Below are positions 1-64,000 of a stretch of 64,000 bases of DNA, one piece after another (position 1 is the stretch's first letter; the number at the start of each line of letters is the position of its first letter). Under the pieces are notes generated by a model that made no database searches, was not told the origin of the DNA, and saw nothing but the letters and a program-made list of their open reading frames with translations. The stretch covers positions 434,001 to 498,000 of the forward strand of contig NZ_VFOR01000001.1 of NCBI RefSeq assembly GCF_006716235.1, given 5' to 3'. Source of the DNA: Propioniferax innocua (GTDB lineage: Bacteria; Actinomycetota; Actinomycetes; Propionibacteriales; Propionibacteriaceae). A program made the translations under genes and the position numbers.

Positions 1-1343
1 GCCTGTTCCAAGTGTTCGGTCCCCGGTGCGTAACCCTCACGGTCGGCGGCTCCGGGGCTGAAGAGGATGACCGGTTTGTTCTCGGCGACGGCTCGGGCGA
101 TACGGAAGAACTTGCGCGGGTTTCCGATGCGGTCCAACGAAAGGATGCAGATCTCGGTGTCATCGGCCTCGAGCCAGTGGTGCAGGACATCGTTGTTGGT
201 CACATCCGCGCGCATGCCGCTGGAGATGAATGTCGAGAGCCCCAACTTCTGGTCCAGGGCCGTGGCCAACAGGATCACACCCACCGAGGACGACTGCGTG
301 AAGACGCCCACCCGTCCGCGACGTGGCATGGGGGCGGGGCTCGCATTGAGGCTCACCTCCGGGTTGGTGTTTATCATGCCCAGAGCGTCAGGCCCGATGG
401 CCCGCAGACCATGGCGTCGGGCCAAAGCCACGACCTCGCGGTTGGCGTCGAACCCGTACTCCCCGCTGTGCAGCACGACCATGCCGAAGGCGTTCTGGGC
501 CGCGGCCGCGTGCACCGCGTCGGGCAATTCATCCAGCGGCAGCGAGACCACCATCAGGTCGATGTCACCGGCCTCCGAGACGGTGGCCGCAGTGGGCACA
601 CCGTGAACCTCTCCCCCGTCAACGGGAACAGCGACGACCGACCCGTGATAACCCCCCGCCAGGATCGAGGTGATGATCGGCCGCAGATCGTCGGCCCGAC
701 TCACCAGTGCGATTCTCTTCGGATGCAGCAGACGCTGCACCGATGTGGCCTCGGCGCGTCGCTCTCGCCGGAGCATCACCTCCAGTGAGGTGTCGGTGGG
801 GAGGATCGGGAACTCCACCATGATCATGCCGTCCTCGAACTCACGGCTCACGGTGTATCCGGCTGCTGCGAACACCTGGGCCATACGTCGGTTCTGCGGC
901 AGCACTTCGGCGACGAAACGGCTGAGCCCGCTTTCCCGCGCGGCCTCGGCAAGGTGTTCCAACAGGATCGGCCCGACGCCTCGCCCCTGCACACTGTCCT
1001 CGACGAGGAAGGCGACCTCGGCGTCGGTGTCGTTGATCTTGTCGTAACGCCCCACCGCGATCATGTCATCACCGAGCATCAGGATGAGCGCCACCCGTTG
1101 GTCGTGATCCACATGCGTGAACCGGTGGACGTCCTTGTCGGTGAGCACGGGATAGGGGGCGAAGAACCGCAGGTACTTGGATTCGGGGGAAACCCGCGCG
1201 TAGAAGTCCACGAGGCGTTCGGCATCCTCGGGCGTGATCGGACGGAGGTGTGCGGTACCTCCGTCACTGAGGAGGACGTCGGCCTCCCATGACGCGGGAT
1301 AGTCGGCGACCTCGGGGGCTGGACCGGCATCGTCGGAAGTCAC
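1..1343 (-). CDS. GNAT acetyltransferase fused to acyl-CoA synthetase-like (NDP-forming) domain, Pat-like; 3' end cut off
   Basis: The open frame runs off the left edge; about 447 codons are visible. Residues ~15-170 form a GNAT domain: it opens with TAHLRPITPEDAERLVDFY and has an acetyl-CoA loop-like VEDSVQGRGVGPILLEHL. After residue ~200 comes a Rossmann/CoA-binding domain of the ADP-forming acyl-CoA synthetase type (GYHGSVVAVPVDGGEV, then GPDALGMINTNPEVSLNA). In actinobacteria this fusion is usually annotated as a bifunctional GNAT / acetate-CoA ligase-like protein, and some members acetylate lysines of AMP-forming acyl-CoA synthetases. The start is GTG at 1343, with a TACAGT -10 seven bases upstream, so the mRNA is probably leaderless. 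It is divergent from the acyl-CoA synthetase at 1435, a plausible substrate. Whether the lost part carries the ATP-grasp half cannot be seen. Confidence 0.8.
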   Translation of the reverse strand, partial: MTSDDAGPAPEVADYPASWEADVLLSDGGTAHLRPITPEDAERLVDFYARVSPESKYLRFFAPYPVLTDKDVHRFTHVDHDQRVALILMLGDDMIAVGRYDKINDTDAEVAFLVEDSVQGRGVGPILLEHLAEAARESGLSRFVAEVLPQNRRMAQVFAAAGYTVSREFEDGMIMVEFPILPTDTSLEVMLRRERRAEATSVQRLLHPKRIALVSRADDLRPIITSILAGGYHGSVVAVPVDGGEVHGVPTAATVSEAGDIDLMVVSLPLDELPDAVHAAAAQNAFGMVVLHSGEYGFDANREVVALARRHGLRAIGPDALGMINTNPEVSLNASPAPMPRRGRVGVFTQSSSVGVILLATALDQKLGLSTFISSGMRADVTNNDVLHHWLEADDTEICILSLDRIGNPRKFFRIARAVAENKPVILFSPGAADREGYAPGTEHLEQ

Positions 1344-1350
1344 GTAGGGA

Positions 1351-1356
1351 ACTGTA
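1351..1356 (-). promoter_or_regulatory. -10 hexamer TACAGT for the Pat-like gene
   Basis: Reads TACAGT on the minus strand, 7 nt before the GTG at 1343. This spacing puts the transcription start at or next to the start codon, as in leaderless actinobacterial genes. No clear -35 was identified. Confidence 0.45.
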
Positions 1357-1434
1357 GCCGGATCACCCTGTGATCTGGCAGGCTGCACCCAAGACGACCA
1401 CGTCCATCGCTCTGCTCGTCCCAAAGGAGGGACC

Positions 1435-3123
1435 ATGCCCATGCATCCTGACGTTCTCGCCGCCCGTGATCTCCTGGTGCAGCACCGGACCGATCTCGAC
1501 GCCGCCCGCGCCGCCTTCAGCTGGCCGCGCCCCGACACCTTCAATTTCGTCTCCGACTGGTTCGACGGCCTTGCCGAGACCCAGCCCGAGGAGACGGCCC
1601 TGTGGATCGTGGACGGATCCGGTGACACGCTGACTCGCCTGACCTTCGCTGAACTGGCACAGCGTTCCAAGGAGGCCGCGGCCTTCCTGCAGGAGCAGGG
1701 AATCGGGCGCGGAGACCGGATCCTGGTCATGCTGGGCAATCAGGTGGAGCTGTGGGAAGTGATGCTGGGTGCCATCCGCATCGGCGCGGTGCTGATCCCG
1801 TCCACCCCGCAACTCGCGCCCGACGACCTTCAGGATCGCGTCGCGCGCGGCCATGCAGCGCTCATTGTGGCCAACACCGAAGACACCCCGAAGTTCGCCG
1901 ACGTGGACGAGTCGTGCCGACGCGTCTGTGTCGGCGAGACCGAGGGGTGGACGACATACCAACGCATCGAGGGTGCCGAGCCCACGATCGAGGGAGAGTC
2001 GCGGGCCGACGACCAGCTCCTGCTGTACTTCACCTCGGGCACCACCTCACGCCCCAAGTTGGTGGAGCACACGATGGCGTCCTACCCCATCGGACATCTC
2101 TCGACGATGTACTGGATGGGAGTGCAGCCCGGCGATGTACATCTGAACATCTCCTCGCCGGGGTGGGCCAAGCATGCGTGGTCGAACCTCTTCGCTCCCT
2201 GGCTCGCCGGCGCGACGATCCTGGTGTTCAACTACGCACGTTTCGACGCCGCCTCGCTGCTCCGCGTGCTGAACCATGCCCGCGTCACCACCTTCTGTGC
2301 CCCACCGACCGTGTGGCGCATGTTGGTGCAAAGTGACCTCGCTTCGACCGAGGTGTTCGTGCGCGAGGCGCTGTCTGCCGGTGAGCCGCTGAACCCCGAG
2401 GTGATCTCGCGTATCCAGCAGGCCTGGAATGTGACGATCCGGGACGGCTACGGCCAGACCGAGATGACGTGCTCGGTGGGCAACACCCCCGGTCAGGAGG
2501 TGGTGCATGGGTCGATGGGCAAGCCCCTCCCCGGCTACGACATGGTGCTCATGGACCCCGCGACCGACACCGAGACCGAGAACGAGGGCGAGCTGTGCGT
2601 CCGGCTCGACCCGGCTCCACAGTCACTGATGACCGGCTACCGCGATGACGCCAACACCTTCAACGACGAGAAGAACACCGAGGCGAATCGGGCCGGCGCG
2701 TACCACACCGGCGATGTGGTCTCGCGTGACGAGGATGGACGCATCACCTACGTGGGGCGCGCCGATGATGTGTTCAAGGCGTCCGACTACCGGATCAGCC
2801 CCTTCGAGCTGGAGTCGGTGCTCGTGGAGCACCCCGCGGTGGCCGAGGCGGCCGTGGTGCCCAGCCCCGATCCGCTGCGGCTCGCCGTGCCCAAGGCTCA
2901 TGTGGTGCTCGCCAGCGGGTGGGAACCGAACGAGGAGACCGCCGAGGAGATCCTCCAGTTCGCCCGCACCCATCTGGCTCCGTACAAGCGCATCCGCATT
3001 CTCAAGTTCGGTGACCTGCCCAAGACGATCTCGGGCAAGATCCGGCGTGTGGAATTGCGCAATGCAGCGTCCGAGGAACGTCAACGTGGCGAATTCTGGG
3101 CGTCGGATTTCGACCTGAAGTGA
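1435..3123 (+). CDS. AMP-forming acyl-CoA synthetase (ACSM-like)
   Basis: A 562-aa member of the ANL superfamily, which activates a carboxylic acid with ATP to an acyl-AMP and then an acyl-CoA. Visible motifs are the P-loop LLYFTSGTTSRPKLVEHT near residue 195, DGYGQTEMTC (A5) near 342, YHTGDVVSRDEDGRITYVGR (A7/A8) near 425, and the catalytic-lysine motif PKTISGKIRR with the lysine at residue 535. The layout resembles medium-chain acyl-CoA synthetases (butyrate/isobutyrate class) more than acetyl-CoA synthetase; the acid is not predictable. AAAGGAGG lies a few bases before the ATG at 1435. The divergent Pat-like neighbour suggests control by acetylation of Lys535, an inference from the PKxxSGK target motif of this enzyme class. 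Confidence 0.85.
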   Translation: MPMHPDVLAARDLLVQHRTDLDAARAAFSWPRPDTFNFVSDWFDGLAETQPEETALWIVDGSGDTLTRLTFAELAQRSKEAAAFLQEQGIGRGDRILVMLGNQVELWEVMLGAIRIGAVLIPSTPQLAPDDLQDRVARGHAALIVANTEDTPKFADVDESCRRVCVGETEGWTTYQRIEGAEPTIEGESRADDQLLLYFTSGTTSRPKLVEHTMASYPIGHLSTMYWMGVQPGDVHLNISSPGWAKHAWSNLFAPWLAGATILVFNYARFDAASLLRVLNHARVTTFCAPPTVWRMLVQSDLASTEVFVREALSAGEPLNPEVISRIQQAWNVTIRDGYGQTEMTCSVGNTPGQEVVHGSMGKPLPGYDMVLMDPATDTETENEGELCVRLDPAPQSLMTGYRDDANTFNDEKNTEANRAGAYHTGDVVSRDEDGRITYVGRADDVFKASDYRISPFELESVLVEHPAVAEAAVVPSPDPLRLAVPKAHVVLASGWEPNEETAEEILQFARTHLAPYKRIRILKFGDLPKTISGKIRRVELRNAASEERQRGEFWASDFDLK

Positions 3124-3172
3124 TCCCGCGGCGCCCCGGGTGATCGGCTCCACATCATCGGCCCGGGGTCGC

Positions 3173-3178
3173 TAGGCT
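3173..3178 (+). promoter_or_regulatory. -10 hexamer TAGGCT for the App1-type gene
   Basis: TAGGCT followed by 7 nt and then ATG at 3186. No Shine-Dalgarno sequence lies between, so transcription probably begins at the ATG. Confidence 0.45.
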
Positions 3179-3185
3179 GCGCAAC

Positions 3186-4229
3186 ATGAGTCGACCCTTC
3201 TTCGCCGCTCGCCTCGAGTACCTCCTGAACGTCAAGCGCAACGCGAGAGCACGCAATCGTGCCTGGAGCGAGGAAGTCGTTCCCTACACCGGATACGGCT
3301 CATCCAAGTTCATCCGTGTGCTGGCGCGGGTGCTGCTCACGCCCGATGAGGCCACACCGGGCTTGGCTTGGTGGGGTGATGTCAGCCCCCTGGCACAGCG
3401 GGGTTGGCGGAACTTCGTCAATCTGCCGGCCGTGGACGCGACGGTGACCGTGCGTGTGGGTGATGAGGAGTACCAGGTCGAAACCAACCGTAACGGGCAC
3501 GTCGACCAGCGCTTCCCCGTCCGTGGGCTGGAGCCCGGATGGCACAGCGTCGAGATCACCTCGGGATCATCGACGGTGACGGCACCGATCATCATCATCG
3601 ACCCCGATCAGGAGTACGGCCTGGTCTCCGACATCGACGACACGATCATCTCCACCTCGCTGCCCCGCCCGATGCTGGCGGCGTGGAACACGTTCGTGCT
3701 GCAGGAGTCCGCGCGTCAGGCCGTGCCGGGCATGGCCGAGATGTACCGTGCGCTTCTCGCCGATCATCCACAGGCGCCCGTCGTCTACGTCTCCACAGGC
3801 GCTTGGAACACCGCGCCGACGCTGAATCGTTTCCTCAATCATCACGGGTACCCACGCGGTCCCCTGCTGCTGACCGACTGGGGCCCGACCAACTCGGGAT
3901 GGTTCAGGTCGGGGCAGGAACACAAGCGAACGTGCCTGCGCGATCTCGCCATCGACTTCCCGAAGATCAAGTGGATCCTCATCGGCGACGACGGCCAGCA
4001 CGACCCCGCGTTGTACGGCGAGTTCGCCGAATCGCACCCCGACCGGGTGTCGGTGATCGGGCTCCGTGAACTCACCCCGGGGGAACAGGTGCTGGCACAC
4101 GGAACGCTCGGCTCGCTGGAATCGGGCCAGACGAGCAATGTGGCCGTTCCCGAGGTCCGGGCCGGTGACGGCCACGAACTCCTTCCCCTCGTGCAACGTG
4201 AACTCGCACACGAGGCGCGCAGCGTCTGA
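3186..4229 (+). CDS. App1-family phosphatase (DUF2183), phosphatidate phosphatase-like
   Basis: 347 aa. The catalytic core starts near residue 145 with the HAD-type signature SDIDDTIISTS (DxDxT), followed by VYVSTGAWNTAP (motif II Ser/Thr) and ILIGDDGQHDPALYGEF (motif IV acidic residues). The first ~140 residues form the usual beta-rich App1 N-terminal part. Yeast App1 dephosphorylates phosphatidic acid; the bacterial members are mostly uncharacterised, so a lipid-phosphate substrate is inference. There is no signal peptide or membrane segment. The gene stands alone between the acyl-CoA synthetase and parC. Confidence 0.8.
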   Translation: MSRPFFAARLEYLLNVKRNARARNRAWSEEVVPYTGYGSSKFIRVLARVLLTPDEATPGLAWWGDVSPLAQRGWRNFVNLPAVDATVTVRVGDEEYQVETNRNGHVDQRFPVRGLEPGWHSVEITSGSSTVTAPIIIIDPDQEYGLVSDIDDTIISTSLPRPMLAAWNTFVLQESARQAVPGMAEMYRALLADHPQAPVVYVSTGAWNTAPTLNRFLNHHGYPRGPLLLTDWGPTNSGWFRSGQEHKRTCLRDLAIDFPKIKWILIGDDGQHDPALYGEFAESHPDRVSVIGLRELTPGEQVLAHGTLGSLESGQTSNVAVPEVRAGDGHELLPLVQRELAHEARSV

Positions 4230-4369
4230 CGTCCCACATCTCACCGGCCAGCGGCCGCAAATCAGAGGACACGCAGCGTCAGCGCCCCGGGAGCGGCGTC
4301 GTCTCTGGAAGGATGACGATGCTCAGGGCCGGAAGGCCAGGTGTGATGCATGAAGGGACCCACTGAACG

Positions 4370-6781
4370 ATGGCGCGCAGGACGACCGAGCCGCCCGAGG
4401 AGATCGAGGACAACGTTCTCGACGTCGATGTCTCCTCGGAGATGCAGACGTCCTTCCTCGAATACGCCTATTCGGTCATCTACGCCCGCGCGCTCCCCGA
4501 TGCCCGCGACGGACTCAAGCCCGTCCAGCGCCGCATCCTCTTCGCGATGCAGGAGATGAACCTGCGCCCGGACCGTGGTCACGTCAAGAGCTCGCGTGTG
4601 GTCGGCCAGGTGATGGGCCTCTACCACCCGCACGGTGACACCGCGATCTACGACGCCCTGGTGCGCCTGTCCCAGGACTGGACCATGCGTCTGCCGGTCA
4701 TCGACGGTCACGGCAACTTCGGCTCCCCCGACGCTGGCCCGGCCGCCATGCGTTACACCGAGTGCCGTCTTGCACCGGCAGCGCTGGCGATGACCGACGA
4801 ACTCGATCAGGACACCGTCGACTTCCGCCCCAACTATGACGGGCGCGAACGCGAACCCGTCGTGCTCCCAGCGGCCTTCCCGAACCTTCTCGTCAACGGC
4901 ACCACGGGAATCGCGGTGGGCATGGCCACCAACATCGCTCCACACAACCTGGGCGAAGTGATTCGCGCGCTGCGTCACATGCTGAAACATCCGAATGCAC
5001 AGCTCGAGACGCTCATGCGCTACATCCCCGGCCCCGACCTGCCCACCGGTGGCCGCATCATCGGCCTTGGTGGGATCGCCGACGCCTACGCGACCGGCCG
5101 AGGAACCTTCAAGATCCGCGCCACCATCAAGATCGAGAAGGTCAGCCCCCGACGTCAGGGCATCGTGGTCACCGAGCTGCCGTGGACCGTCGGCCCCGAG
5201 AAGGTCATGGAGCAGATCAAGGGGCTGGTCCAGAACAAGAAGATCCAGGGCATCGCCGAGGTGGCCGACCTCAGCGAACGTGGCGGAACACGTCTGGTCA
5301 TCGAGGTCAAGAACGGTTTCAACCCCGAGGCCGTGGCCGAGAAACTGTTCCAGCGCACGAAGTTGCAGGACAGCTTCAGCATCAACTCCGTCGCCCTCGT
5401 CGAGGGACAGCCACGGACGCTGGGGCTGCGCGACATGCTGCAGGTCTATCTGGATCACCGTCTCGAGGTGACGCTGCGACGCACCACATTCAACCGCGAC
5501 AAGGCGCTGGAGCGTCTACATCTTGTGGAGGGTCTGCTGATCGCGATCCTCGACATCGATGATGTGATCGCGATCATCCGCAGCTCCGAGAATGCCGGTG
5601 AGGCCCGCGAACGCCTCATCGAGGTCTTCGAGCTGACCGAGACGCAGGCCAACTACATCCTGGACATGCAGCTGCGTCGTCTGACGAAGTTCTCCCGCAT
5701 CGAGCTGGAGAGCGAGCGCGATGAGCTTCGTGCCCGGATCGACGAGCTCACCGAGATCATCGAGAACGACGCACGTCTCCGTGAAGTCGTGGACGGGGAG
5801 CTGGCACAGGTGGCCGAGACCTACGGCACCCCGCGTCGCACCGTGCTGCTCGAATCGAGCGGGGTCACCTCCACCGCCGCACCACTCGAGGTTCCCGATG
5901 ATCCATGCCGTGTGATCCTCGGCGCCACGGGACGCATCGCCCGCGTCGACCATGAGGGCGCACTCCCTGCACGGCAGGAACGTGACCGACATGATGTGCT
6001 CGTCAGCGATGTCGCCACCACCGCACGCAGCGAGATCGGCGTCGTCACCAACCGCGGACGCCTCGTGCGCCTCAACGTGCTCGATCTTCCGTCGGTGCCG
6101 GCCACAGCGCAGGCCCCCAACCTCACCGGCGGTTCCCCCGTCGCCGATGTGGTCGACCTCGACCCTGACGAGAAGGTCCTGTTCCTCACGACCCTCGACC
6201 CTGAATCGGCTGGCCTCGCGCTCGGCACCCGCCAGGGCGTGGTCAAGCGCGTCAAGCCCGAGATCCTGGGCCGTGACGACTGGGACGTGATCTCCCTGGC
6301 CGAAGGCGATGAGGTGGTCGGCGGCTGTGAACTGCCCTCGGACGATCTTGAGCTGGCGTTCATCACCTCCGACGCCCAACTGCTCCACTTCTCGGCGAGC
6401 TTGGTACGTCCCCAGGGCCGCACCGGTGGTGGCGTGGCGGGAATACGGTTGGCCGCCGACGCCACCGTGAGGTTCTTCGGCGCCGTCGGCGACGACGCCC
6501 AGGTGGTCACCGTCGCCGGTTCGGATGCCCTGCCCGGCACCGACGGCGGCAGCGTCAAGGTCACTCCCCTGTCGGAATATCCGAGCAAGGGCCGGGCCAC
6601 GGCTGGCGTCCGCTGTCACCGGTTCCTCAAAGGCGAGTCGACGCTGTCACTCGCCTGGGTCGGGGCTGCACCGATCGCGGGCCAGGCCTCCGGAGCACCG
6701 ACGGACCTGCCTGCCGAGCACGGCCGACGCGATGGTTCGGGCGTGCCCGCAGGCGGGCCCATCGATGTGTTGGGACGCTGA
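4370..6781 (+). CDS. parC: DNA topoisomerase IV subunit A
   Basis: 803-aa type IIA topoisomerase A subunit, which breaks and rejoins DNA. The winged-helix/tower part opens with [20 protein letters not shown] near residue 35, and the active-site tyrosine is in [11 protein letters not shown] near residue 125. The C-terminal beta-pinwheel (from ~500) has a divergent box [10 protein letters not shown] instead of the gyrase GyrA-box QRRGGKG. Together with the ParE homologue at 16849, this supports topoisomerase IV over gyrase. ATG at 4370 follows a GAAGGGA about 15 bases upstream, an unusually long spacing. Its stop is only 3 bp from the convergent lutC end, with no hairpin visible between. Confidence 0.85.
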
Positions 6782-6784
6782 GGC

Positions 6785-7429
6785 TCACTCCACCACGATC
6801 ACGTACAACGTCCTTGGTCCGTGGACGCCCTCCACGCGGCTGAGCTCGATGTCGCTGGTCGCCGAACCACCGCTGAGCCATGTGACCGGAAGACCATGAC
6901 GAAGGGCGGGCTTGAGTGCGTTGATCCCTTCAGGCACATCGCTGACGATCTGATCGGCGCGCACGACACACAGGTGCCGATCCGGCAGCAGCGTCAAGGC
7001 GCGTCGCCCCTGCCCCGTGGAGTGGTCGAGCGCGATGGTTCCCGAATCGGCCATGGCCACCGCACATGTGCTGATGACGCTGTCGATGGCGTTGAGTTCG
7101 GCATGGCTCAGGGGTCCCTCGTCCGAACACAGGTCGATGTCGGTGAGAGGTTCGGTCCAAGCCTCCGGGATCCCTTCGGGAACCACCAGCCGCTCAGTCC
7201 CCAACCGGCGGATCGCCTCGGAGATCTCCACCGGCAGATCGGACTGCGGAACACGCACCACCGTGGCCCCGTAGTCCTCGACCTTGATGACGAAGTCTTC
7301 GATGATGTCCTCGGTCGGCAGGGCGGTTCCGTAGGTCCAGGTGATCGGGATGTCGACCTCAGGGTCTGCCTCCTGCACATCGGCAAGAGCACCCCGGATC
7401 TTGTTCAGGATCGCTTCCTTGGCCGTCAT
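6785..7429 (-). CDS. lutC: Lactate utilisation protein C (LUD domain)
   Basis: 214-aa LUD-domain protein, third subunit of the LutABC L-lactate dehydrogenase system that oxidises L-lactate to pyruvate. Family-typical features are MADSGTIALDHSTGQGRRAL near residue 130 and VVRADQIVSDVPEGINAL. A longer frame could begin at 7456, but ATG at 7429 fits better: it overlaps the lutB stop by one base (TGATG), meaning translational coupling. It is the last gene of the lldP-lutA-lutB-lutC operon. Confidence 0.9.
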   Translation of the reverse strand: MTAKEAILNKIRGALADVQEADPEVDIPITWTYGTALPTEDIIEDFVIKVEDYGATVVRVPQSDLPVEISEAIRRLGTERLVVPEGIPEAWTEPLTDIDLCSDEGPLSHAELNAIDSVISTCAVAMADSGTIALDHSTGQGRRALTLLPDRHLCVVRADQIVSDVPEGINALKPALRHGLPVTWLSGGSATSDIELSRVEGVHGPRTLYVIVVE

Positions 7430-8925
7430 CACTTGCCCTCCCTGTGCGTGCGCCACCAGGCGCGGAATGTCTCACTCGGCGGTGGTTCGGCGTCACGTGC
7501 CTGAAGCCATCGTGAAGCCAACGGCATGGGCATGGGCCCGAGCCAACGTTCACGGAAGACTCGACCGGCCATGCGGGAGCCCCAGTGCACTTTCTCCAGG
7601 TGGCTGCCACTGGACATGGCCCAGGTGGTCGACTTCATCAGGCCCTGCTCGATCGTGGGACGCTTCGCCGTCTTGTGCTCGACGACCTTGTTCCGCAGGT
7701 GGACCAGGATGTCGGTGAACGGGATCTTCACCGGGCACACCTCGTTGCAGGCCCCGCACAGCGTCGACGCGAACGGCAGTGCCTGGTCCACCTTGCTGTC
7801 CAGGCCCCGCAGCTGTGGATTGAGGATCGCCCCGATCGGGCCGGGGTACGGGCTCCCGTAGGCGTGTCCTCCTGCCCGTTCATAGACCGGGCAGATGTTC
7901 AGACAGGCCGAGCAGCGGATGCATCGCAACGCGGCTCGTCCCACTGGATCGGCCAGAACATCGCTGCGCCCGTTGTCGAGCAGGACCACGTGGAGGTCCT
8001 GCGGCCCATCACCGGGACGGACGCCGGTCCACATCGAGGTGTATGGGTTCATACGTTCCCCGGTCGAGGACCTCGGGAGCAGCTTGAGGAAGACCTCCAG
8101 ATCATCCAGCGTCGGCACGATCTTCTCGATCCCCACCACCGACACCAGTGTCTCGGGCAGCGTCAGGCACATGCGGCCGTTGCCCTCCGATTCGACGATG
8201 ACCAACGTGCCGGTCTCGGCCACGATGAAATTGCCGCCGGAGACGGCCATCTTGGCCCGCAGGAACTTCTCACGCAGATGAGCCCGTGCCGCATTGGTGA
8301 GTTCGGTCGGCTCGTTCGAGAGCCCTTCGGGAGCCGGAGCCCCGTACCGTCCCATCTCCTCGGTGAAGATGTCGCGGACCTCGGTGCGGTTGCGGTGGAT
8401 GGCCGGGACGAGGATGTGGCTGGGCAGATCGTGTCCGAGTTGGACGATGAGTTCGGCCAGGTCGGTCTCCCAAGCGGCGATCCCCTCGGCCTCCAGGTGC
8501 TCGTTGAGGTCGGTCTCCTGGGTCACCATCGATTTGATCTTCACGATCTCTTCGATCTGTTTCGCCTTGGCGATGTCGGAGACGATCCGGTTGGCCTCCT
8601 CGCCGTCACGGGCCCAATGCACCGTGACGCCGGCCGCGGTCATCGCTTCCTCCGCCTGCACAAGGTATTTGTCCAGGTGCCGCCCGACGCGGTCCTTGAT
8701 CTGCTCGGCGGCGGTGCGCAGTTCCTCCCAGTTCTCCACCTCCGATGCCCGCAGCACACGCTTCTCGCGGATCACGTGGGTGGCATGGGAGAGGTTCTTG
8801 CGTTGCTGGGACAGCTGCAGTTCGGTCTTGACCGCTTCGGGGAAGGGAGGGATTCCCAGCCAGGTTCCCGGTTTCGGCGTCAGCCGTGGCTTGTCGGCGG
8901 TGAGGGTCTTGTCAGATGCGGTCAT
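7429..8925 (-). CDS. lutB: Lactate utilisation protein B, iron-sulfur LUD protein
   Basis: 498 aa. The N-terminal ~300 residues form a LUD domain, including the AVSGGNFIVAETGTLVIVES region. Two [4Fe-4S] cysteine clusters follow, CIRCSACLNICPVYERAGGH and CGACNEVCPVKIP. It passes electrons between LutC/LutA and the respiratory chain during L-lactate oxidation. ATG at 8925 overlaps the lutA stop (ATGA) and its own stop overlaps lutC (TGATG), so the three subunits should be made together. Confidence 0.93.
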   Translation of the reverse strand: MTASDKTLTADKPRLTPKPGTWLGIPPFPEAVKTELQLSQQRKNLSHATHVIREKRVLRASEVENWEELRTAAEQIKDRVGRHLDKYLVQAEEAMTAAGVTVHWARDGEEANRIVSDIAKAKQIEEIVKIKSMVTQETDLNEHLEAEGIAAWETDLAELIVQLGHDLPSHILVPAIHRNRTEVRDIFTEEMGRYGAPAPEGLSNEPTELTNAARAHLREKFLRAKMAVSGGNFIVAETGTLVIVESEGNGRMCLTLPETLVSVVGIEKIVPTLDDLEVFLKLLPRSSTGERMNPYTSMWTGVRPGDGPQDLHVVLLDNGRSDVLADPVGRAALRCIRCSACLNICPVYERAGGHAYGSPYPGPIGAILNPQLRGLDSKVDQALPFASTLCGACNEVCPVKIPFTDILVHLRNKVVEHKTAKRPTIEQGLMKSTTWAMSSGSHLEKVHWGSRMAGRVFRERWLGPMPMPLASRWLQARDAEPPPSETFRAWWRTHREGK

Positions 8926-9710
8926 CGGGTCTCCTCCTGCGTGCTGGCCAGGATCTCGGCGAGGTGAATGGTGCGGACGCCGGTGCGCCCTCGGTGCAGG
9001 ACGCCGCCGATGTTCATCAGGCAGGCATGGTCACCGGCCACGAGGTACTCGGCTCCGGTACTGAATGCATTACGGGCCTTGTCCGAGGCCATGGCGATGG
9101 AGACATCGGGGTTCTTCAACGAGAACGTCCCGCCGAAACCACAGCACTGCTCGGCCTCGGGCAGATCGATGACCTCGATCCCGCCCACGGCACGCAGCAG
9201 GCGCAACGGCTTGTCCCCCACTTTGGCGATGCGGGCGGAGTGACACGTCGGGTGATAGGTCACCTTGTGTGGGAACCATGCGCCCACGTCCTCGACGCCG
9301 AGGACGTCGATGAGGAACTCGGAGAGATCGCGGGTGGCAGCGGCTGTCTGGGAGGCTTCCCGTGCGAGGGCGGCGTCACCGGCGCGGTCGGCGAGCATCT
9401 CGTGCTGGTGACGCACCGACCCGACGCAGGAGCCGGAGGGGGCGATCACGTGGTCGTATCCGCCGAAGGCATCGACGTAGTTCTTGACGGTGGACAGGCC
9501 CTCGTCGAAGTAGCCGGTGTTGGTCATGATCTGGCCGCAGCAGGTCTGTTTGCGGGGGAACTCCACTCGACAGCCGAGTCGTTCCAGGATCTGAACCACG
9601 GCCTTGGGGATCGAGGGCTTCATCGTGTCGGTGATGCAGGTGGCGAACAGGGCGACGGTGAGGCCTTCCCCCGGACGCTCCCTGTGTGTGGGCTGTGTGG
9701 TGACGGTCAT
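8922..9710 (-). CDS. lutA: Lactate utilisation protein A, (Fe-S) oxidoreductase
   Basis: 262 aa, two CCG-domain protein of the GlpC/HdrB class. The cysteine motifs are RKQTCCGQIMTNTGY near residue 55, the second-half segment with PTCHSARIAKVG near 150, and EQCCGFGGTFSLKNPD near 185. These CCG repeats bind the non-canonical iron-sulfur clusters of this family. AAAGG lies about 9 nt before the ATG at 9710. There is a 10-bp gap from lldP upstream and a 4-bp overlap with lutB downstream. Confidence 0.92.
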   Translation of the reverse strand: MTVTTQPTHRERPGEGLTVALFATCITDTMKPSIPKAVVQILERLGCRVEFPRKQTCCGQIMTNTGYFDEGLSTVKNYVDAFGGYDHVIAPSGSCVGSVRHQHEMLADRAGDAALAREASQTAAATRDLSEFLIDVLGVEDVGAWFPHKVTYHPTCHSARIAKVGDKPLRLLRAVGGIEVIDLPEAEQCCGFGGTFSLKNPDVSIAMASDKARNAFSTGAEYLVAGDHACLMNIGGVLHRGRTGVRTIHLAEILASTQEETR

Positions 9711-9720
9711 GGGATGCCTT

Positions 9721-11415
9721 TCAGATCAGCCAGCTCAGCACTGGTGTGGACATGAGGCCGGTGAGGATGCACATCAGGATGAGGAGCACGATGCTCCAGC
9801 CGAAGACCTTGCGCAGAATGATCGATTCCGAGCCTCCGAGCCCGATCGCGGCGGCTGCGATCGCAAGGGACTGTGGGGAGATCATCTTGCCGACGACGCC
9901 ACCGGCGGCGTTGGAACCCACCAGCAGCGCGCGCATGCCTTCCACCCCGAGATGGCTACCGGGGCCGATCTGCTGACCGACGCTGGATTGCAGACCGGAG
10001 AACAGGATGTTGGCCGAGGTGTCAGAGCCGGTGACGTAGGTGCCGATCCAGCCGAGCACCGGCGCGAGCGCCGCATAGATCGCACCGGCTCCAGCGATGG
10101 CCACGCCGAGGGCGAGCGTCTGCCCCGAATCGCCCATGACGTAGGCCAGGGCGACGACGCAGCCGATGGTGAGGGCGGCGAAGCGCATCTTCTTCATGTT
10201 CGTCCACAACACACCCATCGTCTCGGCGAAGGACATGCGGTAGATGAATCCGGTGGCGATCGCCACCAGCGCCAGCAGGATGCCCGGTGTCGAGGCCCAC
10301 CCGAAGGTGAAGGTGGTGTGTGCGGACGCCGAACCGTCGATCTCCTGGAGTCCGGCGAGGAGTGGCCAGGCGAATTCGATGTCGGTGGCTTTGAGCACGT
10401 CCTTCACTGCCGGGATCGCGGCGATTCCGAACACGACGATCACCATCAGGTAGGGCACGAGGGCCATCATGATCCGCCCGCCGGTCAGTGCCCCGGCGGC
10501 AGCATCGTCATGGGCTTGGGGAATGAAGTCCTTCTCGACCTCGGCATCGAGCGGGACGCTGATCCGGTCGCGGCTCATATCCCCTCCGCGGGGGTGCCAG
10601 ATCCGCAACATGCCGATGGCGACGCAGACGCTGACGACCGCCGCGAACATCTCGGTCAGGTTGTACAACGATGTGGACGAGACGATCCATTTGGTGGCTC
10701 CGAAGGAGAGGCCGAGGGCCAGGCCGATCGGCCAGCATTCCTTCAGTCCCTTGGCTCCATCCATCACCCACAGCAACAGGAAGGGCACCACCAGGCAGAG
10801 CATGGCGGTGATCCGTCCGGTGATGGGAGAGATGGCCAGCACGTCATCGAAGCCGCCGGTTCGCGCCGCCATCAAGACCGGCAGGCCGACGGCACCGAAG
10901 GCGACCGGAACCGTGTTCGCCAGCAACGCGGTCACCGCCGATCGCAGGGGTGAGAATCCCACCGCCACGAGCATCGCGGCGGTGATGGCGACCGGGGCAC
11001 CGTACCCGGCGAGGGCTTCGAGAAGCCCGCCGAAGCAGAATGTGATGATGAGTCCTACCACGCGGGGGTCATCGGAGATCAGGAAGAAAGTGCGGCGGAG
11101 GTCCTCGAACCTCCCGGACGCCACCGTGACCTCATACATCCAGATCGCGGCCAACAAGATCCAGACGATCGGGAACAGCCCGTAGATGAAGCCGTGGACA
11201 CTCGTGGACAGCGCCTGCCCCACGGGCATGCCGAAGCCAAGAATGGCCACGAGCGCCGCCACGGCCCAGGAGAAACCGCCTGCGACATGGGCCTTCCATC
11301 GCAGGACTCCCAGGGTCACCAACATGGACACGATGGGAAGCAGCGCCACCAGCGCCGAGAGCCACTGTTGGCCAAACGGATCGGTACTTGGGGTGAACGT
11401 ATTGAGAATGACCAT
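9721..11415 (-). CDS. lldP: L-lactate permease
   Basis: 564 aa with about 12-14 hydrophobic segments, LctP/LldP family; imports L-lactate (and glycolate) with protons. The N-terminus TFTPSTDPFGQQWLSALVAL and the segment GLLEALAGYGAPVAITAAML are typical. The open frame extends upstream to 11460, but that ATG falls inside the -10 and an operator. ATG at 11415 has GTGGAG 5 bases upstream, so it is the likely start. It heads the lactate operon and supplies substrate for LutABC. Confidence 0.92.
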   Translation of the reverse strand: MVILNTFTPSTDPFGQQWLSALVALLPIVSMLVTLGVLRWKAHVAGGFSWAVAALVAILGFGMPVGQALSTSVHGFIYGLFPIVWILLAAIWMYEVTVASGRFEDLRRTFFLISDDPRVVGLIITFCFGGLLEALAGYGAPVAITAAMLVAVGFSPLRSAVTALLANTVPVAFGAVGLPVLMAARTGGFDDVLAISPITGRITAMLCLVVPFLLLWVMDGAKGLKECWPIGLALGLSFGATKWIVSSTSLYNLTEMFAAVVSVCVAIGMLRIWHPRGGDMSRDRISVPLDAEVEKDFIPQAHDDAAAGALTGGRIMMALVPYLMVIVVFGIAAIPAVKDVLKATDIEFAWPLLAGLQEIDGSASAHTTFTFGWASTPGILLALVAIATGFIYRMSFAETMGVLWTNMKKMRFAALTIGCVVALAYVMGDSGQTLALGVAIAGAGAIYAALAPVLGWIGTYVTGSDTSANILFSGLQSSVGQQIGPGSHLGVEGMRALLVGSNAAGGVVGKMISPQSLAIAAAAIGLGGSESIILRKVFGWSIVLLILMCILTGLMSTPVLSWLI

Positions 11416-11433
11416 GCGAACTCCACTGTCCAT

Positions 11434-11444
11434 TGGTCGGACCA
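11434..11444. promoter_or_regulatory. LldR/FadR-type operator, proximal site
   Basis: TGGTCGGACCA, a perfect palindrome around one central base, matching the TGGTNNNACCA pattern of FadR-subfamily regulators such as LldR and PdhR. It lies between lldP and the divergent GntR gene, downstream of the predicted lldP transcription start. Its centre is 15 bp from that of the second site. Confidence 0.75.
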
Positions 11445-11448
11445 TCAA

Positions 11449-11459
11449 TGGTATGACCA
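11449..11459. promoter_or_regulatory. LldR/FadR-type operator, distal site
   Basis: TGGTATGACCA, second copy of the TGGTNNNACCA palindrome. It overlaps the lldP -10 hexamer, so a bound repressor would block RNA polymerase directly. Confidence 0.75.
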
Positions 11460-11485
11460 TACGCCTGTGACTCTTCGACCGTCAA
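11456..11485 (-). promoter_or_regulatory. lldP operon promoter
   Basis: On the minus strand, TTGACG (11485-11480) and TATGGT (11461-11456) are separated by 18 nt. The -10 overlaps the distal operator. This leaves a leader of roughly 35 nt before the ATG at 11415 and excludes the alternative ATG at 11460. Confidence 0.6.
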
Positions 11486-11522
11486 ACCACCCCGCCAACA
11501 GGTCTCATGGCACACTGCTCGG

Positions 11523-12224
11523 ATGAGTGCGCAGCATCCTGAGGGCGGTTTCAACCGGGCCATGCAGTACCTGACCGACCAGATCCTCACCCATCAGGTC
11601 GGCCCGGGGACACGGCTACCCTCCGAACGCGAGCTCGCCGAGCTGATCGGCGTTGGCCGCAGTGCGGTGCGCGAGGCCATCAAGGTGCTGCAGGCGCAAG
11701 GGCTCGTGACCTCCCAGGTCGGTCAAGCCGGCGGCACCACCATCGGATCGGCTCAGGGAATCTCGTTCGGACGGATGCTCCAGCTGCATATGGCACTCAA
11801 GGAGATCTCCCACGACGAACTCACCGAGACCCGCGTCCTGCTGGAGCGCGCTGCCACCGAGAACGCCGCCGCAACGGCGACCACCGCCGCACTGCAGGAG
11901 CTCCAGCAGATATGCGAGGAGATGGCCGAGGAAAACGACGTGGCCACCTTCAACGAGCTGGACACCCGATTCCATGTGGCCATCGCCCAAGCGGCACAGA
12001 ACCGGCTCGTGCGGGATCTCACCATCGCCATCCGACAGGCCGTCGCCGCGCACATCCTCCAGGCGGAGCGGTCACTGCAGGACTGGCCGAAGCTCCAGGC
12101 TCGCCTGGTCACCGAACATCACAGCATCGTGCAAGCGCTGATCGACCACGATCAGAGCCGGGCAGCAGCGCTCGCCGAAGCACATGTCCGCGGCGCTCAC
12201 GCGGTCCTGTTGACCTCCCCGTGA
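11523..12224 (+). CDS. lldR: GntR-family (FadR subfamily) regulator of the lactate operon
   Basis: 233 aa. An N-terminal winged helix (residues ~8-75) has the GntR signature GTRLPSERELAELIGVGRSA, and a C-terminal all-helical FCD ligand-binding domain (~90-225) includes ELDTRFHVAIAQAA, TEHHSIVQALIDHD and AHVRGAH, whose Asp/His residues usually hold a metal. It is divergent from lldP, with two TGGTNNNACCA palindromes in the shared spacer, so it very probably represses lldP-lutABC and itself and responds to L-lactate. The ATG has only a weak ribosome site (GCTCGG). Confidence 0.82.
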   Translation: MSAQHPEGGFNRAMQYLTDQILTHQVGPGTRLPSERELAELIGVGRSAVREAIKVLQAQGLVTSQVGQAGGTTIGSAQGISFGRMLQLHMALKEISHDELTETRVLLERAATENAAATATTAALQELQQICEEMAEENDVATFNELDTRFHVAIAQAAQNRLVRDLTIAIRQAVAAHILQAERSLQDWPKLQARLVTEHHSIVQALIDHDQSRAAALAEAHVRGAHAVLLTSP

Positions 12225-12318
12225 CCCACCACTTGACCTCCCCGTGACCCACCACCTCGCGCACGAGCCACAACCCTGCACGCAACCCGCGACCCGCACA
12301 CACCACTCATAACTCGTA

Positions 12319-12425
12319 CCTCACCCGCGACCCACGACCCACACCTCACCCGCGGTCCACGCCCCACACCTCACCCGCGGTCCACGACCAGTACCTCACC
12401 CGCGGTCCACGACCAGTACCTCACC
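12319..12425. repeat. Degenerate ~24-nt tandem repeat
   Basis: Units resemble CCTCACCCGCGGTCCACGA, with the last copies separated by CCAGTA. About four to five copies, best conserved at 12350-12425. No function is evident. Confidence 0.6.
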
Positions 12426-12466
12426 CATGATCCTGTCCATAACCCGCCACCTCACCGCCTCCATTC

Positions 12467-12535
12467 CCCACCGCCCTCATTCCCCATCACCCTCACTCCC
12501 CATCGCCCTCATTCCCCACCGCCCTCACTCCTCAG
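12467..12535. repeat. 16-nt tandem repeat (CATTCCCCACCGCCCT)
   Basis: About four full units plus a partial one, varying as CATTCCCCACCGCCCT, CATTCCCCATCACCCT and CACTCCCCATCGCCCT. The period is not a multiple of three, so it is not protein-coding. Confidence 0.7.
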
Positions 12536-12840
12536 CACCGGACGAGAAACACAGCACCCCAACACAAGAAAAAACACTGCGGTCAAGATCGGTCCTCATC
12601 TACGCGCGGCGAAGACCTCGTGGGCGATATTGCGGACAAAATCTGACCTCAACGTTTTTTCATGTGTGGTGCCCCCACCTTTGCTGATCCACGCCGCACC
12701 CGAAGCGGTGGTTCCGCTCCTCCAGCCAGCGCCCTAAACTCGGGCGAGTGGCATCCGGAAACAGGATGCGATGAAGCGGCCCAGCCCAGCCCGGATCACT
12801 CCGAGAAGATTTCGCCGGATCACCCCGAGAGGATGCGATC

Positions 12841-14301
12841 GTGACGATCACCCCACCCGCCCCGGAATCAGCAGATATCGGCGTCATCGGAATCGGGGTC
12901 ATGGGCGCCAATCTCGCCAGGAACCTCGCTCGCCACGGCCATGACGTCGCGATCGTGGACGTGGACCCCGCCAAGTGCACCGAACTCATCACCGAGCACG
13001 GGGACGAGGGAACATTCATCCCCGCAGCCGACCACGACCAGTTCGTGCAGTCACTGCGCGGGCCACGCGTGGCCATCATCCTCGTTCCCGCAGGCGATCC
13101 CACCGAGATGGTCATCGACGCCATGGCTGAGCGCATGGACTCCGGCGACATCCTCGTGGACGGCGGCAACTCCTTCTATCTCGACACCCTCGCCCGGGCC
13201 GACCGGCTCGCACCCACCGGTATCAACTTCATCGACACCGGCGTGTCCGGCGGTGCCGAAGGTGCCCTGACTGGTCCATCGTTGATGCCCGGCGGAAGCA
13301 CCGAGGTCTACGAACGGGTGGGCCCCATGTTCGAGTCGATCGCCGCCCGGGTCGACGGTCACCCCTGCTGCACCCATGTGGGCCCCACCGGCAGCGGCCA
13401 TTTCGTCAAGATGGTGCACAACGGCATCGAGTACGCCGACATGCAGCTGATCAGTGAGGCCTACGACCTGCTGCGCAACGCTGTCGGACTCACCGTCCCC
13501 GAGATCCGTGATGTGTTCGACGCATGGCGTTCCACCGAGCTGGATTCGTTCCTCATCGACATCACCACCGAGGTGCTCGGCCACACCGACGCCGACACCG
13601 GGCGTCCGTTCGTCGATGTGGTGCACGATGTCGCCGGGTCCAAGGGCACCGGCGCCTGGTCGGTGCAGCAGGCCCTCTCCCTCGGCGTCCCCGTTCCAGC
13701 CATCTCGGCGGCGACCACAGCACGCGCCCTCTCCGGGGCCGAGGCCCAGCGTCACAGTGTGCAGGCCCTTGACCTCCCTGCTCCCGTCCCGGTGCCCATG
13801 GACGACCGGGAATCGTGGACCGAAGCGATCCGTCAGGCACTGCTGGCGTCGAAGATCTGCGCCTACGCCCAGGGCTTCCACGAGATCGCCACGGCGTCGC
13901 ACGAGCAGGAGTGGGACATCGACCTGGCCGAACTCGCCCTGATCTGGCGCGGCGGTTGCATCATCCGAGCCCGCTTCCTCGACCACATCGCCGATGCCCT
14001 CCGCGACGAGCCGTCACTGCCGATGCTGCTGGCCGCCCCTTGGTTCACCGAGCACATCACCTCGACGCTGCCCCAGTGGCGACGCGTGGTGGCCCTGGCC
14101 GCGAACTCCGGTGTCGCCACACCGGCCTTTGCGACTTCGCTCGGCTATCTGGACTCCCTGCGCGCCGGCCGGATGCCGACCGCACTGATCCAGGCCCAGC
14201 GCGACCACTTCGGCTCCCACACGTACCGGCGCACGGACCGTGAGGGTGTCTTCCACACGCGCTGGGAGGAAGACGACCGCCCCGAGGAGACATGGTCATG
14301 A
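12841..14301 (+). CDS. gnd: 6-phosphogluconate dehydrogenase (decarboxylating)
   Basis: 486 aa, oxidises 6-phosphogluconate to ribulose 5-phosphate and CO2 with NADP+ in the pentose phosphate pathway. The Rossmann start IGVIGIGVMGANLARNLARH is at residue ~12, the substrate-binding DTGVSGGAEGALTGPSLMPG at ~137, and the catalytic Lys/Asn segment HFVKMVHNGIEYADMQ at ~180. The all-helical C-terminal domain is complete. The start is GTG at 12841 with GAGAGG about 8 nt upstream. The stop overlaps the carbonic anhydrase start by ATGA. Confidence 0.93.
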   Translation: MTITPPAPESADIGVIGIGVMGANLARNLARHGHDVAIVDVDPAKCTELITEHGDEGTFIPAADHDQFVQSLRGPRVAIILVPAGDPTEMVIDAMAERMDSGDILVDGGNSFYLDTLARADRLAPTGINFIDTGVSGGAEGALTGPSLMPGGSTEVYERVGPMFESIAARVDGHPCCTHVGPTGSGHFVKMVHNGIEYADMQLISEAYDLLRNAVGLTVPEIRDVFDAWRSTELDSFLIDITTEVLGHTDADTGRPFVDVVHDVAGSKGTGAWSVQQALSLGVPVPAISAATTARALSGAEAQRHSVQALDLPAPVPVPMDDRESWTEAIRQALLASKICAYAQGFHEIATASHEQEWDIDLAELALIWRGGCIIRARFLDHIADALRDEPSLPMLLAAPWFTEHITSTLPQWRRVVALAANSGVATPAFATSLGYLDSLRAGRMPTALIQAQRDHFGSHTYRRTDREGVFHTRWEEDDRPEETWS

Positions 14302-14822
14302 ACAGCGAAGAGAACACCACACCCGTCCCAGGCTTCGAGGATCTGCTGGAGTCCAACGCGAAATACGCCGAGCAGTTCAACGACGGCGGCTTCGACGGCA
14401 TCGCCCGCAAGGGCGTGCTCATGGTCACCTGCATGGATTCCCGCATCGAACCACTCGCCATGATCGGGCTCCGGTTGGGTGATGCAAAGATCCTGCGCAC
14501 CCCGGGTGGACGCATCACCACCGACGCCATGATCGGCTGTGTCCTGGCCGTCCACCTGCTCCAGGTCGACCGCATCATGATCGTCCCCCACACCCGCTGC
14601 GCGATGGGTTCGGGCGACGACCAGCAGATCGCCCAGAAGGCGCTGGAGACCTCGGGGGTGGACCTCCGCGGAATGGTTCTCGGCTCCACTCCCGATCAGG
14701 CTGCCGGTCTGCGCTATGACGTGACGCGCATGCGCAACCATCCGCTGCTGGCGTCCAAACACGTCACCATCGGCGGATTCCTGTATGACGTGGACACCGG
14801 GCAGCTCACGCAGCAGATGTGA
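14298..14822 (+). CDS. Beta-class carbonic anhydrase
   Basis: 174 aa, a short beta-carbonic anhydrase of the mycobacterial Rv1284 kind; interconverts CO2 and bicarbonate. Zinc ligands are visible as CMDSR (Cys and Asp) near residue 38 and HTRC (HxxC) near 92, and the GGRITTDAM region is typical. ATG at 14298 is preferred over ATG at 14292: it has GAGGAG 8 nt upstream and overlaps the gnd stop (ATGA). It may hydrate CO2 released by Gnd; this is inference from the coupling. Its 3' end overlaps the convergent MFS gene by 17 bp. Confidence 0.85.
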   Translation: MNSEENTTPVPGFEDLLESNAKYAEQFNDGGFDGIARKGVLMVTCMDSRIEPLAMIGLRLGDAKILRTPGGRITTDAMIGCVLAVHLLQVDRIMIVPHTRCAMGSGDDQQIAQKALETSGVDLRGMVLGSTPDQAAGLRYDVTRMRNHPLLASKHVTIGGFLYDVDTGQLTQQM

Positions 14823-16167
14823 CGCGTGAGCGGTTGTGCGTGACGCCCTCGATGCGGACGAACCAGAACAGGATGAGTCCGCCGAGGAGCGTCAGCACGA
14901 TGCCGAGCAGGCCCAGTCGGGTGCCGAGCAGCGCGGTGAAGATTCCGATGAGACCGGGTGCGATCCAGCTGGCAGCACGCCCGACGGTGTTGTAGAGCCC
15001 GAACATCTCATTCTCCTCCCCCGGTTCGATGACGCGGGTGAGGAGCGTCCGTGACGCCGACTGCACCGGCCCCACCAGGGAGCTGATGCCGAGTCCACCG
15101 ATCCAGAACATCGCTGTGGCCGAGATCGCCAGGATCAACCCACCGAACACGACCATCGTCGCCAGCGAGGCGAGGATGACGAACCTCGGCCCCACACGGT
15201 CGTCGACGAGCCCAAACACCCATGCCCCCAGCGCGGCGGCGAAGTTCGCGGCAAGACCGAAGATGATGATCTCCGTGGTGTCCATCCCATAGGAAGTGGC
15301 CGCGATGACGCCGGCGAAGGCGAAGACCGCAGACAGGCCGTCCCGGTACACGGCGCTGGCGACGAGGAAGCCCAGAACCTGTGGCGAGGTTCGGAATTTG
15401 CGGCGCAGATGCCGAAAAACCTGCGCGTAGGCAGAGACGACGTTGAGCGTCCTGGCGTCCCCCTTTGCCGGTGGCGCCGGTGGCCCCCAGATCATCACCG
15501 GCACCGACATGACCAGCAGCCAGCCAGCACAGAACACGGCGATGGCGCGGTAGTTCATGGCGTCCTGCTCGGGCACGCCGAGGAAACCACCGTCGAGGAC
15601 GAACAACGCCAACGTCGCTGCAAGGGTGATGACGCCTCCGAGGTAACCCAGGCCCCAGGCCGCCCCGGAGATGCGGCCGACATTGCTGGGCGTGGAGATG
15701 TCCACCAGCATGGAGTTGTAGAAGATCTCGGCCACCTGCTGCATCATGTTCGCCAACGCGATGAGCCCGGCTCCCAGATAGAGATATTTCAGGCCATGAT
15801 GCGTCTCGTACGGGAGCACGAACCAACACATCGACACACTCGCGACCACCAGCAGCGTCGAGACCGAGAGCATGAGCCGGCGTCGACGAACCCGGTCGGC
15901 CCACACCCCGATGACGGGCGCCAACAACGCGACGATGATCCCCGCGACGGTCTGCATGTTGGCGAAGACCTGCTGACCGGTCTGCTCATCGGGCGCGGCG
16001 GCAGTGGTCACATAGACCGAGAACACGAAGGACAGGATCACCGTGTTGTAGGCGTTGGATCCAAAATCCCACAAGCACCACGAGACGATCTGCCCAAGGG
16101 ACCCTCGGCGCCCATGGTCGAGGGCTGCTGTCGAATGGTCGTGGACCGGCTGCTCGGTGGCGCTCAC
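14806..16167 (-). CDS. MFS transporter, UMF1/Atg22-like
   Basis: 453 aa with about 12 hydrophobic segments. The N-terminus SWCLWDFGSNAYNTVILSFV and the long first half with PVIGVWADRVRRRRLMLS fit the UMF1 (Atg22-like) branch of the major facilitator superfamily. The substrate is unknown; yeast Atg22 exports amino acids from vacuoles. Start taken as GTG at 16167, with TAGCCT 8 nt upstream suggesting a leaderless mRNA. It overlaps the carbonic anhydrase tail by 17 bp. Confidence 0.78.
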   Translation of the reverse strand: MSATEQPVHDHSTAALDHGRRGSLGQIVSWCLWDFGSNAYNTVILSFVFSVYVTTAAAPDEQTGQQVFANMQTVAGIIVALLAPVIGVWADRVRRRRLMLSVSTLLVVASVSMCWFVLPYETHHGLKYLYLGAGLIALANMMQQVAEIFYNSMLVDISTPSNVGRISGAAWGLGYLGGVITLAATLALFVLDGGFLGVPEQDAMNYRAIAVFCAGWLLVMSVPVMIWGPPAPPAKGDARTLNVVSAYAQVFRHLRRKFRTSPQVLGFLVASAVYRDGLSAVFAFAGVIAATSYGMDTTEIIIFGLAANFAAALGAWVFGLVDDRVGPRFVILASLATMVVFGGLILAISATAMFWIGGLGISSLVGPVQSASRTLLTRVIEPGEENEMFGLYNTVGRAASWIAPGLIGIFTALLGTRLGLLGIVLTLLGGLILFWFVRIEGVTHNRSRVTSAA

Positions 16168-16302
16168 ACCACCTGAGGCTACGGCATCACATCACCTTCT
16201 GGGTGTCTCGTCACTGAGATACCGAACAGCCCAGACGACGACCGACCAAGACACGAAACGCCCAGACAACAAACGACCAGACGACAAACGACCAGACGAC
16301 AA

Positions 16303-16342
16303 ACGGCTCCGGTTGATTCGGTGTCGAACCAACCGGAGCCGT
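16303..16342 (-). terminator. Hairpin terminator downstream of the DUF7455-type gene
   Basis: Inverted arms ACGGCTCCGGTT (16303-16314) and AACCGGAGCCGT (16331-16342), with an inner TTCG/CGAA extension. It lies 31 bp past the stop of the minus-strand gene ending at 16374. A short direct repeat AAACGACCAGACGAC at ~16271-16300 flanks it. No T-tract was seen. Confidence 0.6.
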
Positions 16343-16373
16343 CGGCACGCTGTCGCGCGACGCGCTCGAAGCG

Positions 16374-16571
16374 TCAGGCGTTCAGGCGGCTGCTCTCATC
16401 ATGAATGTTGAGGGCCACCTGCTTGAGCCGATCGGAGTGCTGACGGCCGTGGTGCGCGCAGAACAGGAGCTCACCACCACCGCTGAGCTCGACGCGCATG
16501 TACGCCTGAGCACCGCAGCGATCGCAGCGGTCTGCTGCATTCAGCTCGTGTTCAATCACAGTCGTGGTCAT
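16374..16571 (-). CDS. Small zinc-ribbon-like protein, DUF7455 type
   Basis: 65 aa. An early RCDRCGAQAYMRVEL and a later LLFCAHHGRQH could together hold one metal ion (CxxC plus CxHH). Short proteins of this kind are widespread in actinobacteria and often lie near parE/sigA, as here; function unknown. GCGAGGG lies about 6 nt before the ATG. It is divergent from parE with a 277-bp spacer. Confidence 0.8.
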   Translation of the reverse strand: MTTTVIEHELNAADRCDRCGAQAYMRVELSGGGELLFCAHHGRQHSDRLKQVALNIHDESSRLNA

Positions 16572-16722
16572 GTTGGCCCTCGCTTTCTCAAGTCATCGTC
16601 ACACCGTGCAACAATCACACAGAGCAACAACCGACCCGGGATTCGCATTCCCGATGGATGGTTCCCACCGACACTGCCACCGTACCGGGCTTCGGCGAGT
16701 TTTCCAGCAACTCCGCCCTCAT

Positions 16723-16794
16723 ACCGTCCGCCTCCAGCGAAACCCCACCGTCCGCCTCCGGCAAAACCCCACCGTCCGCCTCCGGCGAAACGCC
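16723..16794. repeat. Three 24-nt tandem repeats upstream of parE
   Basis: Units at 16723-16746, 16747-16770 and 16771-16794, pattern ACCGTCCGCCTCC(A/G)GC(G/A)AAAC. They end 43 bp before the parE -10, where upstream binding sites could lie. Confidence 0.75.
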
Positions 16795-16836
16795 GACCCG
16801 CGCCCCATGCTCCACCCCTCGACGGACAGCCCGGGC

Positions 16837-16842
16837 TAGGGT
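16837..16842 (+). promoter_or_regulatory. -10 hexamer TAGGGT for parE
   Basis: TAGGGT followed by 6 nt and then GTG at 16849; predicted leaderless transcript. Confidence 0.5.
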
Positions 16843-16848
16843 TGGTGG

Positions 16849-18930
16849 GTGCCCAAAGCGACTGCGAAGAACAAGCCTGGCGGAGGTGACTACGAGGCCC
16901 GGCACCTGCTGGTGCTCGAAGGCCTCGAGGCCGTCCGCAAACGCCCCGCGATGTACATCGGATCCACCGACACTCGCGGCCTCATGCACTGCCTCTGGGA
17001 GATCATCGACAACGCCGTCGACGAAGCCCTCAGTGGTTTCGGCACCGAGATCGGTGTGACGCTGGAGAAGAACGGTGCGATCGTCGTCCGCGATCAGGCG
17101 CGTGGCATCCCCGTCGACAAAGAACCCAAGACCGGCCTGACCGGAGTCGAGGTCGTCTTCACCAAACTCCATGCCGGCGGCAAGTTCGGCGCCGGCTCCT
17201 ACAACGCCACCGGTGGTCTGCACGGCGTCGGCGCGTCGGTGGTCAATGCACTGTCATCACGCCTCGACGTACGTGTGGACCGCAACGGGGCCACACACGA
17301 GATGTCCTTCCGCCACGGTGTTCCCGGCGAGTTCGACGGCGACGGCCCCGACGCGAAATTCACCCCCGGCTCGAAGCTGCGCAAGACCGGCAAGATCGGA
17401 CGTGGCGTCACCGGAACCCGCGTCCGGTTCTGGCCCGATCCGCAGATCTTCGGACGCGACGCCACACTCAACCGTGACCTGCTCTCCGCACGCGCCCGTC
17501 AGACCAGCTTCCTGGTCCCCGGGCTCGCAATCACCATCCATGACGATCGTGGCGAGGAGCCCTTCACCGAAGAACATCGCCATGACGGCGGCATCAGCGA
17601 ATTCTGCGAATTCCTCGCCCCCGATCAAGCCGTGACCGACGTGGTCCGACTCCAAGGTACCGACAAATTCACCGAAACCGTCCCGATGCTTGACGATTCC
17701 GGATCGCTCACCCCCACCGATGTGGAGCGGGACCTGGAGATCGACATCGCCCTGCGCTGGGGAACCGGCTATGACACCGTCACCAAGTCGTTCGTGAACA
17801 TCATCGCCACACCCAAGGGCGGGACCCACGTGAACGGCTACGAGCGAGCACTCGGCAAAGCCGTCACCAAAGCCCTCGACGGCACACGTCTGCTCAAATC
17901 CGGAGAACAGGTCACCAAGGAGGATGCCCTCGAGGGCCTGACCTCGGTGGTCACCGTCCGACTGGCCGAACCACAGTTCGAAGGCCAGACCAAGGAGGTT
18001 CTCGGCACCCCGGCGGTCTCTCGACTGGTGGCATCGTGCGTCGAACGTGAGCTGGGGCGGTTCTTCACCTCGTCCAAGGCCGGGGTCAAGCAACAGGCAC
18101 GCACAGTGTTGGAGAAGAGTGTCGCCGCTGCTCGCACACGGGTGCAGGCACGTGCCCACAAGGAGGCCCAGCGTCGCAAGAACGCGCTGGAGAGCGCAAC
18201 GCTCCCCGCCAAGCTCAAGGACTGCCGCAGCAAGGACGTCGAACGTCGCGAACTGTTCATCGTGGAGGGCGACTCGGCTCTCGGAACCGCGATGTCGGCA
18301 CGAAGCTCCGAATTCCAGGCGTTGTTGCCCATCCGCGGCAAGATCCTCAACGTCCAGAAGGCTTCGGTCACCGACATGCTGAAGAACGCCGAGTGCGCTT
18401 CGATCATCCAAGTGGTCGGTGCCGGGTCGGGCCGTTCGTTCGATCTTGACGCCGCCCGCTACGGCAAGGTCATCTTCATGGCCGATGCCGACTCCGACGG
18501 TGCGCACATCCGCTGCCTGCTCGCGACGCTGTTCTTCCGATACATGCGCCCGCTGATCGAGGCCGGCCGCGTCTACAGCGCCGTACCTCCCCTGCACCGG
18601 TTCGAACTCACCAACCCGCGCAAGGGCATGGACAAGTACATCTACACGTACTCCGACGCCGAATATCAACGCAAGGCCGCCGAACTCACCAAGAAGAAAC
18701 TCAACTTCAAGGAGCCGCAGCGCTACAAGGGCCTGGGTGAAATGGACGCCGATCAGCTCGCGGACACCACCATGACCATGGGGCGGCGAACGCTGCGCCG
18801 CATCACGCTCGACGACGCTGAAGAGGCCGAGGGCGTGTTCGAGATGCTGATGGGAAACGATGTCGCTCCCCGCAAGGAGTTCATCGTCGATGGCGCCTAC
18901 CGCATCGACGCCGAGGCCATCGACGCCTGA
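16849..18930 (+). CDS. parE: DNA topoisomerase IV subunit B
   Basis: 693-aa ATPase subunit that pairs with ParC (4370) to decatenate and relax DNA. The GHKL ATPase part has EIIDNAVDEALSGFG near residue 50 and a GGLHGVGASVVNALS loop near 122. The TOPRIM part has EGDSALGTAMSARSSEFQAL near 470 and the metal-binding DADSDGAHI near 545. The C-terminal QRYKGLGEMDADQL is typical of GyrB/ParE. The length without an insertion and a separate ParC support topoisomerase IV. GTG at 16849 has a TAGGGT hexamer 6 nt upstream. A 17-bp inverted repeat follows the stop. Confidence 0.88.
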   Translation: MPKATAKNKPGGGDYEARHLLVLEGLEAVRKRPAMYIGSTDTRGLMHCLWEIIDNAVDEALSGFGTEIGVTLEKNGAIVVRDQARGIPVDKEPKTGLTGVEVVFTKLHAGGKFGAGSYNATGGLHGVGASVVNALSSRLDVRVDRNGATHEMSFRHGVPGEFDGDGPDAKFTPGSKLRKTGKIGRGVTGTRVRFWPDPQIFGRDATLNRDLLSARARQTSFLVPGLAITIHDDRGEEPFTEEHRHDGGISEFCEFLAPDQAVTDVVRLQGTDKFTETVPMLDDSGSLTPTDVERDLEIDIALRWGTGYDTVTKSFVNIIATPKGGTHVNGYERALGKAVTKALDGTRLLKSGEQVTKEDALEGLTSVVTVRLAEPQFEGQTKEVLGTPAVSRLVASCVERELGRFFTSSKAGVKQQARTVLEKSVAAARTRVQARAHKEAQRRKNALESATLPAKLKDCRSKDVERRELFIVEGDSALGTAMSARSSEFQALLPIRGKILNVQKASVTDMLKNAECASIIQVVGAGSGRSFDLDAARYGKVIFMADADSDGAHIRCLLATLFFRYMRPLIEAGRVYSAVPPLHRFELTNPRKGMDKYIYTYSDAEYQRKAAELTKKKLNFKEPQRYKGLGEMDADQLADTTMTMGRRTLRRITLDDAEEAEGVFEMLMGNDVAPRKEFIVDGAYRIDAEAIDA

Positions 18931-18986
18931 CCCGAACCGCACCGCTCTCCGACCGGACTCTCATACCATCCGACCGGACTCTCATA

Positions 18987-19055
18987 CCAAGTGCAGCGTC
19001 TGATCCATGATCAACGCACTCTCGTGCCCGACCCATCGTCAGATGCTGCACTTGG
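18987..19055. terminator. 17-bp inverted repeat between parE and the first TPR gene
   Basis: Arms CCAAGTGCAGCGTCTGA (18987-19003) and TCAGATGCTGCACTTGG (19039-19055) pair with a single G-T wobble around a 35-nt loop. It sits between two convergent genes, so it may end both transcripts, but the loop is long and no T-tract follows. Two direct copies of CCGACCGGACTCTCATACCA lie just before it (~18950-18989). Confidence 0.5.
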
Positions 19056-19064
19056 CGCACCGGA

Positions 19065-19916
19065 TCAGGAGATGAGCCCCTGCTCGACGAGAAACGTCCG
19101 GTAACGCGGCGGTTCCTCGTCGAGGATGTCCGGCACCTGCATGCGCGCGGCGATCAAACCGTTCGCAGCAGCACGCGTGTTGCCGAGTTCGTACTCACAC
19201 TCGCCGAGCCGCAGCTGCACATACGGGTTCTCCATGCCGCCGGGGGCCTGCGTCGCACGGAAGAAGGTGTCACGAGCCTCAGCCCACTGACCCTTGTCCA
19301 TATAGGCATCCCCCATGTGGGCGAGGAACCACATCGATCCGTCGGCTTCGCGTTCGTCTCCGAGAAGCCCGAGGGCACGCTGGCACAGGCCGATGGCGTC
19401 ATCCCAGCGCTCGGCATCCATCGCCTCCTGGAGTTCGGCGACAATCTGTTGGACTTGGGGAGCATCCACGTTCAACGGTTCTCCCGATGCGGGGCGCTCA
19501 CCACCCTGCGCGACAGCGATGTAGGACTCATCACGTCCGAAGGCAGACGGACCGAACTCGTCATACAGGGCAGCCAGAATCCGACGTCCCTCCTGCGCAT
19601 CGCCGGTCTCCCAGGCAAGGACGCCCCGATGGAAGCGCGTCGACGGATCCTCGACGCCATAGTGCTGCTCGAAGCGCGGCAGCCATCTCGTCGCGGCGTC
19701 CCACGCGTCAACGCGCTGGAAACTTCCCATCGCCCGATACACGAATCCCTGAAGGCGTTCGTCCGTCGCCGGATCCCCGGGGAACTCGTTCCAGGCACGG
19801 TCGAACACCTCGACCACGGCTGCTTGATCTCCGGCAGCCAGCGCCGCATCGAGCGTCGTGTCGAAATCACCGTCCACGACCCAGTCGGCCCACTCGTCGA
19901 ATGTGCTGAACGACAT
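19065..19916 (-). CDS. TPR-like protein, candidate immunity/antitoxin partner (copy 1)
   Basis: 283 aa, acidic, no signal peptide or membrane segment. Begins FSTFDEWADWVVDGDFDTTL and is rich in paired helices resembling tetratricopeptide repeats: WDDAIGLCQRALGLLGDE (~165), AHMGDAYMDKGQWAEARDTF (~195), LRLGECEYELGNTRAAANGL (~230). It is clearly homologous along its length to the protein at 20740-21612. It lies 32 bp after a GH-E-like nuclease gene, and its ATG has GAAGGGA upstream. An acidic partner directly behind a small nuclease gene suggests an immunity or antitoxin role; this is inference, as I know no named family for it. Confidence 0.7.
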   Translation of the reverse strand: MSFSTFDEWADWVVDGDFDTTLDAALAAGDQAAVVEVFDRAWNEFPGDPATDERLQGFVYRAMGSFQRVDAWDAATRWLPRFEQHYGVEDPSTRFHRGVLAWETGDAQEGRRILAALYDEFGPSAFGRDESYIAVAQGGERPASGEPLNVDAPQVQQIVAELQEAMDAERWDDAIGLCQRALGLLGDEREADGSMWFLAHMGDAYMDKGQWAEARDTFFRATQAPGGMENPYVQLRLGECEYELGNTRAAANGLIAARMQVPDILDEEPPRYRTFLVEQGLIS

Positions 19917-19948
19917 CGCTGTTTCCCTTCATCGCTGACAACAGAACG

Positions 19949-20617
19949 TTACGTGCCCGGCACATCGAGCACCCAGTCGCCCTCGGTCGGCATCGCGTCG
20001 GCGTATCTGGCGCGTTGGCTACCGCCGTTACGCCAGTTGTCGGGGCCATATTCGAAGATGTAGTTGTCCGCGTCGTGCATCCACGCCTTATTCGTCTCGG
20101 GCGGAAGCTTGTGACCCTTCGTGACCCAGTAATCCACAGCATCCTCGGGCATGTGCCCCATCGTGGCCTCGGTGAGATCACGCAGTTTGCCCGACTCGTC
20201 CTTCATGAACACCTTGCCGAGATCGTCGGCCACGAGGTCGCGGATGTTGCCGGCGTCATCCATGAACTTCTCGGGTTTGAGCTGACGCCCCATCGAGTCG
20301 TACAACAGCGCCGGCTTGCCGTTCGCGCCGACGGACTTACCCTGCAACATATTGCGCCAGATGCCCTGCGAGGTCTCCCCGATGGGTTTACCGGCACGCA
20401 CTGCGGCCTTCGGCGTCGCTGGATTGGGGCCGAGCAGATGCGACCGCAGTTTCTTCTTCTCCCAACGCGCGACATCGTCCAGATTGTCGGCGACGCGGCG
20501 TGCGACGTCGGCGATGTCATCGGTGTACTTCGCCAACTGCGACGGCACTTTGAAGAACTCACCGCAATGTTTGACGATGAAGCCACCGGCTCCCTTGATC
20601 ACGGTTGTCTTCGCCAC
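19949..20617 (-). CDS. GH-E / Endonuclease VII-like nuclease-domain protein (copy 1)
   Basis: 222 aa. The first ~28 residues (TTVIKGAGGFIVKHCGEFF) form a short hydrophobic segment shared with copy 2, and the middle is variable and basic. The C-terminal ~80 residues carry TMGHMPEDAVDYW, then HDADNYIFEYGPDNWRNGG and QRARY, ending in DVPGT. The spaced MGH...YW...NY..E pattern resembles the GH-E branch of the HNH/Endo VII nucleases found in polymorphic toxins. No secretion leader or LXG/WXG domain is visible. Start is GTG at 20617 with TAGTTT 6 nt upstream and no Shine-Dalgarno, so probably leaderless. Nuclease activity is not proven. Confidence 0.65.
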   Translation of the reverse strand: MAKTTVIKGAGGFIVKHCGEFFKVPSQLAKYTDDIADVARRVADNLDDVARWEKKKLRSHLLGPNPATPKAAVRAGKPIGETSQGIWRNMLQGKSVGANGKPALLYDSMGRQLKPEKFMDDAGNIRDLVADDLGKVFMKDESGKLRDLTEATMGHMPEDAVDYWVTKGHKLPPETNKAWMHDADNYIFEYGPDNWRNGGSQRARYADAMPTEGDWVLDVPGT

Positions 20618-20623
20618 GGGAAG

Positions 20624-20629
20624 AAACTA
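20624..20629 (-). promoter_or_regulatory. -10 hexamer TAGTTT for nuclease copy 1
   Basis: TAGTTT on the minus strand with exactly 6 nt before the GTG at 20617, the same spacing as in copy 2. Confidence 0.45.
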
Positions 20630-20739
20630 TCGGCGGAGAGCCGTGGTCACCCGCGCCATGCCGAGGAAAGATCCTCCCTGTGGTGTCCTGCCTCGGCACG
20701 GAGCGACCGAGCCCGTTCCAGAGCGCGTCGGTCGGTGTG

Positions 20740-21612
20740 TCAGGAATCGATGAGGCCCTGCTCCCGAAGGAACTTCAGATACTTCGGGGGTTCCTCGTCG
20801 AGGATGTCCGGAGCCTGCATGTATGCGGCGATCAGACCGTTGGCTGCCGGACGCTCGTTGCCGAGCTCGTACTCCGACTGGCCGAGACGGAGCTGGATGT
20901 ACGGGTTCTCCATACCACCGGGCACCTGTGTCGCCAGGGCGAACGTGTCCCGGGCCTCGGCCCACTGCTCCTGCTCCACGTAGGCGTCTCCCATGGTGCC
21001 CAGGAACCACATCGCCCCATCGGCGCTGCGTGGATCGCCCAGCAGGGACAGCCCTTCACGACACAGGCCGATGGCCTCATCCCAGCGCCCCGTGTCCATG
21101 GCGTCATTCACCTGTTCTGCAACGCCCTGGACGCGCGGATCATCCACCGACAACGCTTCGGCGTTCTCGGCCGCCACCGGCTCACCGGCAGGCGCCGACA
21201 CCTCCCCGCGCGCCACCGCTACGTAACCGGGATCGGGCAGGAAACCGTTGGGCCCGAAGTCCTCGTACAGCTTGGCCAACTCCGCTTGTCCGGCAACGGC
21301 ATCACCGGTGTTCCACGCGGTCACGCCGCGGTGGAACCGCACCGACGGCTCCTGCGCCCCGTAGAGCGTCGCCATGCGTGGCACCCAACGGGCTGACGCA
21401 TCCCACTGGCGGAGATCATGGAAGTGTCCCAGTGCGGAGGAGACGACCCCCTGCAGCCGCTGGTCATCGTGCTCGCCGGGGAATGATTCCCACGCCTCAT
21501 CGTGGAGTGCAACCACGCGGGCACCGTCTCGCGACTCCACCGCTTCGTCGAGCATCTCGTCGAACTCGTCGTCGATCCAGTCGGCCCAATCGTCGAAGGT
21601 CTCAAACCTCAT
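20740..21612 (-). CDS. TPR-like protein, candidate immunity/antitoxin partner (copy 2)
   Basis: 290-aa paralogue of the 19065-19916 protein. It shares the start FETFDDWADWIDDEFDEMLD, the central WDEAIGLCREGLSLLGDPR, the repeat pair GTMGDAYVEQEQWAEARDTF / RLGQSEYELGNERPAANGL, and the end PDILDEEPPKYLKFLREQGL. Strongly acidic. GGGAGG lies about 9 nt before the ATG, a good ribosome site. It is 54 bp behind nuclease copy 2, completing the duplicated pair. The function is unknown; its position suggests it neutralises its neighbour. Confidence 0.7.
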   Translation of the reverse strand: MRFETFDDWADWIDDEFDEMLDEAVESRDGARVVALHDEAWESFPGEHDDQRLQGVVSSALGHFHDLRQWDASARWVPRMATLYGAQEPSVRFHRGVTAWNTGDAVAGQAELAKLYEDFGPNGFLPDPGYVAVARGEVSAPAGEPVAAENAEALSVDDPRVQGVAEQVNDAMDTGRWDEAIGLCREGLSLLGDPRSADGAMWFLGTMGDAYVEQEQWAEARDTFALATQVPGGMENPYIQLRLGQSEYELGNERPAANGLIAAYMQAPDILDEEPPKYLKFLREQGLIDS

Positions 21613-21666
21613 GTGCCGTTCCTCCCACTTCTGTACTGCACCACGCGCCCAGCTCCGCCGAACATG

Positions 21667-22287
21667 CTAGGTCCCCGGCACATCCGCCGACCATGGTGGG
21701 ACAGGGTCGGCGTTGGTGTACACGTTGCGCTGCTTGCCACCGTTGCTCCAGTTGTCCGGCCCGTACTCGAAGAAGTAGTTGTCCGGGTCGTGCATCCACG
21801 CCTTGTTCGCGTCGGGCGGTGACTTGTAGCCGGTGGTCGTCCAGTAATCGACGGCGTCGACCGGGTAATGCCCCATCGTCGCCTTCGTCAGGTCGTGATG
21901 GTTGCCGGCCGCGTCCTTGATGTAGATCTTCTTGAGGTCCGCATCGCCGATCCTACGGATCGTACCGTCGGCATCCATGAACTTCTCGGGCTTCAGCGTC
22001 CGTCCCGACTTGGAGTACAACTCGCCGTCGTTGAGCATGCGCCGGAAGATCCCCTGCCCGGTGTCGCCGAGTTTGGTGGGGTTCTTGCCCAGATAATGCG
22101 AACGGAGCTTGCCGGTCTTGAAGTTCTTCCGGATGAACGTGTCCATGTCCGGTGTCTTCGCAAGCTTCTTGGCAACATCGGCGGCCTCGTCGAGATTTCC
22201 CACGAAGCTCTTGGGGATCCGGAAGTAGTCTCCGCAGTGCTTGACGATGAAGCCACCGACCCCTTTGAACACGGTGGTCTTCGGCAT
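21667..22287 (-). CDS. GH-E / Endonuclease VII-like nuclease-domain protein (copy 2)
   Basis: 206-aa paralogue of the 19949-20617 protein. Shared blocks are the N-terminal KTTVFKGVGGFIVKHCGDYF, LKPEKFMDADGTIR in the middle, and the C-terminal TMGHYPVDAVDYW ... HDPDNYFFEYGPDNWSNGG ... DVPGT. The basic middle (KNFKTGKLRSHYLGKNPTK) differs from copy 1. These invariant His, Tyr, Asn and Glu positions are the likely catalytic and metal-binding residues if this is a GH-E/Endo VII fold. ATG at 22287 has TAAATT 6 nt upstream and no Shine-Dalgarno. Neither copy looks truncated. Confidence 0.65.
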   Translation of the reverse strand: MPKTTVFKGVGGFIVKHCGDYFRIPKSFVGNLDEAADVAKKLAKTPDMDTFIRKNFKTGKLRSHYLGKNPTKLGDTGQGIFRRMLNDGELYSKSGRTLKPEKFMDADGTIRRIGDADLKKIYIKDAAGNHHDLTKATMGHYPVDAVDYWTTTGYKSPPDANKAWMHDPDNYFFEYGPDNWSNGGKQRNVYTNADPVPPWSADVPGT

Positions 22288-22293
22288 GACGCC

Positions 22294-22299
22294 AATTTA
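22294..22299 (-). promoter_or_regulatory. -10 hexamer TAAATT for nuclease copy 2
   Basis: TAAATT on the minus strand, 6 nt before the ATG at 22287; predicted leaderless start heading the four-gene island. Confidence 0.5.
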
Positions 22300-22386
22300 C
22301 GACAGCCGCTCCCGGAACCAGCCCGATGAGTGGGGGAATCTTCCTCGATGTCGGCGCCCCGGCCGAGGCGGACGAGCGGTCACGTC

Positions 22387-22878
22387 TCAGGCACGAACCA
22401 TGCGGAGATCGCGCGCCCCATCGTCACACGGGCGCTCCCCACCATCGAACTCGAAGCCGTGGCGCCGGTAGAACTCGATGGCCCACTCATCGGCTTCAGT
22501 CACCCACAGGTGAGCGGGAGCATCACCGATCGTGACGGTGATGAGATGATCTGCGACGCCAGTGTCCCGAGCGGGCTCGAGCACATGGAGGTGCCAGAGC
22601 TCAAGCGGCCCGGGGGCGTCCTCGTCCCGTGCTGTGCCGGCGCGGGAGAACCCGACGAGGGCGTCGCCCTCCCCGGTGTCGTAGACCACCCAGAAGTACG
22701 CCCCCATGAGCATGTCCTGCTCCCACGAGGCGATGCGTTCTGACATCTGCGGCTCATGCTCGACGGGGTGTTCCTCCCCTGCCGCATGCGCCTGCCGCCA
22801 CTCACGGACGAGCACATCGGCGATCTCCGGCAGATCGACGGGCGTCGCCTGCCGCACACGGAATCGTCCCGGCGCCAT
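22387..22878 (-). CDS. GNAT-family N-acetyltransferase
   Basis: 163 aa with a complete GNAT layout: N-terminal RVRQATPVDLPEIADVLVRE, central LWHLHVLEPARDTGVADHLI (a weak version of the acetyl-CoA loop), and C-terminal WAIEFYRRHGFEFDGGER. Substrate unknown. Its ATG overlaps the sigA stop by one base (TGATG), so its translation is probably coupled to sigA. Confidence 0.8.
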   Translation of the reverse strand: MAPGRFRVRQATPVDLPEIADVLVREWRQAHAAGEEHPVEHEPQMSERIASWEQDMLMGAYFWVVYDTGEGDALVGFSRAGTARDEDAPGPLELWHLHVLEPARDTGVADHLITVTIGDAPAHLWVTEADEWAIEFYRRHGFEFDGGERPCDDGARDLRMVRA

Positions 22879-24425
22879 CAGTCCAGATAATCTCGGAGAA
22901 CCTGTGAACGGCTCGGATGGCGCAGCTTCGACATCGTCTTCGACTCGATCTGGCGGATGCGCTCACGGGTCACGCCGTAGACCTTGCCGATCTCGTCGAG
23001 GGTCTTGGGCTGACCATCGGTGAGCCCAAAGCGCATCGACACCACACCGGCCTCACGCTCGGAGAGCGTGTCCAGCACATCGTGCAGCTGCTCCTGCAGC
23101 AACGTGAAACTGACCGCATCGGCCGGAACCACGGCCTCGGAGTCCTCGATGAGGTCGCCGAACTCCGAGTCTCCATCCTCACCCAGCGGGGTGTGCAGCG
23201 AGATCGGTTCACGACCGTACTTCTGCACCTCGACGACCTTCTCCGGGGTCATGTCGAGTTCCTCGGCCAGCTCCTCAGGCGTGGGCTCGCGGCCGAGATC
23301 CTGCAGCATCTGACGCTGCACACGCGCCAGCTTGTTGATGACCTCGACCATGTGCACCGGGATACGAATGGTGCGGGCCTGGTCGGCCATGGCACGCGTG
23401 ATGGCCTGCTTGATCCACCACGTGGCGTACGTGGAGAACTTGTAGCCCTTGGTGTAGTCGAACTTCTCGACCGCGCGGATCAGACCGAGGTTTCCCTCCT
23501 GGATGAGGTCCAGGAACAGCATGCCGCGACCGGTGTACCGCTTCGCGAGAGACACCACCAGACGAAGGTTCGCCTCGAGCAGGTGGTTCTTCGCCTCGCG
23601 TCCATCGGCCGCGATCCACTCGTAATCCTCGCGATGACTGGCTTTGACCTTCTTCTCGGGATCCGCCAACTGCTCTCCGGCGAACAGGCCTGCTTCGATT
23701 CGCTTGGCAAGATCGACTTCCTGCTCGGCGTTCAGCAGGGCAACCTTGCCGATCTGCTTCAGATAGTCCTTCACCGGGTCAGCGGTCGCACCAGCAACCA
23801 TGACCTGCTGCTCGGGCTCATCGGCGTCGTCGGTGTCGGAGAGAGAGAAGCCCTGCTCCTCGGTGAGCTTCTTCTCCTCCTCAGCCGTCTCCTCGGGCTT
23901 GAAGTCCTTCTCGTCGACATCGTCGAGCGTCCGCTTCTTGCCCACGGTCACGACCACATGGTCGCCCTCGATCTTGCCGGTCACCTTGCGGTTGACGAGG
24001 TCGTCGAGCACTTGCTCACGTGTGACCTCGTCCCCCACCTCGGGATCGATCGCCACCGTGGTCTTCTTCGCGGTCGACTTCTTTGCTGTCGTCGCCGCCT
24101 TCTTCGCCGCGGTGGTCTTCTTGGCGGCCGTCTTGGTGGCGGTCGCCGTGGCCTTCTTGGCCGCAGTCTTCTTCGCCGCCGTGGCCTTCTTCGCGGTCGT
24201 CTTCTTCGCCGTCGTCTTGGTGGAGGTCGCCGTGGCCTTCTTGGCCGCAGTCTTCTTCGCCGTCGACTTCGCCGCAGTGGTCTTTTTGGCTGCCGTCTTC
24301 GTGGCTGTCGTTTTCTTGGCTGCCGTCTTCTTGGCAGCTGCCGCCTTCTTCTTGGTCGTTGCTGAGGGCTTGGACTGCCCCGCGCTGGCCTCGGCGTCGG
24401 CGTTGTCCTTGGAAGTCGGCGTCAC
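22878..24425 (-). CDS. sigA: Primary RNA polymerase sigma factor
   Basis: 515 aa. Residues ~25-123 are a Lys/Ala/Thr low-complexity tract (repeated AAKKTTA-like units), as in several actinobacterial HrdB/SigA proteins. Region 1.2 starts near 205 ([20 protein letters not shown]), region 2 has [20 protein letters not shown] (core and -10 binding), and region 4 ends with [20 protein letters not shown] (-35 recognition). Start GTG at 24425 with AGAGGT just upstream. A TTGACA lies at 24478-24473 on the same strand, but no convincing -10 was found. The GNAT gene overlaps its stop. Confidence 0.93.
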
Positions 24426-24559
24426 TATTACCTCTCGACCAAATGTTTCAGGGCACAGCAGGGCACGCTGTTGTCAACGTTTCTGCAACTCAGCCATCAT
24501 GCCACGGTGACGCTCACTATTCGAATCGCGGCGTGTCCCGGATAGCCGAAGATGTTCGT

Positions 24560-24934
24560 TCACTCGGTCTCGTCGCCGGCCTTCACGGTGAGCACCGGGC
24601 ACGGCGCATCGAGCAGAACCTTCTGGGCATTCGCTCCCAGAAGAAGCTTCCCTGTGGGCGAACGGCGCCGCAGACCGATCACGATCATCGACGCATGAAC
24701 GCGCTCAGCCTCGTTCATCACCCGCTCCGCCACAGCCCCGGGCTCCCCCGCCTCGACGACCTCATAATCCTCGACGCCGGCCCGCTCCAGGGCCGCACGG
24801 GCCACAGCGACATCATCAAGCGGGCCAGTGGGGACCAACACAAGACTCGTGCCGCGCGCCAGGACCTCCGTGATCGCAGCGTGCAGCGCTGTCACTCCCT
24901 CGGGTTTCTCCGAGAACCCCACGACTATGGGCAC
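24560..24934 (-). CDS. Small universal stress protein (UspA)
   Basis: 124-aa single-domain UspA fold, slightly shorter than usual. Begins [20 protein letters not shown] and ends [23 protein letters not shown] plus PCPVLTV. The ATP-binding GxxG-x9-G pattern is partly kept (G at the serine position). GGGAGG lies upstream of the ATG. It sits 134 bp upstream of sigA on the same strand, so read-through into sigA is possible. Confidence 0.8.
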
Positions 24935-25084
24935 GACACCTCCCGAACTCGCCCCGGATCAGCATTCCGCGTTCGCCACAGCATGCTTTCCTCCAGCATG
25001 TTTCGTACAGCATGCCCTGTGAAGGGCCGAGTCGCGAGCGGACACCTCCACGTGGCCGGACGCAGCCGCGTCGACGCTGTCCAC

Positions 25085-25090
25085 TACTCT
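25085..25090 (+). promoter_or_regulatory. -10 hexamer TACTCT for oligopeptidase B
   Basis: TACTCT with 7 nt to the ATG at 25098 and no Shine-Dalgarno between. Confidence 0.45.
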
Positions 25091-25097
25091 CCCGCAC

Positions 25098-27233
25098 ATG
25101 CCCAATCGCATCACTCCACCGATCGCCCCCGAACATCCCATCGCGCGGGAACACCACGGCCACCACGTCACCGATCCCTATGAGTGGATGCGTGACACCG
25201 AGGCCAGCGAGTTCATCGAGTATCTCGAGGCTGAGAACGCCTGGACCGACCACGTGACCGCTCCGTTGGGCGACCTCGCCGAGGAGCTTTATCAGGACGT
25301 GTATGCGCGCACGCAGCAGACCGACCGGTCGGTACCGACGCTCCGCACGCATCAGACCGCCACCGGGCCGCAACGCTTCTGGTACTACGGCCGTACGGTC
25401 GAGGGCTCCCAATACGGCATCTCGTGCCGAGTACCGGCGTCCGACACGACCATGCCCGATCTCTTTGAGGAGATCGAGGGCGAACAGGTGCTTCTCGACG
25501 CAAACCTCGAGGCCGAGGGAACCGAGTTCTTCTCCCTGGGCACTCTGTCGGTCAGCCCCGACGGGCGGCTGCTCGCGTACGGCGTCGACACCCTGGGCAA
25601 CGAGCGGTACACCCTGCGGTTCCGTGACCTGACCACCGGCGAGGAACTCGGCGACGTCATCGACGACACCGCCGGCCCCGTCGCATGGTCCGGCAACGAC
25701 ACGATCTACTACCTGCGAGCCGATGAGGCCTGGCGTCCTCACAAGGCATTCCGGCACGTGCTCGGCGCGGATGAGGACACGCTGGTGTTCACCGAGCCCG
25801 ATGAGAAGTTCTGGATGTCGATCGGCAATTCCACCGATGAGCGGTGGGTCATGCTGGGGCTCGGCTCGAAGCTCACCACCGAGATGCACATGCTGGACAC
25901 ACAGAACCCCGACGCCGGGTTCTGTTGCATCCGCCCGCGTGAGCAGGGGCTCACCTACGAGGTCGAGGTGGCCGGTGACCGACTGCTGATCCTCCATGAT
26001 CAGGACGACCCCGACTTCTCCCTCGCCCAGGCCCCACTGCCCGGCAAGGGCGACACCACATCCTGGACCGAGGTGATCGCCCCGCAGAAGAGTGTTCGCC
26101 TCGTCGACGTGGATGCCCACACCGACCACGTGATCGTGGAGCTGCGCCGCGACGGGCGCACCGAGATCAACCTCATGACGCGCGACGCCGACGGCGCCCT
26201 CCTGCCCGGTCAGGACATCGAGTTCGACGAACCCGTGCGTACCGTCAGCGCGTTGGGTGCCCCCGACTACGACAGCCCCACGTTCCGCATCGCCTACACC
26301 TCCATGGTCACCCCGCCGATGATCATGGAGGTGGACGTCGCAACCGGTGAACGCACAGTTCTCAAGCAGAAACCAGTGCTCGATCACCCGTCCAAGGGCT
26401 CCTACAACCCCGACGACTACGTGCAGGAGCGCCTCTGGGCCACCGCCGAAGACGGCACCCGCGTCCCCATCTCGGTGGTCCGGCGACGCGATGTCCCCCT
26501 CGACGGCACTGCTCCCGCGCTGCTGTATGGCTACGGGTCTTACGAAATCTGCAACGACCCCGGTTTCTCCATCATGCGCCTCTCCCTGCTCGAACGCGGC
26601 CATGTGTTCGCCATCGCACACGTTCGCGGCGGCGGCGAGATGGGACGCGCTTGGTACGACGAGGGCAAACAGCTCTGCAAACGCAACACCTTCACCGACT
26701 TCATCGCATGCGCACGCCATCTGATCGCAGAGGGCTACACGAGCCCCGATCGACTCGCCGCCGAGGGCGGCAGCGCCGGTGGCCTGCTCATGGGTGCGGT
26801 GGTGAACCTCTCTCCCGAGACCTTCGCCGCAGTGCACGCCGCGGTCCCCTTCGTGGACACTCTCACCACGATCCTCAAGCCCGAGCTGCCGCTCACCGTG
26901 ACCGAGTGGGAGGAATGGGGTGACCCGCTCCACGACGCCGAGGTGTACGAGTACATGGCGTCCTACACCCCCTACGAGAACATCGAGGCAGTCCAGCACC
27001 CGGCGATCCTGGCGACCACGAGCTTCAACGACACTCGCGTCAGCGTCGTCGAACCGGCGAAGTGGGTGGCCCGGTTGCGCGCGACATCCCAGAATGCTCC
27101 TGAAGATGTCCTGTTGAAGTGCGAGATGGTGGCAGGGCACGGCGGCGTCAGCGGACGCTACCGGGCTTGGCGTGAGGCGGCCTTCGAGCTGGCCTGGATC
27201 ATCGATCGGACCGGTGGAACGCACCGGGAATGA
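25098..27233 (+). CDS. ptrB: Oligopeptidase B, S9 prolyl-oligopeptidase family
   Basis: 711-aa cytosolic serine peptidase that cleaves short peptides after basic residues. N-terminus VTDPYEWMRDTEASEFIEYL, a seven-bladed propeller up to ~400, then the alpha/beta-hydrolase domain. The catalytic serine is in EGGSAGGLLMGAVVN near residue 557, Asp in SFNDTRVSVVEP near 642, and His in AGHGGVSGRYRAW near 680. The leader is absent (TACTCT, 7 nt, ATG). It is transcribed alone; no repeat or gene is evident between it and sigB. Confidence 0.87.
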   Translation: MPNRITPPIAPEHPIAREHHGHHVTDPYEWMRDTEASEFIEYLEAENAWTDHVTAPLGDLAEELYQDVYARTQQTDRSVPTLRTHQTATGPQRFWYYGRTVEGSQYGISCRVPASDTTMPDLFEEIEGEQVLLDANLEAEGTEFFSLGTLSVSPDGRLLAYGVDTLGNERYTLRFRDLTTGEELGDVIDDTAGPVAWSGNDTIYYLRADEAWRPHKAFRHVLGADEDTLVFTEPDEKFWMSIGNSTDERWVMLGLGSKLTTEMHMLDTQNPDAGFCCIRPREQGLTYEVEVAGDRLLILHDQDDPDFSLAQAPLPGKGDTTSWTEVIAPQKSVRLVDVDAHTDHVIVELRRDGRTEINLMTRDADGALLPGQDIEFDEPVRTVSALGAPDYDSPTFRIAYTSMVTPPMIMEVDVATGERTVLKQKPVLDHPSKGSYNPDDYVQERLWATAEDGTRVPISVVRRRDVPLDGTAPALLYGYGSYEICNDPGFSIMRLSLLERGHVFAIAHVRGGGEMGRAWYDEGKQLCKRNTFTDFIACARHLIAEGYTSPDRLAAEGGSAGGLLMGAVVNLSPETFAAVHAAVPFVDTLTTILKPELPLTVTEWEEWGDPLHDAEVYEYMASYTPYENIEAVQHPAILATTSFNDTRVSVVEPAKWVARLRATSQNAPEDVLLKCEMVAGHGGVSGRYRAWREAAFELAWIIDRTGGTHRE

Positions 27234-27468
27234 ATCCGGCGAGCCATGCGTTGATTCAATTGAGCAGTAACGCAGGCATACCCCGACGCGGCCCTGATAT
27301 AGCCCTCACCCCCACATGGGACACAGGATCACCGCGGAGGGAACCCCGGTCAGACCACGGTCTTAGATTCATCCGACCCCAGCACGGAACCGTGGAAATC
27401 AGGGTCTTTCGGGATTCTTTTCGCCACTGGAAGTCGTTGACTGTACGTACGCACGAAAGGAGCCCCAG

Positions 27469-28452
27469 ATGTCCACGAGCAAATCCACCCGGGCCCGAGC
27501 GAGTGAAGGAATCGACGGCAAGGATTCCGTCGGCCTCTACTTGGAGGAGATCGCCAAGACACCTCTGCTGACCGCTGCAGAAGAGGTGGAGCTCGCCCGC
27601 GACATCGAAGCAGGGCTCTACGCCGAGAAGATCCTGGCTAAGGAGATCACCGCCAAGGAACGCACCGCAGCCGCCCGCACCTACGGGGGCGCCGCCAAAC
27701 GGGTCACCACCGAGGAACTCGAGGCCCTCGTGGCCAAGGGTGAGCGGGCCCAGCGTCGTTTCACTCAGGCCAACCTTCGCCTCGTGGTGTCGGTCGCCCG
27801 CAAGTACGGACGTGCCCAGATGCCGCTGCTGGATCTGGTCCAGGAGGGCAACACCGGCCTCATCCGTGCGGTCGAGAAGTTCGACTACACCAAGGGCTTC
27901 AAGTTCTCCACGTACGCCACGTGGTGGGTGCGTCAGTCGATCAGCCGCGGCATCGCCCAGCAGGGCCGCATCGTGCGCCTCCCGGTGCACGTGGCCGAGC
28001 AGGTCAACCAGGTCAATGCCGCGCGTCGGACGCTCGAGCGTCGTCTGGGCCGCGAGCCCGAGATCGAGGAGATCGCCGAGGAGCTCGAACTCGAGCCCGA
28101 CCGCGTGATCGACCTGATCCGTTGGGGCCGCGACCACATCAGCCTCGACGCCCCCGTCGAGGAGGACGGCGACACCTCACTCGGTGACCTCATCGCCCGC
28201 GAACCCACTCCCGGCCCCGATCAGATGGTCATCGGCGCCGAGGAGCGTGAGCGTCTCGACGCCATGCTGGAGGATCTCGACGAGCGTTCTGCCGATGTGG
28301 TGCGTCGCCGCTACGGCCTCCACGACGGCCGTCAGGCCAAACTCGCCGACATCGGCGCGGTCTGGGGCATCACCGCCGAGCGCGTGCGTCAGATCGAACG
28401 TCACGCCCTGGCCCAGCTGCGTGCTCCCAAGCAGACCAGCAGCGCCGCCTGA
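27469..28452 (+). CDS. sigB: Primary-like (group 2) RNA polymerase sigma factor
   Basis: 327 aa, lacks the long basic N-terminus of SigA. Starts region 1.2 with GKDSVGLYLEEIAKTPLLTA. Region 2 has [20 protein letters not shown], and region 4 ends VWGITAERVRQIERHALAQL. Resembles mycobacterial SigB / streptomycete HrdD, which help in stress and stationary phase. AAAGGAG lies a few bases before the ATG. TTGACTGTACGTACG just upstream contains the palindrome GTACGTAC, whose role is unclear. A strong terminator follows. Confidence 0.88.
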   Translation: MSTSKSTRARASEGIDGKDSVGLYLEEIAKTPLLTAAEEVELARDIEAGLYAEKILAKEITAKERTAAARTYGGAAKRVTTEELEALVAKGERAQRRFTQANLRLVVSVARKYGRAQMPLLDLVQEGNTGLIRAVEKFDYTKGFKFSTYATWWVRQSISRGIAQQGRIVRLPVHVAEQVNQVNAARRTLERRLGREPEIEEIAEELELEPDRVIDLIRWGRDHISLDAPVEEDGDTSLGDLIAREPTPGPDQMVIGAEERERLDAMLEDLDERSADVVRRRYGLHDGRQAKLADIGAVWGITAERVRQIERHALAQLRAPKQTSSAA

Positions 28453-28492
28453 GCCCGGCAGCATTCGCCTCAGGCAGCAACCGAACCCGAGC

Positions 28493-28535
28493 AGAAGACC
28501 CCGTCGCCCGATGAACACGGGCGACGGGGTCTTCT
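28493..28535. terminator. Bidirectional terminator between sigB and tesB
   Basis: Perfect 18-bp arms at 28493-28510 and 28518-28535 (AGAAGACCCCGTCGCCCG and its complement) around a 7-nt loop. It serves both sigB and the convergent tesB, whose stop codon shares its last base. Confidence 0.88.
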
Positions 28536-29398
28536 CATGAGCGGACGCGCACCAGACCTTCCTGCGCCACGGTGGCGACGAGTTTCCCATCCTGGAAGAT
28601 GCGCCCCAACGACATGCCACGGTCGTTCTGGGCCGAGGTGGTCGTCTGGTCGTAGAGCCACCATTCATCGGCGCGGATGGGCCGGTGGAACCACATGGCG
28701 TGGTCCAGCGAGGCGGCCTGCACCTGCGGTGAACCCCAGACCACCTCGGGGTGCGGCACCACCGAAGCAGCAAGCAGCGTCAGGTCCGAGGCCCAGGCGG
28801 TGGCACAGCTGTGAATGTGGGGGATCTCCGGAAGTTCACCGTCGACGCGGACCCACACCCGGGAGTGTCCCGCATGGTTCTCAGCCGGCACATGGGGCCG
28901 TCCGGGGCGGGAGTCCCCCACCATGCGCACATCCAGCACCCCCCACTCCTGGGACCAGACTCCCATGTCCCGGCCATGTGCGGCCGCGAGCACGTCGACC
29001 AGCTTCGGGCACTCATCGGGCTCGGGGGTGGACGGTTTCGGATCCTGATGCTCGAGACCCTCCTCGTGCTTCTGGAACGAGGCGGCCATGTGAAAGATCT
29101 CCTTGCCGTGCTGCCGGGCCACGACGCGCCTCGAGGTGAACGATCCACCATCACGGGTCAGTTCGACGTCATAGATGATCGGCGCATCGGTCGATCCCGG
29201 ACGCAGGAAGTACGAATGGAGCGAGTGGACCGCACGCTCCGGATCGACGGTGCGGATGGCCGCGTTGAGAGCCTGTGCCAGCACCTGCCCACCGAAGGAA
29301 CGCTGCATGCGCGTCTTGGGGTGCACACCGCGAAACAGCCCGACTTCGATCTGCTCAAGATCCAGCAACGGCACCAGTTCATCCACACGCTGAACCAT
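28535..29398 (-). CDS. tesB: Acyl-CoA thioesterase II
   Basis: 287 aa with a double hot-dog fold; hydrolyses medium/long-chain acyl-CoA to free acid. Begins LVPLLDLEQIEVGLFRGVHP, then QRSFGGQVLAQALNAAIRTV and LHSYFLRPGSTDAPIIYDVE. The C-terminal half has LDHAMWFHRPIRADEWWLYD, holding the aspartate of the Asp/Thr/Gln site. ATG at 29398 overlaps the PAC2 gene stop (TGATG), so the two are coupled. Confidence 0.9.
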   Translation of the reverse strand: MVQRVDELVPLLDLEQIEVGLFRGVHPKTRMQRSFGGQVLAQALNAAIRTVDPERAVHSLHSYFLRPGSTDAPIIYDVELTRDGGSFTSRRVVARQHGKEIFHMAASFQKHEEGLEHQDPKPSTPEPDECPKLVDVLAAAHGRDMGVWSQEWGVLDVRMVGDSRPGRPHVPAENHAGHSRVWVRVDGELPEIPHIHSCATAWASDLTLLAASVVPHPEVVWGSPQVQAASLDHAMWFHRPIRADEWWLYDQTTTSAQNDRGMSLGRIFQDGKLVATVAQEGLVRVRS

Positions 29399-30297
29399 CA
29401 GCGGCCCTCCTCGTCCTTGCGATTGCGTTCGGCCAGGAAACGCTCCAGCTCCGCACCGATCTCGTCGGCGCTCGGCAGGGGGCCGCGCTGTTGGCTCACC
29501 TGATCGTCGTACTGCTCCTCGAGCTGCTGCACCACACCCTGGACCTCGGTCGATTCAGCCATCTCCGAATCGATGTCAGCCAGGTTGGTGCGGACACGCT
29601 GCTCGAGCCCTTCCAGGGGGAGCTCAAGTCCGGTGATGTCGACAAGGCGTTGCAATCCGGCCAACGCGGCCTGTGGAAACGCTGCCTGGGCCAGATAGTG
29701 CGGCACGTGAACGGCCAAGGAGGCCGCGTCGACGCCACGCTGTTGCAGATCCAGATCGATCGCTGCGCCGAAACTGCTGGGGAAATCCATCCGGCCGAAC
29801 ATGACCGGGTTACCAGACGTGTGTCCCTTGTTGGCAGAGATCGTGGTGATGAGGCTCGGCCGGGTGTGTGGAGTCCCGGTCGGCATACCGAAGGCGCTGA
29901 TGCTCATGCTGATGTCGAGGTCACGGCACAGATTGCGCACGGCAGCTCGCGTCCGCCCCCACTGGTGATCGGGCTCGGGCCCGATGAACAGCACGAACGG
30001 ACGCCCGTGTGCATCCTCCATGCGGTACATGACGAGCTCGAACTCGTCGATGCCGACCCAGGCGTCGGTGTCGAAGGTCACTGCGGGGCGTCTGCTTCGG
30101 TAGTCGTGGAGCTGGTCGAGGTCGAAGGTCACCATGCGGTCGTGCTCGCACTGTGCGAGGAGGTGGTCGCCGATCTCACCCGCCACCGACCCGGCGTCGA
30201 CGTAACCGTCGAGAAGGTGCATGAACACAGGTCGGGTTCCGCGCAGCGTCTCCCACACCGTGGGTGCCACCTGGTACAGACTGTCGGGATCGAGCAT
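29398..30297 (-). CDS. PAC2-family protein (proteasome assembly chaperone-like)
   Basis: 299 aa from ATG at 30297. PAC2 features are FMHLLDGYVDAGSVAGEIGD near residue 30, the FIGPEPDHQW loop near 105, and GRMDFPSSFGAAIDLDLQQR near 170. The C-terminal ~60 residues are a charged helical tail. Bacterial PAC2 proteins are common in actinobacteria; their molecular role is not settled. A longer frame starts at 30306, but TAGATT at 30310-30305 would overlap it, and ATG 30297 has the usual 7-nt distance, so the shorter start is preferred. Confidence 0.82.
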   Translation of the reverse strand: MLDPDSLYQVAPTVWETLRGTRPVFMHLLDGYVDAGSVAGEIGDHLLAQCEHDRMVTFDLDQLHDYRSRRPAVTFDTDAWVGIDEFELVMYRMEDAHGRPFVLFIGPEPDHQWGRTRAAVRNLCRDLDISMSISAFGMPTGTPHTRPSLITTISANKGHTSGNPVMFGRMDFPSSFGAAIDLDLQQRGVDAASLAVHVPHYLAQAAFPQAALAGLQRLVDITGLELPLEGLEQRVRTNLADIDSEMAESTEVQGVVQQLEEQYDDQVSQQRGPLPSADEIGAELERFLAERNRKDEEGR

Positions 30298-30304
30298 GCG
30301 TGCC

Positions 30305-30310
30305 AATCTA
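30305..30310 (-). promoter_or_regulatory. -10 hexamer TAGATT for the PAC2-tesB operon
   Basis: TAGATT on the minus strand, 7 nt before ATG 30297. It decides the start codon. Confidence 0.5.
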
Positions 30311-30533
30311 CCGCCCCATCACCTTGTGGGCACTCTCCCCGACCGTCGGGGAGGTCTGATCGCTCGGCCTGGTATGGCGGTGTTGTTCCTGACCCGGAGC
30401 ACAGGTCCGCATCACGTAGTGGCCTCTCGCCGACGGGGCTGCATACATTGTTTTTCGTTGAGGACACATCGTGCCCTCAACTGCACTTTTCAGGAACAGA
30501 TCCTTGTTCACCGAGGTCAATATCTGTCCGCAA

Positions 30534-30678
30534 TGTTTTTCCATCCATACGGGGGCACGGCGAGTAGGCCGCGGTTGGCCCCAAATCGGGACTGTTTTTC
30601 CATCCATACGGGGGCACGGCGAGTAGGCCGCGGTTGGTCCCAAATCGGGGCTGTTCTTCCATCCATACGGGGGCACGA
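30534..30678. repeat. 59-nt tandem repeat, 2.5 copies
   Basis: Copies at 30534-30592, 30593-30651 and a partial one at 30652-30678. Each begins TGTTTTTCCATCCATACGGG and includes GGCCGCGGTTGGCC-like sequence. Copies 1 and 2 differ at very few positions, so the expansion is recent. No terminal inverted repeats or open frame. Confidence 0.85.
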
Positions 30679-30706
30679 ACAAGCCCTGCAAGACACCGCC
30701 CAAGCC

Positions 30707-30772
30707 AACCGATCTCGCAGGTCGAGCCAACCAACCTCGCAGGTCGAGCCAACCGACCTCGCAGGTTGACTC
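30707..30772. repeat. 22-nt tandem repeat with inner palindrome, 3 copies
   Basis: Units at 30707-30728, 30729-30750 and 30751-30772, pattern AACCGACCTCGCAGGTCGAG. Each can fold GACCT-CGC-AGGTC. They end 21 bp after the hrpA stop, so they may form its 3' end or a terminator. Confidence 0.8.
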
Positions 30773-30793
30773 AGAACATGGAGACGCCCCGCG

Positions 30794-33700
30794 TCAAGGC
30801 CGGGGTGCCGCGTCGATCGCCCTGCGGATCCGCTTGCGTGAGACCGGCACACGGGTCCCCAACCGCTGCGCGAACACGCTGACTCGGAACTCCTCGATCA
30901 GCCAACCGATCTCCTCCACTTCGAACGGCAATGGCCCCTCAGGGTGGCTCGCGCACAGCTCGGCGTAGAGATCTTCGACGTCCCACACATCCTGGGAGCG
31001 CTGGGAGTCCTTGCCATCGGCGGCGTGGACGCGTGCGAGAGCCGCATCCAGATACCGGGGCAGCTGGCTGAAGTGCGGCTCGTCGGTGGCGGCGATGAAT
31101 CCATCGAACACGAGATTCGCGAGCTGCTCTGTGACATCCTCGGCCATGTCACCCGACACTCCCGCAAGTGCCTGCTGCACCTGTTGGTGGGTCCGCAGCA
31201 CCTTCGCAGCCATGGCGACGACATCGCGCATCCGGTCGGCGTTGTCGGCACGTACACGGTCACAGAGAGCGGTGAAGGCCGCCTCGTCCCGGATCCGTGC
31301 AGGGTCACCGTCGGCCAGCACCAGATCGCCCACGGACTTCAGCCGGGCATCGGCGAGGAGCGTCGGCACATCACGGTATGGGCTGGAGCCAAGGGTCAGC
31401 TTGTCCTGATTGGATAGGTGCGCCACGGTCCAGCGCGTCGGGTCCGGGGTGTTGAGCAGCACGAGTCGACGCAGGCCCAATGCATGTTCACGGTCGCGCA
31501 CGTCACGACGGTCATGCACCACCACCGACACCGCGTCCCCGCGATCCGAGAGCCCCGGATAGCCGGTGACCTTCTGGCCCACCGTCTCGGCGATCTTCCC
31601 GAATGTCCACGTGGTGCTGGGTTTCGCCGCCGCCCCCGCGGTGGCCCGTGTCAGACGCTCGGTCAGCGTCGGCCCCAGACGCCGTTGCAACTCACCAAGA
31701 TCGGTGGAGCGTCCGACCTCGCATCGGTTCTTCGCCGGGTCCACAACGACGAACGTGGGCCGCAGATGGCCGTCCACCTCGCCCCAGGCGTCCTCGGGGA
31801 CCTGTTCCCCAGTGAGTTCCTGCAGCGCCTGCCCCAGTGCTCGGGGGAACGGGACCGACGGCGGCAGATCAAGCTCTCTCAGTTTCGCCACTGCCCTGGC
31901 CGCATGCTCACCCGCGGGCACGAACCGGGTCCGGATGCGCTTGGGCAGGGAACGGAGCAAGGATGTCACCAGCTCATGACGCAGGCCCGGAACCTGCCAG
32001 GTGAACTCGGCAGGATCGATCAGGTTCAACTGCGACAGGGGAATCTCAACGGTAACGCCGTCGTGACCGGCACCCGGTTCGAAGACGTAACGCACCGGCA
32101 GCGAGAGCGTCCCCTCACCATCGACACGCGCGACCTCCCAGGAATCGGGAAAACCGGTGGCACCCAACGCCTCGGGGTCGCGGACGAGGTCCTCGGGACG
32201 GACATCGAGGAGCCCCTGGTCGTCGAGCTTGCGCCACCAGGATGCGAAGTGCCCGCCCGAGACGACCCCCTCGGGGATGCGTGCGTCGTAGAACTCGAAA
32301 AGGGCCTCCTCGTCGTAGAGGTCGCTGCGTCGGGTTCGTTCAGCGGCCTGCTGGATCTCGGCGACCACCCCGGCATTGTGCGCCAGGAACGGATACGACG
32401 CAGACCACTCCCCCTCCACCAGTGCCCGACGCAGGAAGATCGTGCGTGCCTCGACCGGGTTGACACGCCCGTAGTTCGCGCGGCGTCCCGAGACCAACGG
32501 CACCCCGAGCAGCAGCACCGACTCATTGGCGACCACCGACTGACTCTTCGGGTTCCAACGCGGTTCGGAGTAGGTGCGTTTCACCAGGTGCCCGGCCACG
32601 GCCTCGATCTGATGCGCCTCGATTCCGGCAACCGTGCGAGCCCACAGACGGCTGGTCTCGACGAGTTCACCGGCCATCACCAGCTCGGGCGGACTCTTCG
32701 CCACACTGGAGCCGGGGTTGATCGCGAACCGCACCCCGCGGGGGCCGACGAATTCACGCGGGCCACGACGCCGCTTGCCGCGCCGGTCCTTGCGCTTGTT
32801 CTGCTCCACCGGCGCCAACCCGATGTTCGACAGCAGACCCGACACGATCGCGGTGTGGATCGACGCCGGCGAACCGGGCTGCCGGTTGCGCTGCATGCCC
32901 AGCTCCGAGGTGATGTCCTTGAGCTGATTGTGCAGATCCTGCCACTCCCGGATGCGAACGAAGTGCAGGAACTCACTGCGACACATGCGGCGGAAGGCGT
33001 TTCCGGAGAGTTCGCGGCGGCGTCGGCGCAGATAGTTCCACAGTCGCAGCAGCGCCATGAAGTCCGAGTGGTCTGGGGGCGCCGCATCATCCCCCTTGGG
33101 CGCGTTCGGATCGGTGTCCCGTTCGGGATCCTCGATGTCCGCTGACCAGAATCGGCGGTGCATCGCCGTGGCGGCCTCGGCCTGTTCGGTGGGTCGTTCC
33201 CGGGGGTCCTGAATGGTCATCCCAGCGACGATGACCATCACCTCGGCCAGACAGTCACGTCGTTCGGCCTCCACGAGCATGCGTGCCATCCGCGGGTCCA
33301 ACGGGATACGCGCCACCTGACGCCCCACCTTCGTGAGTTGCGGCGTCCGCCCCCGAGTGGTGGTGATCGCCCCCAGCTCGGTGAGCAGACGCAGACCATC
33401 GGTCACCTGCGCGCGGTCGGGCGGTTCGACGAACGGAAACGAAGCGATGTCGCCCAGCCTGGCGTCGGCCATCTTCAGGATCACCGACGCCAGATTGGTC
33501 CGCAGGATCTCCGGTTCGGTGAACTCCGGACGCGCCTCGAAGTCGGCCTCGGCGTACAACCGGATGCAGATGCCCGGCGCCACACGGCCGCACCGTCCAG
33601 CCCGCTGATCGGCGCTCGCCCGCGAGATCGGTTCGATCGGCAGACGCTGCACCTTGGTTCGAGTGGAGTAACGCGAGATTCGGGCGGTTCCCGGGTCGAT

Positions 33701-34657
33701 GACTGCACGGATCCCGGGGACGGTGATGGAGGTTTCGGCCACGTTCGTGGCCAGCACGATCCGTCGGTGTCGGCTGCGACCGAACACCCGTTGCTGTTCA
33801 GCAGCCGACAGCCGTGCATAGAGGGGCAGGATCTCGGTGTTCGGCAGATCCAGGTCCGTCAACGCATCGGCGGTGTCGCGGATCTCTCGCTCCCCGCTCA
33901 GGAACACCAGGATGTCGCCGGCATCACGAAGTTCATGGACCGCGTCACATATGGCATCGATCTGATCGCGTACGTCGGGAACCTCCGGGACCACCACCGG
34001 TTCTGATTCATCGGGATCATCCGACGCCGGCTCCGGGGCGATCGGCCGATAGCGGACCTCCACCGGATAGGTGCGCCCGGACACCTCGACGATCGGGCAC
34101 GGCCCGTTCTCATCGGCGAAGTGCTCAGCGAAACGTTCGGTGTCGATCGTCGCGGAGGTGATGATCACCTTCAGGTCATCGCGACGCTCCAACAGCTGCT
34201 TGAGATAGCCGAGCAGGAAGTCGATGTTGAGACTGCGCTCGTGCGCCTCGTCGATGATGATGCAGTCATAGTGACGCAGATCGCGGTCGCGTCCGATCTC
34301 GGCAAGGAGCACACCATCGGTCATCACCTTCACCCGCGTCGACGCCGACGCCTGTTTGGTGAAACGCACCTGATATCCGACGACGTCGCCGATCTCCACC
34401 TGCATCTCGTCAGCGATGCGTTCGGCGACGCTGCGGGCCGCCAGTCGTCGCGGCTGGGTGTGCGCGACCGCCGTCAAACCGGCCCGCAGACAGATCTTGG
34501 GCAGCTGCGTCGTCTTACCCGAGCCGGTCTCCCCCGCCACCACGACGACGCGATGCTCCTTGATCGCACGCCCGATCTCGTCCGCACGCGCGGCGATGGG
34601 CAGCTCCGGATCGAACGTGATGACCGGCTCGGAACCAGAAGGAGATGAAACAGACAT
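30794..34657 (-). CDS. hrpA: ATP-dependent RNA helicase HrpA (DEAH box)
   Basis: 1287 aa. Walker A AGETGSGKTTQ at residues ~41-51, DEAH at 136-139, motif III SATIDT near 166, then QRAGRCGRVAPG of motif VI. The HA2/OB-fold and the long HrpA C-terminal region follow. It acts on structured RNA; E. coli HrpA is implicated in resolving stalled ribosomes. ATG at 34657 is the only possible start because TAG lies 5 codons upstream in frame. There is no Shine-Dalgarno, and the start codon abuts a hairpin whose loop holds TAGGCT. Confidence 0.9.
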   Translation of the reverse strand: MSVSSPSGSEPVITFDPELPIAARADEIGRAIKEHRVVVVAGETGSGKTTQLPKICLRAGLTAVAHTQPRRLAARSVAERIADEMQVEIGDVVGYQVRFTKQASASTRVKVMTDGVLLAEIGRDRDLRHYDCIIIDEAHERSLNIDFLLGYLKQLLERRDDLKVIITSATIDTERFAEHFADENGPCPIVEVSGRTYPVEVRYRPIAPEPASDDPDESEPVVVPEVPDVRDQIDAICDAVHELRDAGDILVFLSGEREIRDTADALTDLDLPNTEILPLYARLSAAEQQRVFGRSRHRRIVLATNVAETSITVPGIRAVIDPGTARISRYSTRTKVQRLPIEPISRASADQRAGRCGRVAPGICIRLYAEADFEARPEFTEPEILRTNLASVILKMADARLGDIASFPFVEPPDRAQVTDGLRLLTELGAITTTRGRTPQLTKVGRQVARIPLDPRMARMLVEAERRDCLAEVMVIVAGMTIQDPRERPTEQAEAATAMHRRFWSADIEDPERDTDPNAPKGDDAAPPDHSDFMALLRLWNYLRRRRRELSGNAFRRMCRSEFLHFVRIREWQDLHNQLKDITSELGMQRNRQPGSPASIHTAIVSGLLSNIGLAPVEQNKRKDRRGKRRRGPREFVGPRGVRFAINPGSSVAKSPPELVMAGELVETSRLWARTVAGIEAHQIEAVAGHLVKRTYSEPRWNPKSQSVVANESVLLLGVPLVSGRRANYGRVNPVEARTIFLRRALVEGEWSASYPFLAHNAGVVAEIQQAAERTRRSDLYDEEALFEFYDARIPEGVVSGGHFASWWRKLDDQGLLDVRPEDLVRDPEALGATGFPDSWEVARVDGEGTLSLPVRYVFEPGAGHDGVTVEIPLSQLNLIDPAEFTWQVPGLRHELVTSLLRSLPKRIRTRFVPAGEHAARAVAKLRELDLPPSVPFPRALGQALQELTGEQVPEDAWGEVDGHLRPTFVVVDPAKNRCEVGRSTDLGELQRRLGPTLTERLTRATAGAAAKPSTTWTFGKIAETVGQKVTGYPGLSDRGDAVSVVVHDRRDVRDREHALGLRRLVLLNTPDPTRWTVAHLSNQDKLTLGSSPYRDVPTLLADARLKSVGDLVLADGDPARIRDEAAFTALCDRVRADNADRMRDVVAMAAKVLRTHQQVQQALAGVSGDMAEDVTEQLANLVFDGFIAATDEPHFSQLPRYLDAALARVHAADGKDSQRSQDVWDVEDLYAELCASHPEGPLPFEVEEIGWLIEEFRVSVFAQRLGTRVPVSRKRIRRAIDAAPRP

Positions 34658-34684
34658 GGCCGGACCAGCCTAGTGGTCCGGCCA
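34657..34684 (-). terminator. 11-bp hairpin at the hrpA start, likely terminator of the upstream Usp gene
   Basis: Arms TGGCCGGACCA (34657-34667) and TGGTCCGGCCA (34674-34684) with a 6-nt loop. It lies 54 bp past the universal stress gene stop (34739) and its last base is the A of hrpA ATG. The loop carries a possible hrpA -10 (TAGGCT, 34672-34667). Confidence 0.6.
34667..34672 (-). promoter_or_regulatory. Possible -10 hexamer TAGGCT for hrpA
   Basis: TAGGCT in the loop of the hairpin, 9 nt before the hrpA ATG; spacing slightly longer than for the other leaderless genes. Confidence 0.3.
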
Positions 34685-34738
34685 TACCCGGGTGTCCGTC
34701 AGCGCGCGTGTGCCGACATCATGCACACGGCGACCTGC

Positions 34739-35611
34739 TCAGTCCTCGGGACGCACCAGCGCCAATGGAGCGTTGGCGTGCGCCATGAGGGCACGGATAC
34801 GAGCGCCGGGCGCAAGACCTGGCAGATGCGGGTTGACCCCGAGCACCAGCAGCCCGTACTTCTCGGAACGATGAGTGAGCTCATCGACCGCGTGGCCCTC
34901 CACGATGTCGAGAGTGTGCGGCACATCGGGGTATTTCTCGGCCACACGCTTCATCATGTCGGTGATGACCTTCTCCACCGCAGCGATGCGGGCGTCCTCC
35001 CCTTCACGGGCATCCCCGGTGAACAGCCCCCGCGGAGGCTGCCAGGCATGGACCGCTTCCACCGCCCATCCACGTTCCTTGGCTTCACGAAACGCCCAGT
35101 CCAGCGAGAACTCGACACGCGGACCATCATCGAGCCCGATACCGATCAGCTTGCGTTCGGCGGTCGGTCCGGGCGTCGACGCCGCCGAAACCATGATGAC
35201 CGGGCAGTGTGCCGTCACCGAGATGCCAGCACTGGTCGAACCCACGAAAAGTCGTTCCAAGCCGCTGATGGCACGGCGTCCCACGATCACCATGGAGGCG
35301 TCCTCCGAAAGCCGCGTCAGCACGGCTCCCGGGTTGCCCATGAAGACCTCGGCGTCGAGGTTCGATTCATCCATCCCCATCTCGAGGGCATGTTCCTTGG
35401 CTTCGTCAACGGCCTTGCGGCCGGATTCCTGCAGCATCGTCGGGTCGTAGATCACACCCCACGCGCCGGCCAGCACGGCGTCATCCACCGCGTGCACCAA
35501 CTGGAGACGGCGTCCGCTGTTCTTGGAGGAACGGACTCCGTACTCCACTGCGCGCAGACCATCCTCCGACCCGTCCACGCCGACGATGATCGGTCCTGTC
35601 TCATTGCTCAT
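34739..35611 (-). CDS. Tandem universal stress protein (two Usp domains)
   Basis: 290 aa. Domain 1 starts GPIIVGVDGSEDGLRAVEYG and ends VIVGRRAISGLERLFVGSTS plus AHCPVIMV, with the ATP motif GxxG-x9-GS intact. Domain 2 starts LIGIGLDDGPRVEFSLDWAF and ends LLVLGVNPHLPGLAPG, a weaker site. Two-domain Usp proteins are typical of actinobacteria under hypoxia/stationary-phase control. GGGAGGGAA lies before the ATG. A 15-bp palindrome lies just upstream of its -10. Confidence 0.85.
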   Translation of the reverse strand: MSNETGPIIVGVDGSEDGLRAVEYGVRSSKNSGRRLQLVHAVDDAVLAGAWGVIYDPTMLQESGRKAVDEAKEHALEMGMDESNLDAEVFMGNPGAVLTRLSEDASMVIVGRRAISGLERLFVGSTSAGISVTAHCPVIMVSAASTPGPTAERKLIGIGLDDGPRVEFSLDWAFREAKERGWAVEAVHAWQPPRGLFTGDAREGEDARIAAVEKVITDMMKRVAEKYPDVPHTLDIVEGHAVDELTHRSEKYGLLVLGVNPHLPGLAPGARIRALMAHANAPLALVRPED

Positions 35612-35672
35612 GTGTTCTTCCCTCCCTGCGCCCGACGAACATCGGGGTCCGATGGTCCGGGGCTCACCACGA

Positions 35673-35695
35673 AGTTTACTACTACGGCTCGTAGT
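35673..35695 (-). promoter_or_regulatory. Usp promoter with palindromic operator candidate
   Basis: Minus-strand TAAACT (35678-35673) is a plausible -10. Immediately upstream, 35681-35695 is the palindrome ACTAC-GAGCC-GTAGT, overlapping the -10/-35 spacer. The binding protein is unknown; it does not match the DosR box I remember. Confidence 0.4.
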
Positions 35696-35740
35696 TATCC
35701 ATACCCCGTGGCCCCGCGGTGATTGTCTGGGACCACCCTC

Positions 35741-36205
35741 TCATTCACCAGAGAGGACGCGTCCCGATATCTGCTCGACGCTGATCCGCAGCAGCAGGTT
35801 ACGCTCCCCACCGGCCCAAGGCTCGGGGATGGTCATCGACCGGTCAGCACGTTCTGCCTCGGTGAGCTCTCTGGCCCGGCCGCGCACGAGCACCGACCAT
35901 GCGATCTGGGTCTCGGTATCGACGTCATCGATCTGGAAGGCCACTGTGACATCGTGCGCCAGTTCCCCCAACAGACCGGTCGGCGTCGTACGGATGATGA
36001 TCCCGTCCTCCACCACGGCGTGGTTCACCGGAAGAATGGTGATGCCCTCCGAGTTGGCCCACGCGATCCGCCCCACCCCCTGGGCATGCAGCAGCTGCCA
36101 GCAGTCTTCCGCCGGAATCGCCTCGAAGTACGTCTTGTCGCTCACTGCATCCATCCTTGCTGACTCCGATGTGGTTGTCATCGTGTTCACCCGGGCTCGG
36201 TTCAT
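35741..36205 (-). CDS. Pyridoxamine 5'-phosphate oxidase-fold protein
   Basis: 154 aa, split-barrel flavin/F420-binding fold of the PNPOx-like type: CWQLLHAQGVGRIAWANSEG then ILPVNHAVVEDGIIIRTTPT and IAWSVLVRGRARELT. Such proteins are often flavin reductase-like or heme/F420 proteins; the substrate is unknown. The ATG at 36205 overlaps the stop of the upstream YbjN-like gene (ATGA); ATG codons at 36181 and 36154 are alternatives. Confidence 0.75.
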   Translation of the reverse strand: MNRARVNTMTTTSESARMDAVSDKTYFEAIPAEDCWQLLHAQGVGRIAWANSEGITILPVNHAVVEDGIIIRTTPTGLLGELAHDVTVAFQIDDVDTETQIAWSVLVRGRARELTEAERADRSMTIPEPWAGGERNLLLRISVEQISGRVLSGE

Positions 36206-37134
36206 TCCTCGAACGTCGTACGTCCGCGCAACTTGGCGGCAAGATCATCATCGATGCCATCAGCGACATCGCTCAGCATCCGCACCCCCTGATGCAGATG
36301 CGCCGGGACGAACGGATGGGCGAACACCGAGAGCGTCACGAAGACGCGGTCCCGAATGAGCTGGAACTTGACCATTCGCAACTCGCTGTTGAGGTCGGAG
36401 AGCACCTCCATCGCGCGCGAACGGCCATCGATGTCATGCACAAGGCACGCGAAGAGAATGATCTCACGGTGATCACTGCTGGCGCGAACGAACAGCATCG
36501 TCGAGCCGACGCGGATCGCGATATCGCCCTCGGAGTCGCGCATCGGCCGGTGCCCGAACATCTCGATGAGCTCGGCTTCGATCATCTGATCGAGATGCTC
36601 CGGGTTGGCGGGCACCGTCGCGACGACGTCATCGGGTTCGAACTCCGAGTGCCCCTCGATGGGATTGGCCTCGGGCTCCAACACTTCTGCAAGTTGGTCG
36701 GGGGCCAAAAAGATCGGGTGCTGTATACCGAAGACGTCTCGCAATGCCGCAACCGCCAGTTCGGCGAGCTCCTGGGAACGCTCCTGGCCCATCTCGATCC
36801 AGAAGTTCTCGGTCGCATGCGGCCCGGTGGCCGTGGGCGGCTGCCAGCCGAAGTCCTCCAGCTGTTCGAGCTGTGCTGCGGTGAGCTGATATTCCTCCCC
36901 CAGCGTCCCGTTGCTCGCGGCTTCAGCACGCAGCAGGTCTCGCGTCAGCGAGCGGAAACGCACGAAGGGCACCGTGTCTGCGCTGTTGGCGACGCTGCCG
37001 ATGGTGAGGTCGGAGGTGTCATCCATCATCGAGATGACCTCGGCCAAGCTGTCGGCAAATCGACGCCAGGCCTCCCGCGTACTGCGGTCGAGGTCGAAGT
37101 CGTCGTATTCCGGCACGGGCACTCCCTGGTACAT
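36202..37134 (-). CDS. YbjN / TY-Chap-like protein
   Basis: 310 aa from ATG at 37134. The C-terminal ~140 residues look like the YbjN/TY-Chap (type III chaperone-like) fold: EGDIAIRVGSTMLFVRASSD, VLSDLNSELRMVKFQLIRDR and FAHPFVPAHLHQGVRMLSDV. The N-terminal half has no recognised motif. A longer frame starts at 37245, but it would run through the ribosome site of the divergent gene. A TAGGTT hexamer (37171-37166) with a ~24-nt leader fits 37134. The role is unknown, possibly peptide-binding. Confidence 0.65.
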   Translation of the reverse strand: MYQGVPVPEYDDFDLDRSTREAWRRFADSLAEVISMMDDTSDLTIGSVANSADTVPFVRFRSLTRDLLRAEAASNGTLGEEYQLTAAQLEQLEDFGWQPPTATGPHATENFWIEMGQERSQELAELAVAALRDVFGIQHPIFLAPDQLAEVLEPEANPIEGHSEFEPDDVVATVPANPEHLDQMIEAELIEMFGHRPMRDSEGDIAIRVGSTMLFVRASSDHREIILFACLVHDIDGRSRAMEVLSDLNSELRMVKFQLIRDRVFVTLSVFAHPFVPAHLHQGVRMLSDVADGIDDDLAAKLRGRTTFEE

Positions 37135-37165
37135 GTCTTTCGGCCCCGCGGCCGCTGCCACAGCG

Positions 37166-37171
37166 AACCTA
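37166..37171 (-). promoter_or_regulatory. -10 hexamer TAGGTT for the YbjN-like gene
   Basis: TAGGTT on the minus strand, predicting a start about 24 nt before ATG 37134, with GAAAG in the short leader. Confidence 0.4.
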
Positions 37172-37263
37172 GCGCGCACCCGATGGGCATGTCCACGAAG
37201 CCTCGCCACTGACGCCAGACGTGGCAGACTTGCGGGATACCACATCTTTCACCGGAGGAACCC

Positions 37264-38427
37264 ATGAGCATGAACCCACCACCGGGCGGATGGCAGCCGG
37301 GCTTCCAGCATCACAGTGGCCCCGAGGCTCCCGGCCCACAGGGCGCTCCCCCGTTCCCCAACCAGACGGGCCCCGATCAACCTGGCCCACATCAGGGGCC
37401 ACCACGCACCGAGCAGATGGGCGGGCCGAAGAAGACCCCGAAGGGGCTGATCATCGGGATCATCGCCGCAGCCGTGGTTCTCGTACTCGCCGTCGGCGGC
37501 TACTTCATCCACAACGCCGTGCAGACCAAGCGCGCCGAGGAGCGTCGCGCCGAGGCGCTCGCCACCGAGACCGACGCGGCGAGTGCGGCCGTGCAGGCCT
37601 ACCTCCAGGCCCTCGTCGATGGCGATGCCCAAGCCGCGCTCGACCAGGCGGCGGAAGCCCCCGAAAGCCCCCTGCTGACCGACGAGGTGCTCGACAGCTC
37701 GAATGAGCAAGGTGGCATCGAGGCCCCGGCCACGACCGACGCCACCATGAAGCAGTTGGAGGATGACTCGGTGCCGAGCGGCGTGGTCTCGGCGACCTTC
37801 ATGGTGCAGGGTGTGGAAGCATCCGCCGACTTCGCGGTCACGAACACGCCCGAGGGTTGGCGTCTGGAATCGGTCACGAACCCCGTGGATCTGGGCGATA
37901 TCGCTGTGAAGGTCAATGGGGTCAAGGCGACCGGCGTCGTGGAAGCATTCCCCGGCACCTACACGATGACCTCGGCCAATGATCGCCTCAAGGTCGACCG
38001 CAGCGATCTCAGCGTCCTCGAGGTCGGCAAGGAACTCCCCGCGGACTGGACCACGCAACCCGAGCTCAGCGACAAGGGCCGCAAGGACGTCATCGCCGCG
38101 GGCAAGCGTGCGATCGACGAGTGCCTGGCGAAGAAGGAACTCATGCCGCAGGGCTGCCCGATGATTCGGTGGGAGGAGAAGGACGGAATCCGCCTCGACA
38201 AGGAAACCCTCAAGTACACGCTCACGAACGATCCCTGGCGCGACTTCGACCCGCGTCTGGCCGCCAATGGCACCGAGGCGACCGGAACCCTCACCACGAA
38301 GGTGCAGCTTCAGGCCAATGCCACACAGAATGGCGCCGAGGGAACCGTCGATGTTGGACAGGAACAGTCGTTCACCCTCGTCGCCGATGTGTCCGAGCCC
38401 CGGGTGAAGGTGACGTTCACGTTCTGA
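37264..38427 (+). CDS. Membrane-anchored protein with Pro/Gly-rich cytoplasmic N-terminus
   Basis: 387 aa. Residues 1-57 are Pro/Gly/Gln-rich, then one membrane segment GLIIGIIAAAVVLVLAVGGY (~60-80), then a ~300-aa extracellular part with a DUF4878-like helical stretch (AAVQAYLQALVDGDAQAALD) and a beta-rich remainder. One cysteine pair could form in the exported domain (DECLAKKELMPQGCP). Not assignable to a named family. GGAGGAA lies a few bases before the ATG. A perfect hairpin terminator follows. Confidence 0.75.
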   Translation: MSMNPPPGGWQPGFQHHSGPEAPGPQGAPPFPNQTGPDQPGPHQGPPRTEQMGGPKKTPKGLIIGIIAAAVVLVLAVGGYFIHNAVQTKRAEERRAEALATETDAASAAVQAYLQALVDGDAQAALDQAAEAPESPLLTDEVLDSSNEQGGIEAPATTDATMKQLEDDSVPSGVVSATFMVQGVEASADFAVTNTPEGWRLESVTNPVDLGDIAVKVNGVKATGVVEAFPGTYTMTSANDRLKVDRSDLSVLEVGKELPADWTTQPELSDKGRKDVIAAGKRAIDECLAKKELMPQGCPMIRWEEKDGIRLDKETLKYTLTNDPWRDFDPRLAANGTEATGTLTTKVQLQANATQNGAEGTVDVGQEQSFTLVADVSEPRVKVTFTF

Positions 38428-38479
38428 TCCGCGCCGATTCTGATCCGCGACGACACGCGATCCCTGACGACGCAGGAAA

Positions 38480-38511
38480 CGGGGGCAGCGACCAGATGGT
38501 CGCTGCCCCCG
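38480..38511. terminator. Bidirectional terminator between the membrane protein gene and tpiA
   Basis: CGGGGGCAGCGACCA and its exact complement (38480-38494, 38497-38511) form a near-perfect stem. It lies 30 bp past the tpiA stop and 53 bp past the plus-strand stop. The glycolytic operon therefore ends at tpiA, without the secG often found next. Confidence 0.85.
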
Positions 38512-38540
38512 CTTCTGTGTCGGAAGGACTCCCCGGTCGG

Positions 38541-39332
<792 letters not shown>

Positions 39333-39335
39333 GAT

Positions 39336-40544
<1,209 letters not shown>

Positions 40545-40637
40545 GTTCCACCTTTCGTGGTTTCCGAACAATGCCACCGAATCAGTGGCGGGAATCAGTT
40601 CTGCGGAAGCCGCCGCAGCGTCACCCGGTGAATGCAC

Positions 40638-40671
40638 GACGGGGCCGCCGCGCTCGGCGGTCGACCCCGTC
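40638..40671 (-). terminator. Intra-operon hairpin between gap and pgk
   Basis: Arms GACGGGG and CCCCGTC with an inner CCGCCG/CGGCGG stem and a 4-nt bulge. It lies ~20 bp after the gap stop, so it probably lowers read-through or is a processing site giving more gap mRNA. Confidence 0.5.
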
Positions 40672-40690
40672 ATGACGTGATGGATTCAGA

Positions 40691-42804
<2,114 letters not shown>

Positions 42805-42817
42805 ATCTCCGTTCCGT

Positions 42818-43780
42818 TCACAGTCCCATGATTTCCGCGAAGATGGACGCCAGCCGCAGCGGGTCATGCCGCGGTGAGCCGTCACGGACCGCCACATCGG
42901 CGATCCACAACTGGGCACCCAGCGAAGCACTGTAGGCCTCGAGATGCGGATCGTCATTCGCGAAGCTCGGATCCGCGAGCACATAGTCGAGCCGGAGCTG
43001 CGGCGCATGCTCGGCCAGCAGCTCGATGTGTTGACTCGGCGTGTACCCCGATGTCTCATCAGCCGGACGCAGGTTGAGCGCGAGGATGCGCTTCGCCTTC
43101 GTCCGCAGCAGCGCCTGTGCGAGTTCGGGCACCAACAGGTGGGGAATCACCGAGGTGAACCAGGAGCCGGGCCCCAGCACGACGTAGTCGGCGTCCTCCA
43201 CCGCTGCGATCGCCTCAGGGTGCGCAGGCGGATCCTGAGGTTCCAACCGCACAGCCTGCACATCGGAGGTCGTCCGCGCGACGGCGGCCTGCCCACGAAG
43301 CTCGGTGATCTCATCTGGATACGACTGATCATGTCCGATCACATCGGCGATGATCTCCAGCGGGGCCGACGACATCGGCAGTACACGACCACGCGCACCG
43401 AGCAGTTCACCCACCATGTCCAGGGCATGAACAGGATCCTCGAGCTTCTCCCACAGACCGGCGATCAGCAGGTTACCGATGGCGTGACCGGCCAGCGGCC
43501 CATCCCCTCCGAAGCGTGACTGCAGCACATCAGCCCAGGTGCGACCGGAATGATCATCGCCGCACAATGCGGCCAGGGCCATCCGCAGGTCGCCCGGCGG
43601 CAGACAGTTCAGCTCCTTGCGCAACCTGCCCGACGACCCCCCGTCGTCGGCCACGGTCACCACCGCCGACAGTCGGTCGGTGATACGACGCAGGGCCGAG
43701 AGCGTGGCGTACAGACCATGCCCGCCCCCACAGGCGACCACGGACGGGAGCTGGCCGAAGGCCATGTCGAAACGTCTCAT
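42818..43780 (-). CDS. yvcK: YvcK/CofD-like gluconeogenesis factor
   Basis: 320 aa. Begins [20 protein letters not shown] and [20 protein letters not shown], with DLRMALAAL and [14 protein letters not shown], the typical YvcK signatures. B. subtilis YvcK is needed for growth on gluconeogenic carbon and binds UDP-GlcNAc. ATG at 43780 overlaps the rapZ stop (ATGA), so the two are coupled. The operon order uvrC-rapZ-yvcK-whiA is the standard actinobacterial one. Confidence 0.92.
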
Positions 43781-44751
43781 TCGAGCCCCACATCCCGATG
43801 CAGCACCCGCGTCGGCATTCCCAGCTCACGCAGGCGTCGCCCTATCTCCTCGGCCATCGCCGTGCTCCGATGTTTACCACCGGTGCAACCGATCGCGAGC
43901 GTCGCAAACCTCTTGCCCTCCTGGAGGTACCCCTCGGCCACCGTCACCATCAACGACTGCAACTGCTGCAGGAAAGGCCCGGCGGATGGTTGCGTCAACA
44001 CATATTCCCTGACCGGCCGAGTCAGGCCGGTGTGTGCCCGCAACTCGGGAACCCAGTGGGGGTTGGGCAGGAAACGCACGTCGACGACCATGTCGGCGTC
44101 GATCGGGAGACCGTTCTTGAATCCGAACGACATCACCGTCAGCCGGAGCTGATCCCCCTCATCCCCGCCATAGGCGTGGCTGACACGAGACTTGAGCTGG
44201 TGAACGTTCATGCTGGTGGTGTCGATCACCAGGTCGGCCGCCGCGCGCAGCGTCGAGAGCATCTGCTTCTCCTGCCGCACACCGTCGAGCAACCGGCCGT
44301 CATCCTGCAGCGGATGCGGACGCCGCACCGACTCCTGACGTTTGACGATCGTCTCCTCCGATGCCTCCACGAAAAGCACCTCGGGCATCTGCCCGGCCTC
44401 TTCGAGCTCGTTGAAGACCCACGGAAGCTCTTCGAAGAGCTTGCGCCCCCGCACATCGAGGATCACACCGATGTTGCCGATCCCCTTGGCGCAACAGTGC
44501 TCGTACAGCTGGGGCAGCATCACCGGCGGCAGGTTGTCCACCACATACCAGCCGAGGTCCTCCAGCGCATGAGCTGCGGTCCGCCTGCCGGCCCCGGCCA
44601 TGCCGGTCACGATGACGAGCCTGCGAGAGTCCTTGGCCTGGGATCCGGTTTCATCACTCGATGTGGTCACGGCCCCCATTATGGGGGCATCGCCCACATC
44701 GGGGTCGGAACGGCGGGATATCCGCGGTGAACCGGGACGGGACGGGGTCAT
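43777..44751 (-). CDS. rapZ: RNase adapter / nucleotide-binding protein RapZ
   Basis: 324 aa, P-loop ATP/GTP-binding protein. Walker A is [20 protein letters not shown] with Arg in place of the usual Lys, seen in other actinobacterial RapZ as far as I recall. Walker B-like [16 protein letters not shown], then the C-terminal [20 protein letters not shown] and [20 protein letters not shown]. In E. coli RapZ controls GlmZ RNA decay; actinobacterial targets are unknown. ATG at 44751 overlaps the uvrC stop (ATGA). Confidence 0.92.
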
Positions 44752-46736
44752 CGATCGTCCTCCACGATCTCACCGGTCGCGGTGTTGATGACCGGTCCGG
44801 CGGGACGCTCGACGAGTGCGTCGGCCACCGCTGCCGCGGTCGTGGGGCCGAAACCCGGAACCTCCGCGATCTCCTCCACCGTCGCCGCGCGAAGTTTTCG
44901 CAGCGATCCGAATCGCTTCATCAACGCCTTGCGGCGCACCTCACCCAGCCCCGGGACGCCGTCGAGCGTTGATTCCAGCATGGATTTCGAACGCCGCCCA
45001 CGATGATGCGAGATCGCGAACCGGTGCGCTTCATCACGGATGCGCTGCAGCAGATACAGCCCTTCCGACGTCCGCGGCAGGATCACCGGGTATTCCTCGT
45101 CCGGCAGCCACACCTCCTCGAGTCGTTTGGCGAGTCCGCACAACGCGACATCATCGACACCGACCTCGTCGAGCGCCTGAGCCGCAGCCGCCACCTGCGG
45201 CGGGCCGCCGTCAACCACCACGAGCGCCGGGGCGTAGGCGAATTTCTGCGGCGCACCGGTCGAGGGATCCACCAGCAACGGCCCCTCTGCCTGCGTCGGG
45301 TCATTCGTGGCCGACGCCATGGCCTCGCGATCCTCCTTCAGCCGGGTGAACCGACGCGTTATCACCTCGTGCATCGAGGCCACATCGTTCTGACCCTCCA
45401 CGCCCCTGATCGTGAACCGGCGGTACTCACCCTTGCGTGGGAGACCGTCCTCGAACACCACCATGGAGGCGACGACCTCGGTCCCTTGGAGGTTCGAGAC
45501 GTCGTAACACTCGATGCGCAGGGGCGCCTCGGGAAGACCCAGTGCCGTGGCGATCTCATCAAGAGCGCGGTTTCGCGTGGTCAGATCGGAGGCTCTCTTG
45601 GTCTTGTGCCGCACGAGTGCCTCCTGGGCATTGCGGGCGACCGTCTCGAGGAGGGCGGCCTTGTCTCCACGCTGTGGAACGCGCACCGTCACCTTGGTGC
45701 CGCGACGCTCCGACAGCACCGCCTCGATGGATTCGGCCGACGGCGGCAAAGCAGGAACCAGCACTTCACGAGGAATCGCCTCGGCGTCGACCGCCCGCAC
45801 CTCATCGTTGTAAAGCTGCTGCAGGAAGGTCTCCACGAGCTCAGGGGTCTTGGCGTCGTCGACGCGGTCTGCCACCCAACCGCGTTCACCACGGATGCGT
45901 CCGCCTCGGACGTGGAAGATGCGCATCGCCACCTCCAACGGATCCTCGGCGAGGGCGATGACATCGGCATCGGTGCCATCGGGCAACACAACGGCATTGG
46001 CCTCCATCGCCCGGGTGAGTGCAGCAAGGTCGTCGCGGAGTTTGCCCGCGCGCTCGAACTCCAGCGCATCCGAGGCCGCGATCATCTCCTTCTCCAATCG
46101 GCGCATGATCGGGCGGGTGCGTCCGCTCATGAACTGGCAGAAGTCCTCGGCGATCTCACGGTGCTCCTTGGGCGTGACGCGCCCCACGCAGGGCGCGGAA
46201 CACTTCTCGATGTAGCCGAAGAGACACGGGCGTCCCGATGCCTTGGCGTTCTTGAACACACCAGCGCTGCAGGACCGCATCGGAAAGACCCGCAACAGGG
46301 CGTCGACGGTCTCGCGGATGGCCCAAGCGTGCCCGTAGGGGCCGAAGTAACGCGTCCCCCTGCGTTTCGCCCCTCGCCCGACGTACACACGCGGGATCTC
46401 CTCGCCCCAGGTGACAGCCAGCCACGGATAAGATTTGTCGTCGCGATATTTGACGTTGAAACGTGGATCGAACTCCTTGATCCATGAGTATTCGAGCTGG
46501 AGTGCCTCCACCTCGGTGTGGACGACCGTCCACTGCACACGCGCAGCAGTGGTGACCATGCGCCGGGTGCGCTCGTGCAGCCCCGCGGGATCGGCGAAGT
46601 AGGAGTTGAGCCGCTGACGCAGATTCTTGGCCTTGCCCACATAGATCACGCGCCCATGCTCATCCGAGAACCGATAGACCCCGGGGTCGGTGGGAATCGC
46701 CCCCGGGGCGGGACGATAGGTCTGCGGATCTGCCAT
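44748..46736 (-). CDS. uvrC: Excinuclease ABC subunit C
   Basis: 662 aa. The GIY-YIG nuclease domain begins [20 protein letters not shown] with [14 protein letters not shown] near residue 40. The central UvrB-binding part is [20 protein letters not shown] near 220, the RNase H-like part has [20 protein letters not shown] and [20 protein letters not shown], and the C-terminal helix-hairpin-helix is [23 protein letters not shown] at 46736 is preferred over an upstream ATG at 46760. It heads the seven-gene glycolytic/cell-cycle operon. Confidence 0.94.
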
Positions 46737-46752
46737 GCCGACCACTCTCCCA

Positions 46753-46790
46753 TCTCTCACAAACCGGCCCGTCTCTCACAAACCGGCCCG
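46753..46790. repeat. Two 19-nt direct repeats beside the uvrC start
   Basis: TCTCTCACAAACCGGCCCG at 46753-46771 and 46772-46790. It lies in the likely promoter region of the uvrC operon. Confidence 0.75.
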
Positions 46791-46844
46791 GCACCGATGA
46801 AGTGGCTGGCCGGCATGATGCACGACACGATGCACATGACAGCA

Positions 46845-47012
46845 GGGCACGATGCACATCACACAGGGCACGATGCACATCACACAGGGCACGATGCACA
46901 TCACACAGGGCACGATGCACATCACACAGGGCACGATGCACATCACACAGGGCACGATGCACATCACACAGGGCACGATGCACATCACACAGGGCACGAT
47001 GCACATCACACA
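46845..47012. repeat. Eight identical-looking 21-nt tandem repeats
   Basis: Eight units of GGGCACGATGCACATCACAC plus A, 46845-47012. On the plus strand, in frame with the following 2H gene, they read as the heptad GHDAHHT. On the minus strand they read CVMCIVP. If translation starts at ATG 46798, a His/Asp-rich tail precedes the 2H domain, perhaps metal-binding; if it starts at 47043, the array is a leader. Near-perfect identity indicates recent slippage. Confidence 0.9.
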
Positions 47013-47042
47013 GGACACAGGGCCGCATGGTTGAGTGACAAC

Positions 47043-47675
47043 ATGTACACCATCGCGTGCGAGGACAGGGATCACCCCGAGTGGCACCTGGGCACGCGTC
47101 ATGCCGCAGTCTGGGCATTCGAGGTGGAGTGGGATCCCGTCCCCGCGCGTCGCGTTCTGGGCGGACTTCTTCCCGGATATCGGCGGCAGCCACACATCAC
47201 CCTCGCCTACGGAGGTCTGCTGGGCACCGAGTTCGACGCAGCATCCCACGAGCGCGATGTGAAATCTCTGACCGACCTGATGACGCCTGGCTGGTCCCTC
47301 ACCATCCGGGCCATCGGATGGGGGACCTTCACCACGACGCCTTACCTGGCGGTGGCCGATCCCCAGGGGTGGATGCAGCAGGCCCACGAGGAACTGTGCC
47401 GCAATGATCCCCGCAGACGTCTGGACCACTACGTCCCGCACATCACTTTGGGGCACCATGCCGTTCGGCGTCGGCTCACCGAGGTGACCGAAAGGTTGGG
47501 CACACTCCCCCACGACGAGAGCTGGCGGTGCGAATCTGTGTCCCTGCTGCGATACGAGACCTGCACGATCGCAGGGCCGCTGACCTGCATCGGTCACGTG
47601 GATGCCGCGGGCTGGCACGATGGACCCGCATTCCGACTCGATGAATCACCGACGGAGAACCGAGACACGACGTGA
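47043..47675 (+). CDS. 2'-5' RNA ligase / 2H phosphoesterase family protein 1
   Basis: 210 aa from ATG 47043. Two HxT motifs define the 2H fold: RQPHITLAYGG near residue 44 and HYVPHITLGHH near 130. Members hydrolyse or ligate 2',5' and 2',3'-cyclic RNA phosphates. The start is uncertain: the frame is open upstream through the eight-repeat array to ATG 46798 (292-aa version). Its stop overlaps the methyltransferase start by GTGA, so it is coupled to the rRNA-type methyltransferase. Confidence 0.72.
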   Translation: MYTIACEDRDHPEWHLGTRHAAVWAFEVEWDPVPARRVLGGLLPGYRRQPHITLAYGGLLGTEFDAASHERDVKSLTDLMTPGWSLTIRAIGWGTFTTTPYLAVADPQGWMQQAHEELCRNDPRRRLDHYVPHITLGHHAVRRRLTEVTERLGTLPHDESWRCESVSLLRYETCTIAGPLTCIGHVDAAGWHDGPAFRLDESPTENRDTT

Positions 47676-48796
47676 CGAATCCGATCACCGATCTGCTGTT
47701 GTCCACCGCACGACATGATCCGGCGACCCTGGCGGCGATGGGCGACGGCCCCTCCCGTCTCGTCGTGGTGGACGACCCCGACGGTTCCCTCGCACTGGCA
47801 GCAACACAGTGGGGCGTACCGGTGCACGTCAGATGTGCTTCTCGGGCCGCGGCCCTCGCCGTCCAGGCAGCGGTTGCCGGAACCGACATCCCCGTGACCG
47901 GTGAATGGCCCGACCCCGCAGAGCACAGGAAGGGATCGGCGTCTGGCCCCACACTCGTGCTCGCGCATCTGCCAAAGTCCCTGCGCGGTGTGGAGTCACT
48001 CGCCCATGCCGCCGCCGATCTGGGGCAGCAGACCCCAAAGACCTCGGCCCCTCAGGATGTGGTGCTGGTGGGCGGTGCGCGACTCAAGTACATGACGCCG
48101 ACCATGAATGAGGTGCTCATGCAACGGTTCGAGCACGTCCACGCCACCCGGGCCCAACGCAAGTCACGGTGTCTTGTCGCATCCGGTCCACGTCCACACG
48201 TCGACCGCACACCGATCCAGAACCCCGTCCACGCCGAAGGAGTCGACCTGACGCTGTGCGCCGTGGGTGATGTGTTCAACGGGGCCGAGGCCGATCACGG
48301 CAGTCTGCTGCTGCTCGATGCCTTGGCTGACCACGGTCCGGACACACCACAACTGATCCATGACCTGGGATGCGGCAACGGTCTGCTCACCGCGTGGTTG
48401 GCGCACAGGTTCCCCGAGGCGCACATCGTCGCCAGCGACGACTCCCGCGACGCGGTCGCCTCGACCCGTGCCACCCTTACCGCCTCGTTCACCGGGCCGC
48501 ACGAAGATCGCGTCCAGGTCTCCTGGCAGGACCGCGCATCCGACGAGCCTCCGGCGTCCACCGATCTCGTGGTGCTCAATCCCCCGTTCCACCGCGGCGG
48601 AGCCATCGACACCGACCTCTCGACCAAACTCATCGACGCCGGTGTGCGCCTGCTCCGCCCGGGCGGACAGTTATGGGTGGTGTACAACTCACATCTTCGG
48701 CACCGCCGTCACCTCGAGCAGTACGGTCGCGTCGAACAGATGGCCCGTGACCCACGATTCACGGTGGTGCGCATGACCTATGATCGGTGGTCGTGA
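47672..48796 (+). CDS. Class I SAM methyltransferase, RsmC/RlmG-like
   Basis: 374 aa. The N-terminal half is a degenerate, SAM-free Rossmann domain as in RsmC/RlmG. The C-terminal half has LIHDLGCGNGLLTAWLAHRF (SAM motif I) near residue 230 and VLNPPFHRGG (NPPF motif for base N-methylation) near 302. The family makes m2G in ribosomal RNA (16S G1207 or 23S G1835); which site applies here is unknown. GTG at 47672 and the stop at 48794-48796 both overlap 2H-phosphoesterase genes through GTGA. Confidence 0.82.
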   Translation: MTNPITDLLLSTARHDPATLAAMGDGPSRLVVVDDPDGSLALAATQWGVPVHVRCASRAAALAVQAAVAGTDIPVTGEWPDPAEHRKGSASGPTLVLAHLPKSLRGVESLAHAAADLGQQTPKTSAPQDVVLVGGARLKYMTPTMNEVLMQRFEHVHATRAQRKSRCLVASGPRPHVDRTPIQNPVHAEGVDLTLCAVGDVFNGAEADHGSLLLLDALADHGPDTPQLIHDLGCGNGLLTAWLAHRFPEAHIVASDDSRDAVASTRATLTASFTGPHEDRVQVSWQDRASDEPPASTDLVVLNPPFHRGGAIDTDLSTKLIDAGVRLLRPGGQLWVVYNSHLRHRRHLEQYGRVEQMARDPRFTVVRMTYDRWS

Positions 48797-49353
48797 GAAT
48801 CCCCGCTGACCATGACGATCCTGAGAGGACGCTTGTCTCAGCACCGGTGGCGCTGCCCGCCAGCGCCCTGATAATCGAAGTGCCCGAAGCCGGTCCCGTG
48901 GTCGACCCCTGGCGAGCCTCGCTCGATGAACTGGCTCCGGTCGGAGTTCCTGCACACGTGACCTGCCTGTTCCCCATCCCCCCCGAGGATGCAATGACAG
49001 GACCGGCAAAGATCGCCGATGCCGTCCGTGACACCGGGGCCTTCGATTACACCTTCGACCGTTGCGCATGGTTCGGGCGCACTGTCCTGTGGCTCGCGCC
49101 CCAAGACCCGACGCCGTTCCTGCGCCTGACTCATGCGCTGACCACTGCCTTCCCGCACCTTCTGCCGTACGAGGGTCGGTTCCCCGAAGTGATCCCCCAC
49201 CTGACCATCGGCCACAAGTGCCCCGCCGAAGCACTCGATGACGCCGAACGGGATATCACTCCCCAACTACCGATCCACGGCCGAGCCACTCATCTCAGCC
49301 TCTACTCACCGCAGCAAGGCGTCTGGACGCGTCTCCAGTCTTTTCCTCTGTGA
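48793..49353 (+). CDS. 2'-5' RNA ligase / 2H phosphoesterase family protein 2
   Basis: 186 aa. The HxT motifs are VPAHVTCLFPI near residue 55 and IPHLTIGHKCP near 135. It is quite unlike copy 1 outside the motifs, so not a recent duplicate. GTG at 48793 overlaps the methyltransferase stop by GTGA, repeating the first junction; GTG at 48787 is a possible alternative. It completes a cassette of two 2H enzymes flanking an RNA methyltransferase. Confidence 0.75.
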   Translation: MRIPADHDDPERTLVSAPVALPASALIIEVPEAGPVVDPWRASLDELAPVGVPAHVTCLFPIPPEDAMTGPAKIADAVRDTGAFDYTFDRCAWFGRTVLWLAPQDPTPFLRLTHALTTAFPHLLPYEGRFPEVIPHLTIGHKCPAEALDDAERDITPQLPIHGRATHLSLYSPQQGVWTRLQSFPL

Positions 49354-49377
49354 ACCATCACCCCACCGACGCCCAGC

Positions 49378-49405
49378 GTCACCACAAAGAAGTCACCACA
49401 AAGAA
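49378..49405. repeat. Two 14-nt direct repeats GTCACCACAAAGAA
   Basis: Copies at 49378-49391 and 49392-49405, in the short spacer before the Rieske gene. Confidence 0.6.
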
Positions 49406-49434
49406 CCGGCGTCACCGCCATGGAATGGAGCATC

Positions 49435-49872
49435 ATGAAGCCATCACATCGTCAGGCCCTCGCACGTGCACTGAGCCGCAGAACCGTCCTACGCGGCGCT
49501 GGAGCCGCTGGCGTGGCCGCAGCCGGTGTCGGCGTCACGGCCTGCTCCGGCCCCGATGAACACAACCCACGGCTGCCCGATCCCAATGCCCAGGCCACCA
49601 TCGCCAAATCGGCGGTCCCCGAGGGCAGTGGGGTCATCGTGGGCGAGTTCGTGGTGACACAGCCCGAGAAGGGCGAGTTCGCCGCCTACAGCGCGGCCTG
49701 CCCCCACCAGGGCTGCAACGTGACCGACGTGGTCGGCGACACGATCCAGTGTGCCTGCCATGGGTCACAGTTCGCCGTCGCCGATGGCTCCATGACGCAG
49801 GGGCCGGCGACCACCGGACTCACTCCTGCCACGGTCACCGAGGACGGCGACGAACTCCAACTCACCGCCTGA
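49435..49872 (+). CDS. Rieske [2Fe-2S] lipoprotein, Tat-exported
   Basis: 145 aa. A twin-arginine signal SRRTVLRGAGAAGVAAAGVG is followed by a lipobox-like VTAC with Cys ~37. The Rieske cluster ligands are CPHQGC and CACHGSQF (residues ~85 and ~105). It is a stand-alone, membrane-anchored Rieske protein rather than QcrA, as the other bc1 genes are absent. ATG at 49435 is chosen over 49420 because the Tat signal then starts normally. The electron partner is unknown. Confidence 0.82.
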   Translation: MKPSHRQALARALSRRTVLRGAGAAGVAAAGVGVTACSGPDEHNPRLPDPNAQATIAKSAVPEGSGVIVGEFVVTQPEKGEFAAYSAACPHQGCNVTDVVGDTIQCACHGSQFAVADGSMTQGPATTGLTPATVTEDGDELQLTA

Positions 49873-49884
49873 GGAAGCGCAGGA

Positions 49885-52800
49885 TCACGTCGTCTTCCTG
49901 ACCGCCGTCTTCTTGGCGGCGCTCTTCTTCGTCGCCGTCTTCTTGGCGGTACTCTTCTTCGTCGCCGTCTTCTTGGCGGTGCTCTTCTTCGTGCCCCGTT
50001 GCGCAGGCTTGGGCGCATCGACGAGGGCGGCGTCCCCCACCGGAACGTTGCTGCCCCGGAGCACGTCGGCCAGAAACTGACCCGTGAACGATTCCGGCAC
50101 CGCTGCGACCTCCTCGGGGGTCCCCTGCGCGACCACCTCGCCGCCGTGGACACCACCTCCGGGCCCCATGTCGATCACGTGGTCGGCCATCTTGATCACA
50201 TCGAGGTTGTGTTCGATGACGATCACCGAGTTGCCCTGATCGACGAGGCGCCCCAGCACGAGCATGAGCTTGCGGATGTCTTCGAAATGCAGACCGGTGG
50301 TGGGCTCGTCCAGCACATACAGGGTCCGCCCAGTGGAACGGCGTTGGAGTTCGGTGGCGAGTTTCACGCGCTGGGCCTCACCGCCCGATAGCGTCGGAGC
50401 CGGCTGACCGAGCCGCACGTATCCGAGGCCGACCTCCGCCAGAGTCTTCAGATAGCGGGAGATCGCCTGGTGGGCCTCGAAGAAGTCGACGGCCTCGGAG
50501 ATCGGCATGTCGAGCACCTCGGCGATGGTCTTGCCCTTGTACCGCACCTCAAGGGTCTCGCGGTTGTAGCGAGCCCCGTCACAGACCTCGCACGGCACGT
50601 ACACATCGGGCAGGAAGTTCATCTCGATGCGGATCGTGCCGTCCCCCATGCAGTTCTCGCAGCGTCCGCCCTTGATGTTGAACGAGAACCGCCCCTGCTG
50701 ATAGCCCCGGACCTTGGCCTCGGGGGTCTCCGCGAAAAGCTTGCGGATGCGATCGAACACACCGGTGTACGTGGCGGGGTTGGAGCGGGGTGTGCGGCCG
50801 ATGGGCGACTGGTCGACGTGGATGATCTTGTCAACGTTGTCGGCTCCGCTGAGTGAACGGTGGTGCCCGGGAACGCTCTTCGAGCCGTAGATGTGCTTCG
50901 ACAGTGCGGTGTAGAGGATCTGGTTCACCAGCGTCGACTTGCCCGAGCCGGACACACCGGTCACCGCAACCAGCTGCCCCAATGGGAAGGTGACATCCAC
51001 ATGCTTGAGGTTGTTCTCATAGGCGTCATGGACGGTCACTTCACGGCCCGGTGTGCGCGGGCGGCGATGTGACGGCAGGGTGATCGAGCGCCGGCCCGCC
51101 AGATAATCGCCCGTGATCGAATCCGCATTGGCCTCGAGTTCGTTCACCGGCCCGGACACGACCACGTGCCCACCGTGCTCACCGGCGCCGGAGCCGATGT
51201 CGACGATCCAGTCGGCCGCCCGGATCGTGTCCTCGTCATGCTCGACCACGATCAGCGTGTTGCCGAGATCACGCAGACGCTTGAGCGTCTCGATCAGGCG
51301 GTGATTGTCCCGCTGATGCAGACCGATGGACGGTTCATCGAGCACATACAGCACACCCACCAGGCCCGAACCGATCTGCGTCGCGAGCCGGATTCGCTGC
51401 GCCTCACCGCCGGACAACGACCCGGCGGCCCGGGAGAGCGTCAGATAGTCGAGTCCGACGTCCAGCAGGAATTCCAGGCGAACGTTGATCTCACGCAGCA
51501 CCTGATCGGCGATCTGCTTCTCCCGGCCAGTCAGCTCAAGATCCCCCAGAAACGCTGCGCAGTCCTCGATGGACAGGTTCGAAATCTCGGCGATGTTCTT
51601 CCCACCCACGGTGACCGCGAGGGATGCCGGCTTGAGACGGTCGCCATCGCAGGCCGTGCAAGGAGCTTCCCGCAGATAACCGGCGAAACGCTCACGGGCA
51701 TGATCCGATTCGGCCTCACTGTGCCGACGAAGCACCCACGGGATCACGCCTTCGAAGTTCGCCGAATAGGAGCGCTCACGCCCGAAACGGTTCCGATAAC
51801 GCACCACGACCGGCTCCCCCAAGCCGTGCAGGATCATCTCGCGCACGTGCTCCGGCAGGGCCTCCCATGGGGTGTCCGTCGAGAAGTTCTCCTTCTTCGA
51901 CAACGCATTGACGACCTTGCGGAAATAGTCCTGCACATGCACACCGCCCCACGGGGCGATCACGCCTTCCGACAACGACTTCGAAGGGTCGGGGATGACC
52001 AGATCGGGGTCGACCTCCAACCGCGTCCCCAACCCCGAACATTCGGGGCACGCGCCGTAGGGAGCGTTGAAGGAGAACTGACGTGGTTCGAGGTCGTCCA
52101 TCGCGATGTCATGCTCATTGGGGCAGGCCATCTTCTCGGAGAACCGGCGTTCCCGCGCACGGTCCTCGGCATCGATATCGACGAAATCTGCGATCACGAT
52201 GCCATCGGCCAGACGCAGCGCGGTCTCCACCGAATCGGTGATGCGACGCATCGCCGAGGGTTTCACCGCGAGCCGGTCGACGACCACCTCGATCGTGTGC
52301 TTCTGCTGCTTGTTGAGTTTCGGCGGATCTGTGAGTTGGTGCACCTGCCCGTCCACACGCACGCGGGCGAAACCGTCAGTTGCCAAGGAGCGGAACAGGT
52401 CGGCGTGCTCGCCTTTGCGTCCACGGACCACCGGTGCCAGCACCTGGAACCGTGTCCCTTCATCCATCGCCATGAGCTGATCCACGATCTGCTGCGGCGT
52501 CTGACGGCTGATCGGCTCACCGCACTGTGGACAGTGGGGCCGACCGGCACGTGCGTAGAGCAGACGCAGATAGTCGTGCACCTCGGTGATCGTGCCGACC
52601 GTCGAGCGGGGGTTCCGGCTCGTCGACTTCTGGTCGATCGACACCGCCGGTGACAGGCCCTCGATGAAATCGACGTGCGGCTTGTCCATCTGACCGAGGA
52701 ACTGGCGTGCATAGGCCGAGAGGGATTCGACGTAACGCCGCTGCCCCTCGGCGAAGATCGTGTCGAAGGCCAACGAGGACTTGCCCGAACCGGACAGGCC

Positions 52801-52923
52801 GGTGAACACGACCAGCGAGTCGCGGGGCAGTTCGATCGAGACATTCTTCAGGTTGTGCTCCCGTGCGCCCTGGACGACGAGGCGATCATGTCCGACACGT
52901 GCTGGAGATTCCGCGTTGTTCAC
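49885..52923 (-). CDS. uvrA: Excinuclease ABC subunit A with basic C-terminal tail
   Basis: 1012 aa. Two ABC ATPase halves: Walker [21 protein letters not shown] near residue 40 and [20 protein letters not shown] near 645. Signature [20 protein letters not shown] and later [12 protein letters not shown], with zinc fingers CPQC and CPECSG plus CENCMGDG. The last ~48 residues are Lys/Thr/Ala-rich ([18 protein letters not shown]), absent from most UvrA. GTG at 52923 is preferred: TAGGGT (52936-52931) with 7 nt gives a leaderless start and excludes 52932. Confidence 0.93.
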
Positions 52924-52930
52924 GCACACC

Positions 52931-52936
52931 ACCCTA
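52931..52936 (-). promoter_or_regulatory. -10 hexamer TAGGGT for uvrA
   Basis: TAGGGT on the minus strand, 7 nt before GTG 52923. It overlaps the alternative GTG at 52932. No LexA-type operator was evident. Confidence 0.5.
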
Positions 52937-53019
52937 AAGGATTCGAACTGGTTTGCGAGCCCGGCGTGGCCGACGGACTTCTCAACCCTAATCGCGTCCC
53001 TTTGGGAGATTCATCGCCG

Positions 53020-53040
53020 GACCCGAGTGCGGGTCTTTCT
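53020..53040 (+). terminator. Small GC hairpin followed by T-rich run, plus strand
   Basis: GACCCG-AGTG-CGGGTC (53020-53035) then TTTCT. It looks like a rho-independent terminator, but no plus-strand gene ends before it, so it may be an attenuator or chance. Confidence 0.3.
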
Positions 53041-53166
53041 TCGTGCCCCGCAGACGTGCATGGTCTGCGCGAGCCGGAGTGCCTGACTGCCGGGACGCCT
53101 GAGCGTCCAAATGCCTGACTGCCAGAATATTTGGTCGAAGGAGCACATCCGCTGCGAGGAGGATCC

Positions 53167-53787
53167 ATGACCACCGAACAGATCGCCGACATCACCCTGA
53201 CCACGACCGTCGTCAGCCAGATGATGAACAACGTCTACCTCCTGGAACGCGGAGCCGATCGTGTGCTCATCGATGCCGCCAATGAGCCAGAGAGACTTCT
53301 CGAAGTCATCGGCGACGAGCCGTTGCAGACGGTCATCACCACCCATCGCCACCCGGACCACATCGGGGCCCTCGCCGAGGTGGCCGCTGCCACCGGTGCA
53401 CGGCTCATCTGCGGCAGGCCGGACAAGGACGCCATCGACGCCGCCACCGGCACCACCTCCGAGAGTGTCTGGACCGGTGACACGATCAGGCAGGGCTCGA
53501 TCGAGCTCGAGGTCATCGGCCTGGTGGGCCACACCCCCGGAGCGATCGCCCTCGCGCTGCGCACCGAGGGCAACCCCGTGTATCTGTTCAGTGGCGACTC
53601 GTTGTTTCCCGGTGGCCCCGGAAAAACCAACACCCCCGGTGACTTCACCAGCCTCATGGATGATCTGGAGACCCGGATCTTCGGAGTGTTCGGGGACGAC
53701 ACCGTGGTGCTCCCCGGTCACGGCGACCGCACGACGCTCGGGGCGGAGCGCCCGCATCTCGGCGAGTGGCGCGAACGCGGTTGGTGA
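53167..53787 (+). CDS. MBL-fold metallohydrolase
   Basis: 206 aa. The zinc motif THRHPDHIGAL (HxHxDH) near residue 60, then HTPGAIALAL near 125, the metal-bridging Asp in SGDSLFPGGPGKTN near 145, and LPGHGDRT near 180. The glyoxalase II-like branch is likely, but the substrate is unknown. ATG at 53167 has GAGGAGG just upstream. It is convergent with the MFS gene, with no room for a long terminator. Confidence 0.82.
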   Translation: MTTEQIADITLTTTVVSQMMNNVYLLERGADRVLIDAANEPERLLEVIGDEPLQTVITTHRHPDHIGALAEVAAATGARLICGRPDKDAIDAATGTTSESVWTGDTIRQGSIELEVIGLVGHTPGAIALALRTEGNPVYLFSGDSLFPGGPGKTNTPGDFTSLMDDLETRIFGVFGDDTVVLPGHGDRTTLGAERPHLGEWRERGW

Positions 53788-53804
53788 TCCGAGCGGGCTG
53801 GTGA

Positions 53805-55034
53805 TCAGATCCGGCGTGGCCGCGTGGGGCTCTGGGCGCCGATGACGCACCCGGCGGTCACCGCCAGGGCGCCGGCAGCGACCCCGGGCCAGAAACCACG
53901 GGTCGGTTCTGACACCAACATGCCACTCACGGCTGCGCCCAGTGATATCCCGAGGGTGAGAGCAGTCATGGCCATGGTCATCGCTTGGTTGACGCGGGCC
54001 TGGGGCGCGACCTGTTCGATCCCACCGAAAGAACTCACCAGTACTGCGCCGACGCCGATCCCGATCCCCAGCGCCACGGCCGCCTGAATCCCTGGGGACT
54101 GCACGAACTGGATCATCGTCTCCCCCACGATCATCAGGGCTCCACCACAGATGATCTTCATCGATCGTGACGCCGGGAGCCGCACCACCAGAATGCTCAT
54201 ACAGGCACTGCCGATACCGACGCAGCCATAGATGAGGCCGCTGAGTTCAGGACGCCCCGCTGCGTCGCTGACCGCAGTGAGTGTGGTCTGAGTGGATCCG
54301 AAGATCATCCCGACGGCCATGCAGCCCAGCAGGGGCCACACCATGCGGCCCAGCGGAAGCGGCACCCGTACCGAGGTTCCGTCCTGTTCGGAACCCGCCG
54401 ACTGCGACGCGGTGGGTTGTGGTGATCGGGTGGCGAGAAAGATCCAGAAGATCCCCTCGCCCACCCATGTGAAGCACAGCAACACCCAGAGCGCCGGGTC
54501 GGGCCCGAGCAGTCCGACCAGGAGGCTCGCCAACACCGGCCCCACGACGAACGAGACCTCATCACAGGCACCTTCATATCCGAGCGCGACCCGGATGAGC
54601 GACGGTTCCTCACGTTTGCGTGCCAACAGCGACCAGTGCGCTCGCGAGATCGGGCCCACCTGTGGATTGGCCGCACCGACCACGAAGGAGCACAGCAGCA
54701 CCAAGGCAGGCAGCGGCGTCATGGCCACCACAGCGATCAACATGAGCAGCCCCAAAGTCTGGCCGATGATGGCTGCCAACACCACGGGAGCTGGGCCGAA
54801 CCGGTCTGCAGCTCGCCCGACGATCGGTGCCCCGGCCGCAATACCCAACCCGTTCGCAGCCACGGTGAGACCGCCGAGCCCGAAACCCAGCCCCGAACTG
54901 GTCACATACATCAACAGGCCCAGCTGGAGAGTTGCAGCCGGTATCCGCCCGATCGCGCCGGTGATGAGGAAGGGCCAACCTCCCACCTTCACCAGGGATG
55001 GTTGGTGGACGCGGGACGCGTCGCCCGATGTCAC
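53805..55034 (-). CDS. MFS transporter (drug/metabolite efflux-like)
   Basis: 409 aa, about 12 membrane segments. Motif A-like [20 protein letters not shown] near residue 70, and [20 protein letters not shown] in the second half. The substrate is unknown. GTG at 55034 overlaps the uvrB stop (GTGA), so it is coupled to uvrB, an odd pairing with no obvious functional link. Confidence 0.78.
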
Positions 55035-57103
55035 TTGGTGGCCTCCACCATCTGACGCAGCTCCTTCTTCAGGTCGGCCACCTCGTCACGGAGGCGAGCG
55101 GCGAGCTCGAAATTCAGCTCTCCTGCAGCGGCCCGCATCTGTTCGGTGAGGTCCTTCACCAGAGCGGCCAGATCCTCGGTGGGCATGGCCGCAGTATCTC
55201 GGCGTTCACGTCTGGCGTCGGGAACCTTGCCGCTCATCCGGCTGTCAGCCATGAGCGATGCCGTGTCGGCCTCCTCACGGTCAAGCATCGCGGTGATGTC
55301 GGAGATCTTCTTGCGCAGGGGCTGGGGATCGATGCCGTGTTCGGTGTTGTAGGCGATCTGCACCTCGCGTCGACGATTGGTCTCATCGATGGCCGACTTC
55401 ATGCTGGGGGTGATGGTGTCGGCGTACATGTGCACCTGCCCGTCCACGTTTCGCGCGGCACGGCCGATCGTCTGGATGAGGGAGCGCTCCGAGCGCAGGA
55501 AACCTTCCTTGTCGGCATCGAGGATGGCCACCAGCGAGACCTCGGGAAGGTCCAGACCCTCACGCAGCAGATTGATACCGACGAGCACGTCGTACTCGCC
55601 CATCCGAAGGTCGCGCAGCAGTTCGACGCGCTTCAACGTGTCCACTTCCGAGTGCAGATACCGCGTGCGGACGCCGTTCTCCATCAGGTAATCGGTGAGG
55701 TCCTCGGCCATCTTCTTGGTCAGGGTCGTCACCAGGACGCGCTCACCCTTGTCGGCGCGTTTCCCGATCTCGGCGAGCAGATCATCGATCTGCCCCTTCG
55801 TGGGTTTGATGACCACCTCTGGGTCGACGAGTCCGGTCGGCCGGATGATCTGCTCCACGTATCCGTTGCTGCGTTCCATCTCATAGGTGCCGGGGGTGGC
55901 CGACAAATAGACGGTCTGGCCGATGCGCTCGACGAATTCGTCGAACTTCAACGGCCGGTTGTCCATGGCGCTGGGCAGCCGGAAGCCATGTTCCACGAGC
56001 GTCCGTTTACGTGACATGTCGCCTTCGTACATCGCGCCGATCTGCGGCACCGACACGTGGGATTCGTCGAGGACGAGCACGAAGTCTTCCGGGAAGTAGT
56101 CGAGCAAGCAGTTCGGCGGAGTTCCGGGGCCGCGACCATCGATATGGCGCGAGTAGTTCTCGATGCCGGAGCATGAGCCGATCTGTCGCATCATCTCGAG
56201 GTCGTACGTGGTCCGCATGCGGAGCCGCTGGGCCTCCAACAGTTTGTTCTGTTCCTCGAGCTCGGTGAGGCGTTCACCGAGCTCCTCTTCGATTCCCTGC
56301 ATCGCACGTTCCATCCGCTCAGAGCCAGCGGCATAGTGGGACGCTGGGAAGATGTACATCTCCTGATCCTCGCTGACGACCTCACCGGTGAGCGGCTGCA
56401 AGGTGGTGAGCGCATCGATCTCGTCGCCGAAGAACTCGACGCGCCACGCGAGCTCCTCGTACATCGGGAAGACTTCCAAAGTGTCTCCCCGGACGCGGAA
56501 TGTGCCACGTTCACCGGCGATGTCATTGCGTGAGTACTGGATATCGACAAGGCGGCGCAGCAGGTCATCGCGGTCCCATTCCTGTCCGACCTTCAGCCGG
56601 ATCATCTGGTCAACCCACTCGGTGGGGGTTCCGAGACCATAGATGGCCGAGACGGTGCCGACGACGATCACGTCACGCCGTGTCAACAGCGAGTAGGTGG
56701 CACGGTGCCGCATCCGTTCGACCTCCTCGTTGAGCGAGGAGTCCTTTTCGATGTAGGTATCGGTCTGCGGCACGTAGGCCTCAGGTTGGTAGTAGTCGTA
56801 GTACGACACGAAGTACTCGACCGCATTCTCGGGGAAGAAGCCCCGCAACTCGTTGGCGAACTGCGCCGCCAACGTCTTGTTCGGTTGCATCACCATCATC
56901 GGACGCTGCAGCCGCTCGGCCAGCCAGGCAACGGTGGCCGTCTTGCCAGTGCCCGTGGCACCCAGAAGCACCACGTTCTGCTCCCCGGCGTTGATCCGTC
57001 GCTCCAGCTCGGCGATCGCCTTGGGCTGGTCACCCGACGGATCGAAATCGCTGTGCACCTCGAACGGAGCCAACCGTCGCTGAACCTCTTCCACCGGACG
57101 CAT
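55031..57103 (-). CDS. uvrB: Excinuclease ABC subunit B
   Basis: 690 aa. Walker [21 protein letters not shown] near residue 48, the beta-hairpin [20 protein letters not shown] near 100, DEAD-like [17 protein letters not shown] near 350, and the motif VI segment [20 protein letters not shown] near 545. The C-terminal UVR domain is [23 protein letters not shown] at 57103 fits both the family N-terminus ([15 protein letters not shown]) and the TAGGCT hexamer 7 nt upstream; the frame continues to 57184. Confidence 0.94.
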
Positions 57104-57110
57104 GGACACG

Positions 57111-57116
57111 AGCCTA
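57111..57116 (-). promoter_or_regulatory. -10 hexamer TAGGCT for uvrB
   Basis: TAGGCT on the minus strand, 7 nt before ATG 57103; decides the start. Confidence 0.5.
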
Positions 57117-57195
57117 CGCCGGGGCAGCCACTGGACTCCACGAACACGCGTGGCGTGGGCCGTCGATCGGTTGGCCCACGCCACGCGGGAGTGCG

Positions 57196-58119
57196 TCAGA
57201 GTTGGGGATAGATCTGGTTCAGCACATGATCGGGGTCACCGGAATCAAGAACGGACTTCAGGTTCCCTTCCTCCGCCTCGATGAAGGTGATGAGTGTCTT
57301 CCCACCTTCTGCTTGGACGACCACGCCGAGAACCTCGACATCGACCGTTCCATCACCGGTCGACACTGTTCCGAATCCGGACATGGCGGCAAGCTCTTGT
57401 GTCCCCTGGGTCTCAGTGGTGACTTCGCCGGTCTGCACATTCGTGGCGTTGTCCAGATAGTTGTCCATCTCACTGCGAAGAAGGTTCTCTGGCGAGCGGC
57501 CATCGACGGCCACAGCCACGTGCTGCACGGCTGGGACCGAAGGGTCCATCAGCATCACCACCGTGCCGTCGTTCGTCTTCACCTCCCAGCCGGGAGCCGG
57601 GTCGAACGACACGCCGCCGACAGAGACCTCACCCGCGTCACCGGGGTTGGGTTCGTCATTGGGGCTGGGTTCATCGTTGGGGCTGGGTTCATCGTTGGGG
57701 TCCGCGGGTTCCGTCGGCACCGGGCTGGGTGGGTCGACCGGTGGCGGTGGCGTGGGCGACTCTTTTCCGGTCACCAGCATGAGCACCAGCCCGATGGTGA
57801 CCACCAGGACCACAAAGCCACCCACGATTCCGAGGATCATGCCCGAGGAGAGACCGCCCTTGGCCGATGGGATCTGCCCACCGGAACCTCCCGGCCACTG
57901 CTGATACTGCCCCGGCTGCTGCTGGAACTGCCCCGGCTGCTGCTGGAACTGCCCCGGCTGCTGCTGGAACTGCCCCGGCTGCTGCTGGAACTGCCCCGGC
58001 TGCTGCTGGAACTGCCCCGGCTGCTGCTGGAACTGCCCCGGCTGCTGCTGATACTGCCAGCCACCCGGATTCTGGCCTCCCTGCTGCCCCCAGCTCTGGC
58101 CCTGATTCCAGTTGCTCAT
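57196..58119 (-). CDS. Gln-rich repeat, single-pass membrane protein
   Basis: 307 aa. Residues ~24-72 hold seven QQQPGQ(F/Y) heptads. A membrane segment [20 protein letters not shown] (~95-118) follows, then a Pro/Asp-rich stretch with NDEPSP repeats and a ~150-aa exported domain ([20 protein letters not shown]). The layout, a disordered cytoplasmic head plus an exported domain, resembles the protein at 37264. ATG at 58119 overlaps the prsW-like stop (ATGA). Role unknown. Confidence 0.75.
57904..58050. repeat. Seven 21-nt coding repeats (QQQPGQF)
   Basis: Seven in-frame 21-nt units, six ending in Phe and one in Tyr, nearly identical at DNA level. Same period as the array at 46845. Confidence 0.85.
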
Positions 58120-59309
58120 GCTTCCGTCCCCTCATCTGCAGCCCGCGATGCAGTCGTGACAACTGGGCGGCTGACCCGACGCCCGGCCTCATGTACGGCC
58201 GTTCCGCACGCGGAACAGAACGTCGACTGCTCCAGCAGCGGCATCTCGCACCGGGGGCAGAAGCCGAGTTCGCCCTGATCCCCGACGCCACTGGCGACCC
58301 CCACGCCTTCACGGGCCGACGCTTCGAGCGCCGCTTCCATGAGGCCCACGTGCAGGATGCCCCGCATACGAAGCACGAGGATTCCCAGGACCACCAGCCC
58401 CACGATCAACTGGATCGCCAGTGTAACCGCGCGGTCGGAGATGAAGGCGGCCGAGAGAACGATTCCAAGGTTGTACAACACGTTCGCGAGGATGGCCTCA
58501 CCAAGGCCTCGGGCCCAGCGAAGGGAGAAACCGTCATAACCCTGCCCCAGCCCTGCGAACTCCGCACACGCGATACCGGTCGCTGTTCCGATGAGCAGAG
58601 GCTTCACGAATCCCTCGAGGATGACCAAGAAGATCCACAGCCCCACGTCACCGTTCTCGACGAACCCACCGGTCAGCAAGGGCCAGTGCCGCACCAACGT
58701 GTCCGCGGCCGCATAGGCGACACCGGAGATGATGCCGAAGGTGACGCCATCCATGAGGTCGTCGAAGCGGGGACGCCCCACGAGGAACAGCGGGCCGATC
58801 TGTCTCAGGAGTTCACCCACGACAGGGACCAACAGGATCGCAACCGCCATCCCGACGAGGTCGATCCCACCGCTGAAGCTGGTCGCCGGCGGCAGCAGGC
58901 TCCGCACGGCGGCCACGAAACAGCCTCCCAGTGCGGCGGTGAGCACGAACGCCATTCCGGTGACGGGGAGCGGGGCGTCCTTCCACATGTTCACGTCATA
59001 GAGATAGACGATGTACACCACGGGGATGGCGAAGGCAGCCAGCAGCACTGCGATCGGCAATGCACCGAAGATCGACGCCAAGAGTGCCGCGGCAAGAGCG
59101 ATCAACAGGGCCGTGCGGTACGTCTGGGGACGCTGACCGACACCACGAGGCATCACCGTCGACACGATGGCGAACGATGCCACCGGTTCGTCGGGGTTGA
59201 CTGCGAAGTGGTTGCGTCGGGCCTGATCCTCCGAGCGCATGTCCTGTCCACAGATATGACAATAGTGCGCCACACCCGGCAAACGTGTGTGGCAACGGCG
59301 ACAGTCCAT
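58116..59309 (-). CDS. PrsW-like membrane protein with zinc ribbons, probably catalytically degenerate
   Basis: 397 aa. N-terminal zinc ribbon CRRCHTRLPGVAHYCHICG and C-terminal ribbon CPRC...CSAC flank about eight membrane segments. The PrsW segments are recognisable as VPVVGELLRQIGPL and DGVTFGIISGVAYAAADT, but the usual EE pair is GE and the second motif Glu is Asp. So it may be inactive as a protease. ATG at 59309 has GAGGAGGGG upstream. Coupled to the Gln-rich protein by ATGA. Confidence 0.7.
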   Translation of the reverse strand: MDCRRCHTRLPGVAHYCHICGQDMRSEDQARRNHFAVNPDEPVASFAIVSTVMPRGVGQRPQTYRTALLIALAAALLASIFGALPIAVLLAAFAIPVVYIVYLYDVNMWKDAPLPVTGMAFVLTAALGGCFVAAVRSLLPPATSFSGGIDLVGMAVAILLVPVVGELLRQIGPLFLVGRPRFDDLMDGVTFGIISGVAYAAADTLVRHWPLLTGGFVENGDVGLWIFLVILEGFVKPLLIGTATGIACAEFAGLGQGYDGFSLRWARGLGEAILANVLYNLGIVLSAAFISDRAVTLAIQLIVGLVVLGILVLRMRGILHVGLMEAALEASAREGVGVASGVGDQGELGFCPRCEMPLLEQSTFCSACGTAVHEAGRRVSRPVVTTASRAADEGTEA

Positions 59310-59455
59310 CGCCTCTCCCCTCCTCGTACGCACCGGCGTCACACGTCGACGCCGATCCACGATTTTCCCACACGGAGGCGCGGCATGTTGCTCCAACGAG
59401 ATCCACGATGGGGAATTTCTGGTGAATTCTCGAGCTCAGGAATGCCTGGAGACGA

Positions 59456-59491
59456 CTCTGGCCCCGATCCGCACAGGGATCGGGGCCAGAG
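59456..59491. terminator. rpsA terminator
   Basis: 15-bp arms CTCTGGCCCCGATCC and complement (59456-59470, 59477-59491) around a 6-nt loop, 17 bp past the rpsA stop at 59508. Confidence 0.85.
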
Positions 59492-59507
59492 CGAAGCGAA
59501 CTGAGGA

Positions 59508-60968
59508 TCAGCCGCCGGTCAGCTTGTCGCGCAGGGCCTGCAGCGCCTCATCGGATGCGAGCGACCCTTCGCCGACACCGGTTTCGGCCGCTTCGGCCGC
59601 TGGTGCGGCGCTGTAAGAGGTGTCGGGCGCTTCGGCAGCCTGCTGGTCGGCAGCCTCGGTCTCTTCGACCTGCTTCTTGTGCGCTTCCCAGCGGGCATGC
59701 GCCTCGGCGTACTGCTGTTCCCAAGCCAGGCGCTGCTCCTCGTAGCCTTCCTTCCACTCCTGGGTCTCCGGATCGAAGCCCTCGGGGTAGAGGTAGTTGC
59801 CTTCTTCGTCGTACGAGGCGGTCATGCCGTACAGCGTGGGATCGAAGTCGTCCGCAGCCATGTCGACGTCCTCGTTCGCCTGCTTGAGCGACAGCGAGAT
59901 CCGGCGCCGGTCGAGGTCGATGTCGATGATCTTGACCATGACCTTGTCGTTGACGGTGACGACCTGCTCGGGGATCTCCACGTGACGCTCAGCGAGCTCG
60001 GAGACGTGCACCAGACCTTCGATACCCTCCTCGACGCGAACGAAAGCACCGAACGGAACGAGCTTGGTGACCTTGCCCGGAACGATCTGGCCGATCTGGT
60101 GCAGGCGCGCGAAGGCCTGCCACGGATCTTCCTGAGTCGCCTTGAGCGAGAGGGAGACACGCTCGCGATCCATGTCGACGTCGAGGACCTCGACGGTGAC
60201 CTCCTGACCAACCTCGACGACCTCGCCGGGGTGGTCGATGTGCTTCCACGAGAGCTCGGAGACGTGCACCAGACCGTCGACGCCGCCGAGATCGACGAAC
60301 GCACCGAAGTTGACGATCGACGACACGACGCCCTTGCGGATCTGGCCCTTCTGGAGCTGCGTGAGGAAGTTGTGGCGCACCTCGGACTGCGTCTGCTCCA
60401 ACCACGCACGACGCGACAGCACGACGTTGTTGCGGTTCTTGTCGAGCTCGATGATCTTGGCCTCGAGCTCCATGCCGACATACGGCTGGAGGTCGCGGAC
60501 ACGACGCATCTCGACGAGCGATGCCGGGAGGAAGCCGCGCAGACCGATATCGATGATGAGGCCACCCTTGACGACCTCGATCACCTGACCGGTGACGACT
60601 CCATCCTCTTCCTTGACGCGCTCGATGGTTCCCCAAGCACGCTCGTACTGAGCGCGCTTCTTGGAGAGGATCAGACGCCCTTCCTTGTCCTCTTTCTGCT
60701 GGACCAGGGCCTCGATCTCGTCACCGACCTCGACGACGTCGAACGGATCGACATCATGCTTGATCGAAAGTTCCTTGGACGGGATCACACCTTCGGTCTT
60801 GTAACCGATGTCGAGGAGTACCTCGTCACGGTCGACCTTGACAACGACACCGCTGACAAGGTCGCCGTCGTTGAAGTACTTGATGGTCTGGTCGATGGCC
60901 TCGATGAAGGCTTCGGGCGAACCAAGGTCGTCGACTGCGACCTGCGGGGCCTCGAGGGAGGACGTCAT
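59508..60968 (-). CDS. rpsA: 30S ribosomal protein S1
   Basis: 486 aa with four S1 RNA-binding domains. The first starts DGDLVSGVVVKVDRDEVLLD, and domain 2 contains GLIIDIGLRGFLPASLVEMR. Domains 3 and 4 are RKGVVSSIVNFGAFVDLGGV and PGKVTKLVPFGAFVRVEEGI. The four-domain form with an acidic, Glu/Ala-rich C-terminus (~400-486) is usual for actinobacteria. ATG at 60968 is supported by GGAG about 12 nt upstream; the frame runs on to 61070 with atypical residues. Confidence 0.93.
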   Translation of the reverse strand: MTSSLEAPQVAVDDLGSPEAFIEAIDQTIKYFNDGDLVSGVVVKVDRDEVLLDIGYKTEGVIPSKELSIKHDVDPFDVVEVGDEIEALVQQKEDKEGRLILSKKRAQYERAWGTIERVKEEDGVVTGQVIEVVKGGLIIDIGLRGFLPASLVEMRRVRDLQPYVGMELEAKIIELDKNRNNVVLSRRAWLEQTQSEVRHNFLTQLQKGQIRKGVVSSIVNFGAFVDLGGVDGLVHVSELSWKHIDHPGEVVEVGQEVTVEVLDVDMDRERVSLSLKATQEDPWQAFARLHQIGQIVPGKVTKLVPFGAFVRVEEGIEGLVHVSELAERHVEIPEQVVTVNDKVMVKIIDIDLDRRRISLSLKQANEDVDMAADDFDPTLYGMTASYDEEGNYLYPEGFDPETQEWKEGYEEQRLAWEQQYAEAHARWEAHKKQVEETEAADQQAAEAPDTSYSAAPAAEAAETGVGEGSLASDEALQALRDKLTGG

Positions 60969-61273
60969 GTAGTAGGGCTCCGATTGTGGGACTGTGAACT
61001 TGGACTTAGACGCACCGCAGCCAGAGTAAAAGTCGCTGAACGTGGACATCACGGCAATCTGAACCGCCAAGCCGCACGATGAGATCGACGCCTACACGCA
61101 TACCCTGCTCTTCGAGAGTCGCAGGCCACAGTGCTTGGACAGCGTAACCCGCTTCACCCCACGTGGTCAACGTCCGCGATGATCGCCACTCGACCGCGAT
61201 CCGGAGAGTTCCGGCGCGATCATCTTCAGCCGTCCGGTCTCGAGCTCCTAATGTCACGAGCGTGGAGAACCGG
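60969..61273. other. 305-bp divergent spacer between rpsA and the YbaB-like gene
   Basis: Holds the leftward rpsA control region (a TACTCT at 61028-61023 is a weak -10 candidate) and the rightward TAATGT promoter at 61249. No gene or repeat is evident. Confidence 0.5.
61249..61254 (+). promoter_or_regulatory. -10 hexamer TAATGT for the YbaB-like/hydrolase operon
   Basis: TAATGT 19 nt before ATG 61274, leaving a ~13-nt leader that contains GTGGAG. This argues against the longer frame from 61163. Confidence 0.45.
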
Positions 61274-61717
61274 ATGACCCAAGCCCTGCGTGACTCGGCA
61301 GCGACACTCACAGACCCTTCCGACCGCCCCGAGGGGTCGGCGGCACAGGCCGCTGGAAAGCCTCTCGAACGCGTGGACGTGAGCGTCGATGCGTCGAGCG
61401 GACATGGCGATGTGCGCGTCACCGTGCGCAATGCCCGACTGACGAGCTGCGTCATCACCGATTCGGCTCTCACACTCGACGCCGAGGCCATCGGCAACCT
61501 GGTGTGCGAGGCCGTCAACGCCGCCATGGTCGACTACGAGGCCAAGACCATCGAGGCGTTCCAGGCACAGCAGGGTACCGACATGGCCGAGGTGCAGCGC
61601 CAGCTCGACGCGGCCAGCCGAGAGGCCGAGCGTGGCATGCAGGAGTACCTGGATCAGCTGCGCGCTCTTGTGGACAAGACCAAGACCCGTACATCGCACG
61701 CCCCGAAGAATTCCTGA
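61274..61717 (+). CDS. YbaB/EbfC-like small protein
   Basis: 147 aa. The central VRVTVRNARLTSCVITDSAL and LVCEAVNAAMVDYEAKTIEA resemble YbaB-like nucleoid or ESX-accessory folds, and the last ~40 residues form a coiled helix (EVQRQLDAASREAERGMQEY). No signal peptide. It is 16 bp before the transglycosylase gene and likely co-transcribed. Similar small proteins precede WXG100/ESX cargo in actinobacteria; role unproven. Confidence 0.6.
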   Translation: MTQALRDSAATLTDPSDRPEGSAAQAAGKPLERVDVSVDASSGHGDVRVTVRNARLTSCVITDSALTLDAEAIGNLVCEAVNAAMVDYEAKTIEAFQAQQGTDMAEVQRQLDAASREAERGMQEYLDQLRALVDKTKTRTSHAPKNS

Positions 61718-61733
61718 GCCAGGAGAGCTAGCC

Positions 61734-62585
61734 ATGGACTTTTCCATCAATCCCGAAGGTATTCACCGCTCCGCGATGGAGCTCTCCGACGGACTCGGCG
61801 AGCTCACCAACCACGTCGAGCAGTTCGCCAGCAGCTTCAATCTGGGCGACATGTTCGGCGACAACTCGCTACTCGCCGAGATCGGGAACCCGATGTACCT
61901 CGGCGCTGTGGATTGGATCCTCCAGTGCCTGCGTTCCCTGGAAGGTGCGCTGGGTGACCATGCAGGCGCCCTCGGTGCCGCCGCCACAGCATTCCAGCGG
62001 ACCGAGGAGACGAACGCCGCAATGTCTCATCAGATCATGTCTTCGGGCCCGTTCGCCCCGGCACCGAGCCCGGCCCCCATGCCCGCTCCCGAGCCAGCCC
62101 CTGCGCCGGAATCGAGCCCTGAACCGGAATCGAACTCTGCACCGGAATCGGCCCCTGCATCTGCCCCCGCATCCACCGGTGGGGACGGCGGTTCACTGCC
62201 CGGCGGAGAGATCACCTATGAGGCCACCCCGGAAGTGAAGCAGTGGATCGGCGAAGCACGTCAGATCATGATCGCTGACGGCATCGACCCCTCCCTCATC
62301 AACGCCAACGATCTGGCGATCATCGCGATGCATGAGTCCGGCGGTGACCCGAACGCCGCGAATGACTGGGATATCAACGCGCAGAACGGCACCCCTTCGA
62401 TCGGACTGATGCAGACCATCGGCCCCACGTTCGATGCCCATGCAATGCCCGGACACACCGACATCCATAATCCGGTCGACAACATCATCGCCGCGTCCCG
62501 CTACGCGATCGACCGATACGGGTCGGTCTCCGCCACTCCCGGCCCCGCCTCGGTGAACAGCGGTGGCCCCTACCTGCCCTACTGA
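61734..62585 (+). CDS. WXG-like N-terminus fused to a lytic transglycosylase (SLT) domain
   Basis: 283 aa. Residues 1-100 form a helical hairpin of the WXG100/ESX-cargo kind (GIHRSAMELSDGLGELTNHV, LEGALGDHAGALGAAATAFQ). A ~60-residue Pro/Ala/Glu linker follows. The C-terminal SLT domain has the catalytic glutamate in AIIAMHESGGDPNAANDWDI, then GTPSIGLMQTIGPTFDAHAM and ASRYAIDRYGS. No Sec signal peptide, so type VII export is plausible. AGGAGA lies before the ATG at 61734. The enzyme would cut peptidoglycan glycan strands. Confidence 0.75.
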   Translation: MDFSINPEGIHRSAMELSDGLGELTNHVEQFASSFNLGDMFGDNSLLAEIGNPMYLGAVDWILQCLRSLEGALGDHAGALGAAATAFQRTEETNAAMSHQIMSSGPFAPAPSPAPMPAPEPAPAPESSPEPESNSAPESAPASAPASTGGDGGSLPGGEITYEATPEVKQWIGEARQIMIADGIDPSLINANDLAIIAMHESGGDPNAANDWDINAQNGTPSIGLMQTIGPTFDAHAMPGHTDIHNPVDNIIAASRYAIDRYGSVSATPGPASVNSGGPYLPY

Positions 62586-62630
62586 CCGCGTTCGAATCAC
62601 CACATCTGACACAACTTTCGGAGGACACTC

Positions 62631-63836
62631 ATGTTTGACATCGGTGGAATGATCGATGACGCGGCGGGCAACATCGGCGGCATGGTTGACGACGCCATCG
62701 ACGATTTCGGCGGCACCATCAGCAATGCCGCTGACGACTTCTTCGACGGCGGCGGCATGGACGCTCTGTCCGGCCCCATCGGCGGTGCCCTGGACACAGC
62801 CGTCGATGTGTTCGGCCTGGGTGCGCCGAACGTCAACGAGAACGCACTGACCAGCGCGGCGCACGGCTGGACCTCGTTGGGCGACCACATCTCCGAGGCC
62901 CTTGACGTCGGCTCCCACGTGAGCCGGTCCGTCGCCGATGGGAACATCGGCCAGAGCATCACCAGCTTCCTCGACGCTTTCGGCGGCCGCCCGAACAGCC
63001 CGCTTCCGGGCGGCGACATGCTCGTGCAGGGCGTGGACGCCGTCGCGGGTGGGCTCTTCGGTGCAGCCGGTGCCTCACACGCCGCCAAGCTTACGGCCGT
63101 GATCCAAGGTGTCCAGTACGCCTCCAAGGTGCAGCAGGCGATCGCGGCGGCTCCCGCCACCGGCGGCCAGTCACTGACGCTGATCCCGGGCTTCCGCGAG
63201 TTGGCGGCGGGCAATGTGCAGGGCGCAATCGCCACAGCCGCACAGTTCCTCGACGGCGGTTCCTCCGGCCCGGTTCACGGACTTCTCGGCGAACTGTTGC
63301 AGGGAACCGGACTCGTCGACCGCCTGGGTGGCCAAGCGCCGACCGCTCCGCCGGCCGGCGGAGCACCTGCACCGACGCCCGCTCCCGGAGTGGCACCTGC
63401 TCCCTCCGCTCCCCCTTCGGGCGGGGGCGGTGACGTCGACGGCCTCGTCCAGAGCTACTTGGACCGCCACATCCCCTACGCCTGGGGTGGCGGGCATGGC
63501 GCAGAACCCGGACCGACGCAGGGCGTCTCGGACGGCGGTGGCCCTGCCGATGCACAAGGTGACTACAACAAGACCGGTCTCGACTGCTCCGGCCTCGCCC
63601 GCGAGTTCCTGTGGCAACAGAAGGGCATCGACATCGGCGCCGGGTCGACCCACACCACGATCAACCAGGGAACGCCCGTCTCCGAGGCGGATCTGCAACC
63701 CGGCGACCTCGTCTATCCGAATCCCGACCACGTGCAGGTCTACATCGGTGACGGTGAGGTCCTGGAGGCTCCCCAGTCCGGTGAATACGTGAAAGTCTCC
63801 CCCTACGCCGGAGGCGAGCTGCGTCGCTACGAGTGA
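62631..63836 (+). CDS. NlpC/P60 endopeptidase with long Gly/Ala-rich N-terminus
   Basis: 401 aa. The first ~250 residues are a Gly/Ala/Asp-rich helical region (FDIGGMIDDAAGNIGGMVDD). A Pro/Ala linker leads to the NlpC/P60 domain. Its catalytic Cys is in GLDCSGLAREFLW near residue 318, and His in NPDHVQVYIGDGEVLEAPQS near 375. The fold cuts peptidoglycan stem peptides. No Sec signal peptide; like its neighbour it looks like type VII cargo. TCGGAGGACACTC lies before the ATG, so it is well translated. Confidence 0.78.
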   Translation: MFDIGGMIDDAAGNIGGMVDDAIDDFGGTISNAADDFFDGGGMDALSGPIGGALDTAVDVFGLGAPNVNENALTSAAHGWTSLGDHISEALDVGSHVSRSVADGNIGQSITSFLDAFGGRPNSPLPGGDMLVQGVDAVAGGLFGAAGASHAAKLTAVIQGVQYASKVQQAIAAAPATGGQSLTLIPGFRELAAGNVQGAIATAAQFLDGGSSGPVHGLLGELLQGTGLVDRLGGQAPTAPPAGGAPAPTPAPGVAPAPSAPPSGGGGDVDGLVQSYLDRHIPYAWGGGHGAEPGPTQGVSDGGGPADAQGDYNKTGLDCSGLAREFLWQQKGIDIGAGSTHTTINQGTPVSEADLQPGDLVYPNPDHVQVYIGDGEVLEAPQSGEYVKVSPYAGGELRRYE

Positions 63837-63839
63837 CCC

Positions 63840-64000
63840 TCAGCGGGGCAGCCCGTCCAACCCATGCCACAGGATCGCCACGAGATCCTGCACCACGGTG
63901 TGACGCGGGCGGCGTCGAGGCTCATCGAGCCACGCCTCGGCGGTGACCTGGACCGCCCCGACCATGGCGGTGCTCCACACCCGCACCCTCGCGTCGTCAC
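63840..64000 (-). CDS. TetR-family regulator, C-terminal end only
   Basis: The last 52 codons of a minus-strand gene that begins beyond the right edge: WSTAMVGAVQVTAEAWLDEP then TVVQDLVAILWHGLDGLPR. This helix pair is typical of TetR C-terminal domains. The DNA-binding part is not in the window, so targets cannot be judged. It is convergent with the NlpC/P60 gene (4 bp apart). Confidence 0.65.
   Translation of the reverse strand, partial: DDARVRVWSTAMVGAVQVTAEAWLDEPRRRPRHTVVQDLVAILWHGLDGLPR

What the first reader, a model, noticed from the sequence alone, without database searches (positions are those of the whole stretch)
19065..22287. Duplicated GH-E-like nuclease plus TPR-protein pair between parE and sigA
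Seen: two paralogous pairs in tandem on the minus strand, each a 206-222 aa protein with C-terminal MGH...DYW and NY.FEYGPDNW.NGG blocks, followed by an acidic ~285-aa TPR-like protein. The C-terminal tails DVPGT are identical. Known: GH-E/Endo VII domains occur in polymorphic toxins. Inference: a toxin-immunity or toxin-antitoxin module with an undescribed TPR-type partner. The N-terminal KTTV.KG.GGFIVKHCG segment is unusual and could be a delivery or self-association element. I recognise no named system for this pair.
Basis: partly seen in the sequence, partly recalled or inferred. Interest (0 to 1): 0.75.

Follow-up and report, generated by a model that had tools for sequence, protein, structure and literature searches.

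The report
Tagged toxins sharing a secretion carrier
Two neighbouring toxin-and-protector gene pairs in an actinobacterium appear to belong to a split weapon system in which small toxins carry a short front tag that seems to match a separately encoded secretion carrier, so that one carrier could serve several different toxins.

Summary
In detail: two paralogous nuclease-like/TPR pairs lie in tandem at 19065-22287, with a third pair elsewhere in the genome. The toxin part is a distant relative of Tox-GH-E: 10 of 14 copies hit the profile at 12-24.7 bits (cut-off 25), the window copies not at all. It lacks the terminal SH..E of true GH-E. All 14 intact copies found are followed by the TPR gene, the likely immunity protein.

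The larger finding is the N-terminal segment. In 7 of 14 copies the toxin follows a standalone WXG100_2 gene (PF25547) in a type VII secretion (T7SS) operon. The same slot elsewhere holds other known toxin domains (Endonuclea_NS_2, NucA/NucB, Ntox30, Tox-REase-5). Tag similarity tracks the carrier even between toxin classes (rho 0.13-0.31 by row choice).

The window's tag type also heads a papain-fold toxin and an unassigned protein in this genome. Strong tag matches occur in exactly the five of 147 family genomes that hold one carrier clade. This genome encodes T7SS core genes.

I read this as tag-and-carrier delivery of polymorphic toxins. Docking, secretion and immunity are inferred. Closest precedents: PEST cassettes (fused) and MSE-ExT toxins (Bacillota).

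The parts
21667..22287 (-). Toxin 1: 206 aa, N-terminal GFIVKHCG tag plus GH-E-related HNH/Endo VII-like C-terminal domain
   Evidence: ORF; relatives; alignment A1; hhalign of the family to GH-E domains
22219..22287 (-). N-terminal tag of toxin 1 (residues 1-23)
   Evidence: shared with proteins that have other C-terminal parts: pattern, profile A2 search
20740..21612 (-). TPR protein 1, 290 aa, predicted immunity protein of toxin 1
   Evidence: Pfam TPR hits under cut-off; AF2 two helical halves, mean pLDDT 87; co-occurrence
19949..20617 (-). Toxin 2: 222 aa, paralogue of toxin 1, GTG start
20549..20617 (-). N-terminal tag of toxin 2 (residues 1-23)
19065..19916 (-). TPR protein 2, 283 aa, predicted immunity protein of toxin 2
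   Evidence: Pfam TPR_19 43.3 bits
61262..63836 (+). T7SS-type neighbour operon in the same window, not part of the pairs: YbaB-like (61262-61717), ESX-like plus SLT transglycosylase (61734-62585), WXG100_2-like plus NlpC/P60 (62631-63836)
   Evidence: the WXG100_2 call rests on my own HMM, Pfam did not report it; 'ESX-like' is my reading

Best explanation
Each pair is a secreted antibacterial nuclease-type toxin and its TPR immunity protein. The toxins are cargo of a split T7SS polymorphic-toxin system. The delivery domain that is fused in front of the toxin in PEST proteins (and, recalled, in CpnT) is here a separate ~165 aa WXG100_2 protein made with a ~100 aa ESX-like partner bearing a YxxxE signal. 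The toxin keeps only a short basic N-terminal tag (GFIVKxxxxFFRxP type here) that I propose docks on the carrier complex, which takes it to the T7SS. In this genome one carrier module (G000:C2, beside a gene I read as obgE, no toxin next to it) would serve five scattered tagged proteins: three GH-E-like, one papain-fold toxin, one unassigned. The TPR protein binds and silences the nuclease domain in the producer and its kin. Shown by sequence: pairs, tag sharing, tag/carrier co-distribution, operon structure, T7SS genes. Inferred: nuclease activity, immunity, docking, secretion, antibacterial target.
For: Operons: in 7 of 14 intact copies the order is YbaB-like / ESX-like / WXG100_2 / toxin / TPR, carrier and toxin genes from -4 to +3 nt apart; an eighth (L024) has these genes in one operon in another order. 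WXG100_2 over cut-off (27) in the four carriers scanned: 50 and 42.6, 45 and 32.3 bits. Same slot, other toxins: of 7 non-GH-E ones scanned, 5 exceed Pfam cut-offs in four toxin families. Tag follows carrier: similarity of the first 32 residues against carrier similarity among pairs of different toxin class, 20 collapsed rows: rho 0.31, 4 of 2000 permutations; control residues 41-72 rho 0.06, 474 of 2000. The window tag occurs at E<1e-8 in 5 of 147 family genomes, the next match being E 0.011; these are exactly the 5 genomes of one carrier clade, support 0.85, in a tree of 37 carriers and again of 45 sequences. Own genome: EccC 700.7 bits and EccB 234 over cut-off; papain-fold toxin L164 with the tag, 36.9 bits against 24.1. 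YxxxE in 9 of 9 ESX-like partners checked. TPR present in 9 of 9 toxin genomes; toxin/TPR mirror rho 0.78, 0 of 5000.
Against: No experiment and no complex model. The toxin model was poor (mean pLDDT 54, nuclease domain about 30), so the nuclease fold is not shown structurally. Four of the five tag genomes fed the tag profile; the independent test is one further genome (G002) and one further protein (L164). The tag/carrier correlation is rho 0.19 (21 of 2000) with 27 rows and 0.13 (128 of 2000) if two non-toxin neighbours are kept; when pairs of the same toxin class are counted too, the control stretch also correlates (27 rows: 0.21, 3 of 2000). Relatedness of genomes is not removed from any test. 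The carrier and tags of G002 lie on short separate contigs, so their separation is not certain there. The own genome has a second WXG100_2 gene over cut-off (C4:52723). The TPR family occurs without the toxin in 4 of 13 genomes. EccE and mycosin score under their NCBIfam cut-offs. The ESX-like partners scanned reach no Pfam cut-off.
Confidence: 0.6

Rival explanations
1. Same secreted toxin/immunity system, but the tag binds another part of the module (the ESX-like partner, the YbaB-like protein or EccC itself) and not the WXG100_2 protein.
For: These genes travel together in the operons, so co-variation with the carrier cannot tell them apart.
Against: The WXG100_2 gene is the one directly before the toxin in the 5-gene operons, and a WXG-type domain is the part fused to the toxin in PEST proteins (passages).
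Confidence: 0.2
2. Orphan cargo relics: the toxins descend from such operons but in this genome are no longer exported; the pairs persist as addictive or neutral genes.
For: Six of 14 copies, among them the window ones, have no adjacent carrier; decayed copies exist (L025, and by my reading the L114 gap).
Against: Five tagged open frames with different C-terminal parts, a lone carrier module and T7SS core genes in the same genome; a tag kept across unrelated toxin domains suggests use.
Confidence: 0.12
3. Intracellular toxin-antitoxin or phage-defence module, unrelated to secretion.
For: Two-gene pairs with toxin first and TPR second; the pairs' direct neighbours are not secretion genes.
Against: No PADLOC hit at E up to 1; homologous pairs are embedded in T7SS operons and the N-terminal tag matches a T7SS carrier clade.
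Confidence: 0.05
4. The carrier and toxin are made as one fusion by frameshifting at the overlapping stop/start, so the 'split' is only apparent.
For: Overlaps of 1 or 4 nt between carrier and toxin genes are common.
Against: In this genome carrier (C2) and toxins (C1) lie on different contigs, and in G014 and G055 the clade carrier has no tagged toxin next to it.
Confidence: 0.03

Closest known systems
PEST cassettes of Mycobacterium prophages (PMC10654092, passages read)
   Same: ESX-like protein, toxin with WXG-type delivery domain, immunity gene; delivery type and toxin domain recombine
   Different: There the WXG domain is fused to the toxin; here it is a separate gene, the toxin keeps only a short tag, and in some genomes carrier and cargo are unlinked
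MSE-ExT effectors of Streptococcus suis T7SSb (PMC12558993, abstract, section 20 and section 24 part 1 read)
   Same: Toxins lacking the usual delivery domain, sharing a conserved N-terminal segment before diverse toxin domains, exported through a distant core
   Different: Bacillota T7SSb with EssC; export there depends on MapC2/EIC-CR; no standalone WXG100_2 carrier matched to tag type is described in the parts read
Tox-GH-E / PF14410 (PMC3482391, table passage)
   Same: GH and N motif residues; weak profile and hhalign match; T7SS among the listed routes
   Different: Terminal SH..E missing; immunity listed there is SuFu or ankyrin, here TPR
CpnT with EsxE/EsxF (PMC7810871 seen in search listings only; the domain relation is recalled)
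   Same: WXG100_2-type front domain and ESX partners for a secreted toxin
   Different: One fused polypeptide there (recalled)
T6SS cargo effectors with adaptors (recalled)
   Same: Effector in trans chooses its carrier through a short part of its own
   Different: Unrelated secretion machine

Membership tests
Tox-GH-E (PF14410) | Profile score over the curated cut-off | tested here: not met
   All 14 copies scanned: window 2, L015 and L019 no hit; ten hits from 11.8 to 24.7 bits against 25
Tox-GH-E (PF14410) | GH and N motif residues | tested here: met
   G139, H140 and N179 invariant in 11 of 11 rows
Tox-GH-E (PF14410) | Terminal SH..E after the N | tested here: not met
   Three true GH-E rows keep H88 and E91; the family has NRSxG, NQ or NW followed by no such H
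Tox-GH-E (PF14410) | HNH/Endo VII fold | tested here: inconclusive
   AF2 domain pLDDT about 30; hhalign 89.8% over 47 columns
Polymorphic toxin system | Shared N-terminal part with exchangeable toxin domains, immunity gene next to each | tested here: met
   immunity neighbours identified by family only for TPR and one SUKH-1
T7SSa effector | WXG/LXG-type delivery domain in the toxin chain | tested here: not met
   Scanned toxins are 156-239 aa (L016 337 aa) without such a Pfam hit
T7SSa effector | T7SS core in the genome and YxxxD/E signal in the module | tested here: met
   EccC, EccB over cut-off in the own genome, core not tested in other genomes; YxxxE 9 of 9
T7SSa effector | Secreted in a T7SS-dependent way | not testable with these tools
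   needs secretion assay
PEST cassette | WXG domain fused to toxin, prophage-borne | tested here: not met
   Domain is a separate gene; prophage setting not tested
MSE-ExT | Conserved N-terminal marker before diverse toxins without delivery domain | tested here: met
   homology of the two markers not tested
MSE-ExT | T7SSb (EssC) machine with MapC2/EIC-CR | tested here: not met
   EccC-type core here; MapC2/EIC-CR not searched
Immunity protein (TPR) | Constant neighbour of, and co-variation with, the toxin | tested here: met
   14 of 14 intact copies; mirror rho 0.78, relatedness not removed
Immunity protein (TPR) | Neutralises the toxin | not testable with these tools
   needs co-expression

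The most novel reading that the evidence does not exclude
A tag-and-carrier toxin delivery system of actinobacterial T7SS: a dedicated WXG100_2/ESX carrier recognises a ~23-residue N-terminal tag in trans, and one chromosomal carrier exports a genome-wide set of unlinked toxins of different activity, each with its own immunity gene, including a TPR-type immunity protein against a GH-E-like nuclease.
Probability: 0.55. Interest if true: 0.82.

Novelty: new variant of a known kind. Interest (0 to 1): 0.7.

Why it matters
How T7SS recognises cargo is still being worked out (stated as open for T7SSb in the discussion of PMC12558993), and toxins of the PEST kind carry the delivery domain in the same chain. 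A short transferable tag with matching carrier types would separate 'address' from 'warhead', would explain how small stand-alone toxins far from any secretion gene could still be exported, and gives a simple handle for finding unseen T7SS toxins in Actinomycetota. The TPR protein would be a further immunity type for GH-E-like nucleases.

Tried and rejected
Pfam, NCBIfam and PADLOC scans of the window toxins gave nothing useful. PDB sequence search with the profile: no match. The search for related loci in genome contigs gave one relative, Enemella; in viral contigs the alignment was too diverse. AF2 of toxin 1 from a 3-row alignment is too weak for a fold search, so none was run; it shows residues 4-24 as strands in blocks of pLDDT 67-77, which I do not rely on. 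AF2 of the TPR protein is good (pLDDT 87) with a disordered linker at 142-151, near where the gene is split in L018 and L024. Class-wide search with the toxin profile (394 genomes, E up to 1e-6) found one genome besides the own one, G617: a GH-E-like end of a 1297 aa protein, followed by a 230 aa protein that I do not read as TPR. Searching with PF14410 itself: 4 of 296 class genomes, own genome none; in two of these (L165, L167) the next gene is an ankyrin protein.

Considered and rejected: housekeeping role (sparse distribution, 9 of 147 and 12 of 391 genomes); plain toxin-antitoxin; frameshift fusion (see rivals). Tag hits with E from 0.011 upward were treated as noise. L113 and L117 were dropped from the main correlation because the gene after the carrier does not look like a toxin; results with them are given. 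My first carrier tree missed six fetched loci; they were added and the clade stayed the same. Two papers opened for a TPR immunity protein (PMC6627406, PMC8546572, passages) did not show one in the passages seen.
Full report
WHAT IS THERE. The window carries two tandem pairs on the minus strand: toxin 1 (21667-22287, 206 aa) with TPR protein 1 (20740-21612, 290 aa) and toxin 2 (19949-20617, 222 aa) with TPR protein 2 (19065-19916, 283 aa). A codon-usage gene caller accepts all four. Toxins are 57% and TPR proteins 60% identical. The flanking genes are of the DNA gyrase B and sigma-70 families. The own genome, G000, has a third pair at C1:865155. The window lies at G000:C1:434001-498000. One same-family genome, G055, looks like Enemella dayhoffiae (the length of G055:C6 equals that of the named record), family Propionibacteriaceae.

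TOXIN DOMAIN. The two window proteins hit nothing useful in Pfam, NCBIfam or PADLOC. An alignment of 11 copies (three own, eight others) shows invariant G139-H140, W149, N170-Y171, N179, G183. Of the 14 intact copies, all scanned with Pfam, ten hit PF14410 GH-E at 11.8 to 24.7 bits, none over the cut-off of 25; the two window copies, L015 and L019 have no hit. True GH-E domains from other genomes of the class (4 of 296 genomes; three aligned) match the profile by hhalign at 89.8% over 47 columns, E 1.8e-6. But the terminal SH..E of true GH-E is missing. I call it GH-E-related and do not file it as Tox-GH-E. The AF2 model of toxin 1 is too poor to test the fold. PDB sequence search: none.

TPR PARTNER. 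In all 14 intact copies found (window 2, L015, L017 which is the same gene as L001, L018, L019, L020, L021, L022, L023, L024, L061, L062, L063) the next gene is a TPR protein, split into two ORFs in L017, L018 and L024. One further copy, L025, is broken and was left as it is. The TPR family is present (E up to 1e-6) in 13 of 147 family genomes: all 9 that have the toxin, and 4 without (G037, G053, G070, G084), three of which match only in the C-terminal half. In L114 a TPR gene follows a carrier after a 217 nt gap holding what I read as a remnant of a toxin start. Toxin C-terminal part and TPR similarity co-vary: 11 pairs, rho 0.78, 0 of 5000 permutations; relatedness not removed. Together this suits an immunity protein. 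For Tox-GH-E the 2012 survey lists Imm-SuFu and Imm-ank (table passage), and two true GH-E genes here are followed by ankyrin proteins. In the passages of that paper found with the word, TPR repeats appear fused to immunity domains or as repeats of toxins, not as a GH-E immunity protein.

SECRETION CONTEXT. In seven copies (L019, L020, L021, L022, L061, L062, L063) the toxin is the fourth gene of an operon: YbaB-like protein, ~105 aa ESX-like protein, standalone ~160 aa WXG100_2 protein, toxin, TPR. WXG100_2 is above the Pfam cut-off of 27 in the four scanned: 50 (L020), 42.6 (L021), 32.3 (L037) and 45 bits (L024). PF02575 YbaB passes its cut-off in L037, L020 and the window's 61262 gene; in the other operons it is by position and resemblance. 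The two small ESX-like proteins scanned reach no Pfam cut-off (L022 no hit; L037 17.4 bits with EspC against 23.5), but 9 of 9 checked hold a YxxxE near the C-terminus. L024 has the order toxin, TPR N half, TPR C half, ESX-like, WXG100_2, YbaB-like. Six copies, among them the window pairs, have no carrier beside them.

Own genome: EccC 700.7 bits (cut-off 346.55), EccB 234 (cut-off 154), EccE 90 (108) and mycosin 235 (278.75), the last two under their cut-offs. A WXG100_2/ESX-like/YbaB module sits alone next to a gene I read as obgE at C2:252655; a second WXG100_2 match over cut-off is part of a 423 aa protein on C4.

In the family sample, 26 of 147 genomes have WXG100_2 over the cut-off and all 9 toxin genomes are among them (hypergeometric 4.5e-8, relatedness not removed).

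OTHER TOXINS IN THE SAME SLOT. I fetched 40 stretches around WXG100_2 hits and called genes. 37 standalone carriers went into a tree. 28 of the 37 have a same-strand gene within 100 nt downstream that is not the YbaB-like gene or a gene I read as prmC; two of these (L113, L117) do not look like toxins. Of seven non-GH-E ones scanned with Pfam, five pass the cut-off: Endonuclea_NS_2 (87.3 and 91.1 bits), DNase_NucA_NucB (73.6), Ntox30 (79.6), Tox-REase-5 (51.1); YwqJ-deaminase is just under (23.6 against 25.9) and one has no toxin hit over cut-off (L083). The NucA/NucB one is followed by a SUKH-1 protein (26.1 against 25.4). So the slot is a polymorphic-toxin slot.

THE TAG. The first ~23 residues of the window toxins (consensus K-x-G-x-GFIVKHCG-x-FF-[RK]-x-P) are shared by proteins with other C-terminal parts. 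The DNA pattern for GFIVKHCG has four exact matches in the own genome (and two with three mismatches; control 0): three GH-E-like toxins and a 337 aa protein (L016) with a different, unassigned end and a 154 aa neighbour. A profile of the segment over 147 family genomes gives ten matches at E<1e-8 in five genomes (G000 five, G002 two, G014, G028, G055 one each), then a gap to E 0.011. New among them: L164 in the own genome, a papain-fold toxin with GFIVKMLKDFFRTP (Gln_amidase 36.9 against 24.1), and two proteins of G002, one apparently frameshifted.

In the carrier tree one clade (support 0.85) holds exactly G000, G002, G014, G028 and G055. Six fetched loci had been missed; with these and two weaker ones added (45 sequences) the clade and its support (0.846) stay the same. 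Some WXG100_2 matches, such as those of G033, G101 and several large fused proteins, are in neither tree. Four of the five genomes supplied sequences for the tag profile; the independent point is that the one extra genome found, G002, is also the one other genome with this carrier clade, by my arithmetic 1 in 143, or 1 in 22 among genomes with WXG100_2 over cut-off. In G000, G014 and G055 the carrier has no tagged toxin beside it; in G028 they share an operon; in G002 the carrier contig (4437 bases) ends about 70 bases beyond the ESX-like gene and one toxin lies near a contig end, so separation there is likely but not certain.

Across operons the tag type follows the carrier: GH-E and NucA/NucB toxins share one tag type beside one carrier clade, and a nuclease and the deaminase-like toxins another. 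Permutation test, different toxin classes only: 20 collapsed rows rho 0.31 (4 of 2000), 27 rows 0.19 (21 of 2000), all 29 rows 0.13 (128 of 2000); control stretch 41-72: 0.06 (20 rows, 474 of 2000) and 0.02 (27 rows, 768 of 2000). With same-class pairs included the tag gives 0.33, 0.29 and 0.24 (0, 0 and 4 of 2000) and the control 0.15 and 0.21 (89 and 3 of 2000), as expected when the toxin domain is shared. The first 32 residues are mostly basic: mean net charge +4.6 in 27 operon-linked toxins (range -2 to +9, 20 of 27 at +3 or more) and +4.8 in 9 unlinked ones (9 of 9), against about +0.5 per 32 residues in the rest.

MECHANISM. I propose that the tag binds the carrier complex, that the carrier is recognised by the T7SS through the YxxxE signal of its partner, and that the toxin travels with it, while the TPR protein protects the producer. 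Docking, export, nuclease action and immunity are inferred. Co-variation cannot tell the WXG100_2 protein from its operon partners as the docking site.

PRIOR ART. PEST cassettes (PMC10654092, passages) have the WXG domain fused to the toxin. MSE-ExT toxins of S. suis (PMC12558993; abstract, section 20 and section 24 part 1) lack the delivery domain and share an N-terminal marker, in T7SSb; this is the closest published idea I saw. In the listings of ten searches (at most 15 rows each, titles and starts of abstracts) I saw no report of a standalone WXG100_2 carrier matched to tagged toxins; seven papers were opened, none in full, and the library holds only openly licensed PubMed Central papers.

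Searches were added to test 'exactly five genomes' with the missed loci, to scan the remaining copies with Pfam and to test the ankyrin, YbaB, gyrase and sigma labels.

Noticed in passing
window 61262-63836: T7SS-type operon with peptidoglycan hydrolases: YbaB-like protein, ESX-like N-terminus fused to an SLT transglycosylase (SLT 36.7 bits), WXG100_2-like N-terminus (own HMM) fused to NlpC/P60 (49.9 bits).
   Followed up: partly
L016:8789-10282 (G000:C1:561.8 kb): 337 aa protein with the same tag and an unassigned C-terminal part holding an EAKGG motif, followed by a 154 aa protein without Pfam hit; possibly a new toxin/immunity pair.
   Followed up: partly
L104, L106, L107, L110 (genomes G047, G063, G089, G006): Another toxin-like class after a standalone carrier, with a motif like NLIWAxNAxHSxANA near the end, its own tag, and ~183 aa neighbours in L104, L107 and L110; not identified.
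   Followed up: no
L184 (G014:C5:69.7 kb): TPR-family gene convergent with a 229 aa protein that has a basic N-terminus and ends in a WHH-like motif (my reading), with a 167 aa neighbour.
   Followed up: no
L045:5137-7194 (G000:C1 about 1.279 Mb): 685 aa protein in the T7SS core region with a WXG100-like start (my reading) and no NCBIfam hit; candidate large fused effector.
   Followed up: no
L139 (G002:C353), L095 (G055:C7), L025 (G111:C6): Tagged or carrier-linked toxin genes that appear frameshifted or broken, suggesting decay of some of these toxins.
   Followed up: no
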